Part shown: positions 1 to 64,000 of the stretch, piece by piece
Layout of the letters: the number at the start of each line of letters is the position of its first letter
Position numbering within the stretch: the first letter of the stretch is position 1
Assembly: GCF_004123295.1 (NCBI RefSeq)
Contig: NZ_SDMK01000003.1
Location: forward strand, 310,001-374,000
Length of the DNA: 64,000 nt
Origin: Silvibacterium dinghuense
Lineage (GTDB): Bacteria; Acidobacteriota; Terriglobia; Terriglobales; Acidobacteriaceae
Direction of reading: 5' to 3'
Position numbers and translations under genes: made by a program
The notes under the pieces: model-generated
The model's database searches: none
Told to the model about the DNA's origin: nothing
Seen by the model: only the letters and a program-made list of their open reading frames with translations

Positions 1-1019
1 CCGAACTCGGCGGTCACGATTTCGAATTCCGCAATGCCCTGATCGGCGGCGCGGCCATCAAGGCGCACGGCACCCCGCTGCCCGAATCCACGCTGGAAGC
101 CGCGCTCGAGAGCGACGCCGTACTGCTCGGCGCTGTCGGCAGCAACGAGTTCAATGCCCTGCCCCCCGATAAACGTCCCGAGGCCGGCCTGCTCCAAATT
201 CGCCAGGCACTCGGCGGCTACGGCAATCTGCGCCCGGCCTTCGCGTGGCCTTCGCTCGCGGTCAATTCTCCTCTGAAGCCGGAAGTCACCGACGGCGCGG
301 ACATCATCTTTGTGCGCGAGCTGCTCGGCGGCCTCTACTTCGGCACGCCGCGCGAGTGGAACCGCGAGACCAACTCGGCCTACAACACCATGCGCTACAC
401 GCGCGATGAGATTGTCCGCGTCGCCCGCGTGGCCTTCGAACTGGCCGCATCGCGCCGCCAGAAGGTCACCTCGGTCGATAAGGCCAACGTGCTCGAGACC
501 TCGCAACTGTGGCGCGCGACGGTGACCGAAGTCGCTAAGGAGTACCCCGGCATTGCGCTCGATCATCAGTACGTCGACTCCTTCGCCATGCACCTGATGA
601 ACATCCCGCGCAACTTCGACGTGGTGCTCACCGAGAACCTCTTCGGCGACATTCTTTCGGACGAAGCCGCCGTCATCACCGGCTCGCTCGGCATGCTGCC
701 CTCGGCCACTGTTGGCGGCAAGGTGAATCTCTATGAGCCGGTCCACGGCTCGGCTCCCGATATTGCAGGCAAGGGCCTTGCGAACCCGCTCGGCGCGATC
801 CTGACCGCGGCCATGCTGCTGCGTCACTCAGCCAAGCTCGAGCAGGATGCCCTGGCTATCGAGACGGCTGTCCGCAAGGTGCTGGAAGCCGGCTACCGCA
901 CCGCCGATCTCGTCCGCGGCGAGAGCAAGCAGAAGCTCACCACGCAGGAGATGGGCCAGAAGGTCTTCGAGGCGCTCAACGAGATCATCGATCGCCGCCA
1001 GTCGCTGCACGCCGTCTAG
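1..1019 (+). CDS. leuB: 3-isopropylmalate dehydrogenase, 5' end outside window
   Basis: Catalyses the NAD-dependent oxidative decarboxylation of 3-isopropylmalate in leucine synthesis, in the cytoplasm. The frame is open from base 3 to the stop at 1017-1019, so the N-terminal Rossmann part lies before the window. Visible family motifs are GAVGSNEF, the substrate loop [10 protein letters not shown], the [12 protein letters not shown] segment, the metal/cofactor stretch [14 protein letters not shown] and the NAD-binding GSLGMLPSA with [11 protein letters not shown]. It is followed 70 bp later by leuC in the same direction, which supports leuB over the related isocitrate or tartrate dehydrogenases. 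Confidence 0.96.
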
Positions 1020-1089
1020 GGGACTGGCCGTCCAGGCATACGCGCCTTCGGCGCAAAAGCAAGTTATGTAGCAGTTGGAGTTACAGATT

Positions 1090-2520
1090 ATGTCGACACC
1101 GAAAACACTCTTCGAGAAGGTCTGGGAGCAGCATCTTGTAGCTGAGCCGGCGAATGAGCCAGCGATCCTCTACATCGACCTGCATCTCGTGCACGAAGTG
1201 ACCTCGCCGCAGGCCTTCGAGGGCCTGCGCATCGCGGGCCGCAAGCTGCGCCGCCCGGACCGCACCGTGGCCACCGTCGATCACAACGTGCCCACCACGG
1301 CGAACCGCCTCATCATCGAGGACGCCATCGCCGCCAAGCAGATCGACACGCTGCGTAAGAACTGCGCCGACTTCGGCGTGGAGCTCTACGACGTGCAGTC
1401 ACCCAAGCAGGGCATCGTACACGTCATCGGGCCGGAACAGGGTTTCACCAAGCCGGGCATGACGATTGTCTGCGGTGACTCGCATACCTCGACACACGGC
1501 GCCTTCGGCGCACTGGCCTTCGGCATCGGCACCTCTGAGGTCGAGCACGTGATGGCGACGCAGACGCTGCCGCAGAACAAGGCCAAGACCTTCCGCATCT
1601 CCGTCGAAGGCGAGCTGCCCGAGGGCGTGGGCGCGAAGGATGTGGCGCTCGGCATTATCGGCCGCATCGGCACCGACGGCGCGACGGGCTACGTGCTCGA
1701 GTTCGCCGGCTCGGCCATCCGCTCGCTGAGCATGGAAGGCCGCATGACGGTCTGCAACATGAGCATCGAAGCAGGCGCACGCGCCGGCATGATCGCCCCC
1801 GACGCGACCACCTTCGCCTACCTCAAGGGCCGTCCATATGCGCCGCAGGGTGAGGCGTGGGACAAGGCCGTCGAGGAGTGGTCGAAGCTGACCACCGACG
1901 AAGGCGCAAAGTTCGACCGCGAGCTGGTAATCCCGGCCATCGAACTCGCTCCTTACGTGACCTGGGGCACCAGCCCGGGCATGGTGATCTCTGTCACCGA
2001 GACGGTGCCCGATCCCGCCAACGCCGCCTCCGAGGCAGACCGCAAGGGCTTCGAGCGTGCGCTCGAGTACATGGCGCTCAAGCCCGGCACGTCGATCGAG
2101 GAAGTCACCATCGACCGCGTGTTTATTGGCTCCTGCACCAACTCCCGCATTGAAGACCTGCGCCAGGCTGCCAAGGTCGTCGCCGGTCATCATGTCAGCC
2201 CGCATGTCAGTGCCATGGTCGTTCCCGGCTCGCAGCAGGTGAAGACGCAGGCCGAGCAGGAAGGCCTCGATGTGATCTTCCGCGAGGCAGGCTTTGACTG
2301 GCGCGAGCCCGGCTGCTCCATGTGCCTGGGCATGAACCCGGACACGCTGAAGCCCGGCGAGCGCTGCGCCTCGACCAGCAACCGCAACTTCGAAGGCCGC
2401 CAGGGCGCCGGTGGGCGCACTCATCTCGTGAGCCCCATGATGGCCGCCGCGGCCGCGATCACCGGACACTTCACCGACGTCCGCACCTGGGAATTCAAGA
2501 AGGCGGAGGTACTGGTCTAA
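1090..2520 (+). CDS. leuC: 3-isopropylmalate dehydratase large subunit
   Basis: Large subunit of isopropylmalate isomerase, an aconitase-type [4Fe-4S] enzyme that converts 2- to 3-isopropylmalate with LeuD. The product is 476 residues, normal for the family. The iron-sulfur cysteines sit in GSCTNSR and in [11 protein letters not shown] near the C-terminus, and [13 protein letters not shown] is a substrate-binding signature. The ATG at 1090 is chosen because GGAG at 1077-1080 is correctly spaced; an in-frame TTG at 1075 would overlap that site. The stop codon overlaps the leuD start (TAATG), so the two subunits are probably translationally coupled. Confidence 0.97.
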
Positions 2521-3128
2521 TGAAGGCATTTCACACGCTGACCTCGAAGGTGGTTCCGCTCGACCGCAGCAACGTCGATACGGACCAGATCATTCCGAAG
2601 CAATTTTTGAAGCGCATCGAGCGCACCGGTTACGGGGACTTCCTCTTCTTCGACTGGCGCAAGGACGCGAACTTCGAATTGAACCAGCCGCGCTACCAGG
2701 GTGGAGAGATTCTGGTCGCGGGCAAGAACTTCGGCTGCGGCTCGTCGCGTGAACATGCGGCCTGGGCGCTGGGTGATTACGGCTTCCGCTGCGTCATCTC
2801 CTCGAGCTTCGCCGACATCTTCCACTCGAACGCGGGCAAGAATGGCATTCTGCTCATCACCCTGCCCGAAGAGCAGGTACAGATGCTGCTGGACCGCGCG
2901 GCGACGAACGAGAACTACACGCTGACCGTCTCTCTGGAAGAGAACACGCTGCAAGACAACGACGGATTCTCCACCGGATTCTCCATCGATCCTTTCCGCC
3001 GCTACTGCCTGCTTGAAGGTCTCGACGACATCGGCCTCACGCTGCGTCACGCAGATGCGCTGGACACGTTTGAACAGAAGCACAATGCCGCATTCTGGCT
3101 GGCTCCACGGCCCGCCGCTGCCCTGTAA
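2520..3128 (+). CDS. leuD: 3-isopropylmalate dehydratase small subunit
   Basis: Small swivelling subunit of isopropylmalate isomerase and partner of LeuC. The 202-residue product has the hallmark NVDTDQIIPKQFL near the N-terminus and the substrate-binding GKNFGCGSSREHAAWAL around residues 68-84. The start overlaps the leuC stop by one base, giving one-to-one expression of the two subunits. The length agrees with the long LeuD type that pairs with bacterial LeuC rather than the short archaeal-type homologue. Confidence 0.97.
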   Translation: MKAFHTLTSKVVPLDRSNVDTDQIIPKQFLKRIERTGYGDFLFFDWRKDANFELNQPRYQGGEILVAGKNFGCGSSREHAAWALGDYGFRCVISSSFADIFHSNAGKNGILLITLPEEQVQMLLDRAATNENYTLTVSLEENTLQDNDGFSTGFSIDPFRRYCLLEGLDDIGLTLRHADALDTFEQKHNAAFWLAPRPAAAL

Positions 3129-3142
3129 GCCATGAGCTCGAA

Positions 3143-3170
3143 GGGACGGCGACAGAAGCACGGCCGTCCC
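3143..3170. other. Intercistronic hairpin between leuD and ilvB
   Basis: GGGACGGC at 3143-3150 pairs perfectly with GCCGTCCC at 3163-3170 around a 12-nt loop. There is no T-run after it, so it is more likely an RNA processing or stability element, or a weak attenuator, than a terminator. Its role is inferred only. Confidence 0.35.
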
Positions 3171-3205
3171 GCGACACAGTACCCAGCACGACCAAGGAGC
3201 ATGAG

Positions 3206-4945
3206 ATGAGCGAAGCGAAAATCGCAGGCACGCGCTTAACCGGCGCCGAGATCATGTGGGCCACCCTCGAAGGCGAGGGTGTCCGCGAGGTCTTCGGCTA
3301 TCCCGGCGGAGCCATCCTGCCCGTCTATGACGCGCTGCGCAAGTTCCCCATCCGCCACATCCTGGTGCGCCACGAGCAGGGCGCAGCGCACATGGCCGAC
3401 GGCTTCGCGCGCGCCTCGGGCAAGATCGGCGTAGCCATCGCCACCTCCGGCCCCGGCGCGACGAACCTCGTCACCGGCATCGCCACGGCCATGCTCGACT
3501 CCGTCCCCATGCTCTGCATCACCGGCCAGGTCTCGAGCAAGGCGCTCGGCTCCGATGCCTTCCAGGAAGTCGACATCACCGGCATCACGCTGCCCATCAC
3601 CAAGCACAACTATCTGGTGACACGCGCCGAAGACATCGCTCCGACCATCCGCGAGGCCATCCAGGTGGCACTCTCCGGCCGTCCCGGCCCGGTGCTGGTC
3701 GATATCACCAAGGATGCGCAGCAGAACACCGCGGATTTCGACTTCGAAGCCGCCGCACCCAAGGCGTATCGTCCGCATCCCATGCTTCGCTCCGAACATA
3801 CATCGGTGCTCGAAGCCGTCAGCCTGATCCGCAGCGCGAAGCGCCCGATCATCCTCGCTGGCCACGGCATCATCCAGTCGGGCGCGCGTGAGCAGGTGCT
3901 TGCTCTCGCTGAGCGGCTGCAGATTCCCATCGCCACCACGCTGCTGGGACTGGGCGGTGTGCCCGCCACGCATCCCTTGCAATTAGGCATGATGGGCATG
4001 CACGGCGAGTCGTGGGTGAACAACGCCATCCAATCGTCCGACCTGCTCATCGCCTGCGGCATGCGCTTCGACGACCGCGTGACCGGCACGCTGGCCACCT
4101 ACGCGCCGGACGCGAAGAAGATTCACATCGAGATCGATCCGGCCGAGATCAACAAGAACGTCAAGGTCGACGTTGCCCTCATCGGCGACCTGGCCGAGAT
4201 GCTCGAGATTTTGCTGCCGCATCTCTCGCCCATCAGCGGTGAGTCCGCGTGGGTGCGCGAAGTGAATGCGATGAAGGGCGAGTCCGCAGTGCGCGACATC
4301 CAGAACCTGCCCGACACCGGCCATCTCTACGCCGCGCATGTGATGCACGATCTCTGGCACGCGACCAACGGACGCGCGGTCGTCGCCACCGACGTAGGCC
4401 AGCACCAGATGTGGGAGGCGCAGTACTACAAGCACGAAGACCCGCGCTCGCTCATCACCTCGGGCGGCCTCGGCACCATGGGCTTCGCACTGCCTGCGGG
4501 CATCGGCGCCAAAGTCGGCGCGCCGGAGAAGGAAGTCTGGGTGATCGCCGGCGACGGCGGCTTCCAGATGACCGCCTGCGAGCTCTCCACCATCGCGCAG
4601 GAGAACCTCGACATCAACATCGCCGTGGTCAACAACGGCTATCTCGGCATGGTGCGCCAGTGGCAGGAGTTCTTCTACGAGAAGAACTACGAGTCTTCGC
4701 CCATCCTCAGCCCCGACTTCGTCAAGCTGGCCGAGGCCCACGGCATCCCCGGCATCACCGTCCGCACCCGCGCCGAGGTTGCGCCCGCGGTCGAGGCCGC
4801 ACGCAAGCACAAGGGGCCGTTCCTCGTTCATTTCCTCGTCGAGAAGGAAGACTCGGTCTATCCGATGATCCCGGCAGGCTCCGCGCTGCACGAGATGATC
4901 CGCAGACCGGAAAAGAACCCGCTCATCGAGACCGCGCAGGATTAG
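3206..4945 (+). CDS. ilvB: Acetolactate synthase, large catalytic subunit
   Basis: Thiamine-diphosphate enzyme that condenses pyruvate with pyruvate or 2-oxobutyrate, the first common step to valine, leucine and isoleucine. The 579-residue protein has the usual three domains. The N-terminal pyrimidine-binding domain carries the catalytic glutamate in VRHEQGAAHMADG. A central FAD/transhydrogenase-like domain follows. The C-terminal domain carries the ThDP/Mg motif GDGGFQMTACELSTI and NNGYLGMVRQWQ. An AAGGAG ribosome site lies at 3194-3199. Its regulatory subunit ilvN is immediately downstream, which argues for a biosynthetic rather than catabolic acetolactate synthase. Confidence 0.97.
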   Translation: MSEAKIAGTRLTGAEIMWATLEGEGVREVFGYPGGAILPVYDALRKFPIRHILVRHEQGAAHMADGFARASGKIGVAIATSGPGATNLVTGIATAMLDSVPMLCITGQVSSKALGSDAFQEVDITGITLPITKHNYLVTRAEDIAPTIREAIQVALSGRPGPVLVDITKDAQQNTADFDFEAAAPKAYRPHPMLRSEHTSVLEAVSLIRSAKRPIILAGHGIIQSGAREQVLALAERLQIPIATTLLGLGGVPATHPLQLGMMGMHGESWVNNAIQSSDLLIACGMRFDDRVTGTLATYAPDAKKIHIEIDPAEINKNVKVDVALIGDLAEMLEILLPHLSPISGESAWVREVNAMKGESAVRDIQNLPDTGHLYAAHVMHDLWHATNGRAVVATDVGQHQMWEAQYYKHEDPRSLITSGGLGTMGFALPAGIGAKVGAPEKEVWVIAGDGGFQMTACELSTIAQENLDINIAVVNNGYLGMVRQWQEFFYEKNYESSPILSPDFVKLAEAHGIPGITVRTRAEVAPAVEAARKHKGPFLVHFLVEKEDSVYPMIPAGSALHEMIRRPEKNPLIETAQD

Positions 4946-5004
4946 TAACAGCGACCGTAACAGAAGCACCTACCAGGATTCGTCCAGAAGAGATTTGTCA
5001 CCGT

Positions 5005-6710
<1,706 letters not shown>

Positions 6711-6732
6711 ACCATACAAAATCACCATGCAT

Positions 6733-6767
6733 CGAATGGCCGCGGGCATCTCTGCCGCGGCCATTCG
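6733..6767 (+). terminator. Hairpin closing the leu/ilv cluster
   Basis: A 13-bp perfect stem (CGAATGGCCGCGG at 6733-6745 with its complement at 6755-6767) encloses a 9-nt loop shortly after the ilvC stop. The T-run is weak, so termination may be factor-assisted. Its position also argues against starting the next gene at upstream ATGs that lie inside the stem. Confidence 0.65.
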
Positions 6768-6780
6768 TGTCTATCGAAAT

Positions 6781-7296
6781 ATGCAGAACAGGAACGTCCC
6801 CCAATTCTGCCGCACCCTCGCGGCTGTGGTGTCACTCGCGTCTGCCGCGCTGCTGCCCGCTACACTCCAGGCCCAGGCAAGCCTCAAGTGCCAGGTGCAG
6901 CCGCAGACCCTTGCAGCCATGCACCATTGCTACCGTCCGCTGCTGGTCTTCAGCCCACGCGGAGATAATGCCGCGCTCCGCGCCCAGATTCAGAACCTCG
7001 ATAACGACGCCGACGACATGATGGACCGCTTTGTGCTGCTCACGCCCATCCTCGCCGACAGCCATGGTTACCAGCCGCCGCTCGACTCGCCTCACGCCTT
7101 ACTCCCCGGCACAGAAATGGCCAGCATTCGCCGCCGCTTCCAGGTGCCCGATGGGACATTTCTCGTCCTGCTGCTGGAGGAGAACGGAGCCGTCGCACTG
7201 CGCAGCAGCCATCCTGTCTCGACGGATCGCCTGAACGCACTCATCGACACCATGCCGGATCGCAAAATCGAGCGTCAAAGAAAAGACGCGTACTAA
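6781..7296 (+). CDS. Secreted DUF4174 family protein
   Basis: A 171-residue protein with a signal peptide (positively charged start, hydrophobic stretch to about residue 28, cleavage near LQAQA) followed by a small thioredoxin-like fold of the DUF4174 type. The features that suggest this are a PLLVFSP strand, a FVLLTPIL strand, a FLVLLLEENGAVALRS segment and a C-terminal LIDTMPDRK helix. The redox CxxC motif is absent, as is usual in this family. The start at 6781 is preferred because it gives a clean signal peptide and lies outside the ilvC hairpin. Function unknown, probably periplasmic. Confidence 0.7.
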   Translation: MQNRNVPQFCRTLAAVVSLASAALLPATLQAQASLKCQVQPQTLAAMHHCYRPLLVFSPRGDNAALRAQIQNLDNDADDMMDRFVLLTPILADSHGYQPPLDSPHALLPGTEMASIRRRFQVPDGTFLVLLLEENGAVALRSSHPVSTDRLNALIDTMPDRKIERQRKDAY

Positions 7297-7327
7297 ACGT
7301 GTATCGCAGAAATGAGGTGAGAACGGA

Positions 7328-7356
7328 TTGACATGCAAGCGCTACATAGCTATGCT
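7328..7356 (+). promoter_or_regulatory. Sigma-70-like promoter of vapBC
   Basis: TTGACA at 7328-7333, a 17-bp spacer and TATGCT at 7351-7356 make a near-consensus promoter just ahead of vapB. The heptamer GCTACAT occurs twice (7341-7347 and 7354-7360), overlapping the -10 box, and could be the antitoxin or complex binding site. The autoregulatory role is inferred from how VapBC modules usually behave. Confidence 0.7.
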
Positions 7357-7374
7357 ACATGGCAGGTGACTTTC

Positions 7375-7635
7375 ATGTCGCAAACCGCCAAGGCACGTGT
7401 CTTTATGAATGGCCGGAGCCAGCACGTCACGATTCCGGCTGAGTTCCGTTTTCGCAGCGCGCAGGTAACAGTCCGCCGCGATCCGGCGAGCGGCGATCTC
7501 ATTCTTTCGGAAGTGCCAGACATTCAAGAGGTCTTTGCCGCACTCGATGCGGCGAAGATTCCGGCAGACTTCCTGTGCGATGAGGATCGTGATCGCCAGC
7601 CAGCCCCGGAGCGCGAAGCGCTCCATACGTTGTAA
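7375..7635 (+). CDS. vapB: VapB-type antitoxin
   Basis: An 86-residue antitoxin. The N-terminal half is a SpoVT/AbrB-like DNA-binding domain (ARVFMNGRSQHVTIPAEFRF), and the C-terminal half, with acidic and Pro-rich sequence, should wrap around and block the toxin. The ATG at 7375 has AGGTG at 7364-7368. The toxin gene starts 20 bp downstream, so the pair is one transcription unit from the promoter at 7328-7356 and probably represses itself. Confidence 0.88.
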   Translation: MSQTAKARVFMNGRSQHVTIPAEFRFRSAQVTVRRDPASGDLILSEVPDIQEVFAALDAAKIPADFLCDEDRDRQPAPEREALHTL

Positions 7636-7655
7636 CTGGGAGCGCGACGATCACT

Positions 7656-8090
7656 GTGGGCGCACGATATCTGCTCGACACTAATACCTTCAGCTATATC
7701 GCTACGGGCATATCACCAGCGGCAAGAGCAGAGTTTCAACGGCTGCTTCATGATCCGGCGGCAGAAGTCTGCATCTCCTCCATTACGGAGGCGGAAGTCC
7801 GCTATGGGATGGCGAAACGGGCGCTCGGCCCAACCCGGACCCGTGCGATTGAAAGCCTGCTTCTTACCGTAGACATCCTGCCGTGGGATTCGAGCGCAGC
7901 ATCGGTATATGGAAAGGCGCGTGTGGCCATCGAGGCGCTCGGAATTACCGTGGCAGCGATGGACATGCTGATTGGAGCGCACGCCGCCAGCGTTGGCGCA
8001 GTGCTTGTTACGCGAGACAGTATCTTCGAAAGCATCGGCACCATGTTGCATCTGACCGCCACAGCGAATTGGGCGACGGACCTTCCATAG
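7656..8090 (+). CDS. vapC: VapC-type PIN-domain ribonuclease toxin
   Basis: A 144-residue PIN-domain endoribonuclease. All four acidic Mg-site positions are present: D8 (LLDTN), E45 (ITEAEV), D103 (MDMLIG) and D121 (VTRDS), so the toxin looks intact and active. Known VapC toxins cut specific tRNAs or rRNA; the target here cannot be read from sequence. The start is GTG at 7656. No partner other than the adjacent vapB is visible. Confidence 0.9.
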   Translation: MGARYLLDTNTFSYIATGISPAARAEFQRLLHDPAAEVCISSITEAEVRYGMAKRALGPTRTRAIESLLLTVDILPWDSSAASVYGKARVAIEALGITVAAMDMLIGAHAASVGAVLVTRDSIFESIGTMLHLTATANWATDLP

Positions 8091-8236
8091 CTGAAAAACT
8101 ATCAACCTGACTGGCTGCGCTGTCCCTGGAATAAGAACCTTCGCTACGCAGTCGCGAGGCACGGTCGAAGGCTCTGCCATGTAGAGATTCACAGTCCCGG
8201 CTTGCCTTCGTTGTACCATCAGAGTGAGGCTCTTTT

Positions 8237-9691
8237 ATGACCACCGCCAGTTCCGCAATTGCGCTGGATCCGGCTGCTGCTTCTTCTCCTCGGACTTCCC
8301 TTCCACAGCTTGTGGAGGCTCTCAAGCGTGTTACCCCTCTGCAGGGGCTCGAGGAATCGGAATACATCTGGCTCGCGACGCACGGACTCGAGCGTTTTAT
8401 TCCTGCCGGAACCACTCTCTTTCACGAAGGCGATGCCGCCGAGGCCATGATCATCGTGCTGCGCGGCGAGGTGCACGTCCGCCGCGAGCGTGGCGGCCCC
8501 GCGGCGCTCTTCATCGGCCGCGCCGGCCAGATCACCGGCCTGCTGCCCTTCTCGCGCATGAAGACCTACGGCGGCCACGGCTACACCGTCGCCGACGTCT
8601 CGGTGCTCGAGTATCCCCGCTCCATATTCCCGGCCATGATGCAGGCCGTACCCTCCATGACGCAGCGCTGCGTCTCCGTGCTGCTGGACCGCGTTCGCGA
8701 AGTGACACGGCTCGAGCAGCAGACGGAAAAGCTCACGGCACTGGGCAAGCTCGCCGCCAATCTCGCGCATGAGATGAATAACCCGGCCTCGGCCGCGCAA
8801 CGCGCCGCCTCCGGCCTGCTCGATGAACTGCGCGTCTACGGCCACGAAAAATATCGCCTCGGCGGCCTTTGTCTCGATACGGCACATATGGCGCAGGTCC
8901 GTGACTGGCAGGACTCCGTGCGCGAGCACGCCCGCCATACCCCGCCGGAGACCGAGCGCCATGCCCAGCGCGAAGACGAGGTCCAGGAATGGCTTCGCGG
9001 CCACGGCGTGGAGCAGAGCTGGAAGATTGCCCCCGAGCTGGCCGAGCTTGGCGTCACCGCTGCTCAGCTCGAGCCGCTCGGCAGCTTCCTCAACGCCGAA
9101 GCGCTCTCGATTGTCCTCGGTCAGTTTTCTTCGTCGGTCCGCGCGGAGCGCATCGCCGAAGCCATGCTCGATTCGACAGCCCGCATCTTCGACCTCATCC
9201 GCGCCATCAAGGATTACTCCTACATGGACCAGGCGCCGATCCAGGAGGTCGACGTGCGCCAGGGGCTCGAGAACACGCTTACCATGCTCCAGTCGCGCCT
9301 TGCGCATGTCGAAATCGAGCGCCGCTACGCTGACGATCTGCCTTGCATCGCCGCCTACGGCAGCGAACTCAACCAGGTGTGGATGGGACTGCTCGAAAAC
9401 GCCCTCGATGCCATCGACGATCACGGCAAGATCACCCTCGCCGTGCAGATATCGGGCGACATGCTGCTCATCGAGGTGTGGGACAACGGCATCGGCATCG
9501 GGCCCGAAATCCGCGACCGCATCTTCGAGCCCTTCTTCACGACCAAAGCGCCTGGCCGCGGACTCGGGCTCGGACTCGACAATGTGCAGCGCATCGTCCG
9601 CCGCCATCGCGGCTACGTCAGCGTCGAATCGAAACCAGGAGCCACCTGCTTCCAGATCCGCCTGCCGATCGAACAGCTGCTGGCGTACTGA
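8237..9691 (+). CDS. Soluble sensor histidine kinase with cyclic-nucleotide-binding-type domain
   Basis: A 484-residue kinase with no membrane segment. Residues 35-155 form a cNMP-binding-type beta barrel ([21 protein letters not shown], then [13 protein letters not shown]); the canonical phosphate cassette is poorly conserved, so a different ligand is possible. The phosphoacceptor is H178 in [13 protein letters not shown]. About 110 residues separate this helix from the second dimerisation helix ([15 protein letters not shown]), much longer than usual. The ATPase domain has [14 protein letters not shown] and GLGLGLDN. No response regulator is adjacent, so it is an orphan kinase. Confidence 0.85.
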
Positions 9692-9700
9692 GTTACTTAA

Positions 9701-9732
9701 GGGTGTAGGGCATAGGGGATAGGGTGTAGAAG
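9701..9732. repeat. Left inverted repeat of the four-helix-bundle cassette (TAGGG type)
   Basis: A 32-bp sequence starting GGGTGTAGGG and ending AGGGTGTAGAAG. It matches the reverse complement of 10182-10213 at 29 of 32 positions (first 10 and last 12 identical). It lies between the kinase stop and the tail of the four-helix-bundle gene. Related copies occur at 35496-35510, 43354-43384 and 46673-46698. Confidence 0.85.
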
Positions 9733-9747
9733 AGCTTTCTGCCTGCT

Positions 9748-10143
9748 CTATCCCCGACGCTGCATGATGTGCCTGGGACTGGCGTCTCGCGGATGAAGCT
9801 CAGGGAGCATCTTGCTCAGCATGCGCCCTATTTCCTCCGACAGGCCTTCCGCTCGCAGCCGATTATCACGAGTTAAGAAGCCCAGTCTCTCCGCGATCAG
9901 CAGTTGCGTCTGCACTTCGTGATTCGATCCACGCGCGATGGCGAGAAACTGACAGTATTCTCCTCGAGAGCCGCGTCCATAGCCCTCAGCAATATTGCTT
10001 GCGATCGACACTCCTGCCCGCCGCAATTGGCTTGTGAGCCCATAAACTTCTCCGCGTGGAAACGACTCGGTAAGTCGGTAGATCTCGACGCAAAGATCCA
10101 TCGCTTTCTGCCAGACGATCAGTTCCTGATAAGAGGAAAGCAT
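9748..10143 (-). CDS. Four-helix-bundle protein, 23S rRNA intervening-sequence (S23/Avd-like) family
   Basis: A 131-residue protein with the family signature: YQELIVWQKAMDLCVEIYRL near the N-terminus, then LTSQLRRAGVSIASNIAEG, YGRGSRGEYCQFLAIARGS and an acidic terminal helix. Relatives are encoded inside 23S rRNA intervening sequences, or act as accessory (Avd) proteins of diversity-generating retroelements; many, as here, are stand-alone with no known function. The start at 10143 removes 13 unconserved residues. The gene is bracketed by 32-bp inverted repeats and lies alone on its strand between unrelated genes, which suggests it moves or is maintained as a cassette. Confidence 0.85.
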   Translation of the reverse strand: MLSSYQELIVWQKAMDLCVEIYRLTESFPRGEVYGLTSQLRRAGVSIASNIAEGYGRGSRGEYCQFLAIARGSNHEVQTQLLIAERLGFLTRDNRLRAEGLSEEIGRMLSKMLPELHPRDASPRHIMQRRG

Positions 10144-10181
10144 GCATCTTTCTACGCCTGCCAGCCTTAACCAAGCGAGCA

Positions 10182-10213
10182 CTTCTACACCCTACTCCCT
10201 ATCCCCTACACCC
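10182..10213. repeat. Right inverted repeat of the four-helix-bundle cassette (TAGGG type)
   Basis: Inverted partner of 9701-9732, lying 38 bp upstream of the four-helix-bundle start and 8 bp past the stop of the ADOP permease. On the plus strand it reads CTTCTACACCCTACTCCCTA followed by TCCCCTACACCCT. Confidence 0.85.
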
Positions 10214-10221
10214 TTTCGTAA

Positions 10222-12906
10222 TTATTCCGCTCTCAACGCCTCGACCGGATTCACGCTCGCTGCGCGTCGCGCAGGCAGCCATGCTGCACAGGCGGCAGCG
10301 GCAGTAAGTACCAGCGCCACGCCGCTCAGCGTCCAGCCATCGTGAGCCTTCACGCCGTAGAGATAGCTGCTCACCAGCCTGCCAGCGAAATACGCCAGCA
10401 CCAGCCCCAGCACCACTCCCACGCCCACCAGAGCACCCGCCTGCCGCATCACCAGGGCCATCACATTGCCTCGGCTCGCACCGAGAGCGAAGCGCACGCC
10501 CATCTCGCGCGTCCGTTGACTCACCACATAGGCCAGCAGTCCATAGAGCCCTGCCACGCATAACAGCAGTGCCGAGCCGGCAAAGATTTCGAGCAGCCGC
10601 GCCGCCAGCATCTGACTGCCATAAGAGTCTTCGACAATCTGGTTCATGGTGGTGATGCGCGAGTTGGCCAGCTCCGGGCTCGCCTGCTTGAGCGCCGCAC
10701 GCAGTTCTGGGATCACCTGCGCCGGCTCGCGCTCGGTGCGCACCGCCAGGTCCATCGCAATGCCCTCAAGCACCGTGTAGAAGCCGCTGTCCGGGGTGAG
10801 CTGCGCAAGGTTTACCTCGACTTCGGGCGCCGCCTCACCACCCACCGACGCCTGGTGAAAATCGTCGAGCACCCCGACGATCTTCGCCGACTTACTGTTC
10901 TCTCCGCCAACGCTGATGACCTCCTTGCCGATCACCTTTCCCGGGTCCTGTTCCTCGGGAAAAAATGCCCGCGCAAAGGCGCGATTGACCACGATCACCG
11001 GCTCAGACGATGCCGTATCCTGTGGCTCGAAGTAGCGCCCGCGCAGCATCTGGAAGGCGAAGACACGCTGCATATCCGGGCTTACCGCCTGAAATGCCGA
11101 AGTTACCGACACCGGCTTACTTTTGGGATCACCGTATGTGGTCTTGTAGAGACCGATGCGCATGGTGAAATTGCTGTCGAGCGGCACCTGCGTCATCAGT
11201 CCGGCCGCAGTCACACCCGGCAGATGCTGGGCACGCTCGAGCAACGGCGCATAGAGCTCGGTGGCAGCATTTACCTTCGCGTAGCGATAGGTGGGGACAT
11301 CGAGGCTCGCAACAAGAATGTGATCGGTGCGGAAGCCCAGCGGCACCTGACGCAATGCGTAAATGGTGCGCAGTAATAACCCGCAGCAGGCCAGCAGTGC
11401 CAGCGACATCGCAATCTCAGCCACGACGAGGCCGCCGCGCAGCCTCTGCTGACCGCGGCTCACCCCACCCTGCTGGCCGCCCTGGCGCAGCACCGGCTCG
11501 ATGGGCGCACTTACCGCAATGAGCGCCGGCCACACCGAGGCCAGCACGGCCGAGAACAGCGTGAGTCCAGCTAATGTAACCATTACGGTGACAGATGGCA
11601 GCGCCGGCACCGCAAGCGGCAGGCTCTGCTTGAGCGCATGCTGAAAGACACGCACTGCAAGCATAGCCATGCCCGCGCCGATCAGCGATGCCGCACCACT
11701 CAGCACCAGTCCTTCGATGACCATCTGCTGCAGCAGCCGCGTGCGTCCAGCGCCGAGCGCGCCGCGCATGGCAATCTCGCGCTGCCGCGCCGAGGCTCGC
11801 GCCAGCAGCAGGTTGGTCGCATTCACGCAGGCAATCAACCAGAGCACGCCGGATGCGCCCAGCAACGCGAGCAAAGCGCCGCGCTCGTCTTTTGAGATGA
11901 GCCCTTCTTCATAACGCTCGACCTTGACGTGCTTCGCGCTCTCCTGCCAATCATGATTGCCGACGTTCTTCACTAGTTGCGCCTGCACGGCCGTCAACTC
12001 GGCAAGCGCAGATTCGATCTTCACACCAGGCTTGAGCCGCGCAATCGTCGCATAGTAACGACTGTTAACATTCGACTCGCGATCCTTGTCTCCGAGCGTG
12101 ACAGGAACCCACACCGGGGACAGGTCGCGGCGATCCGGATAGAAGAACCCGCGCGGCATCACGCCAACGATGAGGTAGCTCTTACCATTGATCTTTGCTG
12201 TCTTTCCGATCACATTCTGGTCGCCATGAAACAACGCCTGCCATGTCGAGTAGCCGAGGACCACATCGCTGTCCCGCGCTGTTTTCGCAAAGCTCTCCGG
12301 CCCCGATGGAAGCCCGGGACCGATCAGCGGCGACACGCCCAGCAGCGAGAACAGGTTCGCGCTCACATTGGTCATTGATATCTGCGTCGCGCTGTCCCCG
12401 GTCTCGAGAAAGCTGCGGCCATTCGTACTGCTGGAAAATGCGATGCCTTCATAGCTCTTCAGCCGTTGCTGCCACGCTGAAATATCCTGATAGGTTGGCG
12501 AATATTGGAACATCCCTCCCCCTGCCGAAAGCTTCACCAGCCTGCCCGCATCCTTGTAAGGCAGCGGCTGGAGCATCACGTGATCGACCACCGTGAACAT
12601 CGCCGTGGCCGCGCCTATCCCAAGCGCGAGAGTCCCGATCACCGACGCCGCAAAGCCAGGCGAGCGGCGCATCTGCCGCAGCGCGTAGCGCAGGTCCTGT
12701 ACCACCCGTTCCACGCGCAGCCATCCCCACGAAGCCCGCGTCGCCTCCTGCACCAGAGCGGCATTGCCCAGCTCCCGCCGCGCATTTGTATCCGCTTCGG
12801 TTACATTCTCACCCGCCGCACGACGCTCCGCCGCCGCCATCGCCAGGTGCGACGCCAGCTCGTCTTCCAGATCCTGCTTGCGCTTCTCGCCAAAGAACCA
12901 GGCCAT
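10222..12906 (-). CDS. ADOP-type ABC transporter permease (MacB/FtsX family)
   Basis: An 894-residue membrane protein of the large permease family expanded in Acidobacteriota. A soluble N-terminal region (residues 1-80, ELASHLAMAAAERRAAG then RRELGNAA) precedes TM1 at about 87-107, a periplasmic MacB-type domain, a first FtsX block of three TMs (LLALLGASGVLWLIACVNAT then ARASARQREIAMRGALGAG), a second periplasmic domain, and a second FtsX block near the end (TREMGVRFALGASRGNVMAL). No ATPase gene is adjacent, as is typical. Start 12906 has AAGGAG. It is 29 bp downstream of its PadR regulator. Substrate unknown. Confidence 0.9.
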   Translation of the reverse strand: MAWFFGEKRKQDLEDELASHLAMAAAERRAAGENVTEADTNARRELGNAALVQEATRASWGWLRVERVVQDLRYALRQMRRSPGFAASVIGTLALGIGAATAMFTVVDHVMLQPLPYKDAGRLVKLSAGGGMFQYSPTYQDISAWQQRLKSYEGIAFSSSTNGRSFLETGDSATQISMTNVSANLFSLLGVSPLIGPGLPSGPESFAKTARDSDVVLGYSTWQALFHGDQNVIGKTAKINGKSYLIVGVMPRGFFYPDRRDLSPVWVPVTLGDKDRESNVNSRYYATIARLKPGVKIESALAELTAVQAQLVKNVGNHDWQESAKHVKVERYEEGLISKDERGALLALLGASGVLWLIACVNATNLLLARASARQREIAMRGALGAGRTRLLQQMVIEGLVLSGAASLIGAGMAMLAVRVFQHALKQSLPLAVPALPSVTVMVTLAGLTLFSAVLASVWPALIAVSAPIEPVLRQGGQQGGVSRGQQRLRGGLVVAEIAMSLALLACCGLLLRTIYALRQVPLGFRTDHILVASLDVPTYRYAKVNAATELYAPLLERAQHLPGVTAAGLMTQVPLDSNFTMRIGLYKTTYGDPKSKPVSVTSAFQAVSPDMQRVFAFQMLRGRYFEPQDTASSEPVIVVNRAFARAFFPEEQDPGKVIGKEVISVGGENSKSAKIVGVLDDFHQASVGGEAAPEVEVNLAQLTPDSGFYTVLEGIAMDLAVRTEREPAQVIPELRAALKQASPELANSRITTMNQIVEDSYGSQMLAARLLEIFAGSALLLCVAGLYGLLAYVVSQRTREMGVRFALGASRGNVMALVMRQAGALVGVGVVLGLVLAYFAGRLVSSYLYGVKAHDGWTLSGVALVLTAAAACAAWLPARRAASVNPVEALRAE

Positions 12907-12935
12907 CGCTGCTTCTCCTTGAATTCGTGAACGCT

Positions 12936-13295
12936 TCAGCCTTCCGCTTCCGGCACCGCTCCCAGCACGCCTGCCATGGCCTGCACCATGGCCTCCCACT
13001 TCGAGCGGTCTCGCAGCAGCTGGGCCTTGCCATCCTTTGTCAGTTCATAAAACTTTGCCCGCTGATTCTGGTCAGTCACACCCCATTTGCTCTTGATCCA
13101 CTTCTGCTTTTCGAGCCGGTGCAGTGCCGGATAGAGCGATCCCGTCTCTACCTGCAGCACCTCACCCGAGCGCGCACGGATGGCCTGACCGATGCCGTAG
13201 CCATGCTGCGCACCCCAGCGCAGGGTTTCGAGAATCAGCAGGTCCAGCGTGCCCTGCAGCAGCTCGATGCGGTTCTGATATTTTTCTTTCGCCAT
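12936..13295 (-). CDS. PadR family transcriptional regulator
   Basis: A 119-residue winged-helix repressor. The PadR core is clear: QGTLDLLILETLRWGAQHGY, then GSLYPALHRLEKQKWIKSKW and KFYELTKDGKAQL. The C-terminal helix for dimerisation is short, placing it in the small PadR class. It heads a two-gene unit with the ADOP permease. Two spaced palindromes immediately upstream of its start are probable operators, so it should control itself and the permease. Confidence 0.92.
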   Translation of the reverse strand: MAKEKYQNRIELLQGTLDLLILETLRWGAQHGYGIGQAIRARSGEVLQVETGSLYPALHRLEKQKWIKSKWGVTDQNQRAKFYELTKDGKAQLLRDRSKWEAMVQAMAGVLGAVPEAEG

Positions 13296-13297
13296 GA

Positions 13298-13335
13298 TGT
13301 AGAGAATCTACACCCATGGCTGTAGCGCGTCTACA
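13298..13335 (-). promoter_or_regulatory. Tandem PadR operator-like palindromes
   Basis: Two 15-bp palindromes share one pattern: TGTAGA-GAA-TCTACA at 13298-13312 and TGTAGC-GCG-TCTACA at 13321-13335, with centres 23 bp apart. They lie directly ahead of the padR start. The form fits the TGTA/TACA half-sites seen in PadR-type operators; binding by this PadR is inferred from position. Confidence 0.72.
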
Positions 13336-13351
13336 TCTATTTGCAAAAGAA

Positions 13352-13376
13352 AAGAGGCGCATGTCATGCGCCTCTT
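13352..13376 (-). terminator. Intrinsic terminator of the rib genes
   Basis: AAGAGGCGCA at 13352-13361 pairs with its complement at 13367-13376 over a 5-nt loop. On the minus strand it is followed by a T-rich run (TTCTTTTGC). It sits 25 bp after the ribE stop and separates ribE from the padR promoter. Confidence 0.8.
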
Positions 13377-13401
13377 CCTCGTTCCTGTTTCTGCTTAAAA
13401 A

Positions 13402-14049
13402 CTAATATCCGTTTGCGATCAGGTAATCCACCGTCAGCTCGAACTCCGGCGCTTTTGTCTTCTGCAGCGCGTGCTTGATCAGCACATCCGCCTCGAGATT
13501 GACCGGCGAGCCCGGCGTCAGCGTGTGCAGGTTGGTCGCCGCATAGGTATGCGGAATGATCGCCACCGATACAACCGCACCATCCCAGCGTGCAATCGTC
13601 AGGCTGATGCCCTCGATCGCAATCGAGCCTTTTTCCACCATGTAGCCGCGTAGATGCTCCGGCACCTCGATCTCCAGCCACCAGTCGGTGTTCTCCGCGC
13701 CCGGCGTCAGCGGACGCAGCACACGCAGCGTGCCGGTACCGTCCACGTGGCCCTGCACGATATGGCCGCCCAACGGCGCGCCTGCCGGCGTGGGCAATTC
13801 GAGATTCACCGCCGCGCCGGCCTTCAACGCCGTCAGCGAAGTCCGCGCAATCGTCTCTGCGGCGAGGTCGGCATAAAACACCGGGGCCGCGATATCGAGC
13901 GCCGTCAGGCACACACCGCTTACCGCAATGCTGTCGCCTTCCCTCAGCCGCTCCGCCAGCACCGGTGCCTCCACGGCAATGCGCCGCGCTCCCGGCCGCT
14001 CTTCTACCCCAAGAATCTTCCCGGTTGCTTCGATCAATCCAGTGAACAT
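13402..14049 (-). CDS. ribE: Riboflavin synthase, alpha subunit
   Basis: Dismutates two 6,7-dimethyl-8-ribityllumazine molecules to riboflavin and the pyrimidine by-product. The 215-residue protein shows the tandem lumazine-binding repeats: MFTGLIEATGKI and DSIAVSGVCLTALD in the first, GHIVQGHVDGTG and GSIAIEGISLTIA in the second. It follows ribD by 34 bp on the same strand, so the two are probably cotranscribed. The other riboflavin genes (ribBA, ribH) are not in this window. Confidence 0.95.
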   Translation of the reverse strand: MFTGLIEATGKILGVEERPGARRIAVEAPVLAERLREGDSIAVSGVCLTALDIAAPVFYADLAAETIARTSLTALKAGAAVNLELPTPAGAPLGGHIVQGHVDGTGTLRVLRPLTPGAENTDWWLEIEVPEHLRGYMVEKGSIAIEGISLTIARWDGAVVSVAIIPHTYAATNLHTLTPGSPVNLEADVLIKHALQKTKAPEFELTVDYLIANGY

Positions 14050-14083
14050 ATCTCTAGTTTACTTGCGTCTTGAGCAAACCCGG

Positions 14084-15226
14084 CTATGCCCGCCAGGGAT
14101 CGCGCAGCTCTGTCGTGATGCACACATCCGGACCGTAGTGCCGCGACGAGGTCGACCTCGTCTCCCAACACACTTCCTCGCCCTCCGCGATCAATGGCAC
14201 AGCTTTTTCTCCCAGCAGAACCGGCGCATAGAACAACGTCACCCTGTCGACCAGGGCCTCGCGCAAAAACGCGCCATTCAACTGGCTGCCACACTCGAGC
14301 AGCAGAGAGAGGATGCCGCGCCGGTCAAGAGCTCGCAACATCTCGTGCAGATCCACGCGCGCCCCGTTGCCTGCCAGCACTTCCACCTCGATGCCCATGA
14401 CCTCCAGCGCCTTGCGCCGCTCGGGATTCGGTGTCGTGCAGAAGACCAGCACATCGTTTACAGCCGTGCGCACCAGCTTCGAGTCCAATGGAATCCGCAG
14501 CGCCGAATCGAGCACCACGCGCAGCAAAGGACGGCGGCGCGCAAGCCCGCTGCGGTCGGTCAGCAAGGGATCATCGGCCAGCACGGTATGAATCCCGGTC
14601 AGGATCGCATCCGAGGCATGACGCATCCGCTGCACCTCGGCGCGCGACTCTTCACCGGTCAGCATCACCGCGGCCGGCGGACCTGCCGGCCGCGCACTCG
14701 GTGCCGGTGCAATCCGTCCATCCAGCGACACACCGGCCTTCAGCGTCACAAACGGCACACCGCTCACGATCGAACGCGCAAAGCCCATGTTCAGCGCCCG
14801 CGATGCGTCCATGCAGACATCCGTCTCGACCGTGATACCCGCCGCGCGGATGCGCGCCATGCCCTGTCCGTTTACCTGCGGATTCGGATCACCAGTTGCC
14901 ACGACTACGCGCGCAACGCCGGCGGCGATCAGCGCGTCCGCGCACGGGCCGGTGCGCCCGGTGTGCGAACAGGGCTCAAGCGTCACGTAAGCCGTAGCCC
15001 CGCGCGCAGCATCGCCCGCGGCCTTCAGGGCTACGATCTCGGCGTGATCCCGGCGGTCGTAGACATGGAATCCCTCGCCCACGACCGCGCCGTTTTTTAC
15101 CAGCACGCAACCCACATGGGGATTGGGAGAGGCGAGACCAATCGACTGCCGGGCCAGCCCCAAAGCACGCTGCATCCAGCGCATATCTTCTGCGCGATCC
15201 GACGTGAGTGCTTCCGTATCTGTCAC
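14084..15226 (-). CDS. ribD: Bifunctional riboflavin deaminase/reductase
   Basis: Catalyses two successive steps of riboflavin synthesis: pyrimidine deamination, then NADPH-dependent reduction of the ribose side chain. The N-terminal deaminase domain has the zinc site H61-A-E63 and the PCSHTGRTGPC motif with C86 and C95. The C-terminal reductase domain (from about residue 158) has FVTLKAGVSLDGRIA and SLLLECGSQLNGAFL. The 380-residue length is normal for the fused enzyme. Confidence 0.96.
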   Translation of the reverse strand: MTDTEALTSDRAEDMRWMQRALGLARQSIGLASPNPHVGCVLVKNGAVVGEGFHVYDRRDHAEIVALKAAGDAARGATAYVTLEPCSHTGRTGPCADALIAAGVARVVVATGDPNPQVNGQGMARIRAAGITVETDVCMDASRALNMGFARSIVSGVPFVTLKAGVSLDGRIAPAPSARPAGPPAAVMLTGEESRAEVQRMRHASDAILTGIHTVLADDPLLTDRSGLARRRPLLRVVLDSALRIPLDSKLVRTAVNDVLVFCTTPNPERRKALEVMGIEVEVLAGNGARVDLHEMLRALDRRGILSLLLECGSQLNGAFLREALVDRVTLFYAPVLLGEKAVPLIAEGEEVCWETRSTSSRHYGPDVCITTELRDPWRA

Positions 15227-15250
15227 CGCAGTTGATCCTTACCTGCTGCT

Positions 15251-16204
15251 CTAGCCCAGCAGCGACTCCACAAACGCTTCGCTGTCGAAAGGCAGCAGGT
15301 CGTCGATCTTCTCACCTACGCCGATGTAGCGCACCGGCAGCTTCAGCTCACGGGCAATCGCTACCGCAATGCCGCCTTTTGCCGTGCCATCCAGCTTGGT
15401 CAGCACAATGCCTGTCACTCCGGCTGACTCGGTGAAGAGCCGCGCCTGCTGCAAACCGTTCTGCCCGGTGGTCGCATCCAGCACCAGCAGCACTTCGTGG
15501 GGAGCATCGGGGATAAACCGCTGCGTGATACGCCGCATCTTGTCGAGCTCGTCCATCAGACCGGCCTTGGTATGCAGGCGTCCAGCCGTATCGACAATCA
15601 GGTAGTCCTTCTTGCGAGCGGTCGCGGCCTGCAATGCATCGAAGAGCACGGCTGAAGGATCGCCGCCCTGCTTCGAGCGGATCATCTCCACCCCGCTGCG
15701 CTGGCTCCAGACCTCGAGCTGTTCGATAGCCGCGGCACGAAAGGTATCGGCCGCGCACAGCAGCACGGATTTGTTCTGCGCGCGGAAATGTGCCGCCATC
15801 TTGCCGCTGGTCGTGGTCTTGCCCGTGCCGTTCACGCCCACCATCAGGATTACTTCCGGCGGATTCGCCACGGTGCGCGGAGGCCGCGCCTGCTCGTCGA
15901 GAATGGCCTTGAGCTGCTCCTTGAGCAGACTGCGCAGCTCTTCGCCATCGCGAATCTGCTGCCGCTTCGCGCGCTCGCGCAAGGCATCCAGGATTTCGGT
16001 CGTCACATTCACCCCGATATCCGAGGCGATCAGCGACATTTCCAGCTCTTCCAGGGCCGCATCGTCGACCGTCCGCGTCATCGAGAGCACAGTCTCGATG
16101 CGGTCCTCGAGGCTCTCCCGCGTGCGCGAGACGGCCTGCTTCATGCGGTCGAAAATGCTTGTTTTAGGCGGCTCTTCCAGGCTGCCGAAGAGGGTTTGAA
16201 TCAT
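15251..16204 (-). CDS. ftsY: Signal recognition particle receptor FtsY
   Basis: Membrane-associated GTPase that receives SRP-ribosome complexes at the inner membrane. Order: an N domain (residues 20-105), then the NG GTPase with the P-loop GVNGTGKTTT at 123-132, DTFRAAA at 153-159, DTAGRL at 205-210 and the TKLDGTAKGG specificity motif. The long acidic A domain of E. coli FtsY is absent; the protein starts with a short MIQTLFGSL segment. The gene for its partner RNA is in this same window at 24494. Confidence 0.96.
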   Translation of the reverse strand: MIQTLFGSLEEPPKTSIFDRMKQAVSRTRESLEDRIETVLSMTRTVDDAALEELEMSLIASDIGVNVTTEILDALRERAKRQQIRDGEELRSLLKEQLKAILDEQARPPRTVANPPEVILMVGVNGTGKTTTSGKMAAHFRAQNKSVLLCAADTFRAAAIEQLEVWSQRSGVEMIRSKQGGDPSAVLFDALQAATARKKDYLIVDTAGRLHTKAGLMDELDKMRRITQRFIPDAPHEVLLVLDATTGQNGLQQARLFTESAGVTGIVLTKLDGTAKGGIAVAIARELKLPVRYIGVGEKIDDLLPFDSEAFVESLLG

Positions 16205-16263
16205 GCTTCGGGTATCCTCAGACTCTTTCTCCGAGTGTACTACCCTGCGCCGGCCGGCTTTCT

Positions 16264-17256
16264 TTAGACCACCTGGGCGATACGGCGCCTGCGCACAATC
16301 GACGGCGCAGGCCGCAGGCTCCGCACCACGATCGTGCCCCGCTGCACCAGCGTCGCCAGCGCCTGCACCGCGTCCGCGTCATAGCGTGAGCCGGTCATCC
16401 GTCCCATCACCTGCAGCACATAGCGGGGATCCATCGCGGCCTGGTAGGGACGGGCCGTGGTCATTGCGTCAAAGCTGTCCGCCACGGCGATGATGCGCGC
16501 CATCATCGGAATCTCATCGTCTTTCAACCCGTACGGATATCCGGAGCCATCGAGCGCCTCATGATGCAGCTCGACACCGGGGATCAGGTCGTTCAGCGCC
16601 TCGATCGGGCGCAGGATCGACGCCCCCTTCACGGTGTGCGCCTTGATCATCTCGAACTCGTCCGGCGTCAGCGTATTTTCCTTGGTCAGAACCGAGTCTT
16701 CGATGCCCACGTTGCCGATGTCATGCAGCAGCGCCGCGAGCCGGATGCGCTCCACCTGCGTTGAGTCGAGCTTCATCTCGCGCGCGATCTCACCGGCGTA
16801 GAAGGCCACCCGCTCCGAATGTCCACGCATGTAGGGTGCCCGTTCATCGACGGCCCGGGCCAGCATGGCAATCAGGTCGACCAGCGAGGTGTAATGCCGC
16901 CGCGCCTCGCCCTGCCGCTCCTGGAAGCTGTCCTGGAGCGTCTGCAGCGCATGGCGCCAGGCGCGCGCCGTCTCCGCGAACGGCGTATCCCGCAGCACCT
17001 CTTCCTGCCGTTCCGCGAAATGCAGCGAGCGGGAATCAATGGAGGCCGCCAGGTTGCGGCTCTGCCGCCCTGTCCGCCAGCTCAGGAAGACCGAAACTCC
17101 GAGGGCGAGGGCCAACGCCAGCACAACCGGCAGCCAGCCCGGCAGGGGCCAGTGCCTTGCCGCCCGCTCCAGCAACAGCGCACCCAGCGCGATCGCGCCG
17201 TACCGGCAGAAGATGGCCAGTAGCAGGCGCCAGCGAAATGGGTGGACGGGCTTCAT
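16264..17256 (-). CDS. Membrane HD-GYP domain protein, predicted c-di-GMP phosphodiesterase
   Basis: A 330-residue protein with two N-terminal membrane segments (about 10-28 and 38-59), a coiled linker, and an HD-GYP domain from about residue 120. Visible motifs are GHSERVA, LLHDIGN, HHEALDGSGYPYG and ADSFDAMTTARPY. The lysine that usually follows HDIG is an asparagine here, so activity cannot be assumed. It probably hydrolyses cyclic di-GMP at the membrane. The window also encodes a GGDEF protein at 58068. It lies 60 bp upstream of ftsY on the same strand. Confidence 0.85.
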   Translation of the reverse strand: MKPVHPFRWRLLLAIFCRYGAIALGALLLERAARHWPLPGWLPVVLALALALGVSVFLSWRTGRQSRNLAASIDSRSLHFAERQEEVLRDTPFAETARAWRHALQTLQDSFQERQGEARRHYTSLVDLIAMLARAVDERAPYMRGHSERVAFYAGEIAREMKLDSTQVERIRLAALLHDIGNVGIEDSVLTKENTLTPDEFEMIKAHTVKGASILRPIEALNDLIPGVELHHEALDGSGYPYGLKDDEIPMMARIIAVADSFDAMTTARPYQAAMDPRYVLQVMGRMTGSRYDADAVQALATLVQRGTIVVRSLRPAPSIVRRRRIAQVV

Positions 17257-17366
17257 GAAAGAGACACAACTCGGCTGCCGTGAGTGTATCGCTCTGGAAG
17301 GCCCGAAGTAGCTCCCTCGAAAGTGGCATCGGCCGCCGAACTACCCCGGAGGCCGGTGCACTGCGG

Positions 17367-18374
17367 TTATTCTTCCCGGCCGGGACGGGCCATCAGCTCC
17401 TGAATCGCCTGCGGAGCGCTTCTCCTGCCTTCGAGAACGGCCTCCACCTGCTCGGCAATCGGCAGTTCCACCCCGCGGGAACGGGCCAGGCCCAGTGCAG
17501 CAGCGGTCGTCTTCACGCCCTCGGCCACCTTGCCGCCCATCCCTTCGAGAATCTCCACCAGCGTCCGCCCCTTGCCCAGCTCCACGCCCACGTAGCGGTT
17601 GCGCGATAGCCCCCCGGTGCAGGTCAGCACCAGGTCGCCCACGCCGGATAGGCCGGACAGCGTCTCCCGCCGTCCGCCGCAGGCCTCGGCCAGCCGCGTT
17701 ACCTCGGCAATGCCGCGGGTGATCAGCGCCGCCGTGCTGTTGTGGCCCAGCCCCAGACCGGTCACCACCCCGGAGGCGATGGCGATCACGTTCTTGAGCG
17801 CGCCGCCCAGCTCCACACCCACCACGTCGTCATTCGTATAAAGGCGCAGCGAATTGCTCGAGAACTCGCGCTGCAGCCGCGCCGCGACATCCATATCGGA
17901 AGCTGCAATCGTGACCGCCGTCGGCATTCCCGCCGCTGTCTCCTGCGCGAACGAAGGGCCGCTCAGCACCGCGATCGGCAGCGTGAGCCCACGCGAGGCC
18001 AGTACATCGGCCATGATTTCGCTCACACGAAGATAGGTTCCGTCCTCGACGCCCTTGGTCGCGCTCACCAGAATCTGCCCCGGCTTCAGCCACCCGGCAA
18101 ACCGTGTGTAGGAATCGCGCACCGCGTGCGACGGCATCACGCTCACGATGATCTCAGCCTCGCTCAGAGCGACTGCCGGATCGGAGGTCACCGTCATCGC
18201 CTCCGGAATCGCAAAGCCCGGCAGGAATACCGCATTCTCGCGCTTCTCGCGGATCGAGGCCGCCGTCGCCTCGGAACGCGTCCAGAGCGTCAGATCATGA
18301 CCGCCACGGCGGGAAAGACTCAGTGCAATCGCAGTGCCCCAGGCGCCGCTGCCCATCACAGAAATCCTGCTCAC
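17367..18374 (-). CDS. gpsA: Glycerol-3-phosphate dehydrogenase [NAD(P)+]
   Basis: Reduces dihydroxyacetone phosphate to sn-glycerol-3-phosphate for phospholipid synthesis. The N-terminal Rossmann motif is VMGSGAWGTAIALSL, followed by VSATKGVEDGT, SGPSFAQE, the catalytic lysine segment ELGGALKNVIAIASG and LSGVGDLVLTCTG. The start is a GTG at 18374 that overlaps the plsY stop by one base (TAGTG), giving 335 residues. PlsY uses the product of this enzyme, so the coupled pair makes biochemical sense. Confidence 0.96.
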   Translation of the reverse strand: MSRISVMGSGAWGTAIALSLSRRGGHDLTLWTRSEATAASIREKRENAVFLPGFAIPEAMTVTSDPAVALSEAEIIVSVMPSHAVRDSYTRFAGWLKPGQILVSATKGVEDGTYLRVSEIMADVLASRGLTLPIAVLSGPSFAQETAAGMPTAVTIAASDMDVAARLQREFSSNSLRLYTNDDVVGVELGGALKNVIAIASGVVTGLGLGHNSTAALITRGIAEVTRLAEACGGRRETLSGLSGVGDLVLTCTGGLSRNRYVGVELGKGRTLVEILEGMGGKVAEGVKTTAAALGLARSRGVELPIAEQVEAVLEGRRSAPQAIQELMARPGREE

Positions 18375-19018
18375 TACGCTTCCGCTTTCTTTTTTGAACC
18401 GAACTTGTTTTCGGTGCCCTTCAGCAGCCGCCCGATGTTCTGGTGATGCTTGAAAATCACCAGCAGCGGCACGAAGAAGATCACTCCCGTCAGCAGAGGC
18501 GTGCGGGCGCCGTGCGGCAGCAGCAGCGCAGCCGGCGGAAAGACTACCGCCGCCAGGATGGAGCCGAGCGAGACATAGCGCGTCAGGATGACGGCGACGA
18601 GAAAGACGCCCAGCCCGCAGAGCGCGGCCCATGGAGCCAGCGCGATAAATACTCCCAGCGCCGTCGCCACGCCCTTGCCGCCCTTGAAGCCCAGCCAGAC
18701 CGTGTAGACGTGCCCGAGAATGGCAAAGAGCGCGGCCAGCGCCTCGGCATCCTGGTGCGGAATCGGCTGGAGCTGCGGCAGCGCGGCGATCTTTGCCGCC
18801 ACCACGACGGCAGCAAAGCCCTTCAGCGCATCGATGAGAAAGGTCAGCGCGCCCAGCTTCTTTCCGCCCGAGCGGATCACATTGGTCGCGCCGATGTTGC
18901 CGCTGCCCTTAGAGCGGATGTCTTCCTTCAGGAAGACGCGTACAAGAATGTAGCCAGTCGGAATCGAACCCAGCAGGTAAGCCGCGAGCGAGACCAGAGC
19001 ATAAGTAAATACAGGCAT
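18374..19018 (-). CDS. plsY: Glycerol-3-phosphate acyltransferase, acyl-phosphate dependent
   Basis: Integral membrane enzyme that transfers an acyl group from acyl phosphate to glycerol-3-phosphate, the first step of phospholipid synthesis. The 214-residue product shows the three conserved loops: LLGSIPTGYI with RSKGSGNIGATNVIRSGGK, GHVYTVWLGFKGGKGVATALG, and FKHHQNIGRLLKGTENKFG. About five to six membrane helices are visible. It is translationally coupled to gpsA. Confidence 0.96.
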   Translation of the reverse strand: MPVFTYALVSLAAYLLGSIPTGYILVRVFLKEDIRSKGSGNIGATNVIRSGGKKLGALTFLIDALKGFAAVVVAAKIAALPQLQPIPHQDAEALAALFAILGHVYTVWLGFKGGKGVATALGVFIALAPWAALCGLGVFLVAVILTRYVSLGSILAAVVFPPAALLLPHGARTPLLTGVIFFVPLLVIFKHHQNIGRLLKGTENKFGSKKKAEA

Positions 19019-19055
19019 CGAGTTACGAGTTTACCCTGCTGCTACGCGCAGAGCG

Positions 19056-19235
19056 AGCCGCCTTCGTCCCCTGCTCCCGCCGGTCGCAAGTTTGGGATCT
19101 TTCTTATCCCAAAGGCCGGGTGGCCCACTCAAGCCGGTGTTGCTTGGGTGGGGGCAAGAGGTCGCAGTACACCTTCCCATCCAGGCTCTTCTTGAAAAGC
19201 GGAACCATCCACTGCGGCCGGGATGACAATCGAAA
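19056..19235. repeat. Degenerate dispersed-repeat cluster
   Basis: This gene-free stretch between plsY and cinA holds remnants of two dispersed repeats. On the minus strand, 19059-19090 matches the GRE-type repeat (GCGACCGGCGGGAGCAGGGG) that also forms protein tails at 25871 and 37654. Then come CCCACTCAAGCC / GCTTGGGTGGG inverted pieces and a GGGATGACAATC end like those of the CATTCCGACCGG repeat family. No gene is visible here. Confidence 0.55.
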
Positions 19236-19278
19236 ATCTAAGCATCTTGCTTTCCATCCACCTGTATGTGGATGCTGC

Positions 19279-20523
19279 CTACATCAACCGGCGACGAACC
19301 AGGTCCAGCGCCTGCTGACTGGCATACTGCCGGATGCGGTTCCGGTCGCCGTTGAAGCGCTTTTCGAGCACCTCGGTACCTTCGGCGTCGCTCACCGCGA
19401 AGTACACCAGCCCGACCGGCTTCTCTTCACTGCCGCCACCCGGTCCGGCGATGCCGGTGACGCCCACCCCATGCGTCGTGCCGCACTGCGCCCGAATGCC
19501 CTCGGCCAGCGCGACCGCCACTTCGCGGCTCACCGCGCCGTGCCGCTCGATCAGATCCTCGGGCACGCCGGCAAACTGCGTCTTCAGCTGATTCGAGTAG
19601 ACCACTGCGCCACCCATGAACGAGCGTGACGAGCCGCTGATGCTGGTCAGCCTCTGCGCAATCAAGCCCCCGGTGCAGCTTTCGGCCACCGATAGCGTCG
19701 CCCCGCGCATCTCGAGGTAATAGAGCACGATCTGCTCCAGCGTCTCGCCCTGCGACGAATACACCAGTTCTTCGAGCTCTTCCTCGATGCGCCCGGCCAG
19801 CTCGTCCACGCGCGCCTGCGCCGCCTCGGGAATCGACTTGCCGCAGATCAGGTTGAGCTGAATATCCCCCAGGTGCGCGAGGATCGTCGTCTCCACATCC
19901 TTGAACTGCTGGTAGATGGGCGCAATCCGCGCATCCGCTGCCGACTCGCCGATCATCGCCGCTTTGAGCACGCGCGTGGCGATATGCCGGACAGGAAGCG
20001 TCTCACGGAGCAGCGGCATGCACTGCTCGTCGAACATGGGCTTCAGTTCGGAAGGCGGCCCCGGAAGCAGGAAAATCAGCTTGCGATGCTCGCCGTAAAC
20101 CGTATCCAGCATCTGGCCTGGAGCTGTACCGCGTGCATTCTCGAGCACGATCGCGCCTTCGAGCGTATCGGCCTGTTTCTCGTTGTTGCGGGTGATCGTC
20201 TGTCGCCGCGCGGCAAAGCGGGTGTAGAGCTCCGCAATCAGGTCCGGATTGCGCTTGAGCTGGATCTTCAGCGCCTCGGCCACCGACTCGCGCGTCAGAT
20301 CGTCCTCGGTCGGACCGAGACCGCCCATGATGACAAGGATGTCCGTGCGCCGCACCGCGTTGCGGATCGCCTCCACCAGGTGCTTCTGCCGGTCGCCGAC
20401 GATGGTCTTGAAGGCCACGCTCACACCCAGCAGGTTCAGCTTTTCGGTGATGTAAAGAGAGTTGGTGTCCTGGCGCCACGGCGTCAGCAGCTCGGAACCA
20501 ATAGCAATGATCTCGGCGTTCAT
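19279..20523 (-). CDS. cinA: CinA family protein (competence/damage-inducible, NMN deamidase type)
   Basis: A 414-residue two-domain protein. The N-terminal MoCF-like domain has EIIAIGSELL, DRQKHLVEAI, IMGGLGPTEDDLTRE and LLPGPPSELKPMF. The C-terminal CinA/PncC domain (from about residue 255) has LSVAESCTGGLIAQRLTSI, SNQLKTQF, GVTGIAGPGGG and a KPVGLVYFAV strand. Relatives deamidate NMN and hydrolyse ADP-ribose in pyridine nucleotide recycling; a link to competence is historical, from Gram-positives. The start MNAEIIAIG was chosen because upstream residues are unconserved. Confidence 0.93.
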   Translation of the reverse strand: MNAEIIAIGSELLTPWRQDTNSLYITEKLNLLGVSVAFKTIVGDRQKHLVEAIRNAVRRTDILVIMGGLGPTEDDLTRESVAEALKIQLKRNPDLIAELYTRFAARRQTITRNNEKQADTLEGAIVLENARGTAPGQMLDTVYGEHRKLIFLLPGPPSELKPMFDEQCMPLLRETLPVRHIATRVLKAAMIGESAADARIAPIYQQFKDVETTILAHLGDIQLNLICGKSIPEAAQARVDELAGRIEEELEELVYSSQGETLEQIVLYYLEMRGATLSVAESCTGGLIAQRLTSISGSSRSFMGGAVVYSNQLKTQFAGVPEDLIERHGAVSREVAVALAEGIRAQCGTTHGVGVTGIAGPGGGSEEKPVGLVYFAVSDAEGTEVLEKRFNGDRNRIRQYASQQALDLVRRRLM

Positions 20524-20575
20524 CGAGCCCTGACCAATCCAAGAAAAGGAAGATAACAATGCATACGAAGAAGGG

Positions 20576-21652
20576 CTAGAAGATACGCCATCCTTCGACA
20601 CCCAACGGTACATGATAAACGGAGCTGCCGGTGGCCACGAGCGCGCTGCCTCCCGGGACAAAGGTGAAGCCCACAATTCCCGAGCCGGAAATCACCAGCG
20701 CCGGATCTTCCTCGCCGGGTCCGATGCGCACCACGCCGCGGCGTCCGCCCAGCGAACCAGCCACGTACACGGCCCCGGCCACATCCACCGCCAGTCCCTG
20801 AGGACGTCCCAGCCCGCGATAGAAGACCGTCGTTGCGCCATCCTGATCGATCGCATACACCGCGTCGTGCGACGAGGTTGTCGGCCCCGCGACGTACAGC
20901 GTGCCATCGATCCCGAAGGCGAGGTGATAAGCCGCCACGCTCGGCTCGAGCGTCGAGAAGACGAAAATCTGCCGGTCCGGAGCGATCTTAAAGATGGTCC
21001 CGCTGCGGTCGCCCACGTAGAGATTACCCTCGCCGTCGAAAGCCATCCCGGTAGCCACGCCCATACCCTCGGCATAGACGGACGCCGCACCCGAATGGGT
21101 CACGCGATACACCGTGCCGTCATTGCGCGAAGAGACGTACAGGTAGCCGTCCGGCCCCATGGCCAGGCCCGTCGCGTTCATGATGCCGGAAAGAAAGGGC
21201 CGCATCTCGCCGTCCTGCTCTACGCGATAGACCGAAACCGGTGTCTCCTGACCGCGCGAGCCGGAAAGCGTGACATAAATATTGCCCGCCTCATCGACAG
21301 CCGGACTTGCGACGGCGTGAATTCCGGTGGCCACCAGCGACGCTACCGACAGATCGACCTGGTTGCTCTGTGCCCCGTTCTGGAGGATACGCAGCTTGCC
21401 GCTCTCGGCCTCGTCGGGCACGCGCAGCACCAGCCGCCGGCTGCGGCTCATCACTACCGGCGCCGCCAGCTCTCCCAGCATGGCCACCGGGCGCCGCCAG
21501 GACACGGACGTCCCGGAAGCCGGAGCCGTAACCGGACCCAGGTTTGCGCCGTGAATCTCCACCTCGCCGCCCGGCAGCGCCACATCCGGCTGCACCGATT
21601 CGATCCGCGGCGCGCCTCCAAAATCGGTCTTGATCAGAGGTGCCATACCCAA
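20576..21652 (-). CDS. IPT/TIG plus NHL-type beta-propeller protein
   Basis: A 358-residue protein. The first 100 residues look like an IPT/TIG immunoglobulin-like domain (PRIESVQPDVALPGGEVEIH then GANLG). The rest is a six-bladed propeller built of NHL/SMP-30-like repeats such as ATGLAMGPDGYLYVSSRNDG, ATGMAFDGEGNLYVGDR and PQGLAVDVAGAVYVAGS. No signal peptide is evident. A TTG start at 21652 has GGGAG seven bases ahead; an ATG at 21646 is the alternative. It lies 16 bp after pgpA, within the same minus-strand unit. Function unknown. Confidence 0.75.
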   Translation of the reverse strand: MGMAPLIKTDFGGAPRIESVQPDVALPGGEVEIHGANLGPVTAPASGTSVSWRRPVAMLGELAAPVVMSRSRRLVLRVPDEAESGKLRILQNGAQSNQVDLSVASLVATGIHAVASPAVDEAGNIYVTLSGSRGQETPVSVYRVEQDGEMRPFLSGIMNATGLAMGPDGYLYVSSRNDGTVYRVTHSGAASVYAEGMGVATGMAFDGEGNLYVGDRSGTIFKIAPDRQIFVFSTLEPSVAAYHLAFGIDGTLYVAGPTTSSHDAVYAIDQDGATTVFYRGLGRPQGLAVDVAGAVYVAGSLGGRRGVVRIGPGEEDPALVISGSGIVGFTFVPGGSALVATGSSVYHVPLGVEGWRIF

Positions 21653-21668
21653 AAGGAAACTCCCAACT

Positions 21669-22214
21669 CTACCACTTATGATGAATCGCCAGGCTCACCA
21701 GCAGGGCGTACCCACCGGCCGCCACGTCATCCATCATGATACCCACGCCCCCATGCAGCCGTTCCAGCTGCCGCACCGGCGCGGGTTTGGTGATATCGAA
21801 AGCGCGAAAGAGCAGCAGCGCCACCGCCGCATGCAGCCACAGGGCAGGCGATACGACCAGCGCAATTAACTGCCCGGCAACCTCGTCGATAACCACGTGA
21901 CCGGGATCTTCGCGCCCGCTCTCACGCTCCACGATGCTCGACGCCGGAATGCCGATCAATGTCACCACCACGGCGGCAATCGCGGTCCAGAGCATCATCG
22001 CGCCCGGAGCCAGGTGCAGCGCCCGCATGCTGAAGGTCCAGATCAGCACCGTTGCGACCGAAGCCCAGGTTCCCGGACCGCCCGGAAGCAGACCAATACC
22101 GAAAAACGTGGCCGTCAGCCACGCCCAAGTCGTTTTTCCCCACCGCACCTTTGGTTGCGGCATGCCTGTGTGCACTTTTATCCCTGCCTTAGTGCGAAGT
22201 GTCTTCGTCGTCAT
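21669..22214 (-). CDS. pgpA: Phosphatidylglycerophosphatase A
   Basis: Inner-membrane enzyme that removes phosphate from phosphatidylglycerophosphate to make phosphatidylglycerol. Characteristic segments are FFGIGLLPGGPGTWASVATV, the metal-binding DPGHVVIDEVAGQLIAL, FRAFDITKPAPVRQLERL and the terminal GGVGIMMDDVAAGGYA. The ATG at 22214 overlaps the end of yacG by 26 bases; an ATG at 22163, after the yacG stop, is an equally plausible start. Neither has a strong ribosome site. About four membrane helices are predicted. Confidence 0.92.
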   Translation of the reverse strand: MTTKTLRTKAGIKVHTGMPQPKVRWGKTTWAWLTATFFGIGLLPGGPGTWASVATVLIWTFSMRALHLAPGAMMLWTAIAAVVVTLIGIPASSIVERESGREDPGHVVIDEVAGQLIALVVSPALWLHAAVALLLFRAFDITKPAPVRQLERLHGGVGIMMDDVAAGGYALLVSLAIHHKW

Positions 22215-22413
22215 CCGGACGCCGCGGCTGGTTGTCCAGCCCCTCGAGCACATCGGGATCGAGGATGGGCGAAGAGATGCGGTACGCCCCGCTCGACCAC
22301 TTACCCAGGTCGATCAGCCGGCAGCGATCGCTGCAGAAAGGAAAATCCTCAGACCCGGCCAGCACCAGCGTGCGGCATGTCGGGCAACGCAATGTCTGAT
22401 TCTTCTCTGTCAT
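22189..22413 (-). CDS. yacG: Small zinc-binding protein of the YacG / DUF329 family
   Basis: A 74-residue zinc-ribbon protein. CPTCRTLVLAG and PFCSDRCRLIDLGKW give the C-x2-C and C-x3-C ligands and the invariant SDRCRxxDLG signature. In E. coli, YacG binds GyrB and inhibits gyrase; that role is not proven in this lineage. An acidic tail follows. It lies 58 bp downstream of rimO and overlaps pgpA. Confidence 0.9.
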   Translation of the reverse strand: MTEKNQTLRCPTCRTLVLAGSEDFPFCSDRCRLIDLGKWSSGAYRISSPILDPDVLEGLDNQPRRPDDDEDTSH

Positions 22414-22471
22414 CTCGTATTCGTAACCGTCACAGACACCCTTACAGGTGCCTGTTCGTGTAACTGATGCG

Positions 22472-24025
22472 TTAGACCTCGCTGACGATGCGGGCCACCA
22501 CGTCGTAATCGTGCGCCTCTGTAATCTCGCAGCGGTAGAAACGTCCCGGCGTCAGCTCTTCGAAGGGGCCGAAGTCGTTGATGTAGACCGTGCCGTCGAT
22601 CTCCGGCGCGTGGAACTCGGAGCGGCCCTCCCACAGCAACGGCGTCTCTTCCGACTCGCCCTCGACCAGCACATCCAGCTCGCGGCCCACCCAGTTCTGC
22701 TTGGCCTTTTTGCTGATGCCCTGCTGCAGCTTCATCAGCTTCTTGCGGCGCTGTTCGATCACCCGCGGCGGCACCTTCTCGCCGAAATCGAAGGCCTTCG
22801 AGCCCTCTTCATCGGAGTAGGTGAAGACACCCAGCCAGTCGAACTTCGCCGCGCGCACAAAGTTGCACAGCGTCTCGAAGTCCTCTTCCGTCTCACCCGG
22901 GAAGCCCACGATGAACGAGGTCCGAAGCGCAATGCCCGGCACCGCTTCGCGCACCTTGGCGACGGTCTTCAGGAAGATGTCGGCATTCGCGCCGCGCTTC
23001 ATCGACTTGAGCACCGGCCCGGCCGCATGCTGCAGCGGTACGTCGAGATACTTCACAATCTTGTCATGCTTCGCAATGGTCTCAAGCAGCTTGCCTGTGA
23101 TCTTGTTCGGATAGGCGTACAGGAACCGCAGCCACTTGAGGTCAGGAATCTGCGCCAGGCGGTCGAGCAGCTGAGCCAGGCCGTCCTTCAGTCCCATGTC
23201 CTCGCCGTAGCAGGTCGTGTCCTGCCCGATCAGCACGATCTCGCGCACGCCCTGGGCCACCAGGCTCTCGGCCTCGGCGACGACGGACTCGAAGCGCCGC
23301 GAGCGGAACTTGCCGCGCAGGTTCGGGATCACGCAGAACGCGCAGGGATGGTCGCAACCCTCGGCGATCTTGATGTAGGCCGAGGTCTTGCCCGTCGCGA
23401 GCAGGCGCGGCGTGGTGTGGTCATAGAGATACTGCGGCAGCGCCGACGACTCGGCGCCATCCCACTCGGAGCGTGAGAAGCGGCCTTGCTGTTCCCGCAG
23501 ATCGCCCTCAGCACGGAACTCGATGCTCGTCGCGGTCGCAGCAGCAGCTTCCGCAGCGGTCAGAATGGTAAACGGCGAAGGCTCGCTGATCACCGGAGCG
23601 GGCTTCGAGAGCCCGGCGGCGGCAAGGATCGCCTCCAGCTCGCCCGTGCCGACGACCGCATCGACCTCGGGGATGTTCTTACGGATCTCGTCGCGATAGC
23701 GCTCGACCAGGCAGCCGGCCACGATGAGGCGGCGGGCCTTGCCGTCCACCTTGTGCTGCGCCATTTCGAGGATCGTGTCGACCGACTCCTGCTTGGCCTT
23801 ATCGATAAACGAGCAGGTGTTGACGACCAGGATTTCGGCCTCGGAGGCGTCATTGGTCATCTGGGCGCCGGCGGAGTCGAGCAGGCCCATCATCACTTCG
23901 CTGTCCACCAGGTTCTTGGGACAGCCGAGCGAAACAAATCCCACCTTGGGGCGGGATGAGGAAGAAACGGATTGTTCGGAATCGATCACACCTGATCCAG
24001 GCGCGTCGAGGAGAGAGTGCGTCAC
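22472..24025 (-). CDS. rimO: Ribosomal protein S12 methylthiotransferase RimO
   Basis: Radical-SAM enzyme that methylthiolates an aspartate of ribosomal protein S12. The UPF0004 domain has cluster cysteines C35 (SLGCPKN), C71 (NTCSF) and C105 (AGCLVERY). The radical SAM motif is C224-x3-C228-x2-C231 (GCDHPCAFC). A TRAM domain closes the protein. At 517 residues it is longer than the roughly 440-residue norm; the excess is a 20-residue Ser-rich head and a 65-residue Ala-rich insert at about 139-205 between the first two domains. The SLGCPKNLVDSE signature and the TRAM content favour RimO over MiaB. Confidence 0.93.
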   Translation of the reverse strand: MTHSLLDAPGSGVIDSEQSVSSSSRPKVGFVSLGCPKNLVDSEVMMGLLDSAGAQMTNDASEAEILVVNTCSFIDKAKQESVDTILEMAQHKVDGKARRLIVAGCLVERYRDEIRKNIPEVDAVVGTGELEAILAAAGLSKPAPVISEPSPFTILTAAEAAAATATSIEFRAEGDLREQQGRFSRSEWDGAESSALPQYLYDHTTPRLLATGKTSAYIKIAEGCDHPCAFCVIPNLRGKFRSRRFESVVAEAESLVAQGVREIVLIGQDTTCYGEDMGLKDGLAQLLDRLAQIPDLKWLRFLYAYPNKITGKLLETIAKHDKIVKYLDVPLQHAAGPVLKSMKRGANADIFLKTVAKVREAVPGIALRTSFIVGFPGETEEDFETLCNFVRAAKFDWLGVFTYSDEEGSKAFDFGEKVPPRVIEQRRKKLMKLQQGISKKAKQNWVGRELDVLVEGESEETPLLWEGRSEFHAPEIDGTVYINDFGPFEELTPGRFYRCEITEAHDYDVVARIVSEV

Positions 24026-24125
24026 CTAGCTATTTTACTGGATTTTTGAGGTTTCGCCCCGGAAATCGCGCCCGGCTTACTCGCCCCGTTCTGGCGTCAT
24101 CCCGACCGGAGCCCTCCCGCACTCT

Positions 24126-24403
24126 GTCATTCCGACCGGAGCGGAGCGAAGTGGAGGAACCAGCAGTTCCCTTGGCACAAGCACAAATCCGGGTGCCCCA
24201 CGTCTCGAACTTGAGACGTGGGTTCGCAGAGGCCAGGGTGCCCCAACCAAGCTCCGCTTGGGTGGGAGGAACGATCAGAGATTTCGCCCACCCCACTCAA
24301 GCCAAAACAAGGCTTGAGTGGGGTACGCACACACTTCGCTAGGGGTAGAGAACCGCAGGTCCCTCCACTTCTTTCCCTACGGTCACTTCGGTCGGGATGA
24401 CAA
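24126..24403. repeat. Composite dispersed repeat with nested hairpins
   Basis: The ends form a long-range inverted repeat: TCATTCCGACCGGAGCGG and GTGGAGGAACC on the left, CCGCAGGTCCCTCCACTT and TCGGTCGGGATGACA on the right. Between them are three internal stem-loops: a 10-bp stem at 24197-24222 (CCCACGTCTC), a shorter one at 24245-24264 (CCAAGC/GCTTGG), and a 13-bp stem at 24291-24323 (CCCCACTCAAGCC). The stretch from the rimO start to the SRP RNA carries no gene. Confidence 0.8.
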
Positions 24404-24493
24404 TCCTCTATGCAGACACGAAGATCTCGATACCGCTGGCCGCGTCCCCCCGAGGAAAACTCCCCCACCGCAAAGTGCTAGAATCATTCGTGT

Positions 24494-24586
24494 GCCGGGT
24501 CCTGCGCGGCGCAATCCCGCTAACCCCGCCAGGTCCGGAAGGAAGCAACGGTACCGGGCTAGTGCGTGCGCAGCAGGTCACCCGGC
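24494..24586 (+). ncRNA. ffs: Signal recognition particle RNA, small bacterial (4.5S) type
   Basis: The invariant apical signature GGTCCGGAAGGAAGCA at 24532-24547 contains the GNAR tetraloop and the symmetric loop bound by Ffh. The arms pair as expected: GCCGGGT at 24494-24500 with ACCCGGC at 24580-24586, then CCTGC with GCAGG. A C/T-rich run ending in TTTTT near 24617-24622 may terminate it. The roughly 93-nt size marks the small type lacking the Alu domain. The exact ends are estimates. Confidence 0.92.
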
Positions 24587-24722
24587 GCATATTTCCCTTC
24601 CTGCCTTCCATCCTCTCTTTTTCGCACTCCAGCCTCGCGACAAAACCATTACATGCCGTTGCGTGGACAGCCCTCTTGTCCCTCGGCGAAAATACCCTTT
24701 TGAGTTCATACCCTTAGGGAGA

Positions 24723-25745
24723 ATGTCCTTGACCCTCGCAGTACGCCCGCCCGTGGCCCGGCGCGCCAAGATCAGCGCCCTCGGCACCTATGTCCCGTCC
24801 CGCGTTCTCACCAATCAGGACCTCGAAAAACTGGTCGAGACCTCGGACGAGTGGATTTACTCGCGGGTCGGCATCCGGGAACGGCACATTGTCGCCGAGG
24901 GCGAAGCCACCAGCGACATGGCTGTCGCCGCAGCGCGCAAGTGCCTGGCCAGCCGTGGCATCGAGCCTTCTGAAGTCGATGCCATCATCGTCGCCACGGT
25001 CACGCCGGACATGTTCTTCCCCGCCACCGCCTGCCTGGTCCAGGACAAGCTCGGCGCCGCCGGCGCATGGGGCTTCGATCTCTCGGCCGCCTGCTCCGGC
25101 TTCGTCTATGCCCTGCAGATGGGCACCAAGCTGGTCGAAAGCGGCGCGCACTCCAAGGTATTGGTCATCGGCTCGGACACCATGTCCTCGATCCTCGACT
25201 ACACCGACCGCACCACCTGCGTGCTCTTCGGTGACGGTGCCGGCGCGGTGCTCATCGAGCCCGCGGCGGAAGGCGAAATCGGCATGATCGACTTTGTGCA
25301 CGAGATCGACGGCTCCGGAGCGCCGGCACTGAACATGCCCGCCGGCGGCAGCGCCCATCCGTCCACCGTCGAAACCGTGCAGAACAAGATGCACTATGTG
25401 CACCAGGACGGCCAGACGGTCTACAAATTCGCCGTGCGCAAGATGGCCGAGACCGCCGAAAAGGTGCTCACCCGCAACGGCGTAACGGTGAACGAAATCG
25501 CCGCCTTCATCCCTCACCAGGCCAACAAGCGCATCATCCTCTCGAGCGCCGAGCGCCTCGGCCTGCCGCTCGAGAAGATCGTCATCAACATCGATCGCTA
25601 CGGCAACACCACTGCCGGCACCATTCCGCTGGCCATGGGCACCGCCGTCGAAGAGAACCGCCTCAAGAAGGGCGACCTGGTGCTGATCGCCAGCGTCGGC
25701 GCAGGCTTCACCGTAGGCGCCACGCTGCTGCGCTGGGAGATTTAA
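24723..25745 (+). CDS. fabH: 3-oxoacyl-[acyl-carrier-protein] synthase III
   Basis: Condenses acetyl-CoA (or a branched starter) with malonyl-ACP to initiate fatty acid synthesis. Catalytic Cys is C124 in DLSAACSGF, with the His in FIPHQANKRI and the Asn in RYGNTTAGTIPLA; DEWIYSRVGIRERH is the CoA-binding arginine region. The ATG at 24723 gives 340 residues, but AGGGAG at 24716-24721 is only one base away from it and seven bases from an in-frame TTG at 24729, which may be the real start. It is a stand-alone gene here, followed by a terminator. Confidence 0.95.
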   Translation: MSLTLAVRPPVARRAKISALGTYVPSRVLTNQDLEKLVETSDEWIYSRVGIRERHIVAEGEATSDMAVAAARKCLASRGIEPSEVDAIIVATVTPDMFFPATACLVQDKLGAAGAWGFDLSAACSGFVYALQMGTKLVESGAHSKVLVIGSDTMSSILDYTDRTTCVLFGDGAGAVLIEPAAEGEIGMIDFVHEIDGSGAPALNMPAGGSAHPSTVETVQNKMHYVHQDGQTVYKFAVRKMAETAEKVLTRNGVTVNEIAAFIPHQANKRIILSSAERLGLPLEKIVINIDRYGNTTAGTIPLAMGTAVEENRLKKGDLVLIASVGAGFTVGATLLRWEI

Positions 25746-25778
25746 GAGACAGCGGCCAAGCTGTTCGCAGTCAGGCAC

Positions 25779-25833
25779 AAAAACGGTCAGCTCGATCTCG
25801 CTCCTCGTAGAGAATGATCCGCTGGCCGTTTTT
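25779..25833. terminator. Bidirectional terminator between fabH and the VTT protein gene
   Basis: AAAAACGGTCAGC at 25779-25791 pairs with GCTGGCCGTTTTT at 25821-25833 (one G-T pair), with T-runs on both strands. The 29-nt loop is long. It separates two convergent genes. Confidence 0.7.
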
Positions 25834-25851
25834 CACTGGCCGCTTTTGCGC

Positions 25852-26544
25852 CTAACGGCTCACTGCCTCCTCGCGACCAGCGGGAGCAGGGGCCGAAGGC
25901 GAATCGCTCGGCGCGTAGCCGCCGCGCTGCTTATCCCGCCGGTACTTCCACACCCCGAAGAGCGCCGCCGCAATCAGCACCCCGAAGAAGGTCCACAGGA
26001 TCACCTCTGACCAGCCGGAGAGATACTGCTCCCAGGCATGGACCACGCGCCGTCCATAGGTCGCGCCCAGCCAGGCCATGGCTCCGTAACGGACGATCCG
26101 TGCCGTGCCGACGGCGATCAGATAGGGCCGTCTCTTCACGCCCAGCGCCCCGGCCAGCAGTAGAAACGGCATCAGCGGAATCGGCGGGGGAAGCACGCAG
26201 GCCAACCCCACGGCCAGCGCTCCATGGCGTTTGATCTGCGGCTCCAGCTTGCCCAGCCAGCGCTCCGGCACGTAGCGCTGCACCATCCCCATGCCGCCCT
26301 TTTTCGCCGCACCCCAGCTCGTGTACGCGCCGCAAAGGCTGCCTGTGACCGCTGCCAGCGTCAATATCCACGGATTACCGCGATGCGCCGCCAGCAGCAG
26401 AATCAGCACATCCGTGCTTCCCGGCAGAGGCAGGGGGATGGGTGAAGCATCCAGAGCCGCAACGACGAAGACGCCGATCGCGCCCAGGTGGATGAGCCAA
26501 CCGGGCATAAGGTGATGGTGCGGCGTCTTTTGAGCAGCGGGCAC
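25852..26544 (-). CDS. VTT-domain (DedA/SNARE-associated) membrane protein with repeat-derived tail
   Basis: A 230-residue membrane protein with about five hydrophobic segments and DedA-superfamily features: a Pro-rich PIPLPLPGSTDVLI early loop, GSLCGAYTSWGAAKKGG, and the conserved FLLLAGALGVKRRPYLIAVG. The family is implicated in lipid flipping or membrane homeostasis; no specific role can be assigned. A GTG start at 26544 has AGGA five bases ahead. The last 14 residues (SPSAPAPAGREEAVSR region) are encoded by a dispersed DNA repeat at 25871-25903, so the natural C-terminus was probably replaced or extended by repeat insertion. Confidence 0.8.
   Translation of the reverse strand: MPAAQKTPHHHLMPGWLIHLGAIGVFVVAALDASPIPLPLPGSTDVLILLLAAHRGNPWILTLAAVTGSLCGAYTSWGAAKKGGMGMVQRYVPERWLGKLEPQIKRHGALAVGLACVLPPPIPLMPFLLLAGALGVKRRPYLIAVGTARIVRYGAMAWLGATYGRRVVHAWEQYLSGWSEVILWTFFGVLIAAALFGVWKYRRDKQRGGYAPSDSPSAPAPAGREEAVSR
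25871..25903. repeat. GRE-type dispersed repeat inside a coding tail
   Basis: The sequence TCGCGACCAGCGGGAGCAGG followed by GGCCGAAGGCG is shared, with a few changes, with 37654-37700, 44086-44132, and in reverse orientation 19059-19090 and 59743-59780. Here it codes, on the minus strand, for the residues SAPAPAGRE at the end of the VTT-domain protein. Confidence 0.75.
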
Positions 26545-26628
26545 GTTTCCTAAGACGCGAGATCGGAGATGGAAGTCGCTGCCTGCACTCTTTGTAACGA
26601 AAAAGGAATCAGAATCCAGAGCGAGCCG

Positions 26629-27591
26629 CTATAAAAACCGCAGCGCCGGCACCCCAGGCAGCGCGCCGCACTCGGCCGCGTAACGATAAAACAGCCGTAG
26701 ACCCTCGAGGCAGGCCTCATCCAGCACGTAGTGGATGTTCCGAGTCAGGTACTCGCGCAGCACCGATTCCGGCACCGCAATCCGCCCCGCCCACTCCTGG
26801 ACCAGGTCTTCCGCATGCCCCAGGCCCGCATCGCGGGAGTGCAGAAAGTCCTCGACCAGTTGCTCCCGCGTCACGGTATCCGGACCGAAGGCCGCATCGC
26901 GCACCGCCCAGAAGGCCGAAATCCATGGCGTGCCCGACCATGCACGCCAGACCTGCGCCAGATCCAGATACTCGAGCCGCTCACCGGTGCGCGCTTCCCG
27001 CGCCGCGCGGTCCTCGAGGGCCAGCAGCGCCGGATCGCCAATCACCACCGCCGCATCGGCTGCGGCCAGCATGGCATCGAGATTCGCCGCCATGGGCACA
27101 AACTCCGGCTGCCGTTTCCAATATTTCGCGAAGAGGATGCGGGTATAGGTCACCGTCGTCATTGATGCGGTGTCGAGCGCCACCGTCTTCACGCTTTCCG
27201 GTTCGATGCCAGAACGCAGCACCAGCAGCAGCGAGCGGATGTCGTGGAGCGAAGCAATGGCACAGCCCGGAACGATGCTCTGCCCCTCACTCAGCGCATA
27301 CGAGGCCACCGGGACGAGGCCGATATCCGCCTCCCCGGTCTTCAGCCTGCGCGCGCACTCCGACGGCGTAGACGAGACGATCTCGTACCGTTCGGCCAGT
27401 TCGCTTTTCCGGGGTTCGTGCTCGAAATCCCACATCAGCGGCGCAGGGTTCACAAAATCGATCGCGGCGAGAATCAGCTTGCGGGATAACGGGCTCACTC
27501 CCCAGTCTACCAATCCACGGCCGGAAGGATTGCGCCACATCTCTTCGGTAATCTCCGCCCCGAACCAGCCTCCGCTTTTTCTTTGACTCAC
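26629..27591 (-). CDS. mqnA: Chorismate dehydratase, futalosine menaquinone pathway
   Basis: Periplasmic-binding-protein-like enzyme that dehydrates chorismate in the futalosine route to menaquinone. Family features are the NPAPLMWDF segment, STPSECARRLKTGEADIGLVP, IRSLLLVLRSG with LDTASMTTV, and VIGDPALL. At 320 residues it is slightly long because of an N-terminal stretch of about 30 residues. The GTG at 27591 has AGGAG 11 bases ahead; an ATG at 27540 is an alternative start. The other mqn genes are not in this window. It is divergent from dprA, with 60 bp between the starts. Confidence 0.88.
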   Translation of the reverse strand: MSQRKSGGWFGAEITEEMWRNPSGRGLVDWGVSPLSRKLILAAIDFVNPAPLMWDFEHEPRKSELAERYEIVSSTPSECARRLKTGEADIGLVPVASYALSEGQSIVPGCAIASLHDIRSLLLVLRSGIEPESVKTVALDTASMTTVTYTRILFAKYWKRQPEFVPMAANLDAMLAAADAAVVIGDPALLALEDRAAREARTGERLEYLDLAQVWRAWSGTPWISAFWAVRDAAFGPDTVTREQLVEDFLHSRDAGLGHAEDLVQEWAGRIAVPESVLREYLTRNIHYVLDEACLEGLRLFYRYAAECGALPGVPALRFL

Positions 27592-27651
27592 CCCCGCGCT
27601 GCTCCTAGCCTGCCTTCCATCCCCACCTGCTCAAGAGGTGATGCACCCGCC

Positions 27652-28854
27652 ATGACCACCGCTCCCGCCGGCCTGCCTGTGTCCACCTCCCCTGCTTCTA
27701 CTGCCATAAACGATGAGCGACTGGCCTGGCTTGCCCTGGCTCTCACGCCGCAGCTCGGCCCCCGCCGTATCCTCAGGGCCGTCGAGCAGGTCGGAGCGGC
27801 GGCCCGCATTCTCAACCTGCGCCTTACCGAGCTCGAAGGGCTGCGCTTTCCCGCCGAAAGCGCCCAGTTCCTCGCCGATGGCCGCTCACTCGATCTCGCC
27901 GGAAAGGAGCAGGCCGCGCTCACCTCGCTCGGCGCCCGCTTCCTCTGCCATGCCGACGAGGCTTATCCCGCACGCCTGCGGGAGATCTTCGATGCCCCGC
28001 CGGTACTGTGGCTGCGCGGCGAAGCCGCTATCCTGCAGCAGCCGGCGCTGGCTGTCGTCGGCACCCGCCATCCCACCCCCTATGGCTCAGCCATGGCCGA
28101 GATGCTGGCCCGCGATCTCGCCCAGCGCGGCCTCATCATCCTCAGCGGCATGGCCCGCGGCGTCGATACCTCCGCCCACAAGGGGGCGCTGGCCGCCGGC
28201 AAGCCCAACATCGCCATCTGGGGTACCGGCATCGATGTTGTCTATCCCAAGGAAAATCAATCGCTTGCGGAGAAAATCCTGTCCACCGGCGGAGCCATCC
28301 TCTCCGAATTCCCGCTCGGCACCTTTCCCGCTCCGCCAAACTTTCCCCGCCGCAACCGCATTCTCTCCGGCATCAGCATCGGCGTGCTGGTGGTCGAGGC
28401 GGCCGAGTACTCCGGGACCCGCATCACCGCCCGCTGCGCCCTCGAGCAGAACCGCGACGTCTTTGCCGTTCCCGGCAACGTGACGAACAAGAACGCCTGG
28501 GGCCCCAACACATTGATAAAACAGGGCGCCAAGCTCACCGCCACCTGGGAGGACGTGTGGGAAGACCTTCCCAGCCAGGTGCGGCTCGAACTGGAGTCCC
28601 TGCTCAGCGAAAAGGCCGGACTTGCATCGAATGACGCACCTGCTGCATCGTTATTCAGGGAAGAGCCCCTCCCTCCCCATGAAGCTCGCCTGCTCTCGAT
28701 CCTCCGACCCGATGAGGCCCTCCAGATCGACGAGATCATGGAAAAGCTGGAGGCGGAACTCAGCTCTTCGGAGGTTTTTACCGCCCTGTTCGAGCTCGAA
28801 CTCGCCGGCCGCGTCCGGCAGCTTCCCGGCAAGAATTACGTCCGCTGCCTGTAA
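27652..28854 (+). CDS. dprA: DNA-processing protein DprA
   Basis: Loads RecA on incoming single-stranded DNA during natural transformation. The Rossmann core has VVGTRHPTPYGSAMAEM, LSGMARGVDTSAHKGAL, IWGTGIDVVYPKEN, the invariant FPRRNRILSGIS with a following VVEAAEYSGTRITAR, and FAVPGNVTNKNAWG. A helix-hairpin-helix-like N-terminus and a C-terminal winged helix (EALQIDEIMEKLEAE) flank it. The 400-residue length is normal. The ATG at 27652 follows AGAGGTGA. With the HhH lipoprotein at 47705 it hints at competence functions in this organism. Confidence 0.94.
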   Translation: MTTAPAGLPVSTSPASTAINDERLAWLALALTPQLGPRRILRAVEQVGAAARILNLRLTELEGLRFPAESAQFLADGRSLDLAGKEQAALTSLGARFLCHADEAYPARLREIFDAPPVLWLRGEAAILQQPALAVVGTRHPTPYGSAMAEMLARDLAQRGLIILSGMARGVDTSAHKGALAAGKPNIAIWGTGIDVVYPKENQSLAEKILSTGGAILSEFPLGTFPAPPNFPRRNRILSGISIGVLVVEAAEYSGTRITARCALEQNRDVFAVPGNVTNKNAWGPNTLIKQGAKLTATWEDVWEDLPSQVRLELESLLSEKAGLASNDAPAASLFREEPLPPHEARLLSILRPDEALQIDEIMEKLEAELSSSEVFTALFELELAGRVRQLPGKNYVRCL

Positions 28855-29042
28855 TGGCACTGGCGTTCCCTTTGCCAGCCGCCGCCACCTTATAAAGGAC
28901 CGCCGGTGGATTTTGAGCCGCGGGGCATGGTAGCTTCCAGAGACATTGTCGGGATTCCGGATTTTTGAGGAATCCAAACCGTAAGGAACCAGGAGCGTCG
29001 GGATTGCGTCTGATAGATGCACGCCCGTCGTAAAGGAAAAGA

Positions 29043-31670
29043 ATGAGCAAATCTCTCGTGATCGTCGAGTCGCCCGCCAAGGCTAAAACGATCGGCAAAT
29101 ATCTCGGCAGCGACTTCACCGTGGAGGCCTCCATCGGCCACATCATGGACCTGCCGAAGAACAAGATCGGTGTCGACCTCGAAGGCAAGAAGCGCACCTT
29201 CGAGCCCGAGCTGATCGTCATCCCCGGAAAAGAAAAGGTCGTCGACCGCCTCAAGAAGATTGCGTCCAAGTCGGACAGCATCTATCTTGCGCCTGACCCG
29301 GACCGCGAAGGCGAGGCCATCGCCTACCACCTCGAAGAGGTGCTGAAGGGCTCGACGAAAAAGGGCGCGGTCCACCGCGTCACCTTCAACGAGATCACGC
29401 CGAAAGCGGTCAAGGCCGCCTTCCAGCATGCCCGCGCCGTCGATCGCAACCTGGTCGACGCGCAGCAGACGCGCCGCGTCCTCGACCGCATCGTCGGCTA
29501 CCAGATTTCGCCGCTGCTCTGGGACAAGGTCCGCCGCGGACTCTCCGCAGGCCGCGTCCAGACGGTCGCCCTGCGCCTCATCGTCGAGCGCGAAGAAGTC
29601 ATCAAGGCCTTCAACCCGGTCGAGTACTGGACCATCGACGCCGTACTGCAGCCTGCACCAAAAGGCCAGGACTTCACCGCCCGCTTCATCGGCATCGACG
29701 GCGCAAAGGCCAAGGTCGAGACCGTGGACGCTCCGGCGCTGCCTGACCAGAAGCTCACCGACGAGGCCGTGGCCCAGATCAGGAAGGCTGCGTGGTCGGT
29801 GCGCAATGTCGAGCGCAAGGAGCGCAAGCGGAACCCCGCCGCGCCCTTCACCACCTCGAAACTGCAGCAGGACGCCGCCCGCCAGCTCGGCTTCAACGTG
29901 AAGCGCACCATGGGCGTGGCCCAGCGCCTGTATGAAGGCATCGACCTCGGCAGCGAAGGCACCGTCGGTCTCATTACCTACATGCGTACCGATTCGACCC
30001 GCGTCGCGCCGGAGGCCATCGCCTCGGTCCGCAGCTTCATCGAGTCGAAGCATGGCGCCAAGTACCTGCCCGCCGCGCCCAACACCTTCAAGTCGAAGAA
30101 GGACGCGCAGGATGCGCACGAAGCCATCCGTCCGTCGAATCCGGATCTGCACCCGGACCAGATCAAGCGCTATCTCTCCGATGAGCAGTACCGGCTCTAC
30201 AAGCTCATCTGGCAGCGCTTTGTCGCCTCGCAGATGACGCCCGCGCTCTTCGATCAGACGACCGTGGACATTGTCGCCAAGGCCGACCGCAGCTATGACT
30301 TCCGCGTCACCGGCTCGGTGGTCAAGTTCGACGGCTTCCTCAAGGTCTACGAGGAGTCGAAGGAAAAGAAGGACGAGGACGACGAGGCGCTGGCCAACAA
30401 GCTGCCCGCGCTCGAAGCCGGCGACAAGCTGAACCTGCAGGAACTCAAGCCCGAACAGCACTTCACCGAGCCGCCTCCGCGCTACAACGAAGCCTCGCTG
30501 GTGAAGGAGCTCGAAGAGCGCGGCATCGGACGCCCCTCGACCTACGCCTCCATCATCAACACCATCCAGGATCGCGAGTACGTGCAGAAGATCGGCGGCC
30601 GCAACGGACGCTTCGTGCCCACCGAGATCGGCACCGTGGTCACCGGCCTGCTGGTGAAGAACTTCCCCTACATCTTCGATACGAAATACACGGCACGCCT
30701 GGAAGAAGAGCTCGACGACATCGAAGACGGCAAGGAGAAGTGGACCGACCTGCTCGGCGGCTTCTATGGCCACTTCGAGAAGGAGCTGAAGGTCGCCGGC
30801 GACAACATGGAAGACATCAAGCGGATGGAGAAGGCTACGGACGAAGTGTGTCCGCAGTGCGGCTCGCCGCTGGTGCTGAAGTGGGGCAAGTTCGGCAGCT
30901 TCTACGCCTGCAGCTCGTACGACAAGAAGAAGAAGGGCTCCTGCGATTACACGCGCGAGAACTTCGACGCCAAGCCGAACCTGCAGATGGCCGACCAGGC
31001 CGAAGAGACCGAAGAAGAGTACTGCGAGAACTGCGGCCGCGTGATGGTGCTGCGCAACGGCCCATGGGGCCCGTTTATGGCCTGCCCCGGCTATAACGAG
31101 GACCCGCCGTGCAAGACGGTCCGCCGCCTGAACCAGAAGCAGCAGCAGAAGCCGCCGCAACCGCTCGAGGAGAACTGCCCCAAGTGCGGCAGCCAGCTGG
31201 TACTGCGCCACGGCCAGTACGGCGAATTCGTCTCCTGCTCGGCGTATCCGAAGTGCAAGTACATCAAGCAGAACACCATCGGCATGAACTGCCCGAAGTG
31301 CAAAGTCGGCGACCTGGTGGAGAAAAAGGCACGCCGCGGCAACCTCTTCTACGGCTGCTCGGAGTACCCGAAGTGCGACTTCACGGCGAATTACAAGCCG
31401 GTCGACCAGAAGTGCCCGGAGTGCGGCTCGCCGTACCTGATGGAGAAGACGCTGAAGTCGGGCGTCTACCTGGTCTGCCCGAACAATAAGAAGCCCTCGG
31501 CTGGCGAGGAAGAAACACCGAAGAAGCGCGCCAAGAAGGGCGAACCGGAGACGGAGATCGCCTGCAGCTACACCAAGCGCATCGGCGACGCCCCACCGCC
31601 CGAGCCTGCCGATCCGGCACCCAAGGTCAAGCCAACGGCCAAGACGCACGGCCCGCTCGTTGAGGTGTAA
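29043..31670 (+). CDS. topA: DNA topoisomerase I (type IA)
   Basis: Relaxes negative supercoils. The Toprim domain begins SLVIVESPAKAKTI and contains APDPDREGEAIAYHL; the active-site tyrosine is in LITYMRTDST near residue 312. At 875 residues it is long: the C-terminus has five successive zinc-ribbon units beginning CPQC (about residue 603), CENC, CPKC, CPKC and CPEC, the last followed by a Lys-rich stretch and a final cysteine. The four central ribbons have intact C4 ligand sets. AAGGAAAAG precedes the ATG. The 190 bp upstream, after dprA, hold no other gene. Confidence 0.97.
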   Translation: MSKSLVIVESPAKAKTIGKYLGSDFTVEASIGHIMDLPKNKIGVDLEGKKRTFEPELIVIPGKEKVVDRLKKIASKSDSIYLAPDPDREGEAIAYHLEEVLKGSTKKGAVHRVTFNEITPKAVKAAFQHARAVDRNLVDAQQTRRVLDRIVGYQISPLLWDKVRRGLSAGRVQTVALRLIVEREEVIKAFNPVEYWTIDAVLQPAPKGQDFTARFIGIDGAKAKVETVDAPALPDQKLTDEAVAQIRKAAWSVRNVERKERKRNPAAPFTTSKLQQDAARQLGFNVKRTMGVAQRLYEGIDLGSEGTVGLITYMRTDSTRVAPEAIASVRSFIESKHGAKYLPAAPNTFKSKKDAQDAHEAIRPSNPDLHPDQIKRYLSDEQYRLYKLIWQRFVASQMTPALFDQTTVDIVAKADRSYDFRVTGSVVKFDGFLKVYEESKEKKDEDDEALANKLPALEAGDKLNLQELKPEQHFTEPPPRYNEASLVKELEERGIGRPSTYASIINTIQDREYVQKIGGRNGRFVPTEIGTVVTGLLVKNFPYIFDTKYTARLEEELDDIEDGKEKWTDLLGGFYGHFEKELKVAGDNMEDIKRMEKATDEVCPQCGSPLVLKWGKFGSFYACSSYDKKKKGSCDYTRENFDAKPNLQMADQAEETEEEYCENCGRVMVLRNGPWGPFMACPGYNEDPPCKTVRRLNQKQQQKPPQPLEENCPKCGSQLVLRHGQYGEFVSCSAYPKCKYIKQNTIGMNCPKCKVGDLVEKKARRGNLFYGCSEYPKCDFTANYKPVDQKCPECGSPYLMEKTLKSGVYLVCPNNKKPSAGEEETPKKRAKKGEPETEIACSYTKRIGDAPPPEPADPAPKVKPTAKTHGPLVEV

Positions 31671-31694
31671 ACGCTACTCGCATCGCTGCAAGAC

Positions 31695-31720
31695 AACGCC
31701 CCTGCTTCGGCAGGGGCGTT
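31695..31720 (+). terminator. Intrinsic terminator of topA
   Basis: An 11-bp perfect stem AACGCCCCTGC / GCAGGGGCGTT encloses a TTCG tetraloop and is followed by TCTTTGCTTTC. It lies 24 bp after the topA stop. Confidence 0.9.
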
Positions 31721-31749
31721 TCTTTGCTTTCGCTCAATCTCTACGCTTT

Positions 31750-31852
31750 GTCATTCCGACCGGAGCGAAGCGCAGTGGAGGAACCTGCGATCGATTTTTG
31801 GAATCAGGTCCATCGCTTCCTCCCTCAAGCCAACAGAAGACTTGAATGGGGC
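31750..31852. repeat. Copy of the CATTCCGACCGG dispersed repeat
   Basis: Begins TCATTCCGACCGGAGCGAAG and continues through GTGGAGGAACCTGCG. The remainder is degraded and contains a CTCAAGCC / GACTTGA inverted piece like that in the copy at 24126. It occupies most of the gap between topA and the next gene. Confidence 0.75.
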
Positions 31853-31961
31853 ACCGTCAACGCTTCGTGATCTTGCTCCGCGCCGCAAGCACCCCGATTC
31901 CTGCCCATCGTCCGGTTTCTCCACCATCATTCCATGTAGACTCACGCCGGGAGTACACCCT

Positions 31962-32426
31962 ATGTTTGAATCCACCCTGGCCACTACGCAGGATGCCGAC
32001 CTGATCCTGAAGCTCTACGAGCTCCGCACCGAAGCCACCATGCGTCAGGCTCGCGCCTGGCTGCACGGCGAGTTTTTCCCCGAATCCTCCGCCGAAGCGC
32101 TCGCCGTCCTGCAGGCCTTCGGAACCGAGCACAATGCCTGGGTTCGCCAGGTGACCAGCTACTGGGACATGGCCGCGGCCTTCGTCACCCATGGCGCGCT
32201 CAATGCCGAGCTCTTCCTCGACTGCAACAACGAGCCGTTCTTCATCTTTGCCAAGTTCGAACCCTATCTCGCTGAGATTCGGGCTGGCCGGCCCGGTTTT
32301 CTAGTCAAGGTCCAGCAATTGGTGGAGGAATATCCGGCTGCACGCACCCGGGTCGACCAGCTCAAGCGCACCCTGCCCCAGCGCAAGGCCGCGTTCCTCG
32401 CCTCCCGCGCCGCAAAAGGTCAATAA
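31962..32426 (+). CDS. Conserved hypothetical protein, helical
   Basis: A 154-residue soluble, mostly alpha-helical protein. I do not recognise a named domain. Notable features are a LYELRTEATMRQARAWLHGEF segment, a tryptophan-containing TSYWDMAAAFVTHGAL helix, DCNNEPFFIFAKFEPYL and a basic C-terminus. The ATG at 31962 is supported by GGGAG at 31949-31953. Base composition and codon use match the neighbours, so it looks like a resident gene. It precedes the DUF427 gene by 91 bp. Confidence 0.65.
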   Translation: MFESTLATTQDADLILKLYELRTEATMRQARAWLHGEFFPESSAEALAVLQAFGTEHNAWVRQVTSYWDMAAAFVTHGALNAELFLDCNNEPFFIFAKFEPYLAEIRAGRPGFLVKVQQLVEEYPAARTRVDQLKRTLPQRKAAFLASRAAKGQ

Positions 32427-32517
32427 GGCACAAGAAAGCGCTTACATTCATGCACAAGACCGCCGCTTCTGGTAAGGTAAAATGTCTGACTCTGTAGGAA
32501 AGGTTTCTGAAGGCAGT

Positions 32518-32802
32518 ATGGCAAAGGCAATCTGGAACGGCAAAGTCATCGCGGAAAGCGACACATTCGAAACGGTCGAAGGCAACATTTACTTCCCGGA
32601 AAGCGCAGTCAACCGGGAATACCTCCGCCCCAGCTCGACCACCTCAACCTGTCCGTGGAAGGGGCAGGCCCGCTACTATTCCCTGGTCGTCGACGGCCAG
32701 GAGAACCAGGATGCGGCCTGGTACTACCTCGATCCCAAGCCCGCCGCTCGTAACATCAAGAATCACATCGCCTTCTGGCGTGGCGTCGAAATCGAAAAGT
32801 AA
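32518..32802 (+). CDS. DUF427 family protein
   Basis: A 94-residue protein that matches the DUF427 (NTP_transf_9) family: KAIWNGKVIAESDTFETVEG, then NIYFPESAVNREYLRPSS, the signature TCPWKGQARYYSL and a WYYLDPKPAARNIKNHIAF tail. The fold is a small beta barrel; biochemical role unknown. AAGG precedes the ATG at 32518. A strong terminator follows 20 bp after the stop. Confidence 0.9.
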   Translation: MAKAIWNGKVIAESDTFETVEGNIYFPESAVNREYLRPSSTTSTCPWKGQARYYSLVVDGQENQDAAWYYLDPKPAARNIKNHIAFWRGVEIEK

Positions 32803-32822
32803 GCCTTCAACGCCCTGAAAAC

Positions 32823-32854
32823 AAAAGGCGCGGACCATTCGGTCCGCGCCTTTT
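32823..32854. terminator. Strong bidirectional terminator
   Basis: A perfect 14-bp stem AAAAGGCGCGGACC / GGTCCGCGCCTTTT with an ATTC tetraloop, giving T-runs on both strands. It serves the DUF427 gene and the convergent SGNH esterase gene. Confidence 0.93.
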
Positions 32855-32911
32855 CCTGTTGGTGCTTGGTGCCAGTTGCCGGTAGCGTCTGTTCCCGCGC
32901 CCTGAGCCTGG

Positions 32912-34120
32912 CTACTCAAACAACTTCAGGTCGATGCTGTCGCTCATCGCCTTGTAGCCCGCATCACTGGGGTGCAGGTGGTCCCCGTGATCGTCGGCCG
33001 GGAGATACATGCCCGGATTCTTCGGGTCCTGGGTCGCCTTGTCGAAGTCGATGAAGCCGTCGAAGTTCCCCGGTGTGCGAATCCACTGGTTCACGGCCTG
33101 CCGCACCGCTTCACCGCCCTGGGAGAAGTACTTTGCTCCCTCGTAGGGTGTCAGCGTGGCGCCGATCACCTTGATCCCATGCTGATGGGCGCGTTCGATG
33201 ATCTGCGTATAAGCAAACAACACATCCGCCGCCGTCAGCGAGCTCTCCGGATCGCCTTCCTTTGGAATCCGCCCGATGTCGTTGATGGCTTCGAGGATCA
33301 CAAGGTACCTCACGCCGCTTTGCGCGATCACGTCGCGGTCCAGCCGCGCCAGCGCGCTCGGCCCGGCACCGTCATAGAGCAGGCGATTGCCGCTGATGCC
33401 CTCGTTCAGCACGGCCAGGTGCGAGGTCTTCTTCTCCGCCTGCAGCCGCTCGGCAAAGAAGTTCGGCCAGCGATGGTTCGCGTCCAGGGCCGAACCGGCG
33501 CCGTCGGTGATCGAGTCGCCGTAGGTCACTATCGCACCTGCGTTCTTCTCGTTCGCCTGCACATCGACTCCCTTTACGACGCACCAGGATGTCACGGTCT
33601 TCGCGCCTTCCACGGAAGCTGCCGCCGTGGCATCGCCGGTGGCGATGTAGTTGGTCGACGAGCCCAGGTCATGGCAGGTGGTGCGCGCCTGCTCCTGCTT
33701 CGGCAGGTAGACGCTTACCGCCAGGTCGGCCATCGAAGCGACCGGCATGGGGATCGGATCGCTGACCACCATGGCTCCGGCAGGGATAGTCACCTGCGCC
33801 CGGCCGTTGAAGGTCAGCGCGTGGTCGGTACCGGGCTGTGTCTGGCCGCTACCCGCGCTCAGCGCCACGTGCACCGCGCCGATCGCAACCGGAGCCGGGC
33901 TCAGCTCATTCGTCAGCTTGATCCGGATGGCATTTCCGCCGACACTCAGGTGCACCACGTCGCGATAGGTCACATCCCCGGCGTCCACCACCCGGGAGCT
34001 CGAAGGCGATGCTCCCCAGCTTCCCACCCAGCTTGCCGCAGGCTTCTCGGCCCCCATCGCCACACCACACAACATACTTCCAGCCAGGCATAGCGAGCCA
34101 AGCCGCATCGTCCAGGTCAT
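32912..34120 (-). CDS. Secreted SGNH/GDSL-family hydrolase
   Basis: A 402-residue exported esterase-type enzyme. A signal peptide (MRLGSLCLAGSMLCGVAMG) ends near residue 24. The four SGNH blocks are visible: GDSITDG with nucleophile Ser around 203, the Gly block in NEGISGNRLL, the Asn block in LEAINDIG, and the D-x-x-H pair in DHGDHLHPSDAGY. A beta-rich N-terminal domain of about 180 residues precedes the catalytic part, as in the rhamnogalacturonan-acetylesterase-like subgroup. The start at 34120 is chosen for GGAG eight bases upstream. The substrate is probably an acetylated polysaccharide or ester, not determinable here. Confidence 0.88.
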   Translation of the reverse strand: MTWTMRLGSLCLAGSMLCGVAMGAEKPAASWVGSWGASPSSSRVVDAGDVTYRDVVHLSVGGNAIRIKLTNELSPAPVAIGAVHVALSAGSGQTQPGTDHALTFNGRAQVTIPAGAMVVSDPIPMPVASMADLAVSVYLPKQEQARTTCHDLGSSTNYIATGDATAAASVEGAKTVTSWCVVKGVDVQANEKNAGAIVTYGDSITDGAGSALDANHRWPNFFAERLQAEKKTSHLAVLNEGISGNRLLYDGAGPSALARLDRDVIAQSGVRYLVILEAINDIGRIPKEGDPESSLTAADVLFAYTQIIERAHQHGIKVIGATLTPYEGAKYFSQGGEAVRQAVNQWIRTPGNFDGFIDFDKATQDPKNPGMYLPADDHGDHLHPSDAGYKAMSDSIDLKLFE

Positions 34121-34209
34121 CCACACACTCCAGCATTCAAGGATCGGGACCGCAGGCTCCGCGGCCGTCCGCTCCATCATAGAGCCTGCTCTTCCTATAC
34201 GCTGGACAC

Positions 34210-35466
34210 ATGCCCGCTATCGCTTCACTCGAGTGCTCCCGCTGCCACCAGCACATTTCTGCCGACCAGCCGCGCAACGTCTGCCCGCACTGCGCGGGAA
34301 CGCTCTACGTCCGCTACGATCTGGACGCGATTCGCGCCCATGCGCAACGGCCGGAACCCGGCGGGTTGCAAAGCATGTGGCGATACAGCGCCGTGCTCCC
34401 CGATGTCACGCCGGTCACCCTCGGCGAAGGCTGGACGCCGATGCTGCCAAGCCGCAGGCATCCGTCTCTGTTTGTGAAAGAAGAAGCGACGAACCCCACC
34501 GGAGCCTTCAAGGCGCGCGGCATGTCGGCTGCCGTCTCCATGGCGAAGCACTACGGACTGAAGAAGCTGGCCACGCCCTCGGCGGGCAACGCAGCCGGGG
34601 CGCTGGCCGCCTATGCCGCGGCCGCAGGCATCGAGGCGCATCTCTTCATGCCAAAGGATGTGCCTTTCGCCAACTACCTGGAAGGCGTTGCGTATGGAGC
34701 GCAGGTCACGCTGGTCGACGGCCTCATCTCCGACTGCGGACGCATCGTCGCCGAGACCATCCAGTCCCAGCGGACCGAAGCCGCCGCAGGCCGTCTCGCG
34801 CCGGAGGATGTCTGGTTCGATGTCTCGACGCTCAAGGAGCCTTTCCGCGTGGAAGGCAAGAAGACCATGGGCTACGAGCTGGTGGAGCAGCTGGGATGGG
34901 AGTATCCCGATGCCGTCTTCTACCCCACCGGCGGAGGCGTCGGCCTCATCGGCATGTGGAAGGCCTTCGAGGAGATGGAAGCCCTCGGCTGGGTCAAGCC
35001 CGGCAAACGGCCAAAGATGATCGCCGTGCAGGCCTCGGGCTGCGCGCCCATCGCCCGCGCCTTCCGCGAAGGCGCGCATGTCTCGCAGATGTTCGAGAAC
35101 GCGGCGACCTTTGCCGCCGGCCTGCGCGTGCCCAAGCCCTATGGCGACTCGATCATCCTCGACATTGTCCGCGAGTCGGAGGGCACAGTGGTCGCGCTGC
35201 CCGATGCCGCCATCCTCGATTCGCTGCTCGACTGGGCGCGTCACGAGGGACTGATGCTCTGCCCGGAAGGCGCGGCGGCCACCGCTGCGTATGATTATCT
35301 GCTCGACATCGGCTTCCTCAAGCCCACGGACCGCGTGGTGCTCTTCAATACCGGCTCCGGCCTGAAGTACACGGACATGATCGCCGAAGCGATGCAGCTC
35401 GAACGGCCCACGCAGAAGCAATATCCGGTGCGCACGCCGGTCGGCGGCATCATCACGCCGGTTTAA
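34210..35466 (+). CDS. thrC: Threonine synthase, class with N-terminal zinc ribbon
   Basis: PLP enzyme that converts O-phosphohomoserine to threonine. Residues 1-35 hold a C4 zinc ribbon (C9, C12, C25, C28), common in this class. The PLP lysine is K101 in NPTGAFKARG; TPSAGNAAGALAAYAA and the glycine loop YPTGGGVGLIGMWKAFEE bind the cofactor phosphate. The 418-residue length is typical. A cysteate synthase would be the main alternative. It is divergent from the SGNH hydrolase gene. Confidence 0.93.
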   Translation: MPAIASLECSRCHQHISADQPRNVCPHCAGTLYVRYDLDAIRAHAQRPEPGGLQSMWRYSAVLPDVTPVTLGEGWTPMLPSRRHPSLFVKEEATNPTGAFKARGMSAAVSMAKHYGLKKLATPSAGNAAGALAAYAAAAGIEAHLFMPKDVPFANYLEGVAYGAQVTLVDGLISDCGRIVAETIQSQRTEAAAGRLAPEDVWFDVSTLKEPFRVEGKKTMGYELVEQLGWEYPDAVFYPTGGGVGLIGMWKAFEEMEALGWVKPGKRPKMIAVQASGCAPIARAFREGAHVSQMFENAATFAAGLRVPKPYGDSIILDIVRESEGTVVALPDAAILDSLLDWARHEGLMLCPEGAAATAAYDYLLDIGFLKPTDRVVLFNTGSGLKYTDMIAEAMQLERPTQKQYPVRTPVGGIITPV

Positions 35467-35495
35467 CCTCGGACCAGTTTTGGGAGGCGGTGTGA

Positions 35496-35675
35496 GGATA
35501 GGGCGTAGAAGTTTGATCGCTCACCCAAGCTTCTGTTGCCTGGGTAAACGACACTGCAGGTTCCTCCACTTCGCTTCCCCACCCCAGCGCGCCAACATCG
35601 GGCGCGCCGGGGACCCCGGTTCGCTCCGGTCGGAATGACAAAGTAAAAAAGAGCGCTCCAGCCGGAATGACAACC
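35496..35675. repeat. Two dispersed repeats after thrC
   Basis: A short TAGGG-type fragment (GAGGATAGGGCGTAGAAG) at 35493-35510 is followed by an inverted-orientation copy of the CATTCCGACCGG family: GCAGGTTCCTCCACTTCGCT, a CCAGCGCGCC / GGCGCGCCGG stem, and two ends reading CCGGTCGGAATGACAA and CCAGCCGGAATGACAA. The gap to the ankyrin gene (35467-35884) holds no other gene. Confidence 0.75.
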
Positions 35676-35884
35676 TTTTCTACGAAGCCATCCACAAAGC
35701 CGGCGATACGAAGGCGAGGGCTTGCGTCACCCTTGGGAAACGCTGCTACACTCAGAGCGCACACCAAGGGTGCACCCCGTCCGCGGAAAGGGACTATCCC
35801 GCCTTGCTGCTTTTCTGCAGTGCCACAATCCACTCTCTTCTCGCCCGGCGAAGCGGATCGCGGGCATCAAAGAAGGAGTGAGTC

Positions 35885-37465
35885 ATGTCTCAGCATCAGC
35901 TTCCCGCACGCCCCAACCTCGAACACCTTAAAAATCAGGCCCGCACGCTGCTCGATCAGGCGCTTGCAGCCGATCCCGTCGCAGTCGCACGCCTCGCCGC
36001 CTTCGGCGTCACCACACCGCAGCCGAAACTCGCCGATGCGCTCCACATCATCGCCCGGGAATACAGCTTCGACACCTGGCCGGCGCTCAAGCAGTATCTC
36101 GAGCTCGGATCGGAGAACCCTGCACAGGCGCTCTCCTCGGCGATCAAATCGAATCAGGCCGCATTGGTGCGCGCGGTGCTTACCCGCCATCCCACACTGC
36201 GCGGCGGTGTGCTCGATGAGCCGCTGCCCGGCCTGAGCTTCGATGCTCAGGCGCTGATCGGCGCAGTGATGCGCGATAACCGAGAGATGATCGACGCCCT
36301 GCTCGATGCAGGCGCAGATATCAACGCGCGGACCCGCTGGTGGGCAGGCGGCTTCGGTGTACTCGACTCGGCGAGCCCGGAGCTGGCCGAATATCTCATT
36401 GCACGCGGCGCAATCGTGGACATCCACGCCGCGGCGCGGCTGGGCAGGATCGATCGCGTGCGCGAGTTGCTGGCCGCCGATCCCAATCTTGTTCATGCGC
36501 GCGGCGGCGATGGAGAGCTCCCGCTGCATTTTGCCGCAACCGTCGAGATCGCCGCGCTGCTGCTCGACCATGGCGCGGACATCAACGCACGCGACATCGA
36601 CCACGAATCGACTGCGGCGCAGTACATGGTCTGCATGCGGCAACTGCTCGAGTGGCGCGATCCGTATCGCCATGACGTGGCCCGCTTTCTTATTTCGCGC
36701 GGCGCGGAGACAGACATCCTCATGGCCTCCGCAGTGGGTGACCTCGCGCTGGTGGAGCGCATCCTCAACCATGATCCGGACACGATCCGCATCACCGTGC
36801 GCGAGCGCGATTTCCCCAAGCGCGATCCCCGCTCCGGCGGCTGCATTTATTACTTCGGCTTCGGTATCACCACGACGCCGCATATGCTGGCACGGCAGTT
36901 CGGCCACACCGCGGTGTTCGATCTGCTCATGCAGCGCAGCCCGGCGTGGATCCGGCTCGTCAACATCGCCGAGACCGGAGACGAAGAGGGCGTAAAGCGC
37001 ATTCTGGCGCAGCATCCGACGCTCTTCCAGAAGCTCTCACCAGCGGCGGCACGGCGCCTCATCGGCACGGCGGTACGCAACAATGCGCGCGCGGTGGAGC
37101 TGCTCGTCTCGCATGGCTGGCCGGTGACCGCGGCGCTCGAAAGCCAGCAAACCGCGCTGCATTACGCCGCATGGCACGGCAATTTGGAGATGGTGAACGC
37201 CCTGCTGCGGCACCATGCGCCGGTACAGGTCTTCGAGCTGGAGCACGGCGGCAGTCCGCTGGCATGGGCGCTGCACGGCTCGACGCACAGCTGGCATCGC
37301 GACACGGGCGATTATCCCGGCGTGGTGCGGACGCTGCTTGCAGCGGGAGCGGTCATTCCCCGGCCCGAAATGCCGCTGGAAGCACCGGACGAGCTACTGG
37401 AAATTCTCCGCCAGCACGGCATCGAAATTTCAGCCACGTCCTCCACGCAAGCGACAGAAGCCTGA
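35885..37465 (+). CDS. Ankyrin-repeat protein
   Basis: A 526-residue protein with no signal peptide. The first 70 residues are a conserved helical head seen on many acidobacterial ankyrin proteins (RPNLEHLKNQARTLLDQAL, then LHIIAREYSFDTWPALKQYL). About eight ankyrin units follow, for example MIDALLDAGADINARTRWWA, LPLHFAATVEIAALLLDHGA and TALHYAAWHGNLEMVNALL. These mediate protein contacts; no enzyme domain is visible. Start ATG 35885 follows AAGGAG. It is flanked by repeats on both sides and has no operon partner. Confidence 0.85.
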   Translation: MSQHQLPARPNLEHLKNQARTLLDQALAADPVAVARLAAFGVTTPQPKLADALHIIAREYSFDTWPALKQYLELGSENPAQALSSAIKSNQAALVRAVLTRHPTLRGGVLDEPLPGLSFDAQALIGAVMRDNREMIDALLDAGADINARTRWWAGGFGVLDSASPELAEYLIARGAIVDIHAAARLGRIDRVRELLAADPNLVHARGGDGELPLHFAATVEIAALLLDHGADINARDIDHESTAAQYMVCMRQLLEWRDPYRHDVARFLISRGAETDILMASAVGDLALVERILNHDPDTIRITVRERDFPKRDPRSGGCIYYFGFGITTTPHMLARQFGHTAVFDLLMQRSPAWIRLVNIAETGDEEGVKRILAQHPTLFQKLSPAAARRLIGTAVRNNARAVELLVSHGWPVTAALESQQTALHYAAWHGNLEMVNALLRHHAPVQVFELEHGGSPLAWALHGSTHSWHRDTGDYPGVVRTLLAAGAVIPRPEMPLEAPDELLEILRQHGIEISATSSTQATEA

Positions 37466-37479
37466 TGGCGTGTCCTCCT

Positions 37480-37603
37480 CCAGAGCATTAGAGATAAAAA
37501 CTTACCACTGCGTCGTCATCCCGACCGGAGCTGGACGATACCACCGTCCTGCTCCGGTCGAAATGACAATGGTTTACTAAAGCAATAGACCGATATACCT
37601 TAG
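37480..37603. repeat. Short complete copy of the CATTCCGACCGG MITE-like family
   Basis: Runs from ATTAGAGATAAAAACTTACC to CAATAGACCGATATACCTTA. The ends resemble the terminal inverted repeats at 46814 and 47054. Between them GTCATCCCGACCGGAGC on the left is inverted as GCTCCGGTCGAAATGACAA on the right, with a GGACGATACCACCGTCC hairpin at the centre. Confidence 0.7.
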
Positions 37604-37649
37604 GCCACCACCGGTTCCTGCATCCGGCATCTTGTTCTAAAACCAAACC

Positions 37650-38822
37650 TCATTCGCGACCGGAGGGAGCGGGGGCCAAAGGCGAAAGGCCTGGATGGCC
37701 AGTCCGGCGGGCCTCGATCCGCTTCCGCATCCGGAGCGAAGGCTGCTCGACCACGAAATAGGAGAGCGCCGCGGCGATCCAGATCAGGAAGAAGCCCCAC
37801 GGCATGGCCTTGGCCCGGGTCGGATTGTCCGTGTGGATGAAGAACGTCTGCCAGAGATAAGCGCTGTAGGAGAGCACGCCAATCCAGACCACCGGCTGCC
37901 AGTTCAGTATCCGTCCCACCCAGTGCTCCGCATTGCGCGAGACCCACACCAGAAAGAGCGCAATGCACAGGCTGTCGATCGTGAAGCCGATACTGTTGTG
38001 GTAGTTCACACCCGCTGCCAGCGTAGCCGCGCCGGAGAAAACAAGGAATTCGAGCGGCAGCAGCCACCAGATCCGCGCCACCACCCGCGTGTAGAAGGAC
38101 TCGAACGGCCTTGTACCGATGAGGATCGCAGCCAGGCAGCCGGCCATCAGGGCATCCATCCGTCCATGCAGCATCTCGTCGAGATGGTGTACATGGGGAA
38201 AGGCGAGCTTGGTCGCCACGCGCAGCACCGGCGTCGCCACAATCAGCACCGCAGCACACCAGCCCGCGGCACGACGCCCTCCACGCCGCCAGGCCAGCAG
38301 AAACAGCAGCGGCCACAGCAGGTAGAACTGCTCTTCCACGCACAGCGACCAGGTGTGCTCGGTGAACCACTGCGCATCTCCCGGCACATAGTTGCGATAG
38401 AAGAGCGCCGAGCCGAGGATCGTCGCCAAGTGCAGCGGCGTGTGTATTGCGACGCAGAACGCGATCACGAAGAGCAGATACGCATAGAGCGGAGGCAGGA
38501 TGCGGAAGGTGCGCCGCAGATAAAAGTCGGCAAGGCTCACCCGGCCCGTCTTCTCCTGCTCGCGCAGCAGGAGCGTGGTGATGAGGAAGCCGCTCAGCAC
38601 AAAGAAGATTCCCACCCCGTCGCCACCCAGGCCGAAGAGAAAGTAAAGGACGAGCCCCTTCGCCGTGTGCGTGTTCACGACCCGGTAACGCTGCGTGAGG
38701 TGCAGCGCGATGACCATGAGAATGGCCACGGCGCGCATTCCATCGAGACTGGGAATGCGATGGCTGGGGATGCGTCGCTTCTGCGCCTGTACCTCGTCCA
38801 CCGGCACCTCGTTTCTTTCCAT
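37650..38822 (-). CDS. Acyltransferase 3 family membrane protein with repeat-derived tail
   Basis: A 390-residue integral membrane O-acyltransferase of the OafA/YrhL type. The signature starts RIPSLDGMRAVAILMVIALH with the catalytic-type His, then GLGGDGVGIFFVLSGFLIT, LRRTFRILPPLYAYL and HTWSLCVEEQFYLLWPLLF. About ten membrane helices are visible. It probably acetylates or acylates a surface polysaccharide or lipid. The last 13 residues (GLSPLAPAPSGRE) are encoded by a dispersed repeat, in the same frame as the tail of the unrelated protein ending at 25852. Confidence 0.88.
   Translation of the reverse strand: MERNEVPVDEVQAQKRRIPSHRIPSLDGMRAVAILMVIALHLTQRYRVVNTHTAKGLVLYFLFGLGGDGVGIFFVLSGFLITTLLLREQEKTGRVSLADFYLRRTFRILPPLYAYLLFVIAFCVAIHTPLHLATILGSALFYRNYVPGDAQWFTEHTWSLCVEEQFYLLWPLLFLLAWRRGGRRAAGWCAAVLIVATPVLRVATKLAFPHVHHLDEMLHGRMDALMAGCLAAILIGTRPFESFYTRVVARIWWLLPLEFLVFSGAATLAAGVNYHNSIGFTIDSLCIALFLVWVSRNAEHWVGRILNWQPVVWIGVLSYSAYLWQTFFIHTDNPTRAKAMPWGFFLIWIAAALSYFVVEQPSLRMRKRIEARRTGHPGLSPLAPAPSGRE
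37654..37700. repeat. GRE-type dispersed repeat inside a coding tail
   Basis: TCGCGACCGGAGGGAGCGGG, then GGCCAAAGGCGAAAGGCCTGGATGGCC without a break. It matches 44086-44132 over its full length, including the AGGCCTGGAYGGCC palindromic end. Here it encodes the C-terminus of the acyltransferase on the minus strand. Confidence 0.8.
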
Positions 38823-38934
38823 GGAAGAACTTCAGGGGATTCCGCAAACCTGTTCAGGAACATCATACGAACCCCATCCGGCTCTCAGCTCGCGATTCGC
38901 GTGCCTGCAATCTTCCTCCCGTACACTGGAAGAG

Positions 38935-39825
38935 ATGACCCCGCCCGTACGCCTGGTCGCCATCGACATCGACGGCACCCTGCTTCCCTCCTCCGGCACC
39001 ATCAGCGATCGTACCCACCGTGCCCTGCGCGAGGCACAGGCAGCCGGCATAGAAGTAGTGATTGCCACGGGCCGCCGCCAGGCCTACGCCGCGCCGCTGC
39101 TGGTCTCCTCCGGGCTGAGTCCGGAGACGGTCTTCATCACCTCGAACGGCGCGGTAACCCGGACCATGGCCGGCGAACGCATCGACCGCTTCACGCTGCC
39201 TGTCGAGACCGCCCGTGCGCTTTGCCCTATCCTGCGCCGCTTCGGCGGCACCACTGTCTTTACCTTCGACCGCGAAGGTCCGGGCGAGCTGGTGATCGAA
39301 TCGTTCGAACAGCTCCACGCCCGCATCGCTCTCTGGGTTGAGGCCAACCGCCCCTGGATCGAAGAAGTACACCCCCTGGAACGCGCCTTCGACGCCGGCA
39401 AAGCGCCCGTGCAGGGCATGGTCTGCGGCACCCCGACGGAGATGATGCAGGCGGAACTCTGGCTTTCGGCCAGCGAACTCTCTGCAAAGATCGAGACGCA
39501 CCGCACCGAATACATCCACCGCGACCTCAGCATTCTCGACATTCTGCCTCCCGGCTGCTCGAAGGGCGTAGCCCTCGACCGGCTGGCCCGGCGGCTGGGA
39601 ATCGAACCCGCCAGCGTCATGGCCATCGGCGATAACCTCAATGATTTCGAGATGTTACGTTATGCCGGCCAACCTGTCGTGATGACCAATGCCGCCCCCG
39701 AGCTGCTCGAAGCGGCACGACAGCATGGCTGGCGCATCGCCCCGACGAACGACGAGGACGGTGTAGCGCAGACGCTTGAGAGCGTCCTCACTTCGGCCAA
39801 CGTCCCGTCTGGCAGAGGAATTTAA
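38935..39825 (+). CDS. Cof-type HAD phosphatase
   Basis: A 296-residue haloacid-dehalogenase phosphatase with a type IIB cap. Motif I is AIDIDGTLLP with nucleophile and acid Asp, motif II is IATGRR, motif III includes the lysine in CSKGVALDRLARRLGI, and motif IV is AIGDNLNDFEML. Such enzymes act on sugar phosphates or flavin phosphates; the substrate is not evident. The ATG at 38935 follows GGAAGAG. It is divergent from the acyltransferase gene. Confidence 0.92.
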   Translation: MTPPVRLVAIDIDGTLLPSSGTISDRTHRALREAQAAGIEVVIATGRRQAYAAPLLVSSGLSPETVFITSNGAVTRTMAGERIDRFTLPVETARALCPILRRFGGTTVFTFDREGPGELVIESFEQLHARIALWVEANRPWIEEVHPLERAFDAGKAPVQGMVCGTPTEMMQAELWLSASELSAKIETHRTEYIHRDLSILDILPPGCSKGVALDRLARRLGIEPASVMAIGDNLNDFEMLRYAGQPVVMTNAAPELLEAARQHGWRIAPTNDEDGVAQTLESVLTSANVPSGRGI

Positions 39826-39828
39826 CCC

Positions 39829-39854
39829 GATCCGGGGCGCTGCCGCCCCGGATC
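39829..39854 (+). terminator. Hairpin after the HAD phosphatase gene
   Basis: An 11-bp stem GATCCGGGGCG / CGCCCCGGATC with a CTGC loop lies three bases past the stop. There is no T-run, so it may stabilise the 3' end rather than terminate. It lies just ahead of the transglycosylase start. Confidence 0.5.
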
Positions 39855-39874
39855 ACCATGGTAGATTGACCCTG

Positions 39875-40669
39875 ATGACGTGCTCCCGCTCCCTGTCCGT
39901 TTTCCAGACCGCTTTCCGGTCTTGTTTCCGGACCACCTTCACCAGCCTGCTGCTCGCCACCGCGGCTCTTCCCGCCGCGCATGCCGCCGAGCGCATCACG
40001 CTGACCAACGGCTTCGACCTGGTCTGCGACCACCGCGTCGCCGACGGGAGCCGCGTGCGGCTGTATACCGACGCCTCCAGCTATGTCGAGGTGAACGCCA
40101 CGGAGATTGCCTCGGCTGTTCCCGTAGAACTGCCCCCCGCAGCGCCATCTGCACCGGCGACAGCTTCCGCACATGCAGTCACTGCAACCCCGGCTCCGGC
40201 CGCCCCGGCATCGGCAAGGCTTTCCGACGCCGAAATTCACCAGCTTCTGGCCGCACCCGGCCAGGTCCACGATCTCGATGTCGATCTGCTGGCGGCAGTG
40301 ATCAAGCAGGAGAGCGGCGGCCAGACCCACGCCGTGAGCCGTACCGGCGCGCGCGGCCTCATGCAGCTGATGCCCGGCACGGCCAGCCAGCTCGGAGTTT
40401 CAGACGCCTTTGTTCCGGAGCAGAATGTGGGCGGCGGCACGGCCTACCTCGATAGCCTGCTGCACCGCTACCACGACAACCTGCCGCTGGCTCTCGCCGC
40501 ATACAACGCCGGTCCCGGTGCGGTGGACCGCTGGCATGGCATCCCGCCTTATCCCGAGACCCGCGCCTATGTCGCCCGCGTGATCCATGAATTCAACCGG
40601 CGCGTCGCCCAGCGCCACAGCATGGCCGCTCATTCCGTGACCCAGGTGGCCAGCGCCGCCATAAAATAA
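39875..40669 (+). CDS. Secreted lytic transglycosylase (SLT domain)
   Basis: A 264-residue exported murein-cleaving enzyme. The signal peptide ends near AAHA at residue 37. A Pro/Ala-rich linker (about 84-114) precedes a GEWL-type SLT domain with catalytic E146 in IKQESGGQ, then SRTGARGLMQLMPGTA, GTAYLDSLLHRY and LALAAYNAGPGAVDRWHG. The ATG at 39875 places the signal peptide at the N-terminus. It should act in the periplasm on peptidoglycan glycan strands. Confidence 0.92.
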   Translation: MTCSRSLSVFQTAFRSCFRTTFTSLLLATAALPAAHAAERITLTNGFDLVCDHRVADGSRVRLYTDASSYVEVNATEIASAVPVELPPAAPSAPATASAHAVTATPAPAAPASARLSDAEIHQLLAAPGQVHDLDVDLLAAVIKQESGGQTHAVSRTGARGLMQLMPGTASQLGVSDAFVPEQNVGGGTAYLDSLLHRYHDNLPLALAAYNAGPGAVDRWHGIPPYPETRAYVARVIHEFNRRVAQRHSMAAHSVTQVASAAIK

Positions 40670-40750
40670 GACAGCAGACCCCAAAACACACGCACCTGAG
40701 TTTCTTTCCGACTGAACGATCTGACATCTACGATCCGGGAGACCGATTGT

Positions 40751-41821
40751 TTGAAGAATAAGCGCTGGCTTCTGTACCTCGTCGTGGCGATCGTGCTCGT
40801 CGTGGCCTTCTTTCTTGTCCGCGACCGCATTCACTTCGACTGGCATGTCTTCGGCGAGCAGCTCAAGCTGGCCGACTGGCGCCGCATCGGTATTGGCATC
40901 GCGCTGATCTGGATGGCCTACGGCGTCCGCGCCGTGCGCTGGTCGGTACTGCTGAAGCCCACAAAGAAGGTCTCTCCGTTCAAACTGGTCGGCTCGCAGG
41001 TCATTGGCTTCACCGCCGTCGCGCTCTTCGGACGCCTCGCCGACCTGGTGCGGCCGTACCTGGTGGCCAAGCGCACTAAGCTTCCGCTCAGCACGCAGGT
41101 GGGCGTCTACACCGTCGAGCGTATGTTCGATTTCGGCTGCCTGGCGCTGATCTTTTCCATCGTCCTGCTCTTCTCTCCCGACCGCGCCAACCTGCCCCGT
41201 CCGGACCTGATCCACAAGGCTGCGCTCGGCGGCCTGCTGGCCACGGTAGCGCTCGCCGTCTTCGCTATCCTGGCCCGCGTCTCGGGCAAGGTGGTCGCCG
41301 GAATCGTCGGCAAAGGACTGGGTGTGTTTTCAAAGAGCCTCGGCGAGAGCGCGAGCGAGAAGATCCTCGGCTTCCGCGATGGGCTCAACGTGATCGGCTC
41401 GCTGGGTGATTTCCTGGCAATCCTGACGATCTCGGTGATCCACTGGCTGATGATTGCCTATGCGTATCTGGAGGCGACAAAGGCCTTTGTGGCCGCGCCG
41501 GAGCTGGCAAACATGACATTGGCCCGGTGCATGCTGCTGATGGCCGCCAGCATGGGCTCCTCGATGCTGCAGCTGCCGATCATCGGCTGGTTCACGCAGA
41601 TCGGCCTGACCTCCGCCGCGATGACGGCGCTCTTTCACGTCGCGCCCGAACCGGCGCTGGGCTGCGGCGCCGTGCTGCTGCTAGTCACCTTCATGAGCGT
41701 GATCCCGCTCGGCCTGGTCTGGGCGCAGATCGAGCATGTCTCGCTCAAGCAAGTCTCGGAAGAGAGCGAGCACGCCGGGGTCGAGTCACTGACTGCTCCT
41801 GTGCAGGACGCAGCGGAATAA
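40751..41821 (+). CDS. Flippase-like (LPG synthase N-terminal / UPF0104) membrane protein
   Basis: A 356-residue protein with about eight membrane helices, related to the lysylphosphatidylglycerol synthase transmembrane region (UPF0104). Indicative segments are YGVRAVRWSVLLKP, the GFTAVALFGRLADLVRPYL block, and VYTVERMFDFGCLALIFS. There is no tRNA-dependent transferase domain, so it is a stand-alone flippase-like unit with unknown lipid cargo. The start is TTG at 40751 with GGGA ten bases ahead; no ATG is available nearby. Confidence 0.82.
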   Translation: MKNKRWLLYLVVAIVLVVAFFLVRDRIHFDWHVFGEQLKLADWRRIGIGIALIWMAYGVRAVRWSVLLKPTKKVSPFKLVGSQVIGFTAVALFGRLADLVRPYLVAKRTKLPLSTQVGVYTVERMFDFGCLALIFSIVLLFSPDRANLPRPDLIHKAALGGLLATVALAVFAILARVSGKVVAGIVGKGLGVFSKSLGESASEKILGFRDGLNVIGSLGDFLAILTISVIHWLMIAYAYLEATKAFVAAPELANMTLARCMLLMAASMGSSMLQLPIIGWFTQIGLTSAAMTALFHVAPEPALGCGAVLLLVTFMSVIPLGLVWAQIEHVSLKQVSEESEHAGVESLTAPVQDAAE

Positions 41822-41830
41822 CTCAACGGT

Positions 41831-41864
41831 TGCGCAGCTCTTCGTGCGATCGGGGAGCTGCGCA
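41831..41864. terminator. Hairpin between convergent genes
   Basis: TGCGCAGCTC at 41831-41840 pairs with GAGCTGCGCA at 41855-41864 over a 14-nt loop, between the flippase-like gene and the convergent arsR-type gene. No T-run follows. Confidence 0.45.
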
Positions 41865-41889
41865 GGCCGGATTTGGGCCATTTCGCTTA

Positions 41890-42192
41890 TCAGGCAGCCC
41901 CGAGAATACTCTTCAAAAGCCCCGGAAAGCGCTCATCGAGATCAGCCTTCCGCAAGCGATTCATCAGGGCTGTTCCCTCCTTCCGGGAGGTGATGACACC
42001 CGCATTCCGCAGAACGCGAAAATGGTGCGACAAGCTCGATTTGGGCATGTCGATATCGAAATACCCGCACGCGATCTCCTCTGTCTTCACGAGACTTTTT
42101 ACGATCTGCAGCCGCGTCTCATCGCTCAAAGCGTAGAGTACAGCCGTCAACTGCAGATCGCTCTTCTTTGGCTCAGCCTGTTTTGTTGGCAT
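41890..42192 (-). CDS. ArsR family transcriptional regulator
   Basis: A 100-residue winged-helix repressor. Core: VLYALSDETRLQIVKSLVKT, a recognition helix region MPKSSLSHHFRVLRNAGVIT and the wing SRKEGTALMNRL. The only cysteine is in IACGYFDIDM, and no CxC metal site is present, so it probably senses something other than arsenic, for example an oxidant or organic ligand. It is divergent from the quinone oxidoreductase gene, with an inverted-repeat operator between them. Confidence 0.9.
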   Translation of the reverse strand: MPTKQAEPKKSDLQLTAVLYALSDETRLQIVKSLVKTEEIACGYFDIDMPKSSLSHHFRVLRNAGVITSRKEGTALMNRLRKADLDERFPGLLKSILGAA

Positions 42193-42241
42193 CTTTTCCG
42201 ATTTCCCGAAACGCTTGCACTTCTGCCTTCATCATACTATT

Positions 42242-42270
42242 GTTCGAATATTATCGAACTACTATCGAAC
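42242..42270. promoter_or_regulatory. Operator-like inverted repeat between arsR-type and oxidoreductase genes
   Basis: GTTCGA-ATATTA-TCGAAC at 42242-42259 is a perfect inverted repeat, and a further TATCGAAC half-site follows at 42263-42270. It lies in the 91-bp divergent region, just ahead of the oxidoreductase ribosome site. Its spacing suits an ArsR dimer; binding is inferred. Confidence 0.65.
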
Positions 42271-42283
42271 CAGGAGAAGCACA

Positions 42284-43297
42284 GTGAAAGCATGGCAGCT
42301 ACATGGACTCGGGCTGGAAAACCTTAAGCCGGGAGAAGCACCGATCCCGACACCGCAGGCCAATGAGGTTCTCATCCAGGTGAAGGCGGTATCGCTGAAC
42401 TTTCGCGACAAGGCAATTGTCGATGGAATCTACGAACCGGAGCTTGTTCCCAAACTTCTCATCCCCGTTTCCGATGTTGTCGGCACCGTGGTCGCCGTGG
42501 GTCAAGAAGTCACGCATCTAAAAGAAGGCGACCGCGTGAACTCCAACCTCTACTCGTCATGGGTGGATGGGGATGCCGAGCCGGACTACGGCCTCTTTTC
42601 CTACGGCACGCCTCTGCCCGGCGCCCTGGCGGAATACATGATCCTCAATGCATCCACGTCGGTGAAAGCTCCAGCCTTCATGTCCGATGAAGAAGCGGCC
42701 ACCTTGCCGATCGCCGCACTTACCGCCTGGTACGCCATGACAGATCTCGGCCAGCTTAAGCCTGGGCAGACGGTTCTGGTACAAGGCACCGGCGGTGTTT
42801 CGATCTTCGCGCTCCAGTTGGCTACGGCATTGGGTGCCAAAGTAATCGCGACCTCGAGCCGCGACGAGAACCTGGCCCGCGTAAAGGAGCTGGGAGCGTG
42901 GCAGGTCATCAACTACCGCCAGCACCCGGCATGGGAGAAGAAAACGCTGGAGTTCACGAACGGGAGAGGTGTGGATCAGCTGCTCGATGTCGTCGGCGGT
43001 GAGGGATTGAACCAGTCCGTCCAGGCGACGCGAATTGGCGGCCAAATCCACCAGATCGGCTTTCTCGACAGCCAGGTTTCCAAGCTCGATCTGATGCCGG
43101 TGCTCTTCCGTCAGACCGTCCTGCGCGGCATCTGTGTCGGCCCGGCACAATCCTTTGAGAGGATGAACGAGTTCCTGAACCAGCACCGTATCCACCCCGT
43201 CATCGATACGGTTTACAGCTTCGACCAGGCACGGGAAGCCTATGAGCATCTGGCTCGTGGAGCCTTTGGCAAGATTGTGATCAAGGTATCCGCATAA
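42284..43297 (+). CDS. Zinc-independent quinone oxidoreductase-like MDR protein
   Basis: A 337-residue medium-chain dehydrogenase/reductase. The N-terminal GroES-like part has VSLNFRDKAIVDG and IPVSDVVGTVVAVG; the NADPH motif is VQGTGGVSIFALQLA. Zinc-ligand residues of true alcohol dehydrogenases are missing, so it is likely an NADPH:quinone or enone reductase. The start is GTG at 42284, supported by AGGAG at 42272-42276. It is probably repressed by the divergent ArsR protein. Confidence 0.88.
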   Translation: MKAWQLHGLGLENLKPGEAPIPTPQANEVLIQVKAVSLNFRDKAIVDGIYEPELVPKLLIPVSDVVGTVVAVGQEVTHLKEGDRVNSNLYSSWVDGDAEPDYGLFSYGTPLPGALAEYMILNASTSVKAPAFMSDEEAATLPIAALTAWYAMTDLGQLKPGQTVLVQGTGGVSIFALQLATALGAKVIATSSRDENLARVKELGAWQVINYRQHPAWEKKTLEFTNGRGVDQLLDVVGGEGLNQSVQATRIGGQIHQIGFLDSQVSKLDLMPVLFRQTVLRGICVGPAQSFERMNEFLNQHRIHPVIDTVYSFDQAREAYEHLARGAFGKIVIKVSA

Positions 43298-43322
43298 TCG
43301 CCTGCAAACGTCTTTCCCAAAT

Positions 43323-43352
43323 GAAAACGGCGGCCTTCCGGCCGCCGTTTTC
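43323..43352 (+). terminator. Terminator after the quinone oxidoreductase gene
   Basis: A 13-bp perfect stem GAAAACGGCGGCC / GGCCGCCGTTTTC with a TTCC tetraloop, flanked by A-runs and T-runs, so it can serve both strands. Confidence 0.88.
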
Positions 43353-43353
43353 G

Positions 43354-43384
43354 CTACACCCTGAACCCTATCCCCGGCACCCTG
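43354..43384. repeat. TAGGG-type dispersed repeat
   Basis: CTACACCCTGAACCCTATCC followed by CCGGCACCCTG, the same orientation and pattern as 10182-10213. It directly abuts the stop of the DUF1440-like gene. Confidence 0.7.
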
Positions 43385-43385
43385 T

Positions 43386-43862
43386 TTACAGGTTCTTCCG
43401 CACCACGCGCCGCACGGCGTCGGTGAAGATACCGTAGACGGCATGCGAGACCCATTCGCTGATGCGCTCCTGCGTGGGCTGCTCTTCCTTTGGAGCGGCG
43501 AGGCCCATCTTCGGCAGGATCGACTCGTGGGTCAGCTTGTTCAGCGTGAGGCCGAAGGCCGCGCCCTTCCAGGCTCCGAGCGAAGGCTCCATCTCGACCA
43601 GCGCGCCGTAGACAGCTCCGGCGGTCGCGCCGAAGGCCAGGTGGATACTCTGCATTGCAGCCTGCTGGCTGGCCGGGGGCAATGGATGCCCGGCAACCTG
43701 CTCGGCCAGCACTACCGGCGGCGCGACCTGTCCGGCGGCGCGCGGCGGAAAAAGCTTCTCGGCCAGCACCTTGGCTCCGGCGCCGGCAAGGCCGCCGATC
43801 ATGCCGGCCATAGCTCCCTTCAGAATCGATCTCTTCCGTGTCATGTGGCGATTAGATGCCAT
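43386..43862 (-). CDS. DUF1440-like / YagU-type protein
   Basis: A 158-residue protein with small hydrophobic Gly/Ala-rich helices: KGAMAGMIGGLAGAGAKVLA, then HLAFGATAGAVYGALVEMEP and WKGAAFGLTLNKLTHESILP. The pattern resembles the DUF1440 inner-membrane family. The start is taken at 43862; an ATG at 43844 is an alternative. The frame stays open far upstream, but that part is translated repeat DNA (SDRSGATWRNL) and is not real coding sequence. Function unknown. Confidence 0.65.
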   Translation of the reverse strand: MASNRHMTRKRSILKGAMAGMIGGLAGAGAKVLAEKLFPPRAAGQVAPPVVLAEQVAGHPLPPASQQAAMQSIHLAFGATAGAVYGALVEMEPSLGAWKGAAFGLTLNKLTHESILPKMGLAAPKEEQPTQERISEWVSHAVYGIFTDAVRRVVRKNL

Positions 43863-43964
43863 TCCATGGCTGAGAGCCAAGTGCTTCTTTTTGACTGAGG
43901 ATGTCTCTTTTGTGGTGGATGCCTGTCTGGCATTTCCTGTCCCCCCGTCAGGATTCTCCCCCCC

Positions 43965-44132
43965 ACCTAAGCGAAGCCTGGATGAGGCACCCTGATCCTC
44001 ACTTATTTCGAGAAACCGCAGGTTCCTCCACGTCGCTCCGCTTCGGTCGGAATGACAACCATGATGAAAGAGCGAGAATGCCAACTCGTGATCGGAGGGA
44101 GCGGAGGCCGAAGGCAAAAGGCCTGGACGGCC
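43965..44132. repeat. Repeat cluster upstream of nrdR
   Basis: A reversed half-copy of the CATTCCGACCGG family (CCGCAGGTTCCTCCACGTCG, then CTTCGGTCGGAATGACAA) ends near 44060. A GRE-type repeat at 44086-44132 follows, TCGTGATCGGAGGGAGCGGA to CTGGACGGCC. The two occupy the gap between the DUF1440-like gene and nrdR. Confidence 0.78.
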
Positions 44133-44162
44133 AGTCCGCTGCTAGAATTTGGCTATACGCAC

Positions 44163-44675
<513 letters not shown>

Positions 44676-44702
44676 GCCGCCGAGAGCAGAGAGCCAAAAA
44701 TT

Positions 44703-45713
44703 ATGACCACTCAGAAAACGCATAAAGTTACGCTGATCCCCGGCGACGGAATCGGCCCGGAAGTTTCGAATGCAGTCGTTCGCATCCTTGAGGCCTCGGG
44801 CGTCAAGTTCGACTGGGAGAGCTACGCGGCCGGCGCAGAGGCCTTCGAGAAGTACAAGGAGTACATCCCCAAGGAGCTGTACGAGTCGATCGAGCGCAAC
44901 AAGGTGGCCCTGAAGGGGCCTGTGACCACCCCGATCGGCGGCGGCTTCTCCTCCATCAACGTGACCCTGCGCAAGAAGTTCGAGCTTTTCGCCAACTTCC
45001 GCCCCATCAAGAACCTGCCCGGCCTCGAGACCCGTTACCCCGGTGTCGACCTGATCATCATTCGTGAAAACACCGAAGGTCTCTATGTCGGCCTCGAGCA
45101 CGAAGTCGTGCCCGGCGTCGTCGAGGCGCTCAAGATCGTCACCGAGAAGGCATCGACCCGCATCGCCAAGTTCGCCTTCGAGTACGCCCGCAAGCACGGC
45201 CGCAAGAAGGTCCACGCCATCCACAAGGCGAACATCATGAAGATGTCCGACGGTCTCTTCATCCGTTGCTCGAAGAACGTCTCGAAGGACTTCCCGGAGA
45301 TCACCTACGGCGAGCACATCGTCGACAACACCTGCATGCAGCTGGTGACCAACCCCTACCAGTACGACGTGCTGCTGCTTGAGAACCTGTACGGCGACAT
45401 CGTCAGCGACCTGTGCGCGGCCTTCGTCGGTGGCCTGGGACTCGTCCCCGGCGCGAACCTCGGCCATGAGGCAGCAATCTTCGAGGCGGTCCACGGATCG
45501 GCTCCCGACATCGCCGGCAAGGACATCGCCAACCCGACCGCCCTGCTGCAGTCGGCCGTGCTGATGCTCCGCCATCTCGACGAAGAGGCAGCGGCGGATC
45601 GCATCCAGGCCGCGATCGAGAAGGTCTACACCGAGAAGAAGACGCTCACCCGCGATGTTCACGGCACGGCCGGCACCACGGCCTTCGCCGACGCGGTCAT
45701 CGCGGCTCTCTAG
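44703..45713 (+). CDS. NAD-type isocitrate dehydrogenase
   Basis: A 336-residue beta-decarboxylating dehydrogenase of the small mitochondrial-NAD-IDH-like type. Motifs: IPGDGIGPEV, TPIGGGFSSINVTLRKKF (the serine/asparagine substrate loop expected for isocitrate rather than isopropylmalate), IIRENTEGLYVGLEHEV, HKANIMKMSDGLF and [15 protein letters not shown]. The RENTEGLYxG segment separates it from LeuB at position 1. It feeds the TCA cycle or glutamate synthesis. A 2-methylcitrate or homoisocitrate role is less likely. Confidence 0.9.
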   Translation: MTTQKTHKVTLIPGDGIGPEVSNAVVRILEASGVKFDWESYAAGAEAFEKYKEYIPKELYESIERNKVALKGPVTTPIGGGFSSINVTLRKKFELFANFRPIKNLPGLETRYPGVDLIIIRENTEGLYVGLEHEVVPGVVEALKIVTEKASTRIAKFAFEYARKHGRKKVHAIHKANIMKMSDGLFIRCSKNVSKDFPEITYGEHIVDNTCMQLVTNPYQYDVLLLENLYGDIVSDLCAAFVGGLGLVPGANLGHEAAIFEAVHGSAPDIAGKDIANPTALLQSAVLMLRHLDEEAAADRIQAAIEKVYTEKKTLTRDVHGTAGTTAFADAVIAAL

Positions 45714-45720
45714 TCCATCT

Positions 45721-45777
45721 GCGCCCCGGTCTGTCCTGCGAAACGGCTTATGTGCTTCACAGGACAGGAAGGGGCGC
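45721..45777 (+). terminator. Imperfect hairpin after isocitrate dehydrogenase
   Basis: GCGCCCC (45721-45727) pairs with GGGGCGC (45771-45777), and CTGTCCTG (45731-45738) with CAGGACAG (45760-45767), separated by a three-base internal loop on each side. It begins 7 bp after the stop. No strong T-run. Confidence 0.6.
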
Positions 45778-45917
45778 GTTCCGTTTCCGAACAGGTATCG
45801 CGAAAGCTCCTTTTTAGAAGCTCCTCCGCAATTTCCTGATAAGAACGACTGATCCTCAGCTTCTTTTGTGAAAGATTCCTCTTCGACAGCTTTTACGGAA
45901 GGCTAACGGTGTAAACC

Positions 45918-46676
45918 ATGTCTCTGAAGCAAACGGCCCTGATTCTGCTCTCCGCTCTGGCTCTCGCCGGCGCAGGCTGCAAGAAGTCCGGCCCCGCCGC
46001 TCCCGCCCAGAATTACGTCTCCATCGATCCGGCCACGGCCGGAACCATTTCCGGCACAATTCATTACGAGGGCAAGCCTCCGGCTCGCATTCCCATCGAC
46101 ATGGGGCAGGACCCGGCGTGTACCTTTGCCGATGCGAACCTGACCGAGCAGTACGTGGTGCATAACGGCGGGCTCGCGAATGTCTTTCTGTACGTAAAAA
46201 GCGGGCTGGGCGACAAGGTATATGCCATCCCCACGTCGCCGGTGGTGATGGACCAGAAAGGCTGCCGCTATACGCCGCACGTGGTCGGTCTCCGTGTCGG
46301 ACAGCCGATCAAGTTCACCAACAGCGACAACACTATGCACAACGTGCACATGACGCCGACACTGGGGACAAACCAGGCCGCGGATCTCTCCGAGCCGCCG
46401 AACGACGCGGGCGAGACCCGGGTGCTGTCGTCGCCGGAGCTGATGATCCCGGTGCGCTGCAACAACCATCCCTGGATGGAAGCCTTTATCAACGTCATCG
46501 ACAACCCGTTCTACGCGGTTTCGGATACAGATGGGCACTTCACCATCCACGGCCTGCCTCCGGGAACGTACACCATCGAGGCAGTACACGAGGTTCTGGG
46601 CAAACAGACCGCTACGGTGACAGTCGCCTCGCAGCAGACAGCCACGGCGAACTTCACCTTCAGCGGGACGAAGTAG
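45918..46676 (+). CDS. Cupredoxin-like secreted lipoprotein
   Basis: A 252-residue exported protein. A lipobox-like site precedes C21 (LALAGAGCKKSG). A beta-rich domain carries a putative copper site: H141 and H144 in NTMHNVHM, then C181, H184 and M187 in RCNNHPWMEAF, an arrangement like type 1 blue-copper proteins. The last 60 residues (SDTDGHFTIHGLPPGTYTIE) are a carboxypeptidase-regulatory-like beta sandwich. It could be a periplasmic electron carrier, but metal binding is not proven. The 200 bp upstream hold only the hairpin after the preceding gene. Confidence 0.78.
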   Translation: MSLKQTALILLSALALAGAGCKKSGPAAPAQNYVSIDPATAGTISGTIHYEGKPPARIPIDMGQDPACTFADANLTEQYVVHNGGLANVFLYVKSGLGDKVYAIPTSPVVMDQKGCRYTPHVVGLRVGQPIKFTNSDNTMHNVHMTPTLGTNQAADLSEPPNDAGETRVLSSPELMIPVRCNNHPWMEAFINVIDNPFYAVSDTDGHFTIHGLPPGTYTIEAVHEVLGKQTATVTVASQQTATANFTFSGTK

Positions 46677-46698
46677 GGTTTAGGGAGATAGGGTGTAG
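46673..46698. repeat. TAGGG-type dispersed repeat
   Basis: GTAGGGTTTAGGGAGATAGG followed by GTGTAG. It overlaps the stop codon of the cupredoxin-like gene, in the same orientation as 9701-9732. Confidence 0.65.
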
Positions 46699-46813
46699 CA
46701 AAAGCATTGTTATTCCGGCCAAAACGAGACGGATTTTCGTCTCGCGCAGCAGAATAACCAGCTGTGTTTCCCTCGTCGGAACAGCTGCGGTGACCTATAC
46801 AAGCCGGAGTTGG

Positions 46814-47054
46814 CTAGGTTGTATCCCCATAGAGATGGTCTGAGAATAAAGAACTTACCCTTATCGTTGTCATCCCGGCTGGAGCGCTCTTTTTTACTTT
46901 GTCATTCCGACCGGAGCGAAGCGAAGTGGAGGAACCTGCGGTTTTGCCGGTACAGGAAGAACCGCAGGTTTCTCCACTCCGCAGGACGATGAAACTGTCC
47001 TGCTCCGGTCGAAATGACAGCCTTTTGCTATCGCTCTATGGGGATACGGCCTAG
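46814..47054. mobile_element. MITE-like element, best-preserved copy of the CATTCCGACCGG family
   Basis: A 241-bp non-coding element. Its 21-bp ends are inverted repeats matching at 19 of 21 positions: the left end begins CTAGGTTGTATCCCC, and the right end reads GGGGATACGGCCTAG. Inside lies a second, nested inverted repeat: TCATTCCGACCGGAGCGAAG and GAGGAACCTGCGG on the left, CCGCAGGTTTCTCCAC and TGCTCCGGTCGAAATGACA on the right. Both termini are CTAG. There is no open frame of its own, so mobility would need a transposase elsewhere. Confidence 0.72.
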
Positions 47055-47090
47055 TGCGGGTCACCATCAAATTTCCGTCCCGGACAGACG

Positions 47091-47118
47091 AAAGGCCCTC
47101 GCCGAAGCGAGGGCCTTT
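47091..47118 (-). terminator. Terminator of the A-type Fe-S carrier gene
   Basis: A 12-bp perfect stem AAAGGCCCTCGC / GCGAGGGCCTTT closes on a four-base loop (TTCG on the minus strand), 30 bp after the stop of the minus-strand gene. Confidence 0.85.
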
Positions 47119-47148
47119 CTCATCGTGCCGGAGCACGGAACGTGGATA

Positions 47149-47517
47149 TTACACGCTGAAGGACGAACCGCAGCCGCAGGTGCTCTTCACGCTGGGGTTC
47201 TCGAACTTGAAGCCGGCTGCCTCGAGCGTCTCGACATAATCGACCACGCAGCCGTTCAGGTACATGGCGGAGGTGGCGTCGACGAAGACCTTCAGGCCGT
47301 CGAAAGTGAGGACCTTATCCATCATGCCGGCCTGGTTCTCGAAGGACATCGAGTACTGGAAGCCGGAACACCCGCCGCCAACCACACCGATGCGAAGACC
47401 GGCAGGAAGCGGGTCCTGGGAGGCCATGATCTCGCGGACCTTCACCACGGCGTTGGGCGTCAGCGACAACGGGGTCTTGGTCTGCGTCGATTCGGGAACG
47501 GCGGTAGCGGTGGCCAT
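47149..47517 (-). CDS. A-type iron-sulfur carrier (HesB/IscA/ErpA family)
   Basis: A 122-residue Fe-S cluster insertion protein. The three conserved cysteines are in VVGGGCSGFQYSM and the C-terminal STCGCGSSF. SLTPNAVVKVREIMASQ and LNGCVVDYVETLEAAGFKFE are family typical. It receives and delivers Fe-S clusters to apoproteins. ErpA is the closest type by the CGCGSSF tail, but IscA or SufA cannot be excluded. AGGAGAT stands eight bases before the ATG at 47517. No suf or isc genes are adjacent. Confidence 0.93.
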   Translation of the reverse strand: MATATAVPESTQTKTPLSLTPNAVVKVREIMASQDPLPAGLRIGVVGGGCSGFQYSMSFENQAGMMDKVLTFDGLKVFVDATSAMYLNGCVVDYVETLEAAGFKFENPSVKSTCGCGSSFSV

Positions 47518-47704
47518 GGGCAAATCTCCTGGTAAATCCAAAAGCTGGTCTGTTCAGTGTAGCTCCCGTCCGGAATGCAGCACAAGGCGCATTCATCCGG
47601 AGCAGGCGCACTTTCTCATTTAGATGTGGATCGAATCAGAACGACTCAGCGAGGCGCATTTTCCCGCGAGGTTTTTCAAGATCCACTCCTCACGGGTTAA
47701 CTTC

Positions 47705-48193
47705 TTAGTGAGCTACTATTTGGCCCTGAATCTGCTGGTACTCGGCCTCAGAAACCAACCCCCTCCTCACCAGCTCATGGGGAGTTTCATAAGGCCGGTT
47801 GGCCACGATCCGGCGCGCCCGTGCCGGAGAAATTCCCGGCAATGTTGAAAGGTCGTCTGCGCTCGCCGTATTGAGGTTCATGACGCCCGCTGCGGACTTA
47901 CCGCCCGGGCCGGCGCTTCCGTTATGGAGACCCTCTTTCACGCCGGCAGCAATGTCATTCACTTTCTGTTCCGCCTCGGCTGCTGCCACGCGTGCGTTCG
48001 CCGCGGCCTGCTGCGCATCCCGTTTCGCCTCGGCTGTGGTCTGAGCCGCCTGCTGGCGGAGCTGCTGATCGCTCTTCGGCGCGGTATCGCAGCCGGTTAT
48101 CCATACCACGGTGATCGCCGCTATCGTTACCGCTGAAGCCAGGAGCAGAAATTCCTTCCAGAGCCGACCCTGCATCGTGTTTCGCGCTCTCAT
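47705..48193 (-). CDS. Lipoprotein with coiled coil and ComEA-like helix-hairpin-helix
   Basis: A 162-residue predicted lipoprotein: a hydrophobic N-terminus followed by the lipobox ITGC at residues 32-35. Residues 40-85 are an Ala/Gln-rich coiled coil with many AEAK/AEAEQK units. The C-terminus (about 103-160) is a ComEA-type helix-hairpin-helix pair: MNLNTASADDLSTLPGISPA, then RARRIVANRPYETPHELVRR. ComEA proteins bind incoming DNA at the cell surface or periplasm. Start 48193 has AGGAGGG. The combination of lipid anchor, stalk and DNA-binding tip is suggestive of a DNA-uptake receptor. Confidence 0.82.
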   Translation of the reverse strand: MRARNTMQGRLWKEFLLLASAVTIAAITVVWITGCDTAPKSDQQLRQQAAQTTAEAKRDAQQAAANARVAAAEAEQKVNDIAAGVKEGLHNGSAGPGGKSAAGVMNLNTASADDLSTLPGISPARARRIVANRPYETPHELVRRGLVSEAEYQQIQGQIVAH

Positions 48194-48437
48194 CGAACCC
48201 TCCTGTGCGCTGCCGGCGCTTCACACACCTACTTCACACACCTATGGAATCCATTCATTCCCCGGGGGTTGCCAGCATGGTTCATGCTTTCGAAAAGGAT
48301 TGCGGGGTTGCCTCTGTTCAGAAGCGCGCAACAGGATTAATATGCTTCGCGAACGGCCCCTCCTACCCCCCGAGCCCGGGAAACCGGACCCGCTCGGTAT
48401 CTGGAGCCGGCTCAAATTCGAATCCTTGAGGTGCTCT

Positions 48438-48710
48438 ATGAGCATCATGCCAGCTCTATGGATCGTATGGGCCGGAGTCACCGCTGTCCTGCTCATCCTC
48501 CTCGCCTACAGAGGCACCATCACCCGCTACGAGGAGGATCAGATCTTCCTCGACTCGGCAGCCAACCATCAGGAAAAGGAACAGACGGAAATTCTCGCCA
48601 AGGTCACGAAGGTCACCCCTTATGTCCGCATGGCCACCGGCGCAACCTGTTTACTCTCGGCCTGTATTCTCGGCATTTACGTATGGGACGCGGTAAGACA
48701 CCTGATGTAA
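48438..48710 (+). CDS. Small two-helix membrane protein, unknown
   Basis: A 90-residue protein with two membrane helices (about 6-24 and 66-85) separated by a charged loop (RYEEDQIFLDSAANHQEKEQ). No recognised domain. The ATG at 48438 has GAGGTG shortly ahead. The stop codon TAA at 48708-48710 abuts the left terminal repeat of a MITE-like element, so the original 3' end may have been altered by insertion. It is a stand-alone gene. Confidence 0.6.
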   Translation: MSIMPALWIVWAGVTAVLLILLAYRGTITRYEEDQIFLDSAANHQEKEQTEILAKVTKVTPYVRMATGATCLLSACILGIYVWDAVRHLM

Positions 48711-48979
48711 GAGCCTGTTATGAACTTTCCCGCGGCGGACGCTGGGAGCCAATTTTTTCGAGGTCGAGGAGCGAGTTGCGACGGATATCGGGTTATCTCC
48801 GAGCAGCGAGCGACGAAGAGATCGGGAAAATTGACCCCAGCCCTGAAGGGTTGCGGGGCAAATCGGCCCATACTTCGTTGTCGTCCTCGCCTTGGAATCG
48901 CCAATGTCTTCGTCCTCCGCCTCGCCTGGGCCGATTTTCCCCAGCAACGCCGCTCGCGCGAAAGTTCATAACAGGCTCT
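48710..48979. mobile_element. 270-bp MITE-like element with 20-bp perfect terminal inverted repeats
   Basis: AGAGCCTGTTATGAACTTTC at 48710-48729 is exactly repeated in inverse at 48960-48979. The interior has no convincing gene. The form, perfect ends plus a short non-coding body, is that of a miniature inverted-repeat element mobilised in trans. No target duplication is evident. The gap 48711-49077 holds nothing else. Confidence 0.75.
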
Positions 48980-49077
48980 CAGGCTTCTTTCACCCATTCC
49001 ATCGGCTACAGGCCGATAAGCAACGGGGCGTTCTTTCCGGCAGAGAAGGACGCCCCGGCGGTCTCCTATACCTGCGC

Positions 49078-49671
49078 TCATCGCAGCCCGTCGACGCTAC
49101 CCTGCGCCGCGATATCCACATCCACCTGCCTGCTGACATGCATCAGCACGCTTCCCGGATAGGTCATTCCCCACTGCACATAGGGAATCACGAAGTGTGT
49201 CGTTGCCCTCGCGTCGTTGTCCCTGAGATCGACATTCATCTCCAGCGTCAGCGGATGATCGCTGCCGTGCATGGTGAAGAGGCCGCTGATGGTCACTTTC
49301 TGGAGCGATCCTGACTTCAGCTCCCCGGTCACCTTCTCGGGATGGAAGATGGCCTCGGGGTACTTCACTGACTCGAGGACTTCCTTCTGCATCTTTGCGT
49401 CGCGGCCCTTGTTGCCGCTCTGACCGGTTTCGGTCTCGACAATCACCTCCCCCTGCGCCTCACCGGTCGCCGGGTCGATGGTGATCAGGCCGCCCTTCAA
49501 TGCGAAGGTTCCGTGCACGTTATGAAATGTGCTTTTCAGGGTCCAGCGAATGTTCGTCTTCGCCGGATCGAGATGCACCGTGATCTTCTGCGGCGCAGCC
49601 TGCGCGGATGCCATCGAAAGACCGGCGCCCGCAAATGTCAGAAACAGGAAGAATATCCGGAAAGCTTTCAT
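49078..49671 (-). CDS. YceI family periplasmic protein
   Basis: A 197-residue exported protein. The signal peptide ends near ASAQA (residue 25). The YceI lipocalin-like barrel follows: HLDPAKTNIRWTLKSTFHNV, GTFALKGGLITIDPATGEAQ, MQKEVLESVKYPEAIF and VTISGLFTMHGSDHPLTLEM. Relatives bind isoprenoid or other amphiphilic molecules. It lies 29 bp downstream of a two-component kinase gene on the same strand, so it is likely in that operon. Confidence 0.9.
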   Translation of the reverse strand: MKAFRIFFLFLTFAGAGLSMASAQAAPQKITVHLDPAKTNIRWTLKSTFHNVHGTFALKGGLITIDPATGEAQGEVIVETETGQSGNKGRDAKMQKEVLESVKYPEAIFHPEKVTGELKSGSLQKVTISGLFTMHGSDHPLTLEMNVDLRDNDARATTHFVIPYVQWGMTYPGSVLMHVSRQVDVDIAAQGSVDGLR

Positions 49672-49700
49672 GATTTCCGGTGAGATGCAGCCCTGCGCCG

Positions 49701-51206
49701 TCAGGACAAGAGCGTCTGCAGCTTGCCGTCCTTCTGCTGCGCCAGTAAAGATGCCGCTTCTCCCGGCGGAAGTACCGGAATCTCAAGCACAATCCGTACC
49801 CCTGCATCGGCATGCTCTGCGCGCGCCATGCCGCCGTGCGCGACCATCACCGCCTTTACGAACGCCAACCCCAGCCCATGCCCTTCGGAGTCCATGCCCT
49901 TGGCAAAACGCTCGAAGACCCGTTCTGTCATCTCCGGCGGAAAACCCGGCCCGTTGTCCTCCATCACGATGACCGCCATCCCACTGGCCACCTGCAGGGA
50001 GAGCCATATCTGCGCGCCTTCGCCTGCGTAACGCAATTCGTTTTCCATCAGGTTGGAAAAGACGCGGTTGAGGAAGCGCACGTCTGCCTGCGCCACCAGA
50101 CCATCGTCCAAAGCAAGGGTCAGCGTCTGCTCCCGATCGGCAAAAGCCGGCAAGTAAAGCTCACCCAGGCGCCGCAACAGGTCACCCAGTACCACCGGCG
50201 TGCGGTGCAGACGCAGCGCGCCGGCCTCTGCCTCGGCCACATCGAGCGTGGTGGTCACGATCTCCGTCAGCCGGTCCAGATGCTCGAGCGAATGCGCCAC
50301 GTACTCCCGCGAGAGCTCCTGATCTTCGGTCGAAAGCGCCGACTCCAGCCCTCCGCGAATCGAGGTGATGGGGCTCTTCATGTCGTGCGCCACGGAGTCC
50401 GTTACCGTGCGCAGCTGGTTTACCGAAGCCGAGATGCGGTCGAGCATGGTGTTGAAGGTTCGCGTCAGGCGCGCCACCTCATCATTCGGCTGCTCATATG
50501 GCGGCACGCGCGTGCTCAGGTCGGCCGTGTCAATCCCGGCCGCAGCCCGGGTGATTGCGTCCACGCGGTTCAACATTCTCTGTAAGCTCAAAAGCGCGAT
50601 CAGAAAGCCGAAGCCCACCATCAGGCACCAGGCAAAGACAAACCAGAGCCGCAGGTTCAGCAGCAGCCGGTGCGCGGCCGTATCCAGCAATCCAATGTAG
50701 ATGCGCCCATCCGCGGCCGGACTCGTCCCCGGCGGATCGATATCCGCGGCCACGACACGGAAGGGCAGCTTCCATCCGGGCACATGGAGAAAGGCCGCCT
50801 GGTGATGCTGCAGGTGCAGCGTGGCAATCTCCGGCTCGAAGTCCGAGGCGTCCTTCGGGCCCACCCACAGCGGAGCCTTGCCCGATTCATCCTTGAGCAG
50901 GATGAAGACCACATTGGCGGTGCGATGCCCCCGGCCATCGAAGGCCAGCTCCTGGGTCGCGATCTCCGCCACTTCTTCGAGAATCCGGTCGTAGAGAGAA
51001 TCGCGGGGGGTGGTCAGTGCCACCTGGCGCAGCGTTTCGCTCTCGCCAATCAACCACGAATCGCCGCGCTCATGCACCGCCTGGGCCACCAGCGCATACA
51101 TCGCTCCAAAGAGCACGGCAGAGCCGACTGCAAACACCACCGTGCTGCGCATGGCCAGCCGCCACGCCGCCGTTCCTGAAAAGAAGGCTCTAATCCTTGA
51201 GAACAT
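49701..51206 (-). CDS. Membrane sensor histidine kinase
   Basis: A 501-residue kinase of the QseC/CusS-like layout. TM1 spans about 18-42 and TM2 about 184-207, enclosing a 140-residue periplasmic sensor. HAMP follows (NRVDAITRAAAGIDTADLST), then the phosphoacceptor H274 in VAHDMKSPITSIRGG and the ATPase motifs NELRYA, EDNGPGFP and GHGLGLAFVKAV. It overlaps the response regulator gene by 17 bases, and the YceI gene follows. The signal is unknown. Confidence 0.93.
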   Translation of the reverse strand: MFSRIRAFFSGTAAWRLAMRSTVVFAVGSAVLFGAMYALVAQAVHERGDSWLIGESETLRQVALTTPRDSLYDRILEEVAEIATQELAFDGRGHRTANVVFILLKDESGKAPLWVGPKDASDFEPEIATLHLQHHQAAFLHVPGWKLPFRVVAADIDPPGTSPAADGRIYIGLLDTAAHRLLLNLRLWFVFAWCLMVGFGFLIALLSLQRMLNRVDAITRAAAGIDTADLSTRVPPYEQPNDEVARLTRTFNTMLDRISASVNQLRTVTDSVAHDMKSPITSIRGGLESALSTEDQELSREYVAHSLEHLDRLTEIVTTTLDVAEAEAGALRLHRTPVVLGDLLRRLGELYLPAFADREQTLTLALDDGLVAQADVRFLNRVFSNLMENELRYAGEGAQIWLSLQVASGMAVIVMEDNGPGFPPEMTERVFERFAKGMDSEGHGLGLAFVKAVMVAHGGMARAEHADAGVRIVLEIPVLPPGEAASLLAQQKDGKLQTLLS

Positions 51207-51864
51207 AGCCCACTCCGCGCATCGTACGGATAAGCGGGCGCGCGGACTCCCGGTCCACCTTGTTCCTCAGCCGGTGAATATGGACGTCCACAATATTTGT
51301 CGACGTATCGATGCGCATCTTCCACACGTGATCGAGCACCATGGCCCGCGTCACGACCCGGCCGGCATTGCGGCACAGGTATTCAAGCAGCGCGAACTCC
51401 TGCTGCGTGAGCTGTAATTCGAGACCATCTCGCCGTGCCTCGCGCCGGATCAGGTCCAGTTCAAGATCGGCCACGCGCAGACGCGTCGCCTCCTGCTGGC
51501 CTGGCGTGCTGCGGCGCAGCAGGGCCCGCAGGCGGGCCAGCACTTCGGCCACGGCAAAGGGCTTGGTCAGGTAATCGTCGCCGCCGCGCTCGAGACCGAG
51601 AATGCGCTCGTCCACCGAACGGCGTGCAGAAAGAATCAGCACCGGGGCCGAGACCCCCTGCGAACGCAGCCGCCCGATCAGGTCCAGACCATCCATATCG
51701 GGAAGAGTCAGGTCCACGACCATGGCATCGTGCACGCCTTCCAGAGCCAGCCGCTCCGCATCGCGGCCTTCTGAACAGGCATCCACCCGAAAGCCTCCCT
51801 CGGCGAGCGCCCGCACCAGAAATTCACGAATCGTGCTGTCATCTTCTACTACCAGCAACCGCAT
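51190..51864 (-). CDS. OmpR-family response regulator
   Basis: A 224-residue regulator. The receiver has the acidic pair in VVEDDS, phosphoacceptor D51 (VVDLTLPDMDG) and K101 (YLTKPFAV). The C-terminal winged helix ends with NIVDVHIHRLRNKVDRESAR and IRTMRGVGYVLKD. ATG 51864 has AAGGAG. It starts a three-gene unit with the overlapping kinase and the YceI gene, which is a candidate target of its control. Confidence 0.95.
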   Translation of the reverse strand: MRLLVVEDDSTIREFLVRALAEGGFRVDACSEGRDAERLALEGVHDAMVVDLTLPDMDGLDLIGRLRSQGVSAPVLILSARRSVDERILGLERGGDDYLTKPFAVAEVLARLRALLRRSTPGQQEATRLRVADLELDLIRREARRDGLELQLTQQEFALLEYLCRNAGRVVTRAMVLDHVWKMRIDTSTNIVDVHIHRLRNKVDRESARPLIRTMRGVGYVLKD

Positions 51865-52337
51865 GCTGTCTCCTTTTTGCTCCTTGCGGCCCACGAGGCC
51901 CGCACCCATGACTCAGATGCAGATTGCCCGGGCACGCCTTTCCTCACCGTCATGAAGGCTTAAGACTACTCCGGACGGCATGAAACAGGAGTTATCTTTC
52001 GGTCATGCCTATGGAATGAGGAGTGATGCACAGGAGCTTCGAGAACCGCGCCTCACTGATTCCCTGGGCGGTCTGCTCCAGCATAAATCCCCTTGAGAGA
52101 ATCAGTTCCCATGCCCGGCAGGCTGCAGAGCTGCCTCCTTCGGCATCTCTTCCCGCTGCCATAAACCTATTCTGCCTCCATTGCGCAAATTTCTCTCTGA
52201 AATGACAAACGCGTCATACGAACCGTCGACCGCAAGGTCTCTTCTGCGCTCAGACGGCACGAAAACGTGAGCCTGAAGACGCGCTTTCCGCCGACACGGT
52301 CTTGACGCCGCCCACCCTCAGCCGCGATGCTGAAAGC
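51865..52337. other. Gene-free stretch upstream of the fluoride riboswitch
   Basis: No open frame with family features, no tRNA and no repeat-family copy was seen here. It must contain the promoters for the minus-strand response regulator and for the plus-strand riboswitch-crcB transcript; no close consensus promoter was identified by eye. Confidence 0.5.
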
Positions 52338-52410
52338 CGGGCGGTGGAGTTCGCCTATTCCCAACCGTGGGCTTCCTGTTTCGAGCCGAAGCGCGCCAAT
52401 GACTCCTGCA
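52338..52410 (+). ncRNA. Fluoride (crcB-type) riboswitch
   Basis: The segment GGCGGTGGAGTTCGCC at 52340-52355, an intervening hairpin arm region, then GCCAATGACTCCTGC near 52395-52409 match the fluoride aptamer layout, in which GGAGTT of the first stem forms a pseudoknot-type arrangement with the GACTCC strand. A GCGCGT-CTT-ACGCGC hairpin at 52415-52429, ahead of the ribosome site, may be the expression platform. Fluoride binding should switch on the downstream channel gene. Placement directly before crcB is strong support. Confidence 0.85.
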
Positions 52411-52447
52411 CTCAGCGCGTCTTACGCGCCAGCGACAGGAGGCGGCA

Positions 52448-52822
52448 TTGAAATTTCTGTGGATTGCCATTGGCGGCGCACTCGGGTCGATCGCACGCTA
52501 TCTGGTCGGGCTCTGGATTTACGAGCGCATGGGCACGCGCTTCCCTTACGGCACTTTCCTCATCAACATCACCGGCTGCTTCATCATCGGCTTCGTGCTC
52601 ACCTTCCTCGACGCGCGCATGAGCCTCTCGCCGACGTGGAGGCTTATCATCCCCGTGGGCTTTGTCGGCGCCTACACCACCTTCTCCACCTTTGAATACG
52701 AGACCCTGCGCCTGGCGCAACACGGACAGGCCGGGACAGCCCTGCTCTACATCGCGAGCAGCGTCATTCTGGGCTATGCCGGGGTCTGGTTCGGGCAGGC
52801 TGTGGCGAGAGGCATGGCATAG
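52448..52822 (+). CDS. crcB: Fluoride ion channel CrcB/Fluc
   Basis: A 124-residue membrane protein that forms a dual-topology dimeric fluoride export channel. The pattern is diagnostic: GGALGSIARYL, the Asn-containing GTFLINITGCFIIG, VGFVGAYTTFSTFEYE with the Phe-box and the Na-site region, and four membrane helices. The start is a TTG at 52448 with AGGAGG five bases ahead. It is preceded by a fluoride riboswitch. Confidence 0.95.
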   Translation: MKFLWIAIGGALGSIARYLVGLWIYERMGTRFPYGTFLINITGCFIIGFVLTFLDARMSLSPTWRLIIPVGFVGAYTTFSTFEYETLRLAQHGQAGTALLYIASSVILGYAGVWFGQAVARGMA

Positions 52823-52953
52823 CGCGTCAGGAAGTCGGACGCGCATTGCGCGTCCAGCAGCCAGTCACAAGAGCGGCCAGCCCGGAAGATATCCTTGCTG
52901 ACTGTTTTGCGCCTGACTGCCAGCCGCTTTATCCCTGGCGGCGAAGCCGCCCT

Positions 52954-53802
52954 CTACTTCTTCAGTTCTTTCTCTGCCGACTCGACGGTCTGCGCGATGA
53001 GCGTGGCGATGGTCATGGGACCGACGCCGCCGGGTACCGGCGTATACGCCGCGCAACGCTCGATCACCGGGCCCAGCTCGATGTCACCGACGCCGCCGGG
53101 ATGGTAGCCGGCATCGACCACCACCGCACCGTCGCGTATCCAGTCAGCTTTGATGAATTCCGGCTTGCCGACCGCGCCGACGACGATCTCCGCGCGCTTG
53201 ATGATTTCGGGCAGGTTCTTCGTCCGCGAGTGGCAGATGGTCACGGTCGCGTTCGCGCCGAGGAGCATCATGGCCATGGGCTTGCCAAGGATCGGGCTGC
53301 GGCCAACAACAACGGCTTCCTTGCCTTCGATAGCGATGTTGTAGCGCTTGAGCAGGCGCATGATGCCGGCGGGTGTAGCCGAGCCATAAGCGGGCTCATC
53401 CATAGCCATGCGGCCGAAGCCCTGGCTGGTGACACCGTCCACATCCTTGTCGATCGCGATGCGATCGAAGCAGGCACGCTCGTCGATCTGGTGCGGTACC
53501 GGGTGCTGCAGCAGGATGCCGCGCACGCGAGGATTCGCATTGAGATCGTCAATGGTTGCCAGCAGCTGCTCGGTCGTCGTCTCTTCCAGAAGCGCAATCG
53601 AGAGCGACTCCATGCCCACGCGGCGGCAGGCATTGCCCTTCATCTTTACGTACGTTGCCGAAGCGGGATCGGCACCCACGAGAATGGTCGCCAGGATCGG
53701 CGGCTCGCTCCCCGTCTGCTCTTTCCAACGCTCCACCCGCGCCAGCAGCTCGCCTTCGAGCTCCTTGGCGTACGCCTTGCCATCTAACACCAGTCCAGCC
53801 AT
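52954..53802 (-). CDS. folD: Methylenetetrahydrofolate dehydrogenase/cyclohydrolase
   Basis: Bifunctional one-carbon enzyme converting methylene-THF to formyl-THF with NADP. The catalytic pair is Y51 and K55 in [56 protein letters not shown] and [12 protein letters not shown] are further signatures. The 282-residue length is standard. It follows phoU by 35 bp on the same strand. Confidence 0.97.
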
Positions 53803-53837
53803 GTCTCTAGTGTAACGGCCCGGCACCGCTATGGGCT

Positions 53838-54530
53838 TTAATCGATCGCGGCGTTCAGCTGGTGGCGCACGTCGGCGCCGCGAATCCAGAAGATCACGTC
53901 GGTGGCGATGTTGGTGGCGTGGTCGGCGATGCGCTCGAGGCTGCGCGACATCATGATGGTCTGCAGCGCCTGCTCGGCTACCTCGGGCTGCTTCTGGATC
54001 ATCTGCGTGAGCCCGGCGCGCGCCACGCGGTTCATCTGGTCGATCTCGTCGTCCATGTCGCGCACCGACTCGGCTACCTGGCAATCGCCTTCGAGCAGCG
54101 ACTGGATCGAGGCACGGATCATGCGCCCGGCGTAGTCCCCCATGTTCTCGATATCCACCGGCAGCACGACCGCGGGGATGTCGAGCATCTCCTTCGTCCG
54201 GATCGCGATGCTCATGGCCTGATCGCCAATCCGTTCCAGATCGCCATTGATCTTGATGACGGCGAGGATGAAGCGCAGATCGATCGCCATCGGCTGCTCC
54301 TTGGCCAGAAGCTCGTAGGCCATCTCATCGACCTCGCGCTGCGCCGCATTGATTGCCGTCTCGTTCTCGCGCACGTACTGGCAGATGCCCTCATCGCGCT
54401 GCACATAGGCGTCTACCGCCGACTCCACGGCCTGCTGCGCCAGCGCAGCCATGGCGAGAAGCTTATCTTTCAGCTCTGCAAGCTGCTGATGAAAATGAAT
54501 CCGTGGCAAATCGATCTCTCCAACTTGCAT
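53838..54530 (-). CDS. phoU: Phosphate transport system regulatory protein PhoU
   Basis: A 230-residue all-helical protein of two PhoU repeats that dampens the PhoR/Pst phosphate signal. Signatures are [60 protein letters not shown] and the second-half [20 protein letters not shown], with metal-binding D/E residues. No pst or phoBR genes are nearby, which is unusual; it sits between phhA and folD. Confidence 0.95.
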
Positions 54531-54629
54531 TGTGCCTGATGCGATGTAAAAGATTTGCAAAATATTCCACTTGCGGTTCCGGAAACGGAGCTGAAGGCGA
54601 AAGGAAGCGCCTGCAATCCAATCTGGAGC

Positions 54630-55403
54630 TCACCCGCAAAGCAACTCCTCAGCCTGATGAGCAGCTTCATAGATCTGGTCAAAGCTCTCAACCGCATAGA
54701 GCACCTTCTGCATTTCCGAGACCAGGAACTGCTGGCCGAGTACTTGCTCGAGGTTGAAGTCGCGGATCTGCGGCCCATGGCCTGTCTTCGACCCCTCGAT
54801 CACATATTCAGATTCGCCGTGCGACGAGATAAGCCCGCTGCCATAGAGCCGGATCTCGCCCTGCTGGCGGATGACGCCGAACTCCACGGTGAACCAGAAG
54901 AGCCGGCCCATCCGCTCCAGTTTTTCCTTATCCGTGAGCGCCGCGCAGACCTTGCCGTATTGCTGGAGGAAATCGGCGAAGACCGGATGCGCGTGCATGG
55001 GCACATGACCGAAGACATCGTGGAAGATGTCCGGCTCGGGAGTGTATTCCATGGCATCGCGCGCACGCAGCCAGGTGGTTGTCGGGAACTGGCGCGCGGC
55101 CAGCATCTCGAAGAAGGCGTCGGGCGGCAGAAAGCCGCTGACCGGCGTGGCCTGCCAGCCCGTACGCGGCCTGAGCCGGGTATTCACGGCCTTGAGGTCG
55201 GGGATCGTGTCCTCGCGGAGGCCGATCTGCTCAAAGCCGGCAAGGTACTCGGCGCAGGCATGCTCACGCAGCTGCGGCATCCGGCGACGGACCAGCTCGG
55301 CCCATACCGCATGCTGCTCTGCCGTATAGGCGGCCCAATCCTGTTCGATCAGGTAGGACTCGGCGGCGGAAAAATGGGTATCGGCTTGAGGATTCATCAT
55401 CAT
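54630..55403 (-). CDS. phhA: Phenylalanine 4-hydroxylase
   Basis: Pterin-dependent non-haem iron enzyme that hydroxylates phenylalanine to tyrosine. The iron ligands are H128 and H133 in FHDVFGHVPMH and E174 in FTVEFGVI; GFLPPDAFFEMLAARQFP and SRPEPDIFHD-type motifs agree with the bacterial catalytic domain. At 257 residues it lacks the regulatory domain of animal enzymes. The start is the first of three tandem ATGs (55403), with GGAG four bases ahead. No pterin carbinolamine dehydratase is adjacent. Confidence 0.95.
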   Translation of the reverse strand: MMMNPQADTHFSAAESYLIEQDWAAYTAEQHAVWAELVRRRMPQLREHACAEYLAGFEQIGLREDTIPDLKAVNTRLRPRTGWQATPVSGFLPPDAFFEMLAARQFPTTTWLRARDAMEYTPEPDIFHDVFGHVPMHAHPVFADFLQQYGKVCAALTDKEKLERMGRLFWFTVEFGVIRQQGEIRLYGSGLISSHGESEYVIEGSKTGHGPQIRDFNLEQVLGQQFLVSEMQKVLYAVESFDQIYEAAHQAEELLCG

Positions 55404-55572
55404 TGGACTCCGGCAAAACTCATAAGGCTTGCACCGGGGCCTATGCCCTGTCAATGCGGCGATGAAATTGCGGTAACGCCGAATCTTTGTGCCGCCAAAC
55501 CCGATCCAATCCATCGGTTTCATCGGCCAGACCGGCCCCGATTCCCGCAACGAACTCCTTCAAGGAGCAGAT

Positions 55573-56454
55573 TTGAAGATCACCGGAATTCCCATGCAAC
55601 AGGCCCCTACCGTCTACCGGCGAAAGCTTGGAGATACTGTCATTACGCTGCTCAACGATGGCTTTGAGGATTACTCCTTCGACATCGTTCACCACATCAC
55701 CCGCCCTGAAGCCGAACACCTGCTGCGCGCAGCAGGACTGCCACCAATTGCCCGCATGCCGGTACACGCTTTCCTTATCCAGGATGGCCGGCATACGACG
55801 CTGGTCGACTCCGGCGATGCGAACTGCATGGGCACCGGCGGCTATCTTTTGTCCGCGCTGCGCGTAGCCGGAGTCGCCCCCGCGGAGATTGACACGGTGC
55901 TGGTCACCCATGCCCACACCGATCACATCGGCGGCCTCCTTGCGCCGGATGGCGCCCGGGTCTTTCCGCGAGCCGAGGTCGTTCTGCATGAGGAGGAGTT
56001 CCGGTTCTGGAGCGACGATGCGAACTTCGGACCGGAGCGGCAGCGTATGCTTCCGGTCCGCGCGCTTGCGCTCCGCGTCTTCGAGATCTATCGCTCTTCC
56101 CTGCGAACCGTCACAGGAGGCGAAGTGCTGCCCGGCATCGTCCTCGAGCCGTTGCCCGGACATACTCCCGGACACAGCGGATATAGGGTCACATCCAAGG
56201 GCGAGAGCGTGCTGATCTGGGGCGATATCGTGCACCTGGCGGATATCCAGATTCCCAGACCGGAGGCAACGCTGGTCTTCGATGTGGATGCGCCGCTGGC
56301 TGAGGCAACTCGCAGACGAGTTCTGGAGCGAGCCGCATCGGAGAACCTGCTCATCGCCGGCATGCACCTGCAATTTCCCGGATTCCTCCGCATTGTCCGG
56401 GACGACAGTAGCTTTGCGCTCCGTCCTGAACGCTGGTCGCCGGCGCTCGACTGA
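55573..56454 (+). CDS. Metallo-beta-lactamase fold hydrolase
   Basis: A 293-residue MBL-fold hydrolase. The metal motif is THAHTDHIGGL, with a later PLPGHTPGHSGYR and the bridging Asp in IWGDIVHL. The overall order resembles the lactonase/AiiA-like group, but the substrate is not determinable. A TTG start at 55573 has AAGGAG at 55562-55567; an ATG at 55594 is the alternative. It is divergent from phhA. A repeat copy begins right after its stop. Confidence 0.87.
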   Translation: MKITGIPMQQAPTVYRRKLGDTVITLLNDGFEDYSFDIVHHITRPEAEHLLRAAGLPPIARMPVHAFLIQDGRHTTLVDSGDANCMGTGGYLLSALRVAGVAPAEIDTVLVTHAHTDHIGGLLAPDGARVFPRAEVVLHEEEFRFWSDDANFGPERQRMLPVRALALRVFEIYRSSLRTVTGGEVLPGIVLEPLPGHTPGHSGYRVTSKGESVLIWGDIVHLADIQIPRPEATLVFDVDAPLAEATRRRVLERAASENLLIAGMHLQFPGFLRIVRDDSSFALRPERWSPALD

Positions 56455-56461
56455 CCCTGGC

Positions 56462-56755
56462 ATAGAAGTGCACGGAAGATGAAGGTTTACCACTGACCTG
56501 TCATCCCAACCGAAGCGAGACGCTCTTGTCTCACGTAGTGGAGGGGCCTGCTGTCCAGTCTGCGCCAGTGAAAACCGCAGGTTCCTCCACTACGCTCCCC
56601 CACCCCAGCACGCCAGACGCAGGCGCGCCGGGAGCCCGGTACGCTCCGGTCGGAATGACAAGGTAAGAAGAGTGCTTCGGTTGAAATAACAAAGTCAGAA
56701 GAGCGCTCCGGTCGAAATGACAGTGCTTTGCATGAGCTATCTGTGAATACACCCC
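56462..56755. repeat. Large composite copy of the CATTCCGACCGG family
   Basis: Left half: GTCATCCCAACCGAAGCGAG and GTGGAGGGGCCTG. Middle: CCGCAGGTTCCTCCACTACG. Right: three successive ends reading TCCGGTCGGAATGACAA, TCGGTTGAAATAACAA and CCGGTCGAAATGACAG. The right terminus (GAGCTATCTGTGAATACACC) is the reverse complement of the left terminus of the copy at 59627. The left terminus is eroded. It fills the gap between the hydrolase and the monooxygenase gene. Confidence 0.75.
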
Positions 56756-56832
56756 AGGAGCGGGGTGAGTCCTCGCGCCGTGTCCGAACATCTTTATTAA
56801 GGACTACGGGCCTCTGCCCGCCTGAGAAACTT

Positions 56833-57900
56833 ATGACCCAGACCTCCCGGCTCGCCGGCACTCCTCTTTCGATTCTCGATCTTGCCCATGTGCGCCAGGG
56901 CAGCACGGCTGCCGAAGCTTATGCGAACTCGGTGACCCTTGCCCGCCATGCAGAGAAGCTGGGGTACAAGCGCTTCTGGCTGGCCGAGCACCACAACATC
57001 TCCGGCGTGGCCTCGGCGGCGACGGCGCTGCTGATTGGACAGGTGGCAACGGCGACCAGCGCGATCCGGGTGGGATCGGGCGGGATCATGCTGCCCAACC
57101 ACTCGCCGTACATCATTGCCGAGCAGTTTGGCACCCTGGAGACACTGTTCTCGGGACGCATCGATCTGGGCCTGGGCCGCGCGCCGGGCGGCGACTATGC
57201 CGTGGCACGGGCTATGCGCAAGGACTTCCGCCCGAATGGCGAAGACTTCCCCGCCCTGCTCGAAGAGTTGCGTGGCTATCTTGCGCCGGCCAAGCCAGGG
57301 CAGCCGGTGACGGCCTATCCCGGAGCGGGGACAAATGTGCCGATCTGGCTGCTCGGCTCCAGCGGCTTCAATGCGGCACTGGCCGGCGAGCTGGGGCTGC
57401 CGTTTGCCTTTGCCGCACACTTCCAGCCCGACAATTTATTGCCGGCGCTTGAGCTCTACCGGCGCAGCTTCCGGCCCTCGGCGATGCTCGACCGTCCGTA
57501 CGCGATGGCTGGCATTCCGGTAATTGCAGCGGAGACGGATGAAGAGGCCGAATACCTGGCAACCACGCCGCAGCAGATGTTCCTCAACCTGATCCGCAAC
57601 CATCCGGGGCCACTGGTGCCTCCGGTGCGCAGCCTCGACTGGAACGCCATCGAGCAGCAGACGGTAGAGGCGAAGTTCCGAGCCGCAGTGGTCGGCTCGC
57701 CGGAGACAATCCGCCGCAAGCTGGAGCTGTTCCTCGACCGGACGCAGGTGGATGAGCTGATCGTTGCAACGAATCCTTATGACTTCCAGGCGCGGCTGCG
57801 GTCCTACGAGATTCTGGCAGAGGTAGCCGGACTGGCGCAGCATGCGGATGAGATACAGCCAGATATTCCGCTGGAAGCCAGACAGGCCGTCACGCGCTGA
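56833..57900 (+). CDS. Luciferase-like flavin monooxygenase
   Basis: A 355-residue single-component member of the LLM family (MsnO8-like). Indicative segments: [74 protein letters not shown] and the later [20 protein letters not shown]. It should use FMNH2 and oxygen, but the substrate is unknown. The ATG at 56833 begins conserved sequence; upstream frame is repeat-derived. A perfect palindromic hairpin follows. Confidence 0.88.
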
Positions 57901-57913
57901 CGCACTGCGCTAT

Positions 57914-57943
57914 TCCCATATGGGGAGCTGTCCCCATATGGGA
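57914..57943. other. Perfect hairpin of two CCCATATGGG palindromes
   Basis: TCCCATATGGGGA at 57914-57926 is inverted at 57931-57943 around GCTG. Each arm is itself nearly palindromic (CCCATATGGG), so the DNA could bind a dimeric regulator as well as fold as RNA. It lies 14 bp after the monooxygenase stop and has no T-run. Confidence 0.6.
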
Positions 57944-58067
57944 CGCCCGCGGCTAAGTTTGCCGGAGAATCATTTCCAGACCGCTCTGACGCAGCGGTAT
58001 TCTTTCGTTGCCGAAACAGACGAAGGTGATTACTCTACGTGGTCTCGACGTGGAGGCTCGATCACCG

Positions 58068-59612
<1,545 letters not shown>

Positions 59613-59626
59613 AGATTCTGCATGCT

Positions 59627-59893
59627 TTAGGGTGTATTCACTGATAGAAGCATTGGAAATAAACACTTAGCACTGCCTTGTCATCCCGACCGGAGCGAAG
59701 CGACGTGGAGAGACCTGCGGTTTCTGCTGCGCGCAGGGCGAATCTGCCTGCGGCCCCCGCTTCCGCTGGTCGCGAGCTGGAGCATTGCGGGGTTAAACAG
59801 AACCGCAGCTTTCTCCACTCCGCAGGCCCAGAAATCGGCCCTGCTCCGGTCGAAATGACAGTTCTCTCTTGAGCTATGGGCGGACACCGCCTG
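59627..59893. repeat. Full-length copy of the CATTCCGACCGG MITE-like family
   Basis: The left end, TTAGGGTGTATTCACTGATAG region at 59627-59647, is inverted at the right end in CTATGGGCGGACACCGCCT. GTCATCCCGACCGGAGCGAA and GTGGAGAGACCTGCGGTTT are mirrored by ACCGCAGCTTTCTCCACTCC and CTGCTCCGGTCGAAATGACA. A reversed GRE-type repeat (59743-59780) sits in the middle, so one repeat has inserted in another. It fills 59613-59992. Confidence 0.75.
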
Positions 59894-59992
59894 GCGCGCA
59901 TTTTGACAGGAAACGCATCTATCCTCGGTATGCTTCCAGACAACGGCTTCCCGCCGCCGGTCATCGTAGTTTCTCGGAGGAAAGAACGAATC

Positions 59993-60328
59993 ATGAATCT
60001 CAAAAAATTTGCCATCCCCACGCTGGCACTGACCCTGGCCGCCCCATGCGTCCTGTTTGCCCAGGGTCCCCCACCACCGCCCCCGCCGGGATACGCGCAG
60101 GGCGGCTGGGATGCGCCCCCGTCGGCGTACAGCGAATTCCAGCGCAAGGGCTTCCGCGACGGCATCGAGGGCGCTCGGCGCGACTTCGAGAACCATCGGC
60201 CGCCAACCCCGGAAAACCGCGATGAATACCGGCATCCGGATGTGCCGGGCCGCTTCCGCCACGACTACCGCGATGCCTTCCGAGCCGGTTACCACGTAGG
60301 CTGGCAGCACATTATGCAAGGGCGCTGA
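59993..60328 (+). CDS. Secreted Pro-rich conserved hypothetical protein
   Basis: A 111-residue exported protein: signal peptide to about residue 25 (LALTLAAPCVLFAQ), a run of proline (GPPPPPPPGY), then a charged region with two similar units, FQRKGFRDGIEGARRDFENH and FRHDYRDAFRAGYHVGWQHI. The pattern resembles small acidobacterial secreted proteins of unknown function. The ATG at 59993 follows GGAGGAAAG. Not recognised as a named domain. Confidence 0.7.
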   Translation: MNLKKFAIPTLALTLAAPCVLFAQGPPPPPPPGYAQGGWDAPPSAYSEFQRKGFRDGIEGARRDFENHRPPTPENRDEYRHPDVPGRFRHDYRDAFRAGYHVGWQHIMQGR

Positions 60329-60432
60329 TCGCCTGAGCGGACCGGGCGGCGAACCAGCCGCCCCGGCTTTCTCCCACTTCGGCCACAGATGTTTTGATCA
60401 TGGCAACGCTCCTGCTACGATCAATGTTTCCC

Positions 60433-62094
60433 ATGGCTGACGCAAAGCTCCAAATCATACCGCTGGGCGGACTCGGCGAATTCGGCATGAACTGCCTCGC
60501 CCTCCGCTACAAAGACGACATTCTCGTCATCGACGCCGGCCTCATGTTCCCGGAAACGGAACTTCTCGGCGTGGATATTGTCGTCCCCGACATCTCCTAT
60601 CTTGTTGAGAATCGCGAACTTGTCCGCGGCATCGTGCTCACCCACGGTCACGAGGACCATATTGGCGGCCTGCCCTGGATTCTCTCCGAGCTGAACGTCC
60701 CGGTCTACGCGACCGAATTTACCCTGGCCTATGTCGAGGGCAAGCTCGACGAGCACAAGATGCTCGACGACACGGAGCTGATCGAGATTCTGCCGGGGGT
60801 GAAGTTTACCCTCGGGCCGTTCACGGTCGAGCCGATCCGCGTGACCCACAGCCTGGTCGATTGCGTGGCCCTGGCCATCGACACGCCTGTCGGCGTGGTG
60901 GTGCATACCGGTGACTTCAAGATCGACTTCTCGCCGCCGGACGGCAAGGCCATCGACCTGCACAAGTTCGCCGAGTACGGCAAGCGCGGCATCCTGGCCC
61001 TGCTGCAGGACTCGACCAACGTCGACCGTCCGGGCTATACGCCGGGCGAGTGGAGCGTGCGTCCGCGCCTGGACGAGATCTTCTCGCGCACCAAGCGCAA
61101 GCTCTTCTTCAGCTGCTTCTCATCTTCGATCTATCGCATCCGCATCGCGCTCGAACTGGCGCAGCAGCATGGCCGTAAGGTCGCGATCCTGGGACGCTCC
61201 ATGGTCGAATCGTCGGAGATTGCGCAGGACCTCGGCTACATCGATGTCCCGCAGGGGCTGATCATCCACCCGGGGCAGATCAACGACCACGCGCCGGAAA
61301 ACGTGATGGTGCTCATCAGCGGTACGCAGGGCGAACCGATGAGCGCGCTGAGCCGCGCCTCAGTCGATAACCACAAGCATGCGCGCATCCAGCCGGGCGA
61401 CACGGTGCTGCTCAGCTCGCGCGTGATTCCGGGCAACGAGAAGAGCATTGGCCGCGTGATCGATCATCTCTGCCGCCGCGACGCGCAGGTGATCTACGAC
61501 GACGGCTCGCACGGGCTGATCCACGTGAGCGGCCACGCCAGCCAGGAAGAACAGCGGTTGATGATCAACCTGTTGCGTCCCAAGTTCTTTATCCCGGTGC
61601 ACGGCGATTACCGCAACCTGAAGAAGCACGCCGAACTGGCGAAGAACACCGGCGTGGTGAAGGAAGCGATCGTCATCGAGGACGGCGACGTACTGGAGCT
61701 GGACGGCGAAAGCGCGGTACGCAGCGGCAAGGTGACCGCCGGCCGCATCTGCATCGACTCGGGCTCGACGGCCGACGTGGTGCAGGACATTGTGATTCGC
61801 GACCGCCGTCATCTTTCCGAAGACGGCTTCGTGCTGCCGATTCTCACCATCAACAAGCTCACCGGCCTGGTCGAACGTCAGCCGGAGCTGGTGACTCGCG
61901 GCTTTGTGAGCGGCGAAACCGGCCTGATGGAAGCAGCACGGGAAGTGGTGATCAAGACGCTCGAGAATTCGACTGCCGAGGAGAAAGCCGACTACGGCGT
62001 GATCAAGGAAAAGATCCGGATCGACCTGAAGCGGTATATCCAGAAGAACACCAGTCGCCGGCCGCTGATCATGCCGGTGATTCTGGAGATCTAA
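60433..62094 (+). CDS. rnj: Ribonuclease J
   Basis: MBL-fold RNase with endo- and 5'-to-3' exonuclease activity in mRNA decay and rRNA maturation. Start of conserved sequence: LQIIPLGGLGEFGMNCLAL. The zinc motif is H71-G-H-E-D75-H76 (THGHEDHIGGLPW). The beta-CASP motifs include DSTNVDRPGYTPGE, ISGTQGEPMSAL, ISGH-type VSGHASQEEQ and PVHGDYRNLKKHAELA. The ATG at 60433 gives 553 residues, the family norm; ATG 60424 or 60400 are alternatives and no ribosome site decides. A second RNase J paralogue is not in the window. Confidence 0.94.
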   Translation: MADAKLQIIPLGGLGEFGMNCLALRYKDDILVIDAGLMFPETELLGVDIVVPDISYLVENRELVRGIVLTHGHEDHIGGLPWILSELNVPVYATEFTLAYVEGKLDEHKMLDDTELIEILPGVKFTLGPFTVEPIRVTHSLVDCVALAIDTPVGVVVHTGDFKIDFSPPDGKAIDLHKFAEYGKRGILALLQDSTNVDRPGYTPGEWSVRPRLDEIFSRTKRKLFFSCFSSSIYRIRIALELAQQHGRKVAILGRSMVESSEIAQDLGYIDVPQGLIIHPGQINDHAPENVMVLISGTQGEPMSALSRASVDNHKHARIQPGDTVLLSSRVIPGNEKSIGRVIDHLCRRDAQVIYDDGSHGLIHVSGHASQEEQRLMINLLRPKFFIPVHGDYRNLKKHAELAKNTGVVKEAIVIEDGDVLELDGESAVRSGKVTAGRICIDSGSTADVVQDIVIRDRRHLSEDGFVLPILTINKLTGLVERQPELVTRGFVSGETGLMEAAREVVIKTLENSTAEEKADYGVIKEKIRIDLKRYIQKNTSRRPLIMPVILEI

Positions 62095-62122
62095 AGTTCG
62101 AACATATCTTTGAGGGCACGTG

Positions 62123-62674
62123 ATGAAAGCAATCCTGCGGTCTCTCGCTCTTACCTTTGCCGGCAGCCTTTGTGCTGCCGGTTTTGCTTTGGCCCAAACC
62201 GCGGTTACAGCGCCGCAGAGCACGGCGCCGGTCTGTGCGCCGACCGGCACTCTCACTCAATTTGTAGACGCGCTGGATGCGGCCGTCAGCGGGCCCGCGA
62301 ATGGCGACCGCAGCTGCCTGCGTGCTCTCGCTCTGCCCGGCGCCCAGCTGATTCCGCTGGCCAAGGATGCCTCCGACAACTGGCAGCCGCACCCGCTGAC
62401 TGTCGAGGACTGGATTACGCGTGTGGCACAACGCGGCCCTGCACCTTTCTACGAGGTACAGGTGCGCTACTCGGTGAAGGAATACGGGCAGATCGCACAG
62501 ATCTGGAGCCTGTACGAGATTCGCGAGACGCCGACGGGCAAGGCAACCCTCCGCGGCATCAATGCCATTCAGGCCATCCGGACCGCGGACGGCTGGAAGC
62601 TTTCGCATATCGACTGGAAAGCCGAGTCGGCGGGAGACCCGATTCCGGCGGATGCGATGCCGGCTGGGAAGTAG
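62123..62674 (+). CDS. Secreted hypothetical protein
   Basis: A 183-residue exported protein. The signal peptide ends near FALAQ (residue 25). The mature part has two cysteines (APTGTL region preceded by VCAP, and RSCLRALALPGAQL) that could form a disulfide, and a predicted NTF2-like fold suggested by YSVKEYGQIAQIWSLYEIRE and INAIQAIRTADGWKLSHIDW. GAGGG stands six bases before the ATG at 62123; a GTG at 62120 is also possible. Function unknown. Confidence 0.68.
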   Translation: MKAILRSLALTFAGSLCAAGFALAQTAVTAPQSTAPVCAPTGTLTQFVDALDAAVSGPANGDRSCLRALALPGAQLIPLAKDASDNWQPHPLTVEDWITRVAQRGPAPFYEVQVRYSVKEYGQIAQIWSLYEIRETPTGKATLRGINAIQAIRTADGWKLSHIDWKAESAGDPIPADAMPAGK

Positions 62675-62678
62675 GCAC

Positions 62679-62993
62679 TCAACCCTGCTGGTGCGCCTTC
62701 ATGTATTCGCGCAGCACCGCATTGATGCGGCTCTGGTAGCGGCTGCCGGTCTCCTTGAAGAAGGTGACAATGTCCGCATCGAGGCGCAAGGTGATCTGCT
62801 GCTTGTTCTCGGCCGGGATCAGCGCGCCTGGACGCGTCCATAACTTCCCTGCCTGCGAGGGAATGTCGCTATAGTCGATGTCATCGTCGGTCATGGCTTC
62901 GAGACGGGAGCGTTCCTCGGGGGTAAACCGCGCAGGGTTCTTCGGATCAGGACGATAGACGGTGTAGCCAGTAGGATTCTCTTTCATGAGCAT
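62679..62993 (-). CDS. brnA: BrnA-type antitoxin
   Basis: A 104-residue antitoxin. The C-terminal half is a ribbon-helix-helix-like DNA-binding domain of the BrnA family (KQQITLRLDADIVTFFKETG, then SRYQSRINAVLREYMKAH). The start overlaps the 3' end of the toxin gene by 47 bases, and toxin-first order is standard for brnTA. It should neutralise the toxin and repress the operon, perhaps at the palindrome 63269-63280. An ATG at 62987 is an alternative start. Confidence 0.88.
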   Translation of the reverse strand: MLMKENPTGYTVYRPDPKNPARFTPEERSRLEAMTDDDIDYSDIPSQAGKLWTRPGALIPAENKQQITLRLDADIVTFFKETGSRYQSRINAVLREYMKAHQQG

Positions 62994-63240
62994 TTGCCTT
63001 TCGCGCTGAGATGATGCGCCATCTGTCTCCGCGAAGCGTATAAACCACTACCAGAACGGTTTGATCGGCCCATCCAATCACAAGCCATCGGGTCTCGCCG
63101 TAAGCATCGCTGTCATCAATCATTTCGATCCGGGCCGGATCGGCGAAAACCTCCACAGCTACGGGAAAAGGTACTCCGTGCTTATGCAGGTTTCGCAGGG
63201 CCTTTTCCGTATCCCATTCATATTCCCGAACGTAATCCAC
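62947..63240 (-). CDS. brnT: BrnT-type ribonuclease toxin
   Basis: A 97-residue RelE-fold toxin. Family features: EYEWDTEKALRNLHKHGVPF near the N-terminus, VFADPARIEMIDD, RWLVIGWADQTVLVVVYTLR and the C-terminal basic RIISARKANAHERESYW with the catalytic-type Arg and Tyr/Trp positions. GTG at 63240 is taken as start because conserved sequence begins there; a GTG at 63255 is possible. Known BrnT toxins cleave RNA and stop translation under stress. Confidence 0.85.
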   Translation of the reverse strand: MDYVREYEWDTEKALRNLHKHGVPFPVAVEVFADPARIEMIDDSDAYGETRWLVIGWADQTVLVVVYTLRGDRWRIISARKANAHERESYWLHRLSS

Positions 63241-63268
63241 ATCGCATGGTGACACAGCCTCACCACAA

Positions 63269-63280
63269 TTGTAGCTACAA
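63269..63280. promoter_or_regulatory. Palindrome upstream of brnTA
   Basis: TTGTAGCTACAA is a perfect 12-bp palindrome 29 bp ahead of the brnT start, in the divergent region shared with the threonine dehydratase gene. It overlaps a TACAAT -10-like hexamer reading toward brnT. A BrnA operator is a reasonable inference. Confidence 0.55.
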
Positions 63281-63342
63281 ATGTCATAACCCGCTAGCCT
63301 CACAAAACTTCGGTCACTTTCCGCCGGCCTATGATGGAACAT

Positions 63343-64000
63343 ATGGCCAGCGCTACTTCCACCACCTCGCTCGTCACCCTCGACACGTTTCGCGCAGCAC
63401 AGGAACGCATCCGCGGCGTGGCTGTACATACGCCGCTCATTCCCTTCTCCTTGCCCGGCGGGAGCAGCATCTCGGCGTGGCTGAAAGACGAATCGAAGCA
63501 GCCGATCAAGAGCTTTAAACTGCGTGGAGCCTATAACAAAATTGCGCAGCTCAGCGACGAGGAGCGGCGGCGCGGCGTCATCACCTACTCGAGCGGCAAC
63601 CATGCGCAGGGCGTGGCCTATGCTGCGCGCGCGGTGGGGGCGAAAGCGGTGATCGTGATGCCCTCGAATGCTCCCGAAATCAAGAAACAGGCCACGCTGG
63701 CGCTGGGCGCAGAAATTGTGACTGTTGGCCCATCGAGCTCCGATCGCAAGATCAAGGCCGAAGAGCTGGAACGCGAGCACGGCTATGTCATGATTCCGCC
63801 TTACGACCATCCGGCGATCATTGCCGGGCAGGGCACAGTCGGGCTGGAGATTCTCGCGGATATTCCCGACGTCGATCTCGTGCTTGCGCCGGTCAGCGGC
63901 GGCGGCCTCTTGAGCGGCACAGCGGCGGCCATCAAGCATCTGCGGCCTGAGGTGCGCGTGCTGGGCATCGAGCCTGCGCTGGCTGCCGATGCCGAGGAGA
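63343..64000 (+). CDS. Threonine dehydratase / serine racemase family, 3' end outside window
   Basis: A PLP-dependent enzyme of the ilvA/tdcB/serine racemase group; the frame is open to the last base, so only the first 219 residues are seen. The PLP lysine is in KSFKLRGAYNKI; YSSGNHAQGVAYAA and the phosphate-binding loop SGGGLLSGTA are diagnostic. In-frame ATGs at 63331, 63334 and 63343 are possible starts; the last is used. Whether it is the biosynthetic IlvA (with a C-terminal regulatory domain) or a short catabolic form cannot be told here. Confidence 0.9.
   Translation, partial: MASATSTTSLVTLDTFRAAQERIRGVAVHTPLIPFSLPGGSSISAWLKDESKQPIKSFKLRGAYNKIAQLSDEERRRGVITYSSGNHAQGVAYAARAVGAKAVIVMPSNAPEIKKQATLALGAEIVTVGPSSSDRKIKAEELEREHGYVMIPPYDHPAIIAGQGTVGLEILADIPDVDLVLAPVSGGGLLSGTAAAIKHLRPEVRVLGIEPALAADAEE

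Follow-up and report, generated by a model that had tools for sequence, protein, structure and literature searches.

Convergent arrays of AG-anchored heptads frame S23 four-helix-bundle genes in many bacterial genomes

Genes for S23 four-helix-bundle proteins are often framed on both sides by arrays of 7-bp, sometimes 8-bp, units that are anchored on the dinucleotide AG and converge on the gene. The association of S23 genes with paired arrays and the grammar of these arrays are well supported by a survey of 180 genes. The arrays hold exactly five AGs more often than any other number, which suggests that a five-part ring protein reads them.

The window, a 64,000-nt stretch of the Silvibacterium dinghuense genome, holds one such S23 cassette and a solo array of the same unit type. 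Features are given by window position and strand.

8237..9691, plus strand: left host gene, similar to a sensor histidine kinase; between the end of its stop codon and the first AG of the left arm there are 8 nt.
9693..10221, no strand: whole cassette including the full 44-nt inverted repeats; on either side it is immediately followed by the stop codon of a convergent host gene.
9700..9729, plus strand: left arm AGGGTGTAGGGCATAGGGGATAGGGTGTAG, five AG anchors at 7-nt spacing, from the sequence and a scan for AG runs; part of the inverted repeat.
9748..10182, minus strand: S23/four-helix-bundle protein gene, from PF05635 and TIGR02436 profile matches.
10185..10214, minus strand: right arm AGGGTGTAGGGGATAGGGAGTAGGGTGTAG, five AG anchors at 7-nt spacing, from the sequence and a scan for AG runs; part of the inverted repeat.
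10222..12999, minus strand: right host gene, ADOP-type permease (TIGR03434); its end adjoins the right arm.
46674..46698, plus strand: solo array of the same unit type as the window arms, without an S23 gene and with one irregular 9-nt step.

The S23 open reading frame has 144 codons from a GTG, and its likely start is an ATG at 10143, which yields a protein of 131 aa. This protein matches PF05635 (23S rRNA intervening sequence protein, E 1.4e-38) and TIGR02436 (four helix bundle protein, E 9.1e-37) and passes both curated cut-offs, with 131.7 bits against 33.8 and 125.6 bits against 24, respectively. Only S23/Avd-type families were matched in the profile search. These matches confirm the family named in the preliminary description, which had called the enclosed gene S23/Avd-like. 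The same description had reported an inverse match at 29 of 32 positions between 9701-9732 and 10182-10213; that count is exact and the match scores far above 300 shuffles. The full inverted repeat measures 44 nt (9693-9736 and 10178-10221, 86% complementary). The inverted-repeat score is 26.5, whereas flanks shuffled 300 times by mononucleotide average 9.0 and reach 13.5 at most. Both arms are heptad arrays of AGGGNNT units with the pattern AG-N5-AG-N5-AG-N5-AG-N5-AG, and both point at the gene. The site lies between the histidine kinase-like and ADOP permease genes and not inside a 23S rRNA gene. The repeat had also been said to occur alone elsewhere in the manner of a REP element. A related array is indeed present at 46674-46698, but the repeats are heptad arrays and not palindromic REPs. 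The first TAG of this solo TAGGG array serves as stop codon for ORF 45918-46676; at locus L010, a heptad TAG likewise provides the sucC stop codon ahead of an S23 cassette.

The flanking repeat is dispersed in the 5.1-Mb S. dinghuense genome (G000), where TAGGGTGTAG has 80 copies against 10 of the reversed pattern. TAGGGTGTAG forms seven plus/minus pairs no more than 500 bp apart, every one convergent, with S23 inside only one; there are no minus/plus pairs, and interiors were inspected for four of the seven. Two further S23 genes are encoded, one between sucC and sucD with flanking heptads of TAGCTTC units, and one between pheS and pheT (L051), flanked by short CAGTTAG units and a 17-nt inverted repeat that fall below the array threshold of the survey. 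The neighbours at all three sites are host genes. A fixed TAGGGTGTAG or REP-type flank, as proposed in the preliminary description, gave way to a 7-bp grammar whose sequence varies from gene to gene. The fixed TAGGGTGTAG flank was dropped as a rule; other S23 genes, including the other two of this genome, carry different units. A perfect array of 20 CAGGGCT units is located outside called ORFs at G000 C1:1667595-1667730 (L373, 7595-7730), and its unit type is matched by none of the three S23 genes. Around 34 sites in the genome, YAG runs of at least three units (n=30) number 7, 6, 13, 3 and 1 for three, four, five, six and seven units. A 400-kb sample of the genome contains ten runs of at least four, just one of them with exactly five, and the peak at five is absent there.

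S23 loci came from three sources: the same family, 80 named genomes spread over many phyla, and ten cyanobacterial plasmids. Genes were located by profile. Matches were present in 192 of 193 scanned loci. The 194 matches were reduced to 186 distinct genes by collapsing near-identical proteins, and 180 of these have 220 nt on both sides. The family loci are a non-random sample that includes 58 places picked among the matches listed (429 matches in 150 genomes), with duplicated loci collapsed. The named-genome loci are the best 80 of 577 relatives found via one conserved motif.

Arrays of period 7 or 8 are found on both sides of 103 of the 180 genes and on one side of 55, and 22 have no array at the threshold used. 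Random placements in the same loci, for which 155 of the 180 had room, gave both sides in 1, one side in 15 and neither in 139. By set, genes with both arrays and with neither number 57 and 16 of 93 in the family, 37 and 6 of 77 in named genomes, and 9 and 0 of 10 on plasmids. As controls, 297 open reading frames no shorter than 100 aa were taken from 400 kb of the S. dinghuense genome; none is framed by two arrays, and 16 have an array on one side. S23 genes are framed far more often than other ORFs. A repeat pair equally common around unrelated genes would have counted against the preliminary description. Self-similarity of the named-genome flanks is concentrated at a lag of 7 (84 of 148 flanks, against 10 of 146 control stretches), with a smaller signal at a lag of 8 (20 flanks against 3 control stretches). 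Lag 14, a harmonic, was seen in 57 flanks, and the other lags from 4 to 13 in 0 to 12. The outer AGs of a cassette are a median of 478 nt apart (80 genes).

Unit sequences vary widely among S23 genes and include AGTTCTC, AGTACCG, AGCTTCT, AGTGGTT and AGGCAGT. On the cyanobacterial plasmids the arms are mostly clear heptads, such as TAGGGAG, AGCTAAA, AGGTGAC and TAGGGTG. Two of these plasmids, from Anabaena sp. 90 (L228) and Pseudanabaena galeata (L229), carry a heptad-armed S23 gene between CRISPR cas6 and cas4; the L228 locus is type I-D by its annotated cas1d. Viral contigs in IMG/VR also contain S23 matches, and some of these contigs may be host fragments. In 39 of 44 such loci, arrays lie on both sides in 19, on one side in 11 and on neither in 9. 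Five loci were left out as apparent repeats (L328, L329, L337, L355 and L358), and two near-identical pairs were retained (L345/L346 and L347/L348). In one IMG/VR contig (L332), about 30 AGs at 7-nt spacing, in AGGCTCC units, precede S23. A tblastn search of phage records with the window protein returned no match.

The arrays tend to share an orientation, an anchor and a preferred count. In upstream arms the YAG motif is sense in 71, antisense in 8 and unclear in 32, and in downstream arms it is antisense in 68, sense in 10 and unclear in 44; the two arms therefore converge on the gene. AG is the top dinucleotide in 7-nt-spaced runs of at least four (196 of 360 flanks, with GT in 110 and GG in 109). 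Runs of exactly four, five and six AGs were counted in 46, 103 and 26 of the 360 flanks, and the opposite strands of the flanks show no peak at five. The corresponding counts are 23, 50 and 15 in the family, 17, 50 and 9 in named genomes, and 5, 23 and 6 in 78 flanks of the viral-contig loci. The ten genes on cyanobacterial plasmids show no such peak (6, 3 and 2), nor do spacings of 5, 6, 9 and 10 nt. At 8-nt spacing there is a small five-AG group, with 12 flanks against 5 for four and 3 for six. The core of an 8-bp unit may be that of the heptad, with an extended linker. Arms without AG belong to both S23 genes of G026 (CGTTTCA or AAATGCA-type) and are also seen in G134 (TTGAATGA-type octads).

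Exactly-five arrays have sharp ends. In 106 of them, the periodicity of the spacers starts at the first AG and stops at the fifth, with a match of 0.51-0.84 inside. Positions next outside match at 0.21-0.32, except for the base after the fifth AG (0.52). Picking arrays with exactly five AGs does not force such ends on the spacers. Within the unit, the base that precedes AG and the two that follow it are steadier, and the remaining two are loose. The published mode for the GGGAATC repeats of Xanthomonas is four units (PMC4692102), which is in tension with a count of five, though five AGs enclose only four full heptads.

Arm sequence follows the protein. The two arms of one gene have a similarity of 0.54 (109 genes), against 0.27 between different genes, and arm similarity rises with protein identity (rho 0.21, 135 genes, 0 of 300 permutations, phylogeny corrected only partly). 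At equal protein identity, arms of paralogues within one genome (38 pairs) are about as similar as those across genomes (0.276 vs 0.268). Swapping arms among same-genome paralogues lowered the correlation from 0.315 to a mean of 0.157, and none of 500 trials was as high; this test used 65 genes, of which 33 in 10 genomes were swapped, with phylogeny corrected only partly. Unit sequence follows protein lineage more than genome. Between sucC and sucD, the proteins of S. dinghuense and G055 are 78% identical and TAGCTTN-type arms are common to both; G139, of the same genus as G055, has a protein 63% identical to that of G055 and CAGTTGT-type arms. Between pheS and pheT, octad arms are common to G004 and G055 (68%), and S. 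dinghuense and G088 carry others. The single S23 gene of G111 has an arm unlike the dispersed arrays of that genome. The preliminary description had offered recognition of the repeats by the protein as a possibility. Units that track the protein lineage fit such putative recognition, and the sequence so recognised would not be a fixed one.

A very improbable account holds that the heptads arise by replication slippage, or are kept as G-quadruplex elements, and that S23 genes merely accumulate nearby. Published proposals include polymerase slippage as the origin of heptanucleotide repeats (cited in PMC4679880) and quadruplex formation by GGGAATC (PMC4692102), and some arrays are long and perfect, such as the one of 20 units in L373. 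Against this account, none of the 297 control ORFs is framed and the arms are convergent. The most constant part of the arrays is AG and not GG, the units track the protein, and the S23 arms peak at five sharp-ended anchors.

Recognition unit by unit is favoured over a selected stem by the order of units, because the arms of one gene have no unit order in common. In 33 genes whose two arms each have five AGs, the arms agree at 0.729 in register and 0.712 out of register, and 233 of 2000 permutations were as good. Exact copying of terminal inverted repeats, like a selected stem, was rejected on this result. The stem bears on an explanation by RNA processing, in which the arms only pair, RNase III cuts the RNA stem and removes the cassette from transcripts as in 23S rRNA intervening sequences, and the protein is a passenger. 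The intervening sequence of Coxiella has the same layout, with a 28-bp terminal stem, excision by RNase III, and three tandem GACAGAT heptamers, giving a CAG every 7 nt, before the S23 ORF (PMC4990558). The gene-strand RNA of the window cassette is likewise predicted to fold with its arms paired (z -5.75), and cassettes often lie among co-directional genes; in 84 of 186, the longest nearby ORF on each side runs in the direction of S23. We nevertheless consider RNA processing an unlikely explanation. A selected stem would predict matching unit order, and the order is mismatched beyond unit type. A stem requires a minimum length and not five sharp-ended anchors, many arrays have no partner, and the runs around the 34 S. 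dinghuense sites peak at five, though those of the 400-kb sample do not. The S23 proteins compared are also under purifying selection, with dN of 0.075-0.095 and dS of 1.0-1.3 in the three closest pairs (eight pairs compared, dS obtained for five). The S23 ORF of Coxiella, in contrast, is described as undergoing reductive evolution, and GACAGAT copy number in its intervening sequence varies between strains (PMC4990558).

Array density follows S23 number across genomes. In 150 family genomes, YAG arrays are denser where S23 genes are more numerous (rho 0.75). Genomes that lack S23 (n=38) have a median of 1.9 YAG windows per Mb, and those with at least seven S23 genes (n=19) have 50.8. S23 number correlates with the reversed control pattern as well (rho 0.64), partly because this pattern catches some of the same arrays, namely those carrying GAY, which makes the effect size uncertain. 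Six genomes have no S23 yet exceed 8 array windows per Mb, and ten have S23 yet fewer than 3. The six (G034, G045, G060, G065, G106 and G149) have many YAG arrays and no PF05635 match, and their arrays possibly reflect S23 loss, incomplete assembly or another reader. A search for bAvd (PF22296) as a substitute matched nowhere at all and was uninformative.

The term cassette, used in the preliminary description, is apt in that S23 and its arms come or go as one block between pheS and pheT in relatives. Without an insert, the two genes overlap by ATGA in four relatives and are separated by a 13-nt gap in two. The inserts are 514 nt in S. dinghuense and 443 nt in G004, and in G004 an ATGA is found on both sides; this could be a 4-bp duplication, or the two codons may just have been retained. 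Seven pheS-pheT inserts have no duplication in common beyond ATGA. About 600 bp of other sequence occupies the junction in G005, and S23 cassettes are also present there in G055, G088, G043, G079 and G027. The pheS-pheT and sucC-sucD junctions are repeatedly occupied in several genera by S23 cassettes whose proteins differ in identity, and such operon junctions behave as if they were preferred sites. A comparison of empty and occupied sites had been proposed from the window alone. The presence and absence of the pheS-pheT block answers to it. At the window's own site, the orthologous cassettes of S. dinghuense and G007 have different arms. G005 has no S23 at that site and has a different array-like pair, by eye.

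Presence and absence of a block would also be expected of a MITE-like DNA element that an unrelated transposase moves in trans, with the heptads as its terminal inverted repeats and S23 as cargo. The ATGA on either side of the G004 insert could be read in this way, as could the seven convergent TAGGGTGTAG pairs of S. dinghuense, with S23 in only one and no pair in the other orientation. Convergent pairs have been published for Xanthomonas (PMC4692102). On three of the ten cyanobacterial plasmids (L230, L231 and L234), an annotated transposase or phage-type integrase adjoins S23, and such enzymes may move it. An element of this kind with S23 as cargo is improbable. An ATGA on both sides would also result if the stop codon and the start codon had each been preserved, AG alone is common to the outer ends, and host genes flank S23 at all three sites in S. 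dinghuense. The arm sequence tracks the S23 lineage, which cargo status alone would not cause.

The protein may offer a match for the count of five. Each of the solved S23 relatives, 2gsc (from XCC0516) and 2rld, consists of five chains, and 2gsc is the best PDB match of an AlphaFold2 model of the window protein, a predicted four-helix fold with a pLDDT of 91. To our knowledge, S23/Avd-type families have no known catalytic activity. The fold resembles that of Avd, the accessory protein of diversity-generating retroelements, although the match to Avd 4dwl (E 0.035, TM 0.71/0.86) is weaker than that to 2gsc; the reverse transcriptase ribonucleoprotein 8ub7 was matched at E 0.051. The window protein scores 16.6 bits against the Avd equivalog NF033474, below its cut-off of 80, and neither adjacent gene is a reverse transcriptase, unlike in Avd systems. 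An S23 protein of Xanthomonas is described as a toroidal homopentamer (PMC4990558), and PF05635 as resembling Avd (PMC10053308).

The S23 gene probably carries two copies of the binding site of its own protein, with a pentameric ring reading five AG units on a single strand. Each site would be a row of five AG-anchored units, and each subunit of the homopentameric ring would bind one unit on single-stranded RNA or DNA. About 5 nt may be read per unit, followed by a linker of 2 or 3 nt. A single strand is proposed because spacings of 7 and 8 nt are both tolerated, and sites on a duplex would be turned. With convergent sites, each strand of the element would start 5' with a site. Binding may mark the ends of the element, and the block and the solo arrays could spread with an enzyme supplied from elsewhere. 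We infer that the protein binds the arms and that the five anchors mirror the five subunits. Observed directly are the arms, the five-AG peak with its sharp ends, the orientation, the link to lineage, the dispersed arrays that have no S23 gene with them, and presence or absence of the block at one site. The pentamer and the Avd-related fold are taken from the literature.

One unit per subunit has a counterpart in the trp RNA-binding attenuation protein (TRAP), whose fold is unrelated to S23 and whose repeats are spaced by about 5 nt. As proposed for the S23 ring, each TRAP subunit takes a single short AG-type unit from a row; TRAP has eleven units in place of five, and the S23 spacing is 7-8 nt. 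TRAP consists of 11 subunits and binds 11 (G/U)AG repeats (PMC4027176). This analogy and the S23 pentamer together led us to propose five subunits for five AG units.

Three other systems share parts of the arrangement. The 23S rRNA intervening sequences of Coxiella and Leptospira, like the window cassette, hold an S23-family ORF within terminal inverted repeats, but they sit inside rRNA, whereas the surveyed cassettes lie between protein genes. In REP/RAYT systems, as described, a gene likewise lies within inverted copies of a dispersed intergenic repeat whose type is tied to lineage. There, however, the RAYT is a Y1/HUH transposase and the REP a palindrome, where here there is an S23 four-helix bundle and a tandem heptad array. 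Dispersed heptad repeats are also known from cyanobacteria as STRR. In Xanthomonas, GGGAATC heptads form 70 and 75 convergent pairs in two species (PMC4692102). In the Beggiatoaceae, the heptads are TAACTGA, and S1, Csp and CsrA were named as candidate binders (PMC4679880). Both are described as dispersed and intergenic, like the S23 arms, and the Xanthomonas pairs are convergent as well. The terms "S23" and "four helix" gave no match in word searches of PMC4679880 and PMC4692102, and the passages of PMC4990558 on the Coxiella heptads do not extend them to other S23 genes. Among the titles and abstract openings of the matches listed, which cover few subscription papers and no bioRxiv preprints, none joins S23 to heptads generally.

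A bolder view is offered tentatively. S23 proteins may be the cognate readers, and perhaps the spreaders, of scattered heptads such as STRR, GGGAATC and TAACTGA, in an economy that resembles REP/RAYT but is driven by an Avd-type ring and no transposase. The gene and its two convergent sites would then be an autonomous element, and solo arrays and empty pairs its non-autonomous offspring. Each S23 lineage would have its own unit sequence, and a ring of five subunits would read five AG-anchored units on a single strand.

S23 structures have been solved since 2006 (2gsc), yet we know of no function for these proteins. Dispersed heptads have been noticed in cyanobacteria, Xanthomonas and Beggiatoaceae, and no accepted cause is known to us. 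The association of S23 genes with arrays gives the protein and the repeats a partner each and so links two old puzzles. If the proposed reading is true, S23 and its arrays would form a repeat-protein pair of a new kind, and would be one way in which rRNA insertions, operon junctions and intergenic DNA come to be shaped across many phyla.
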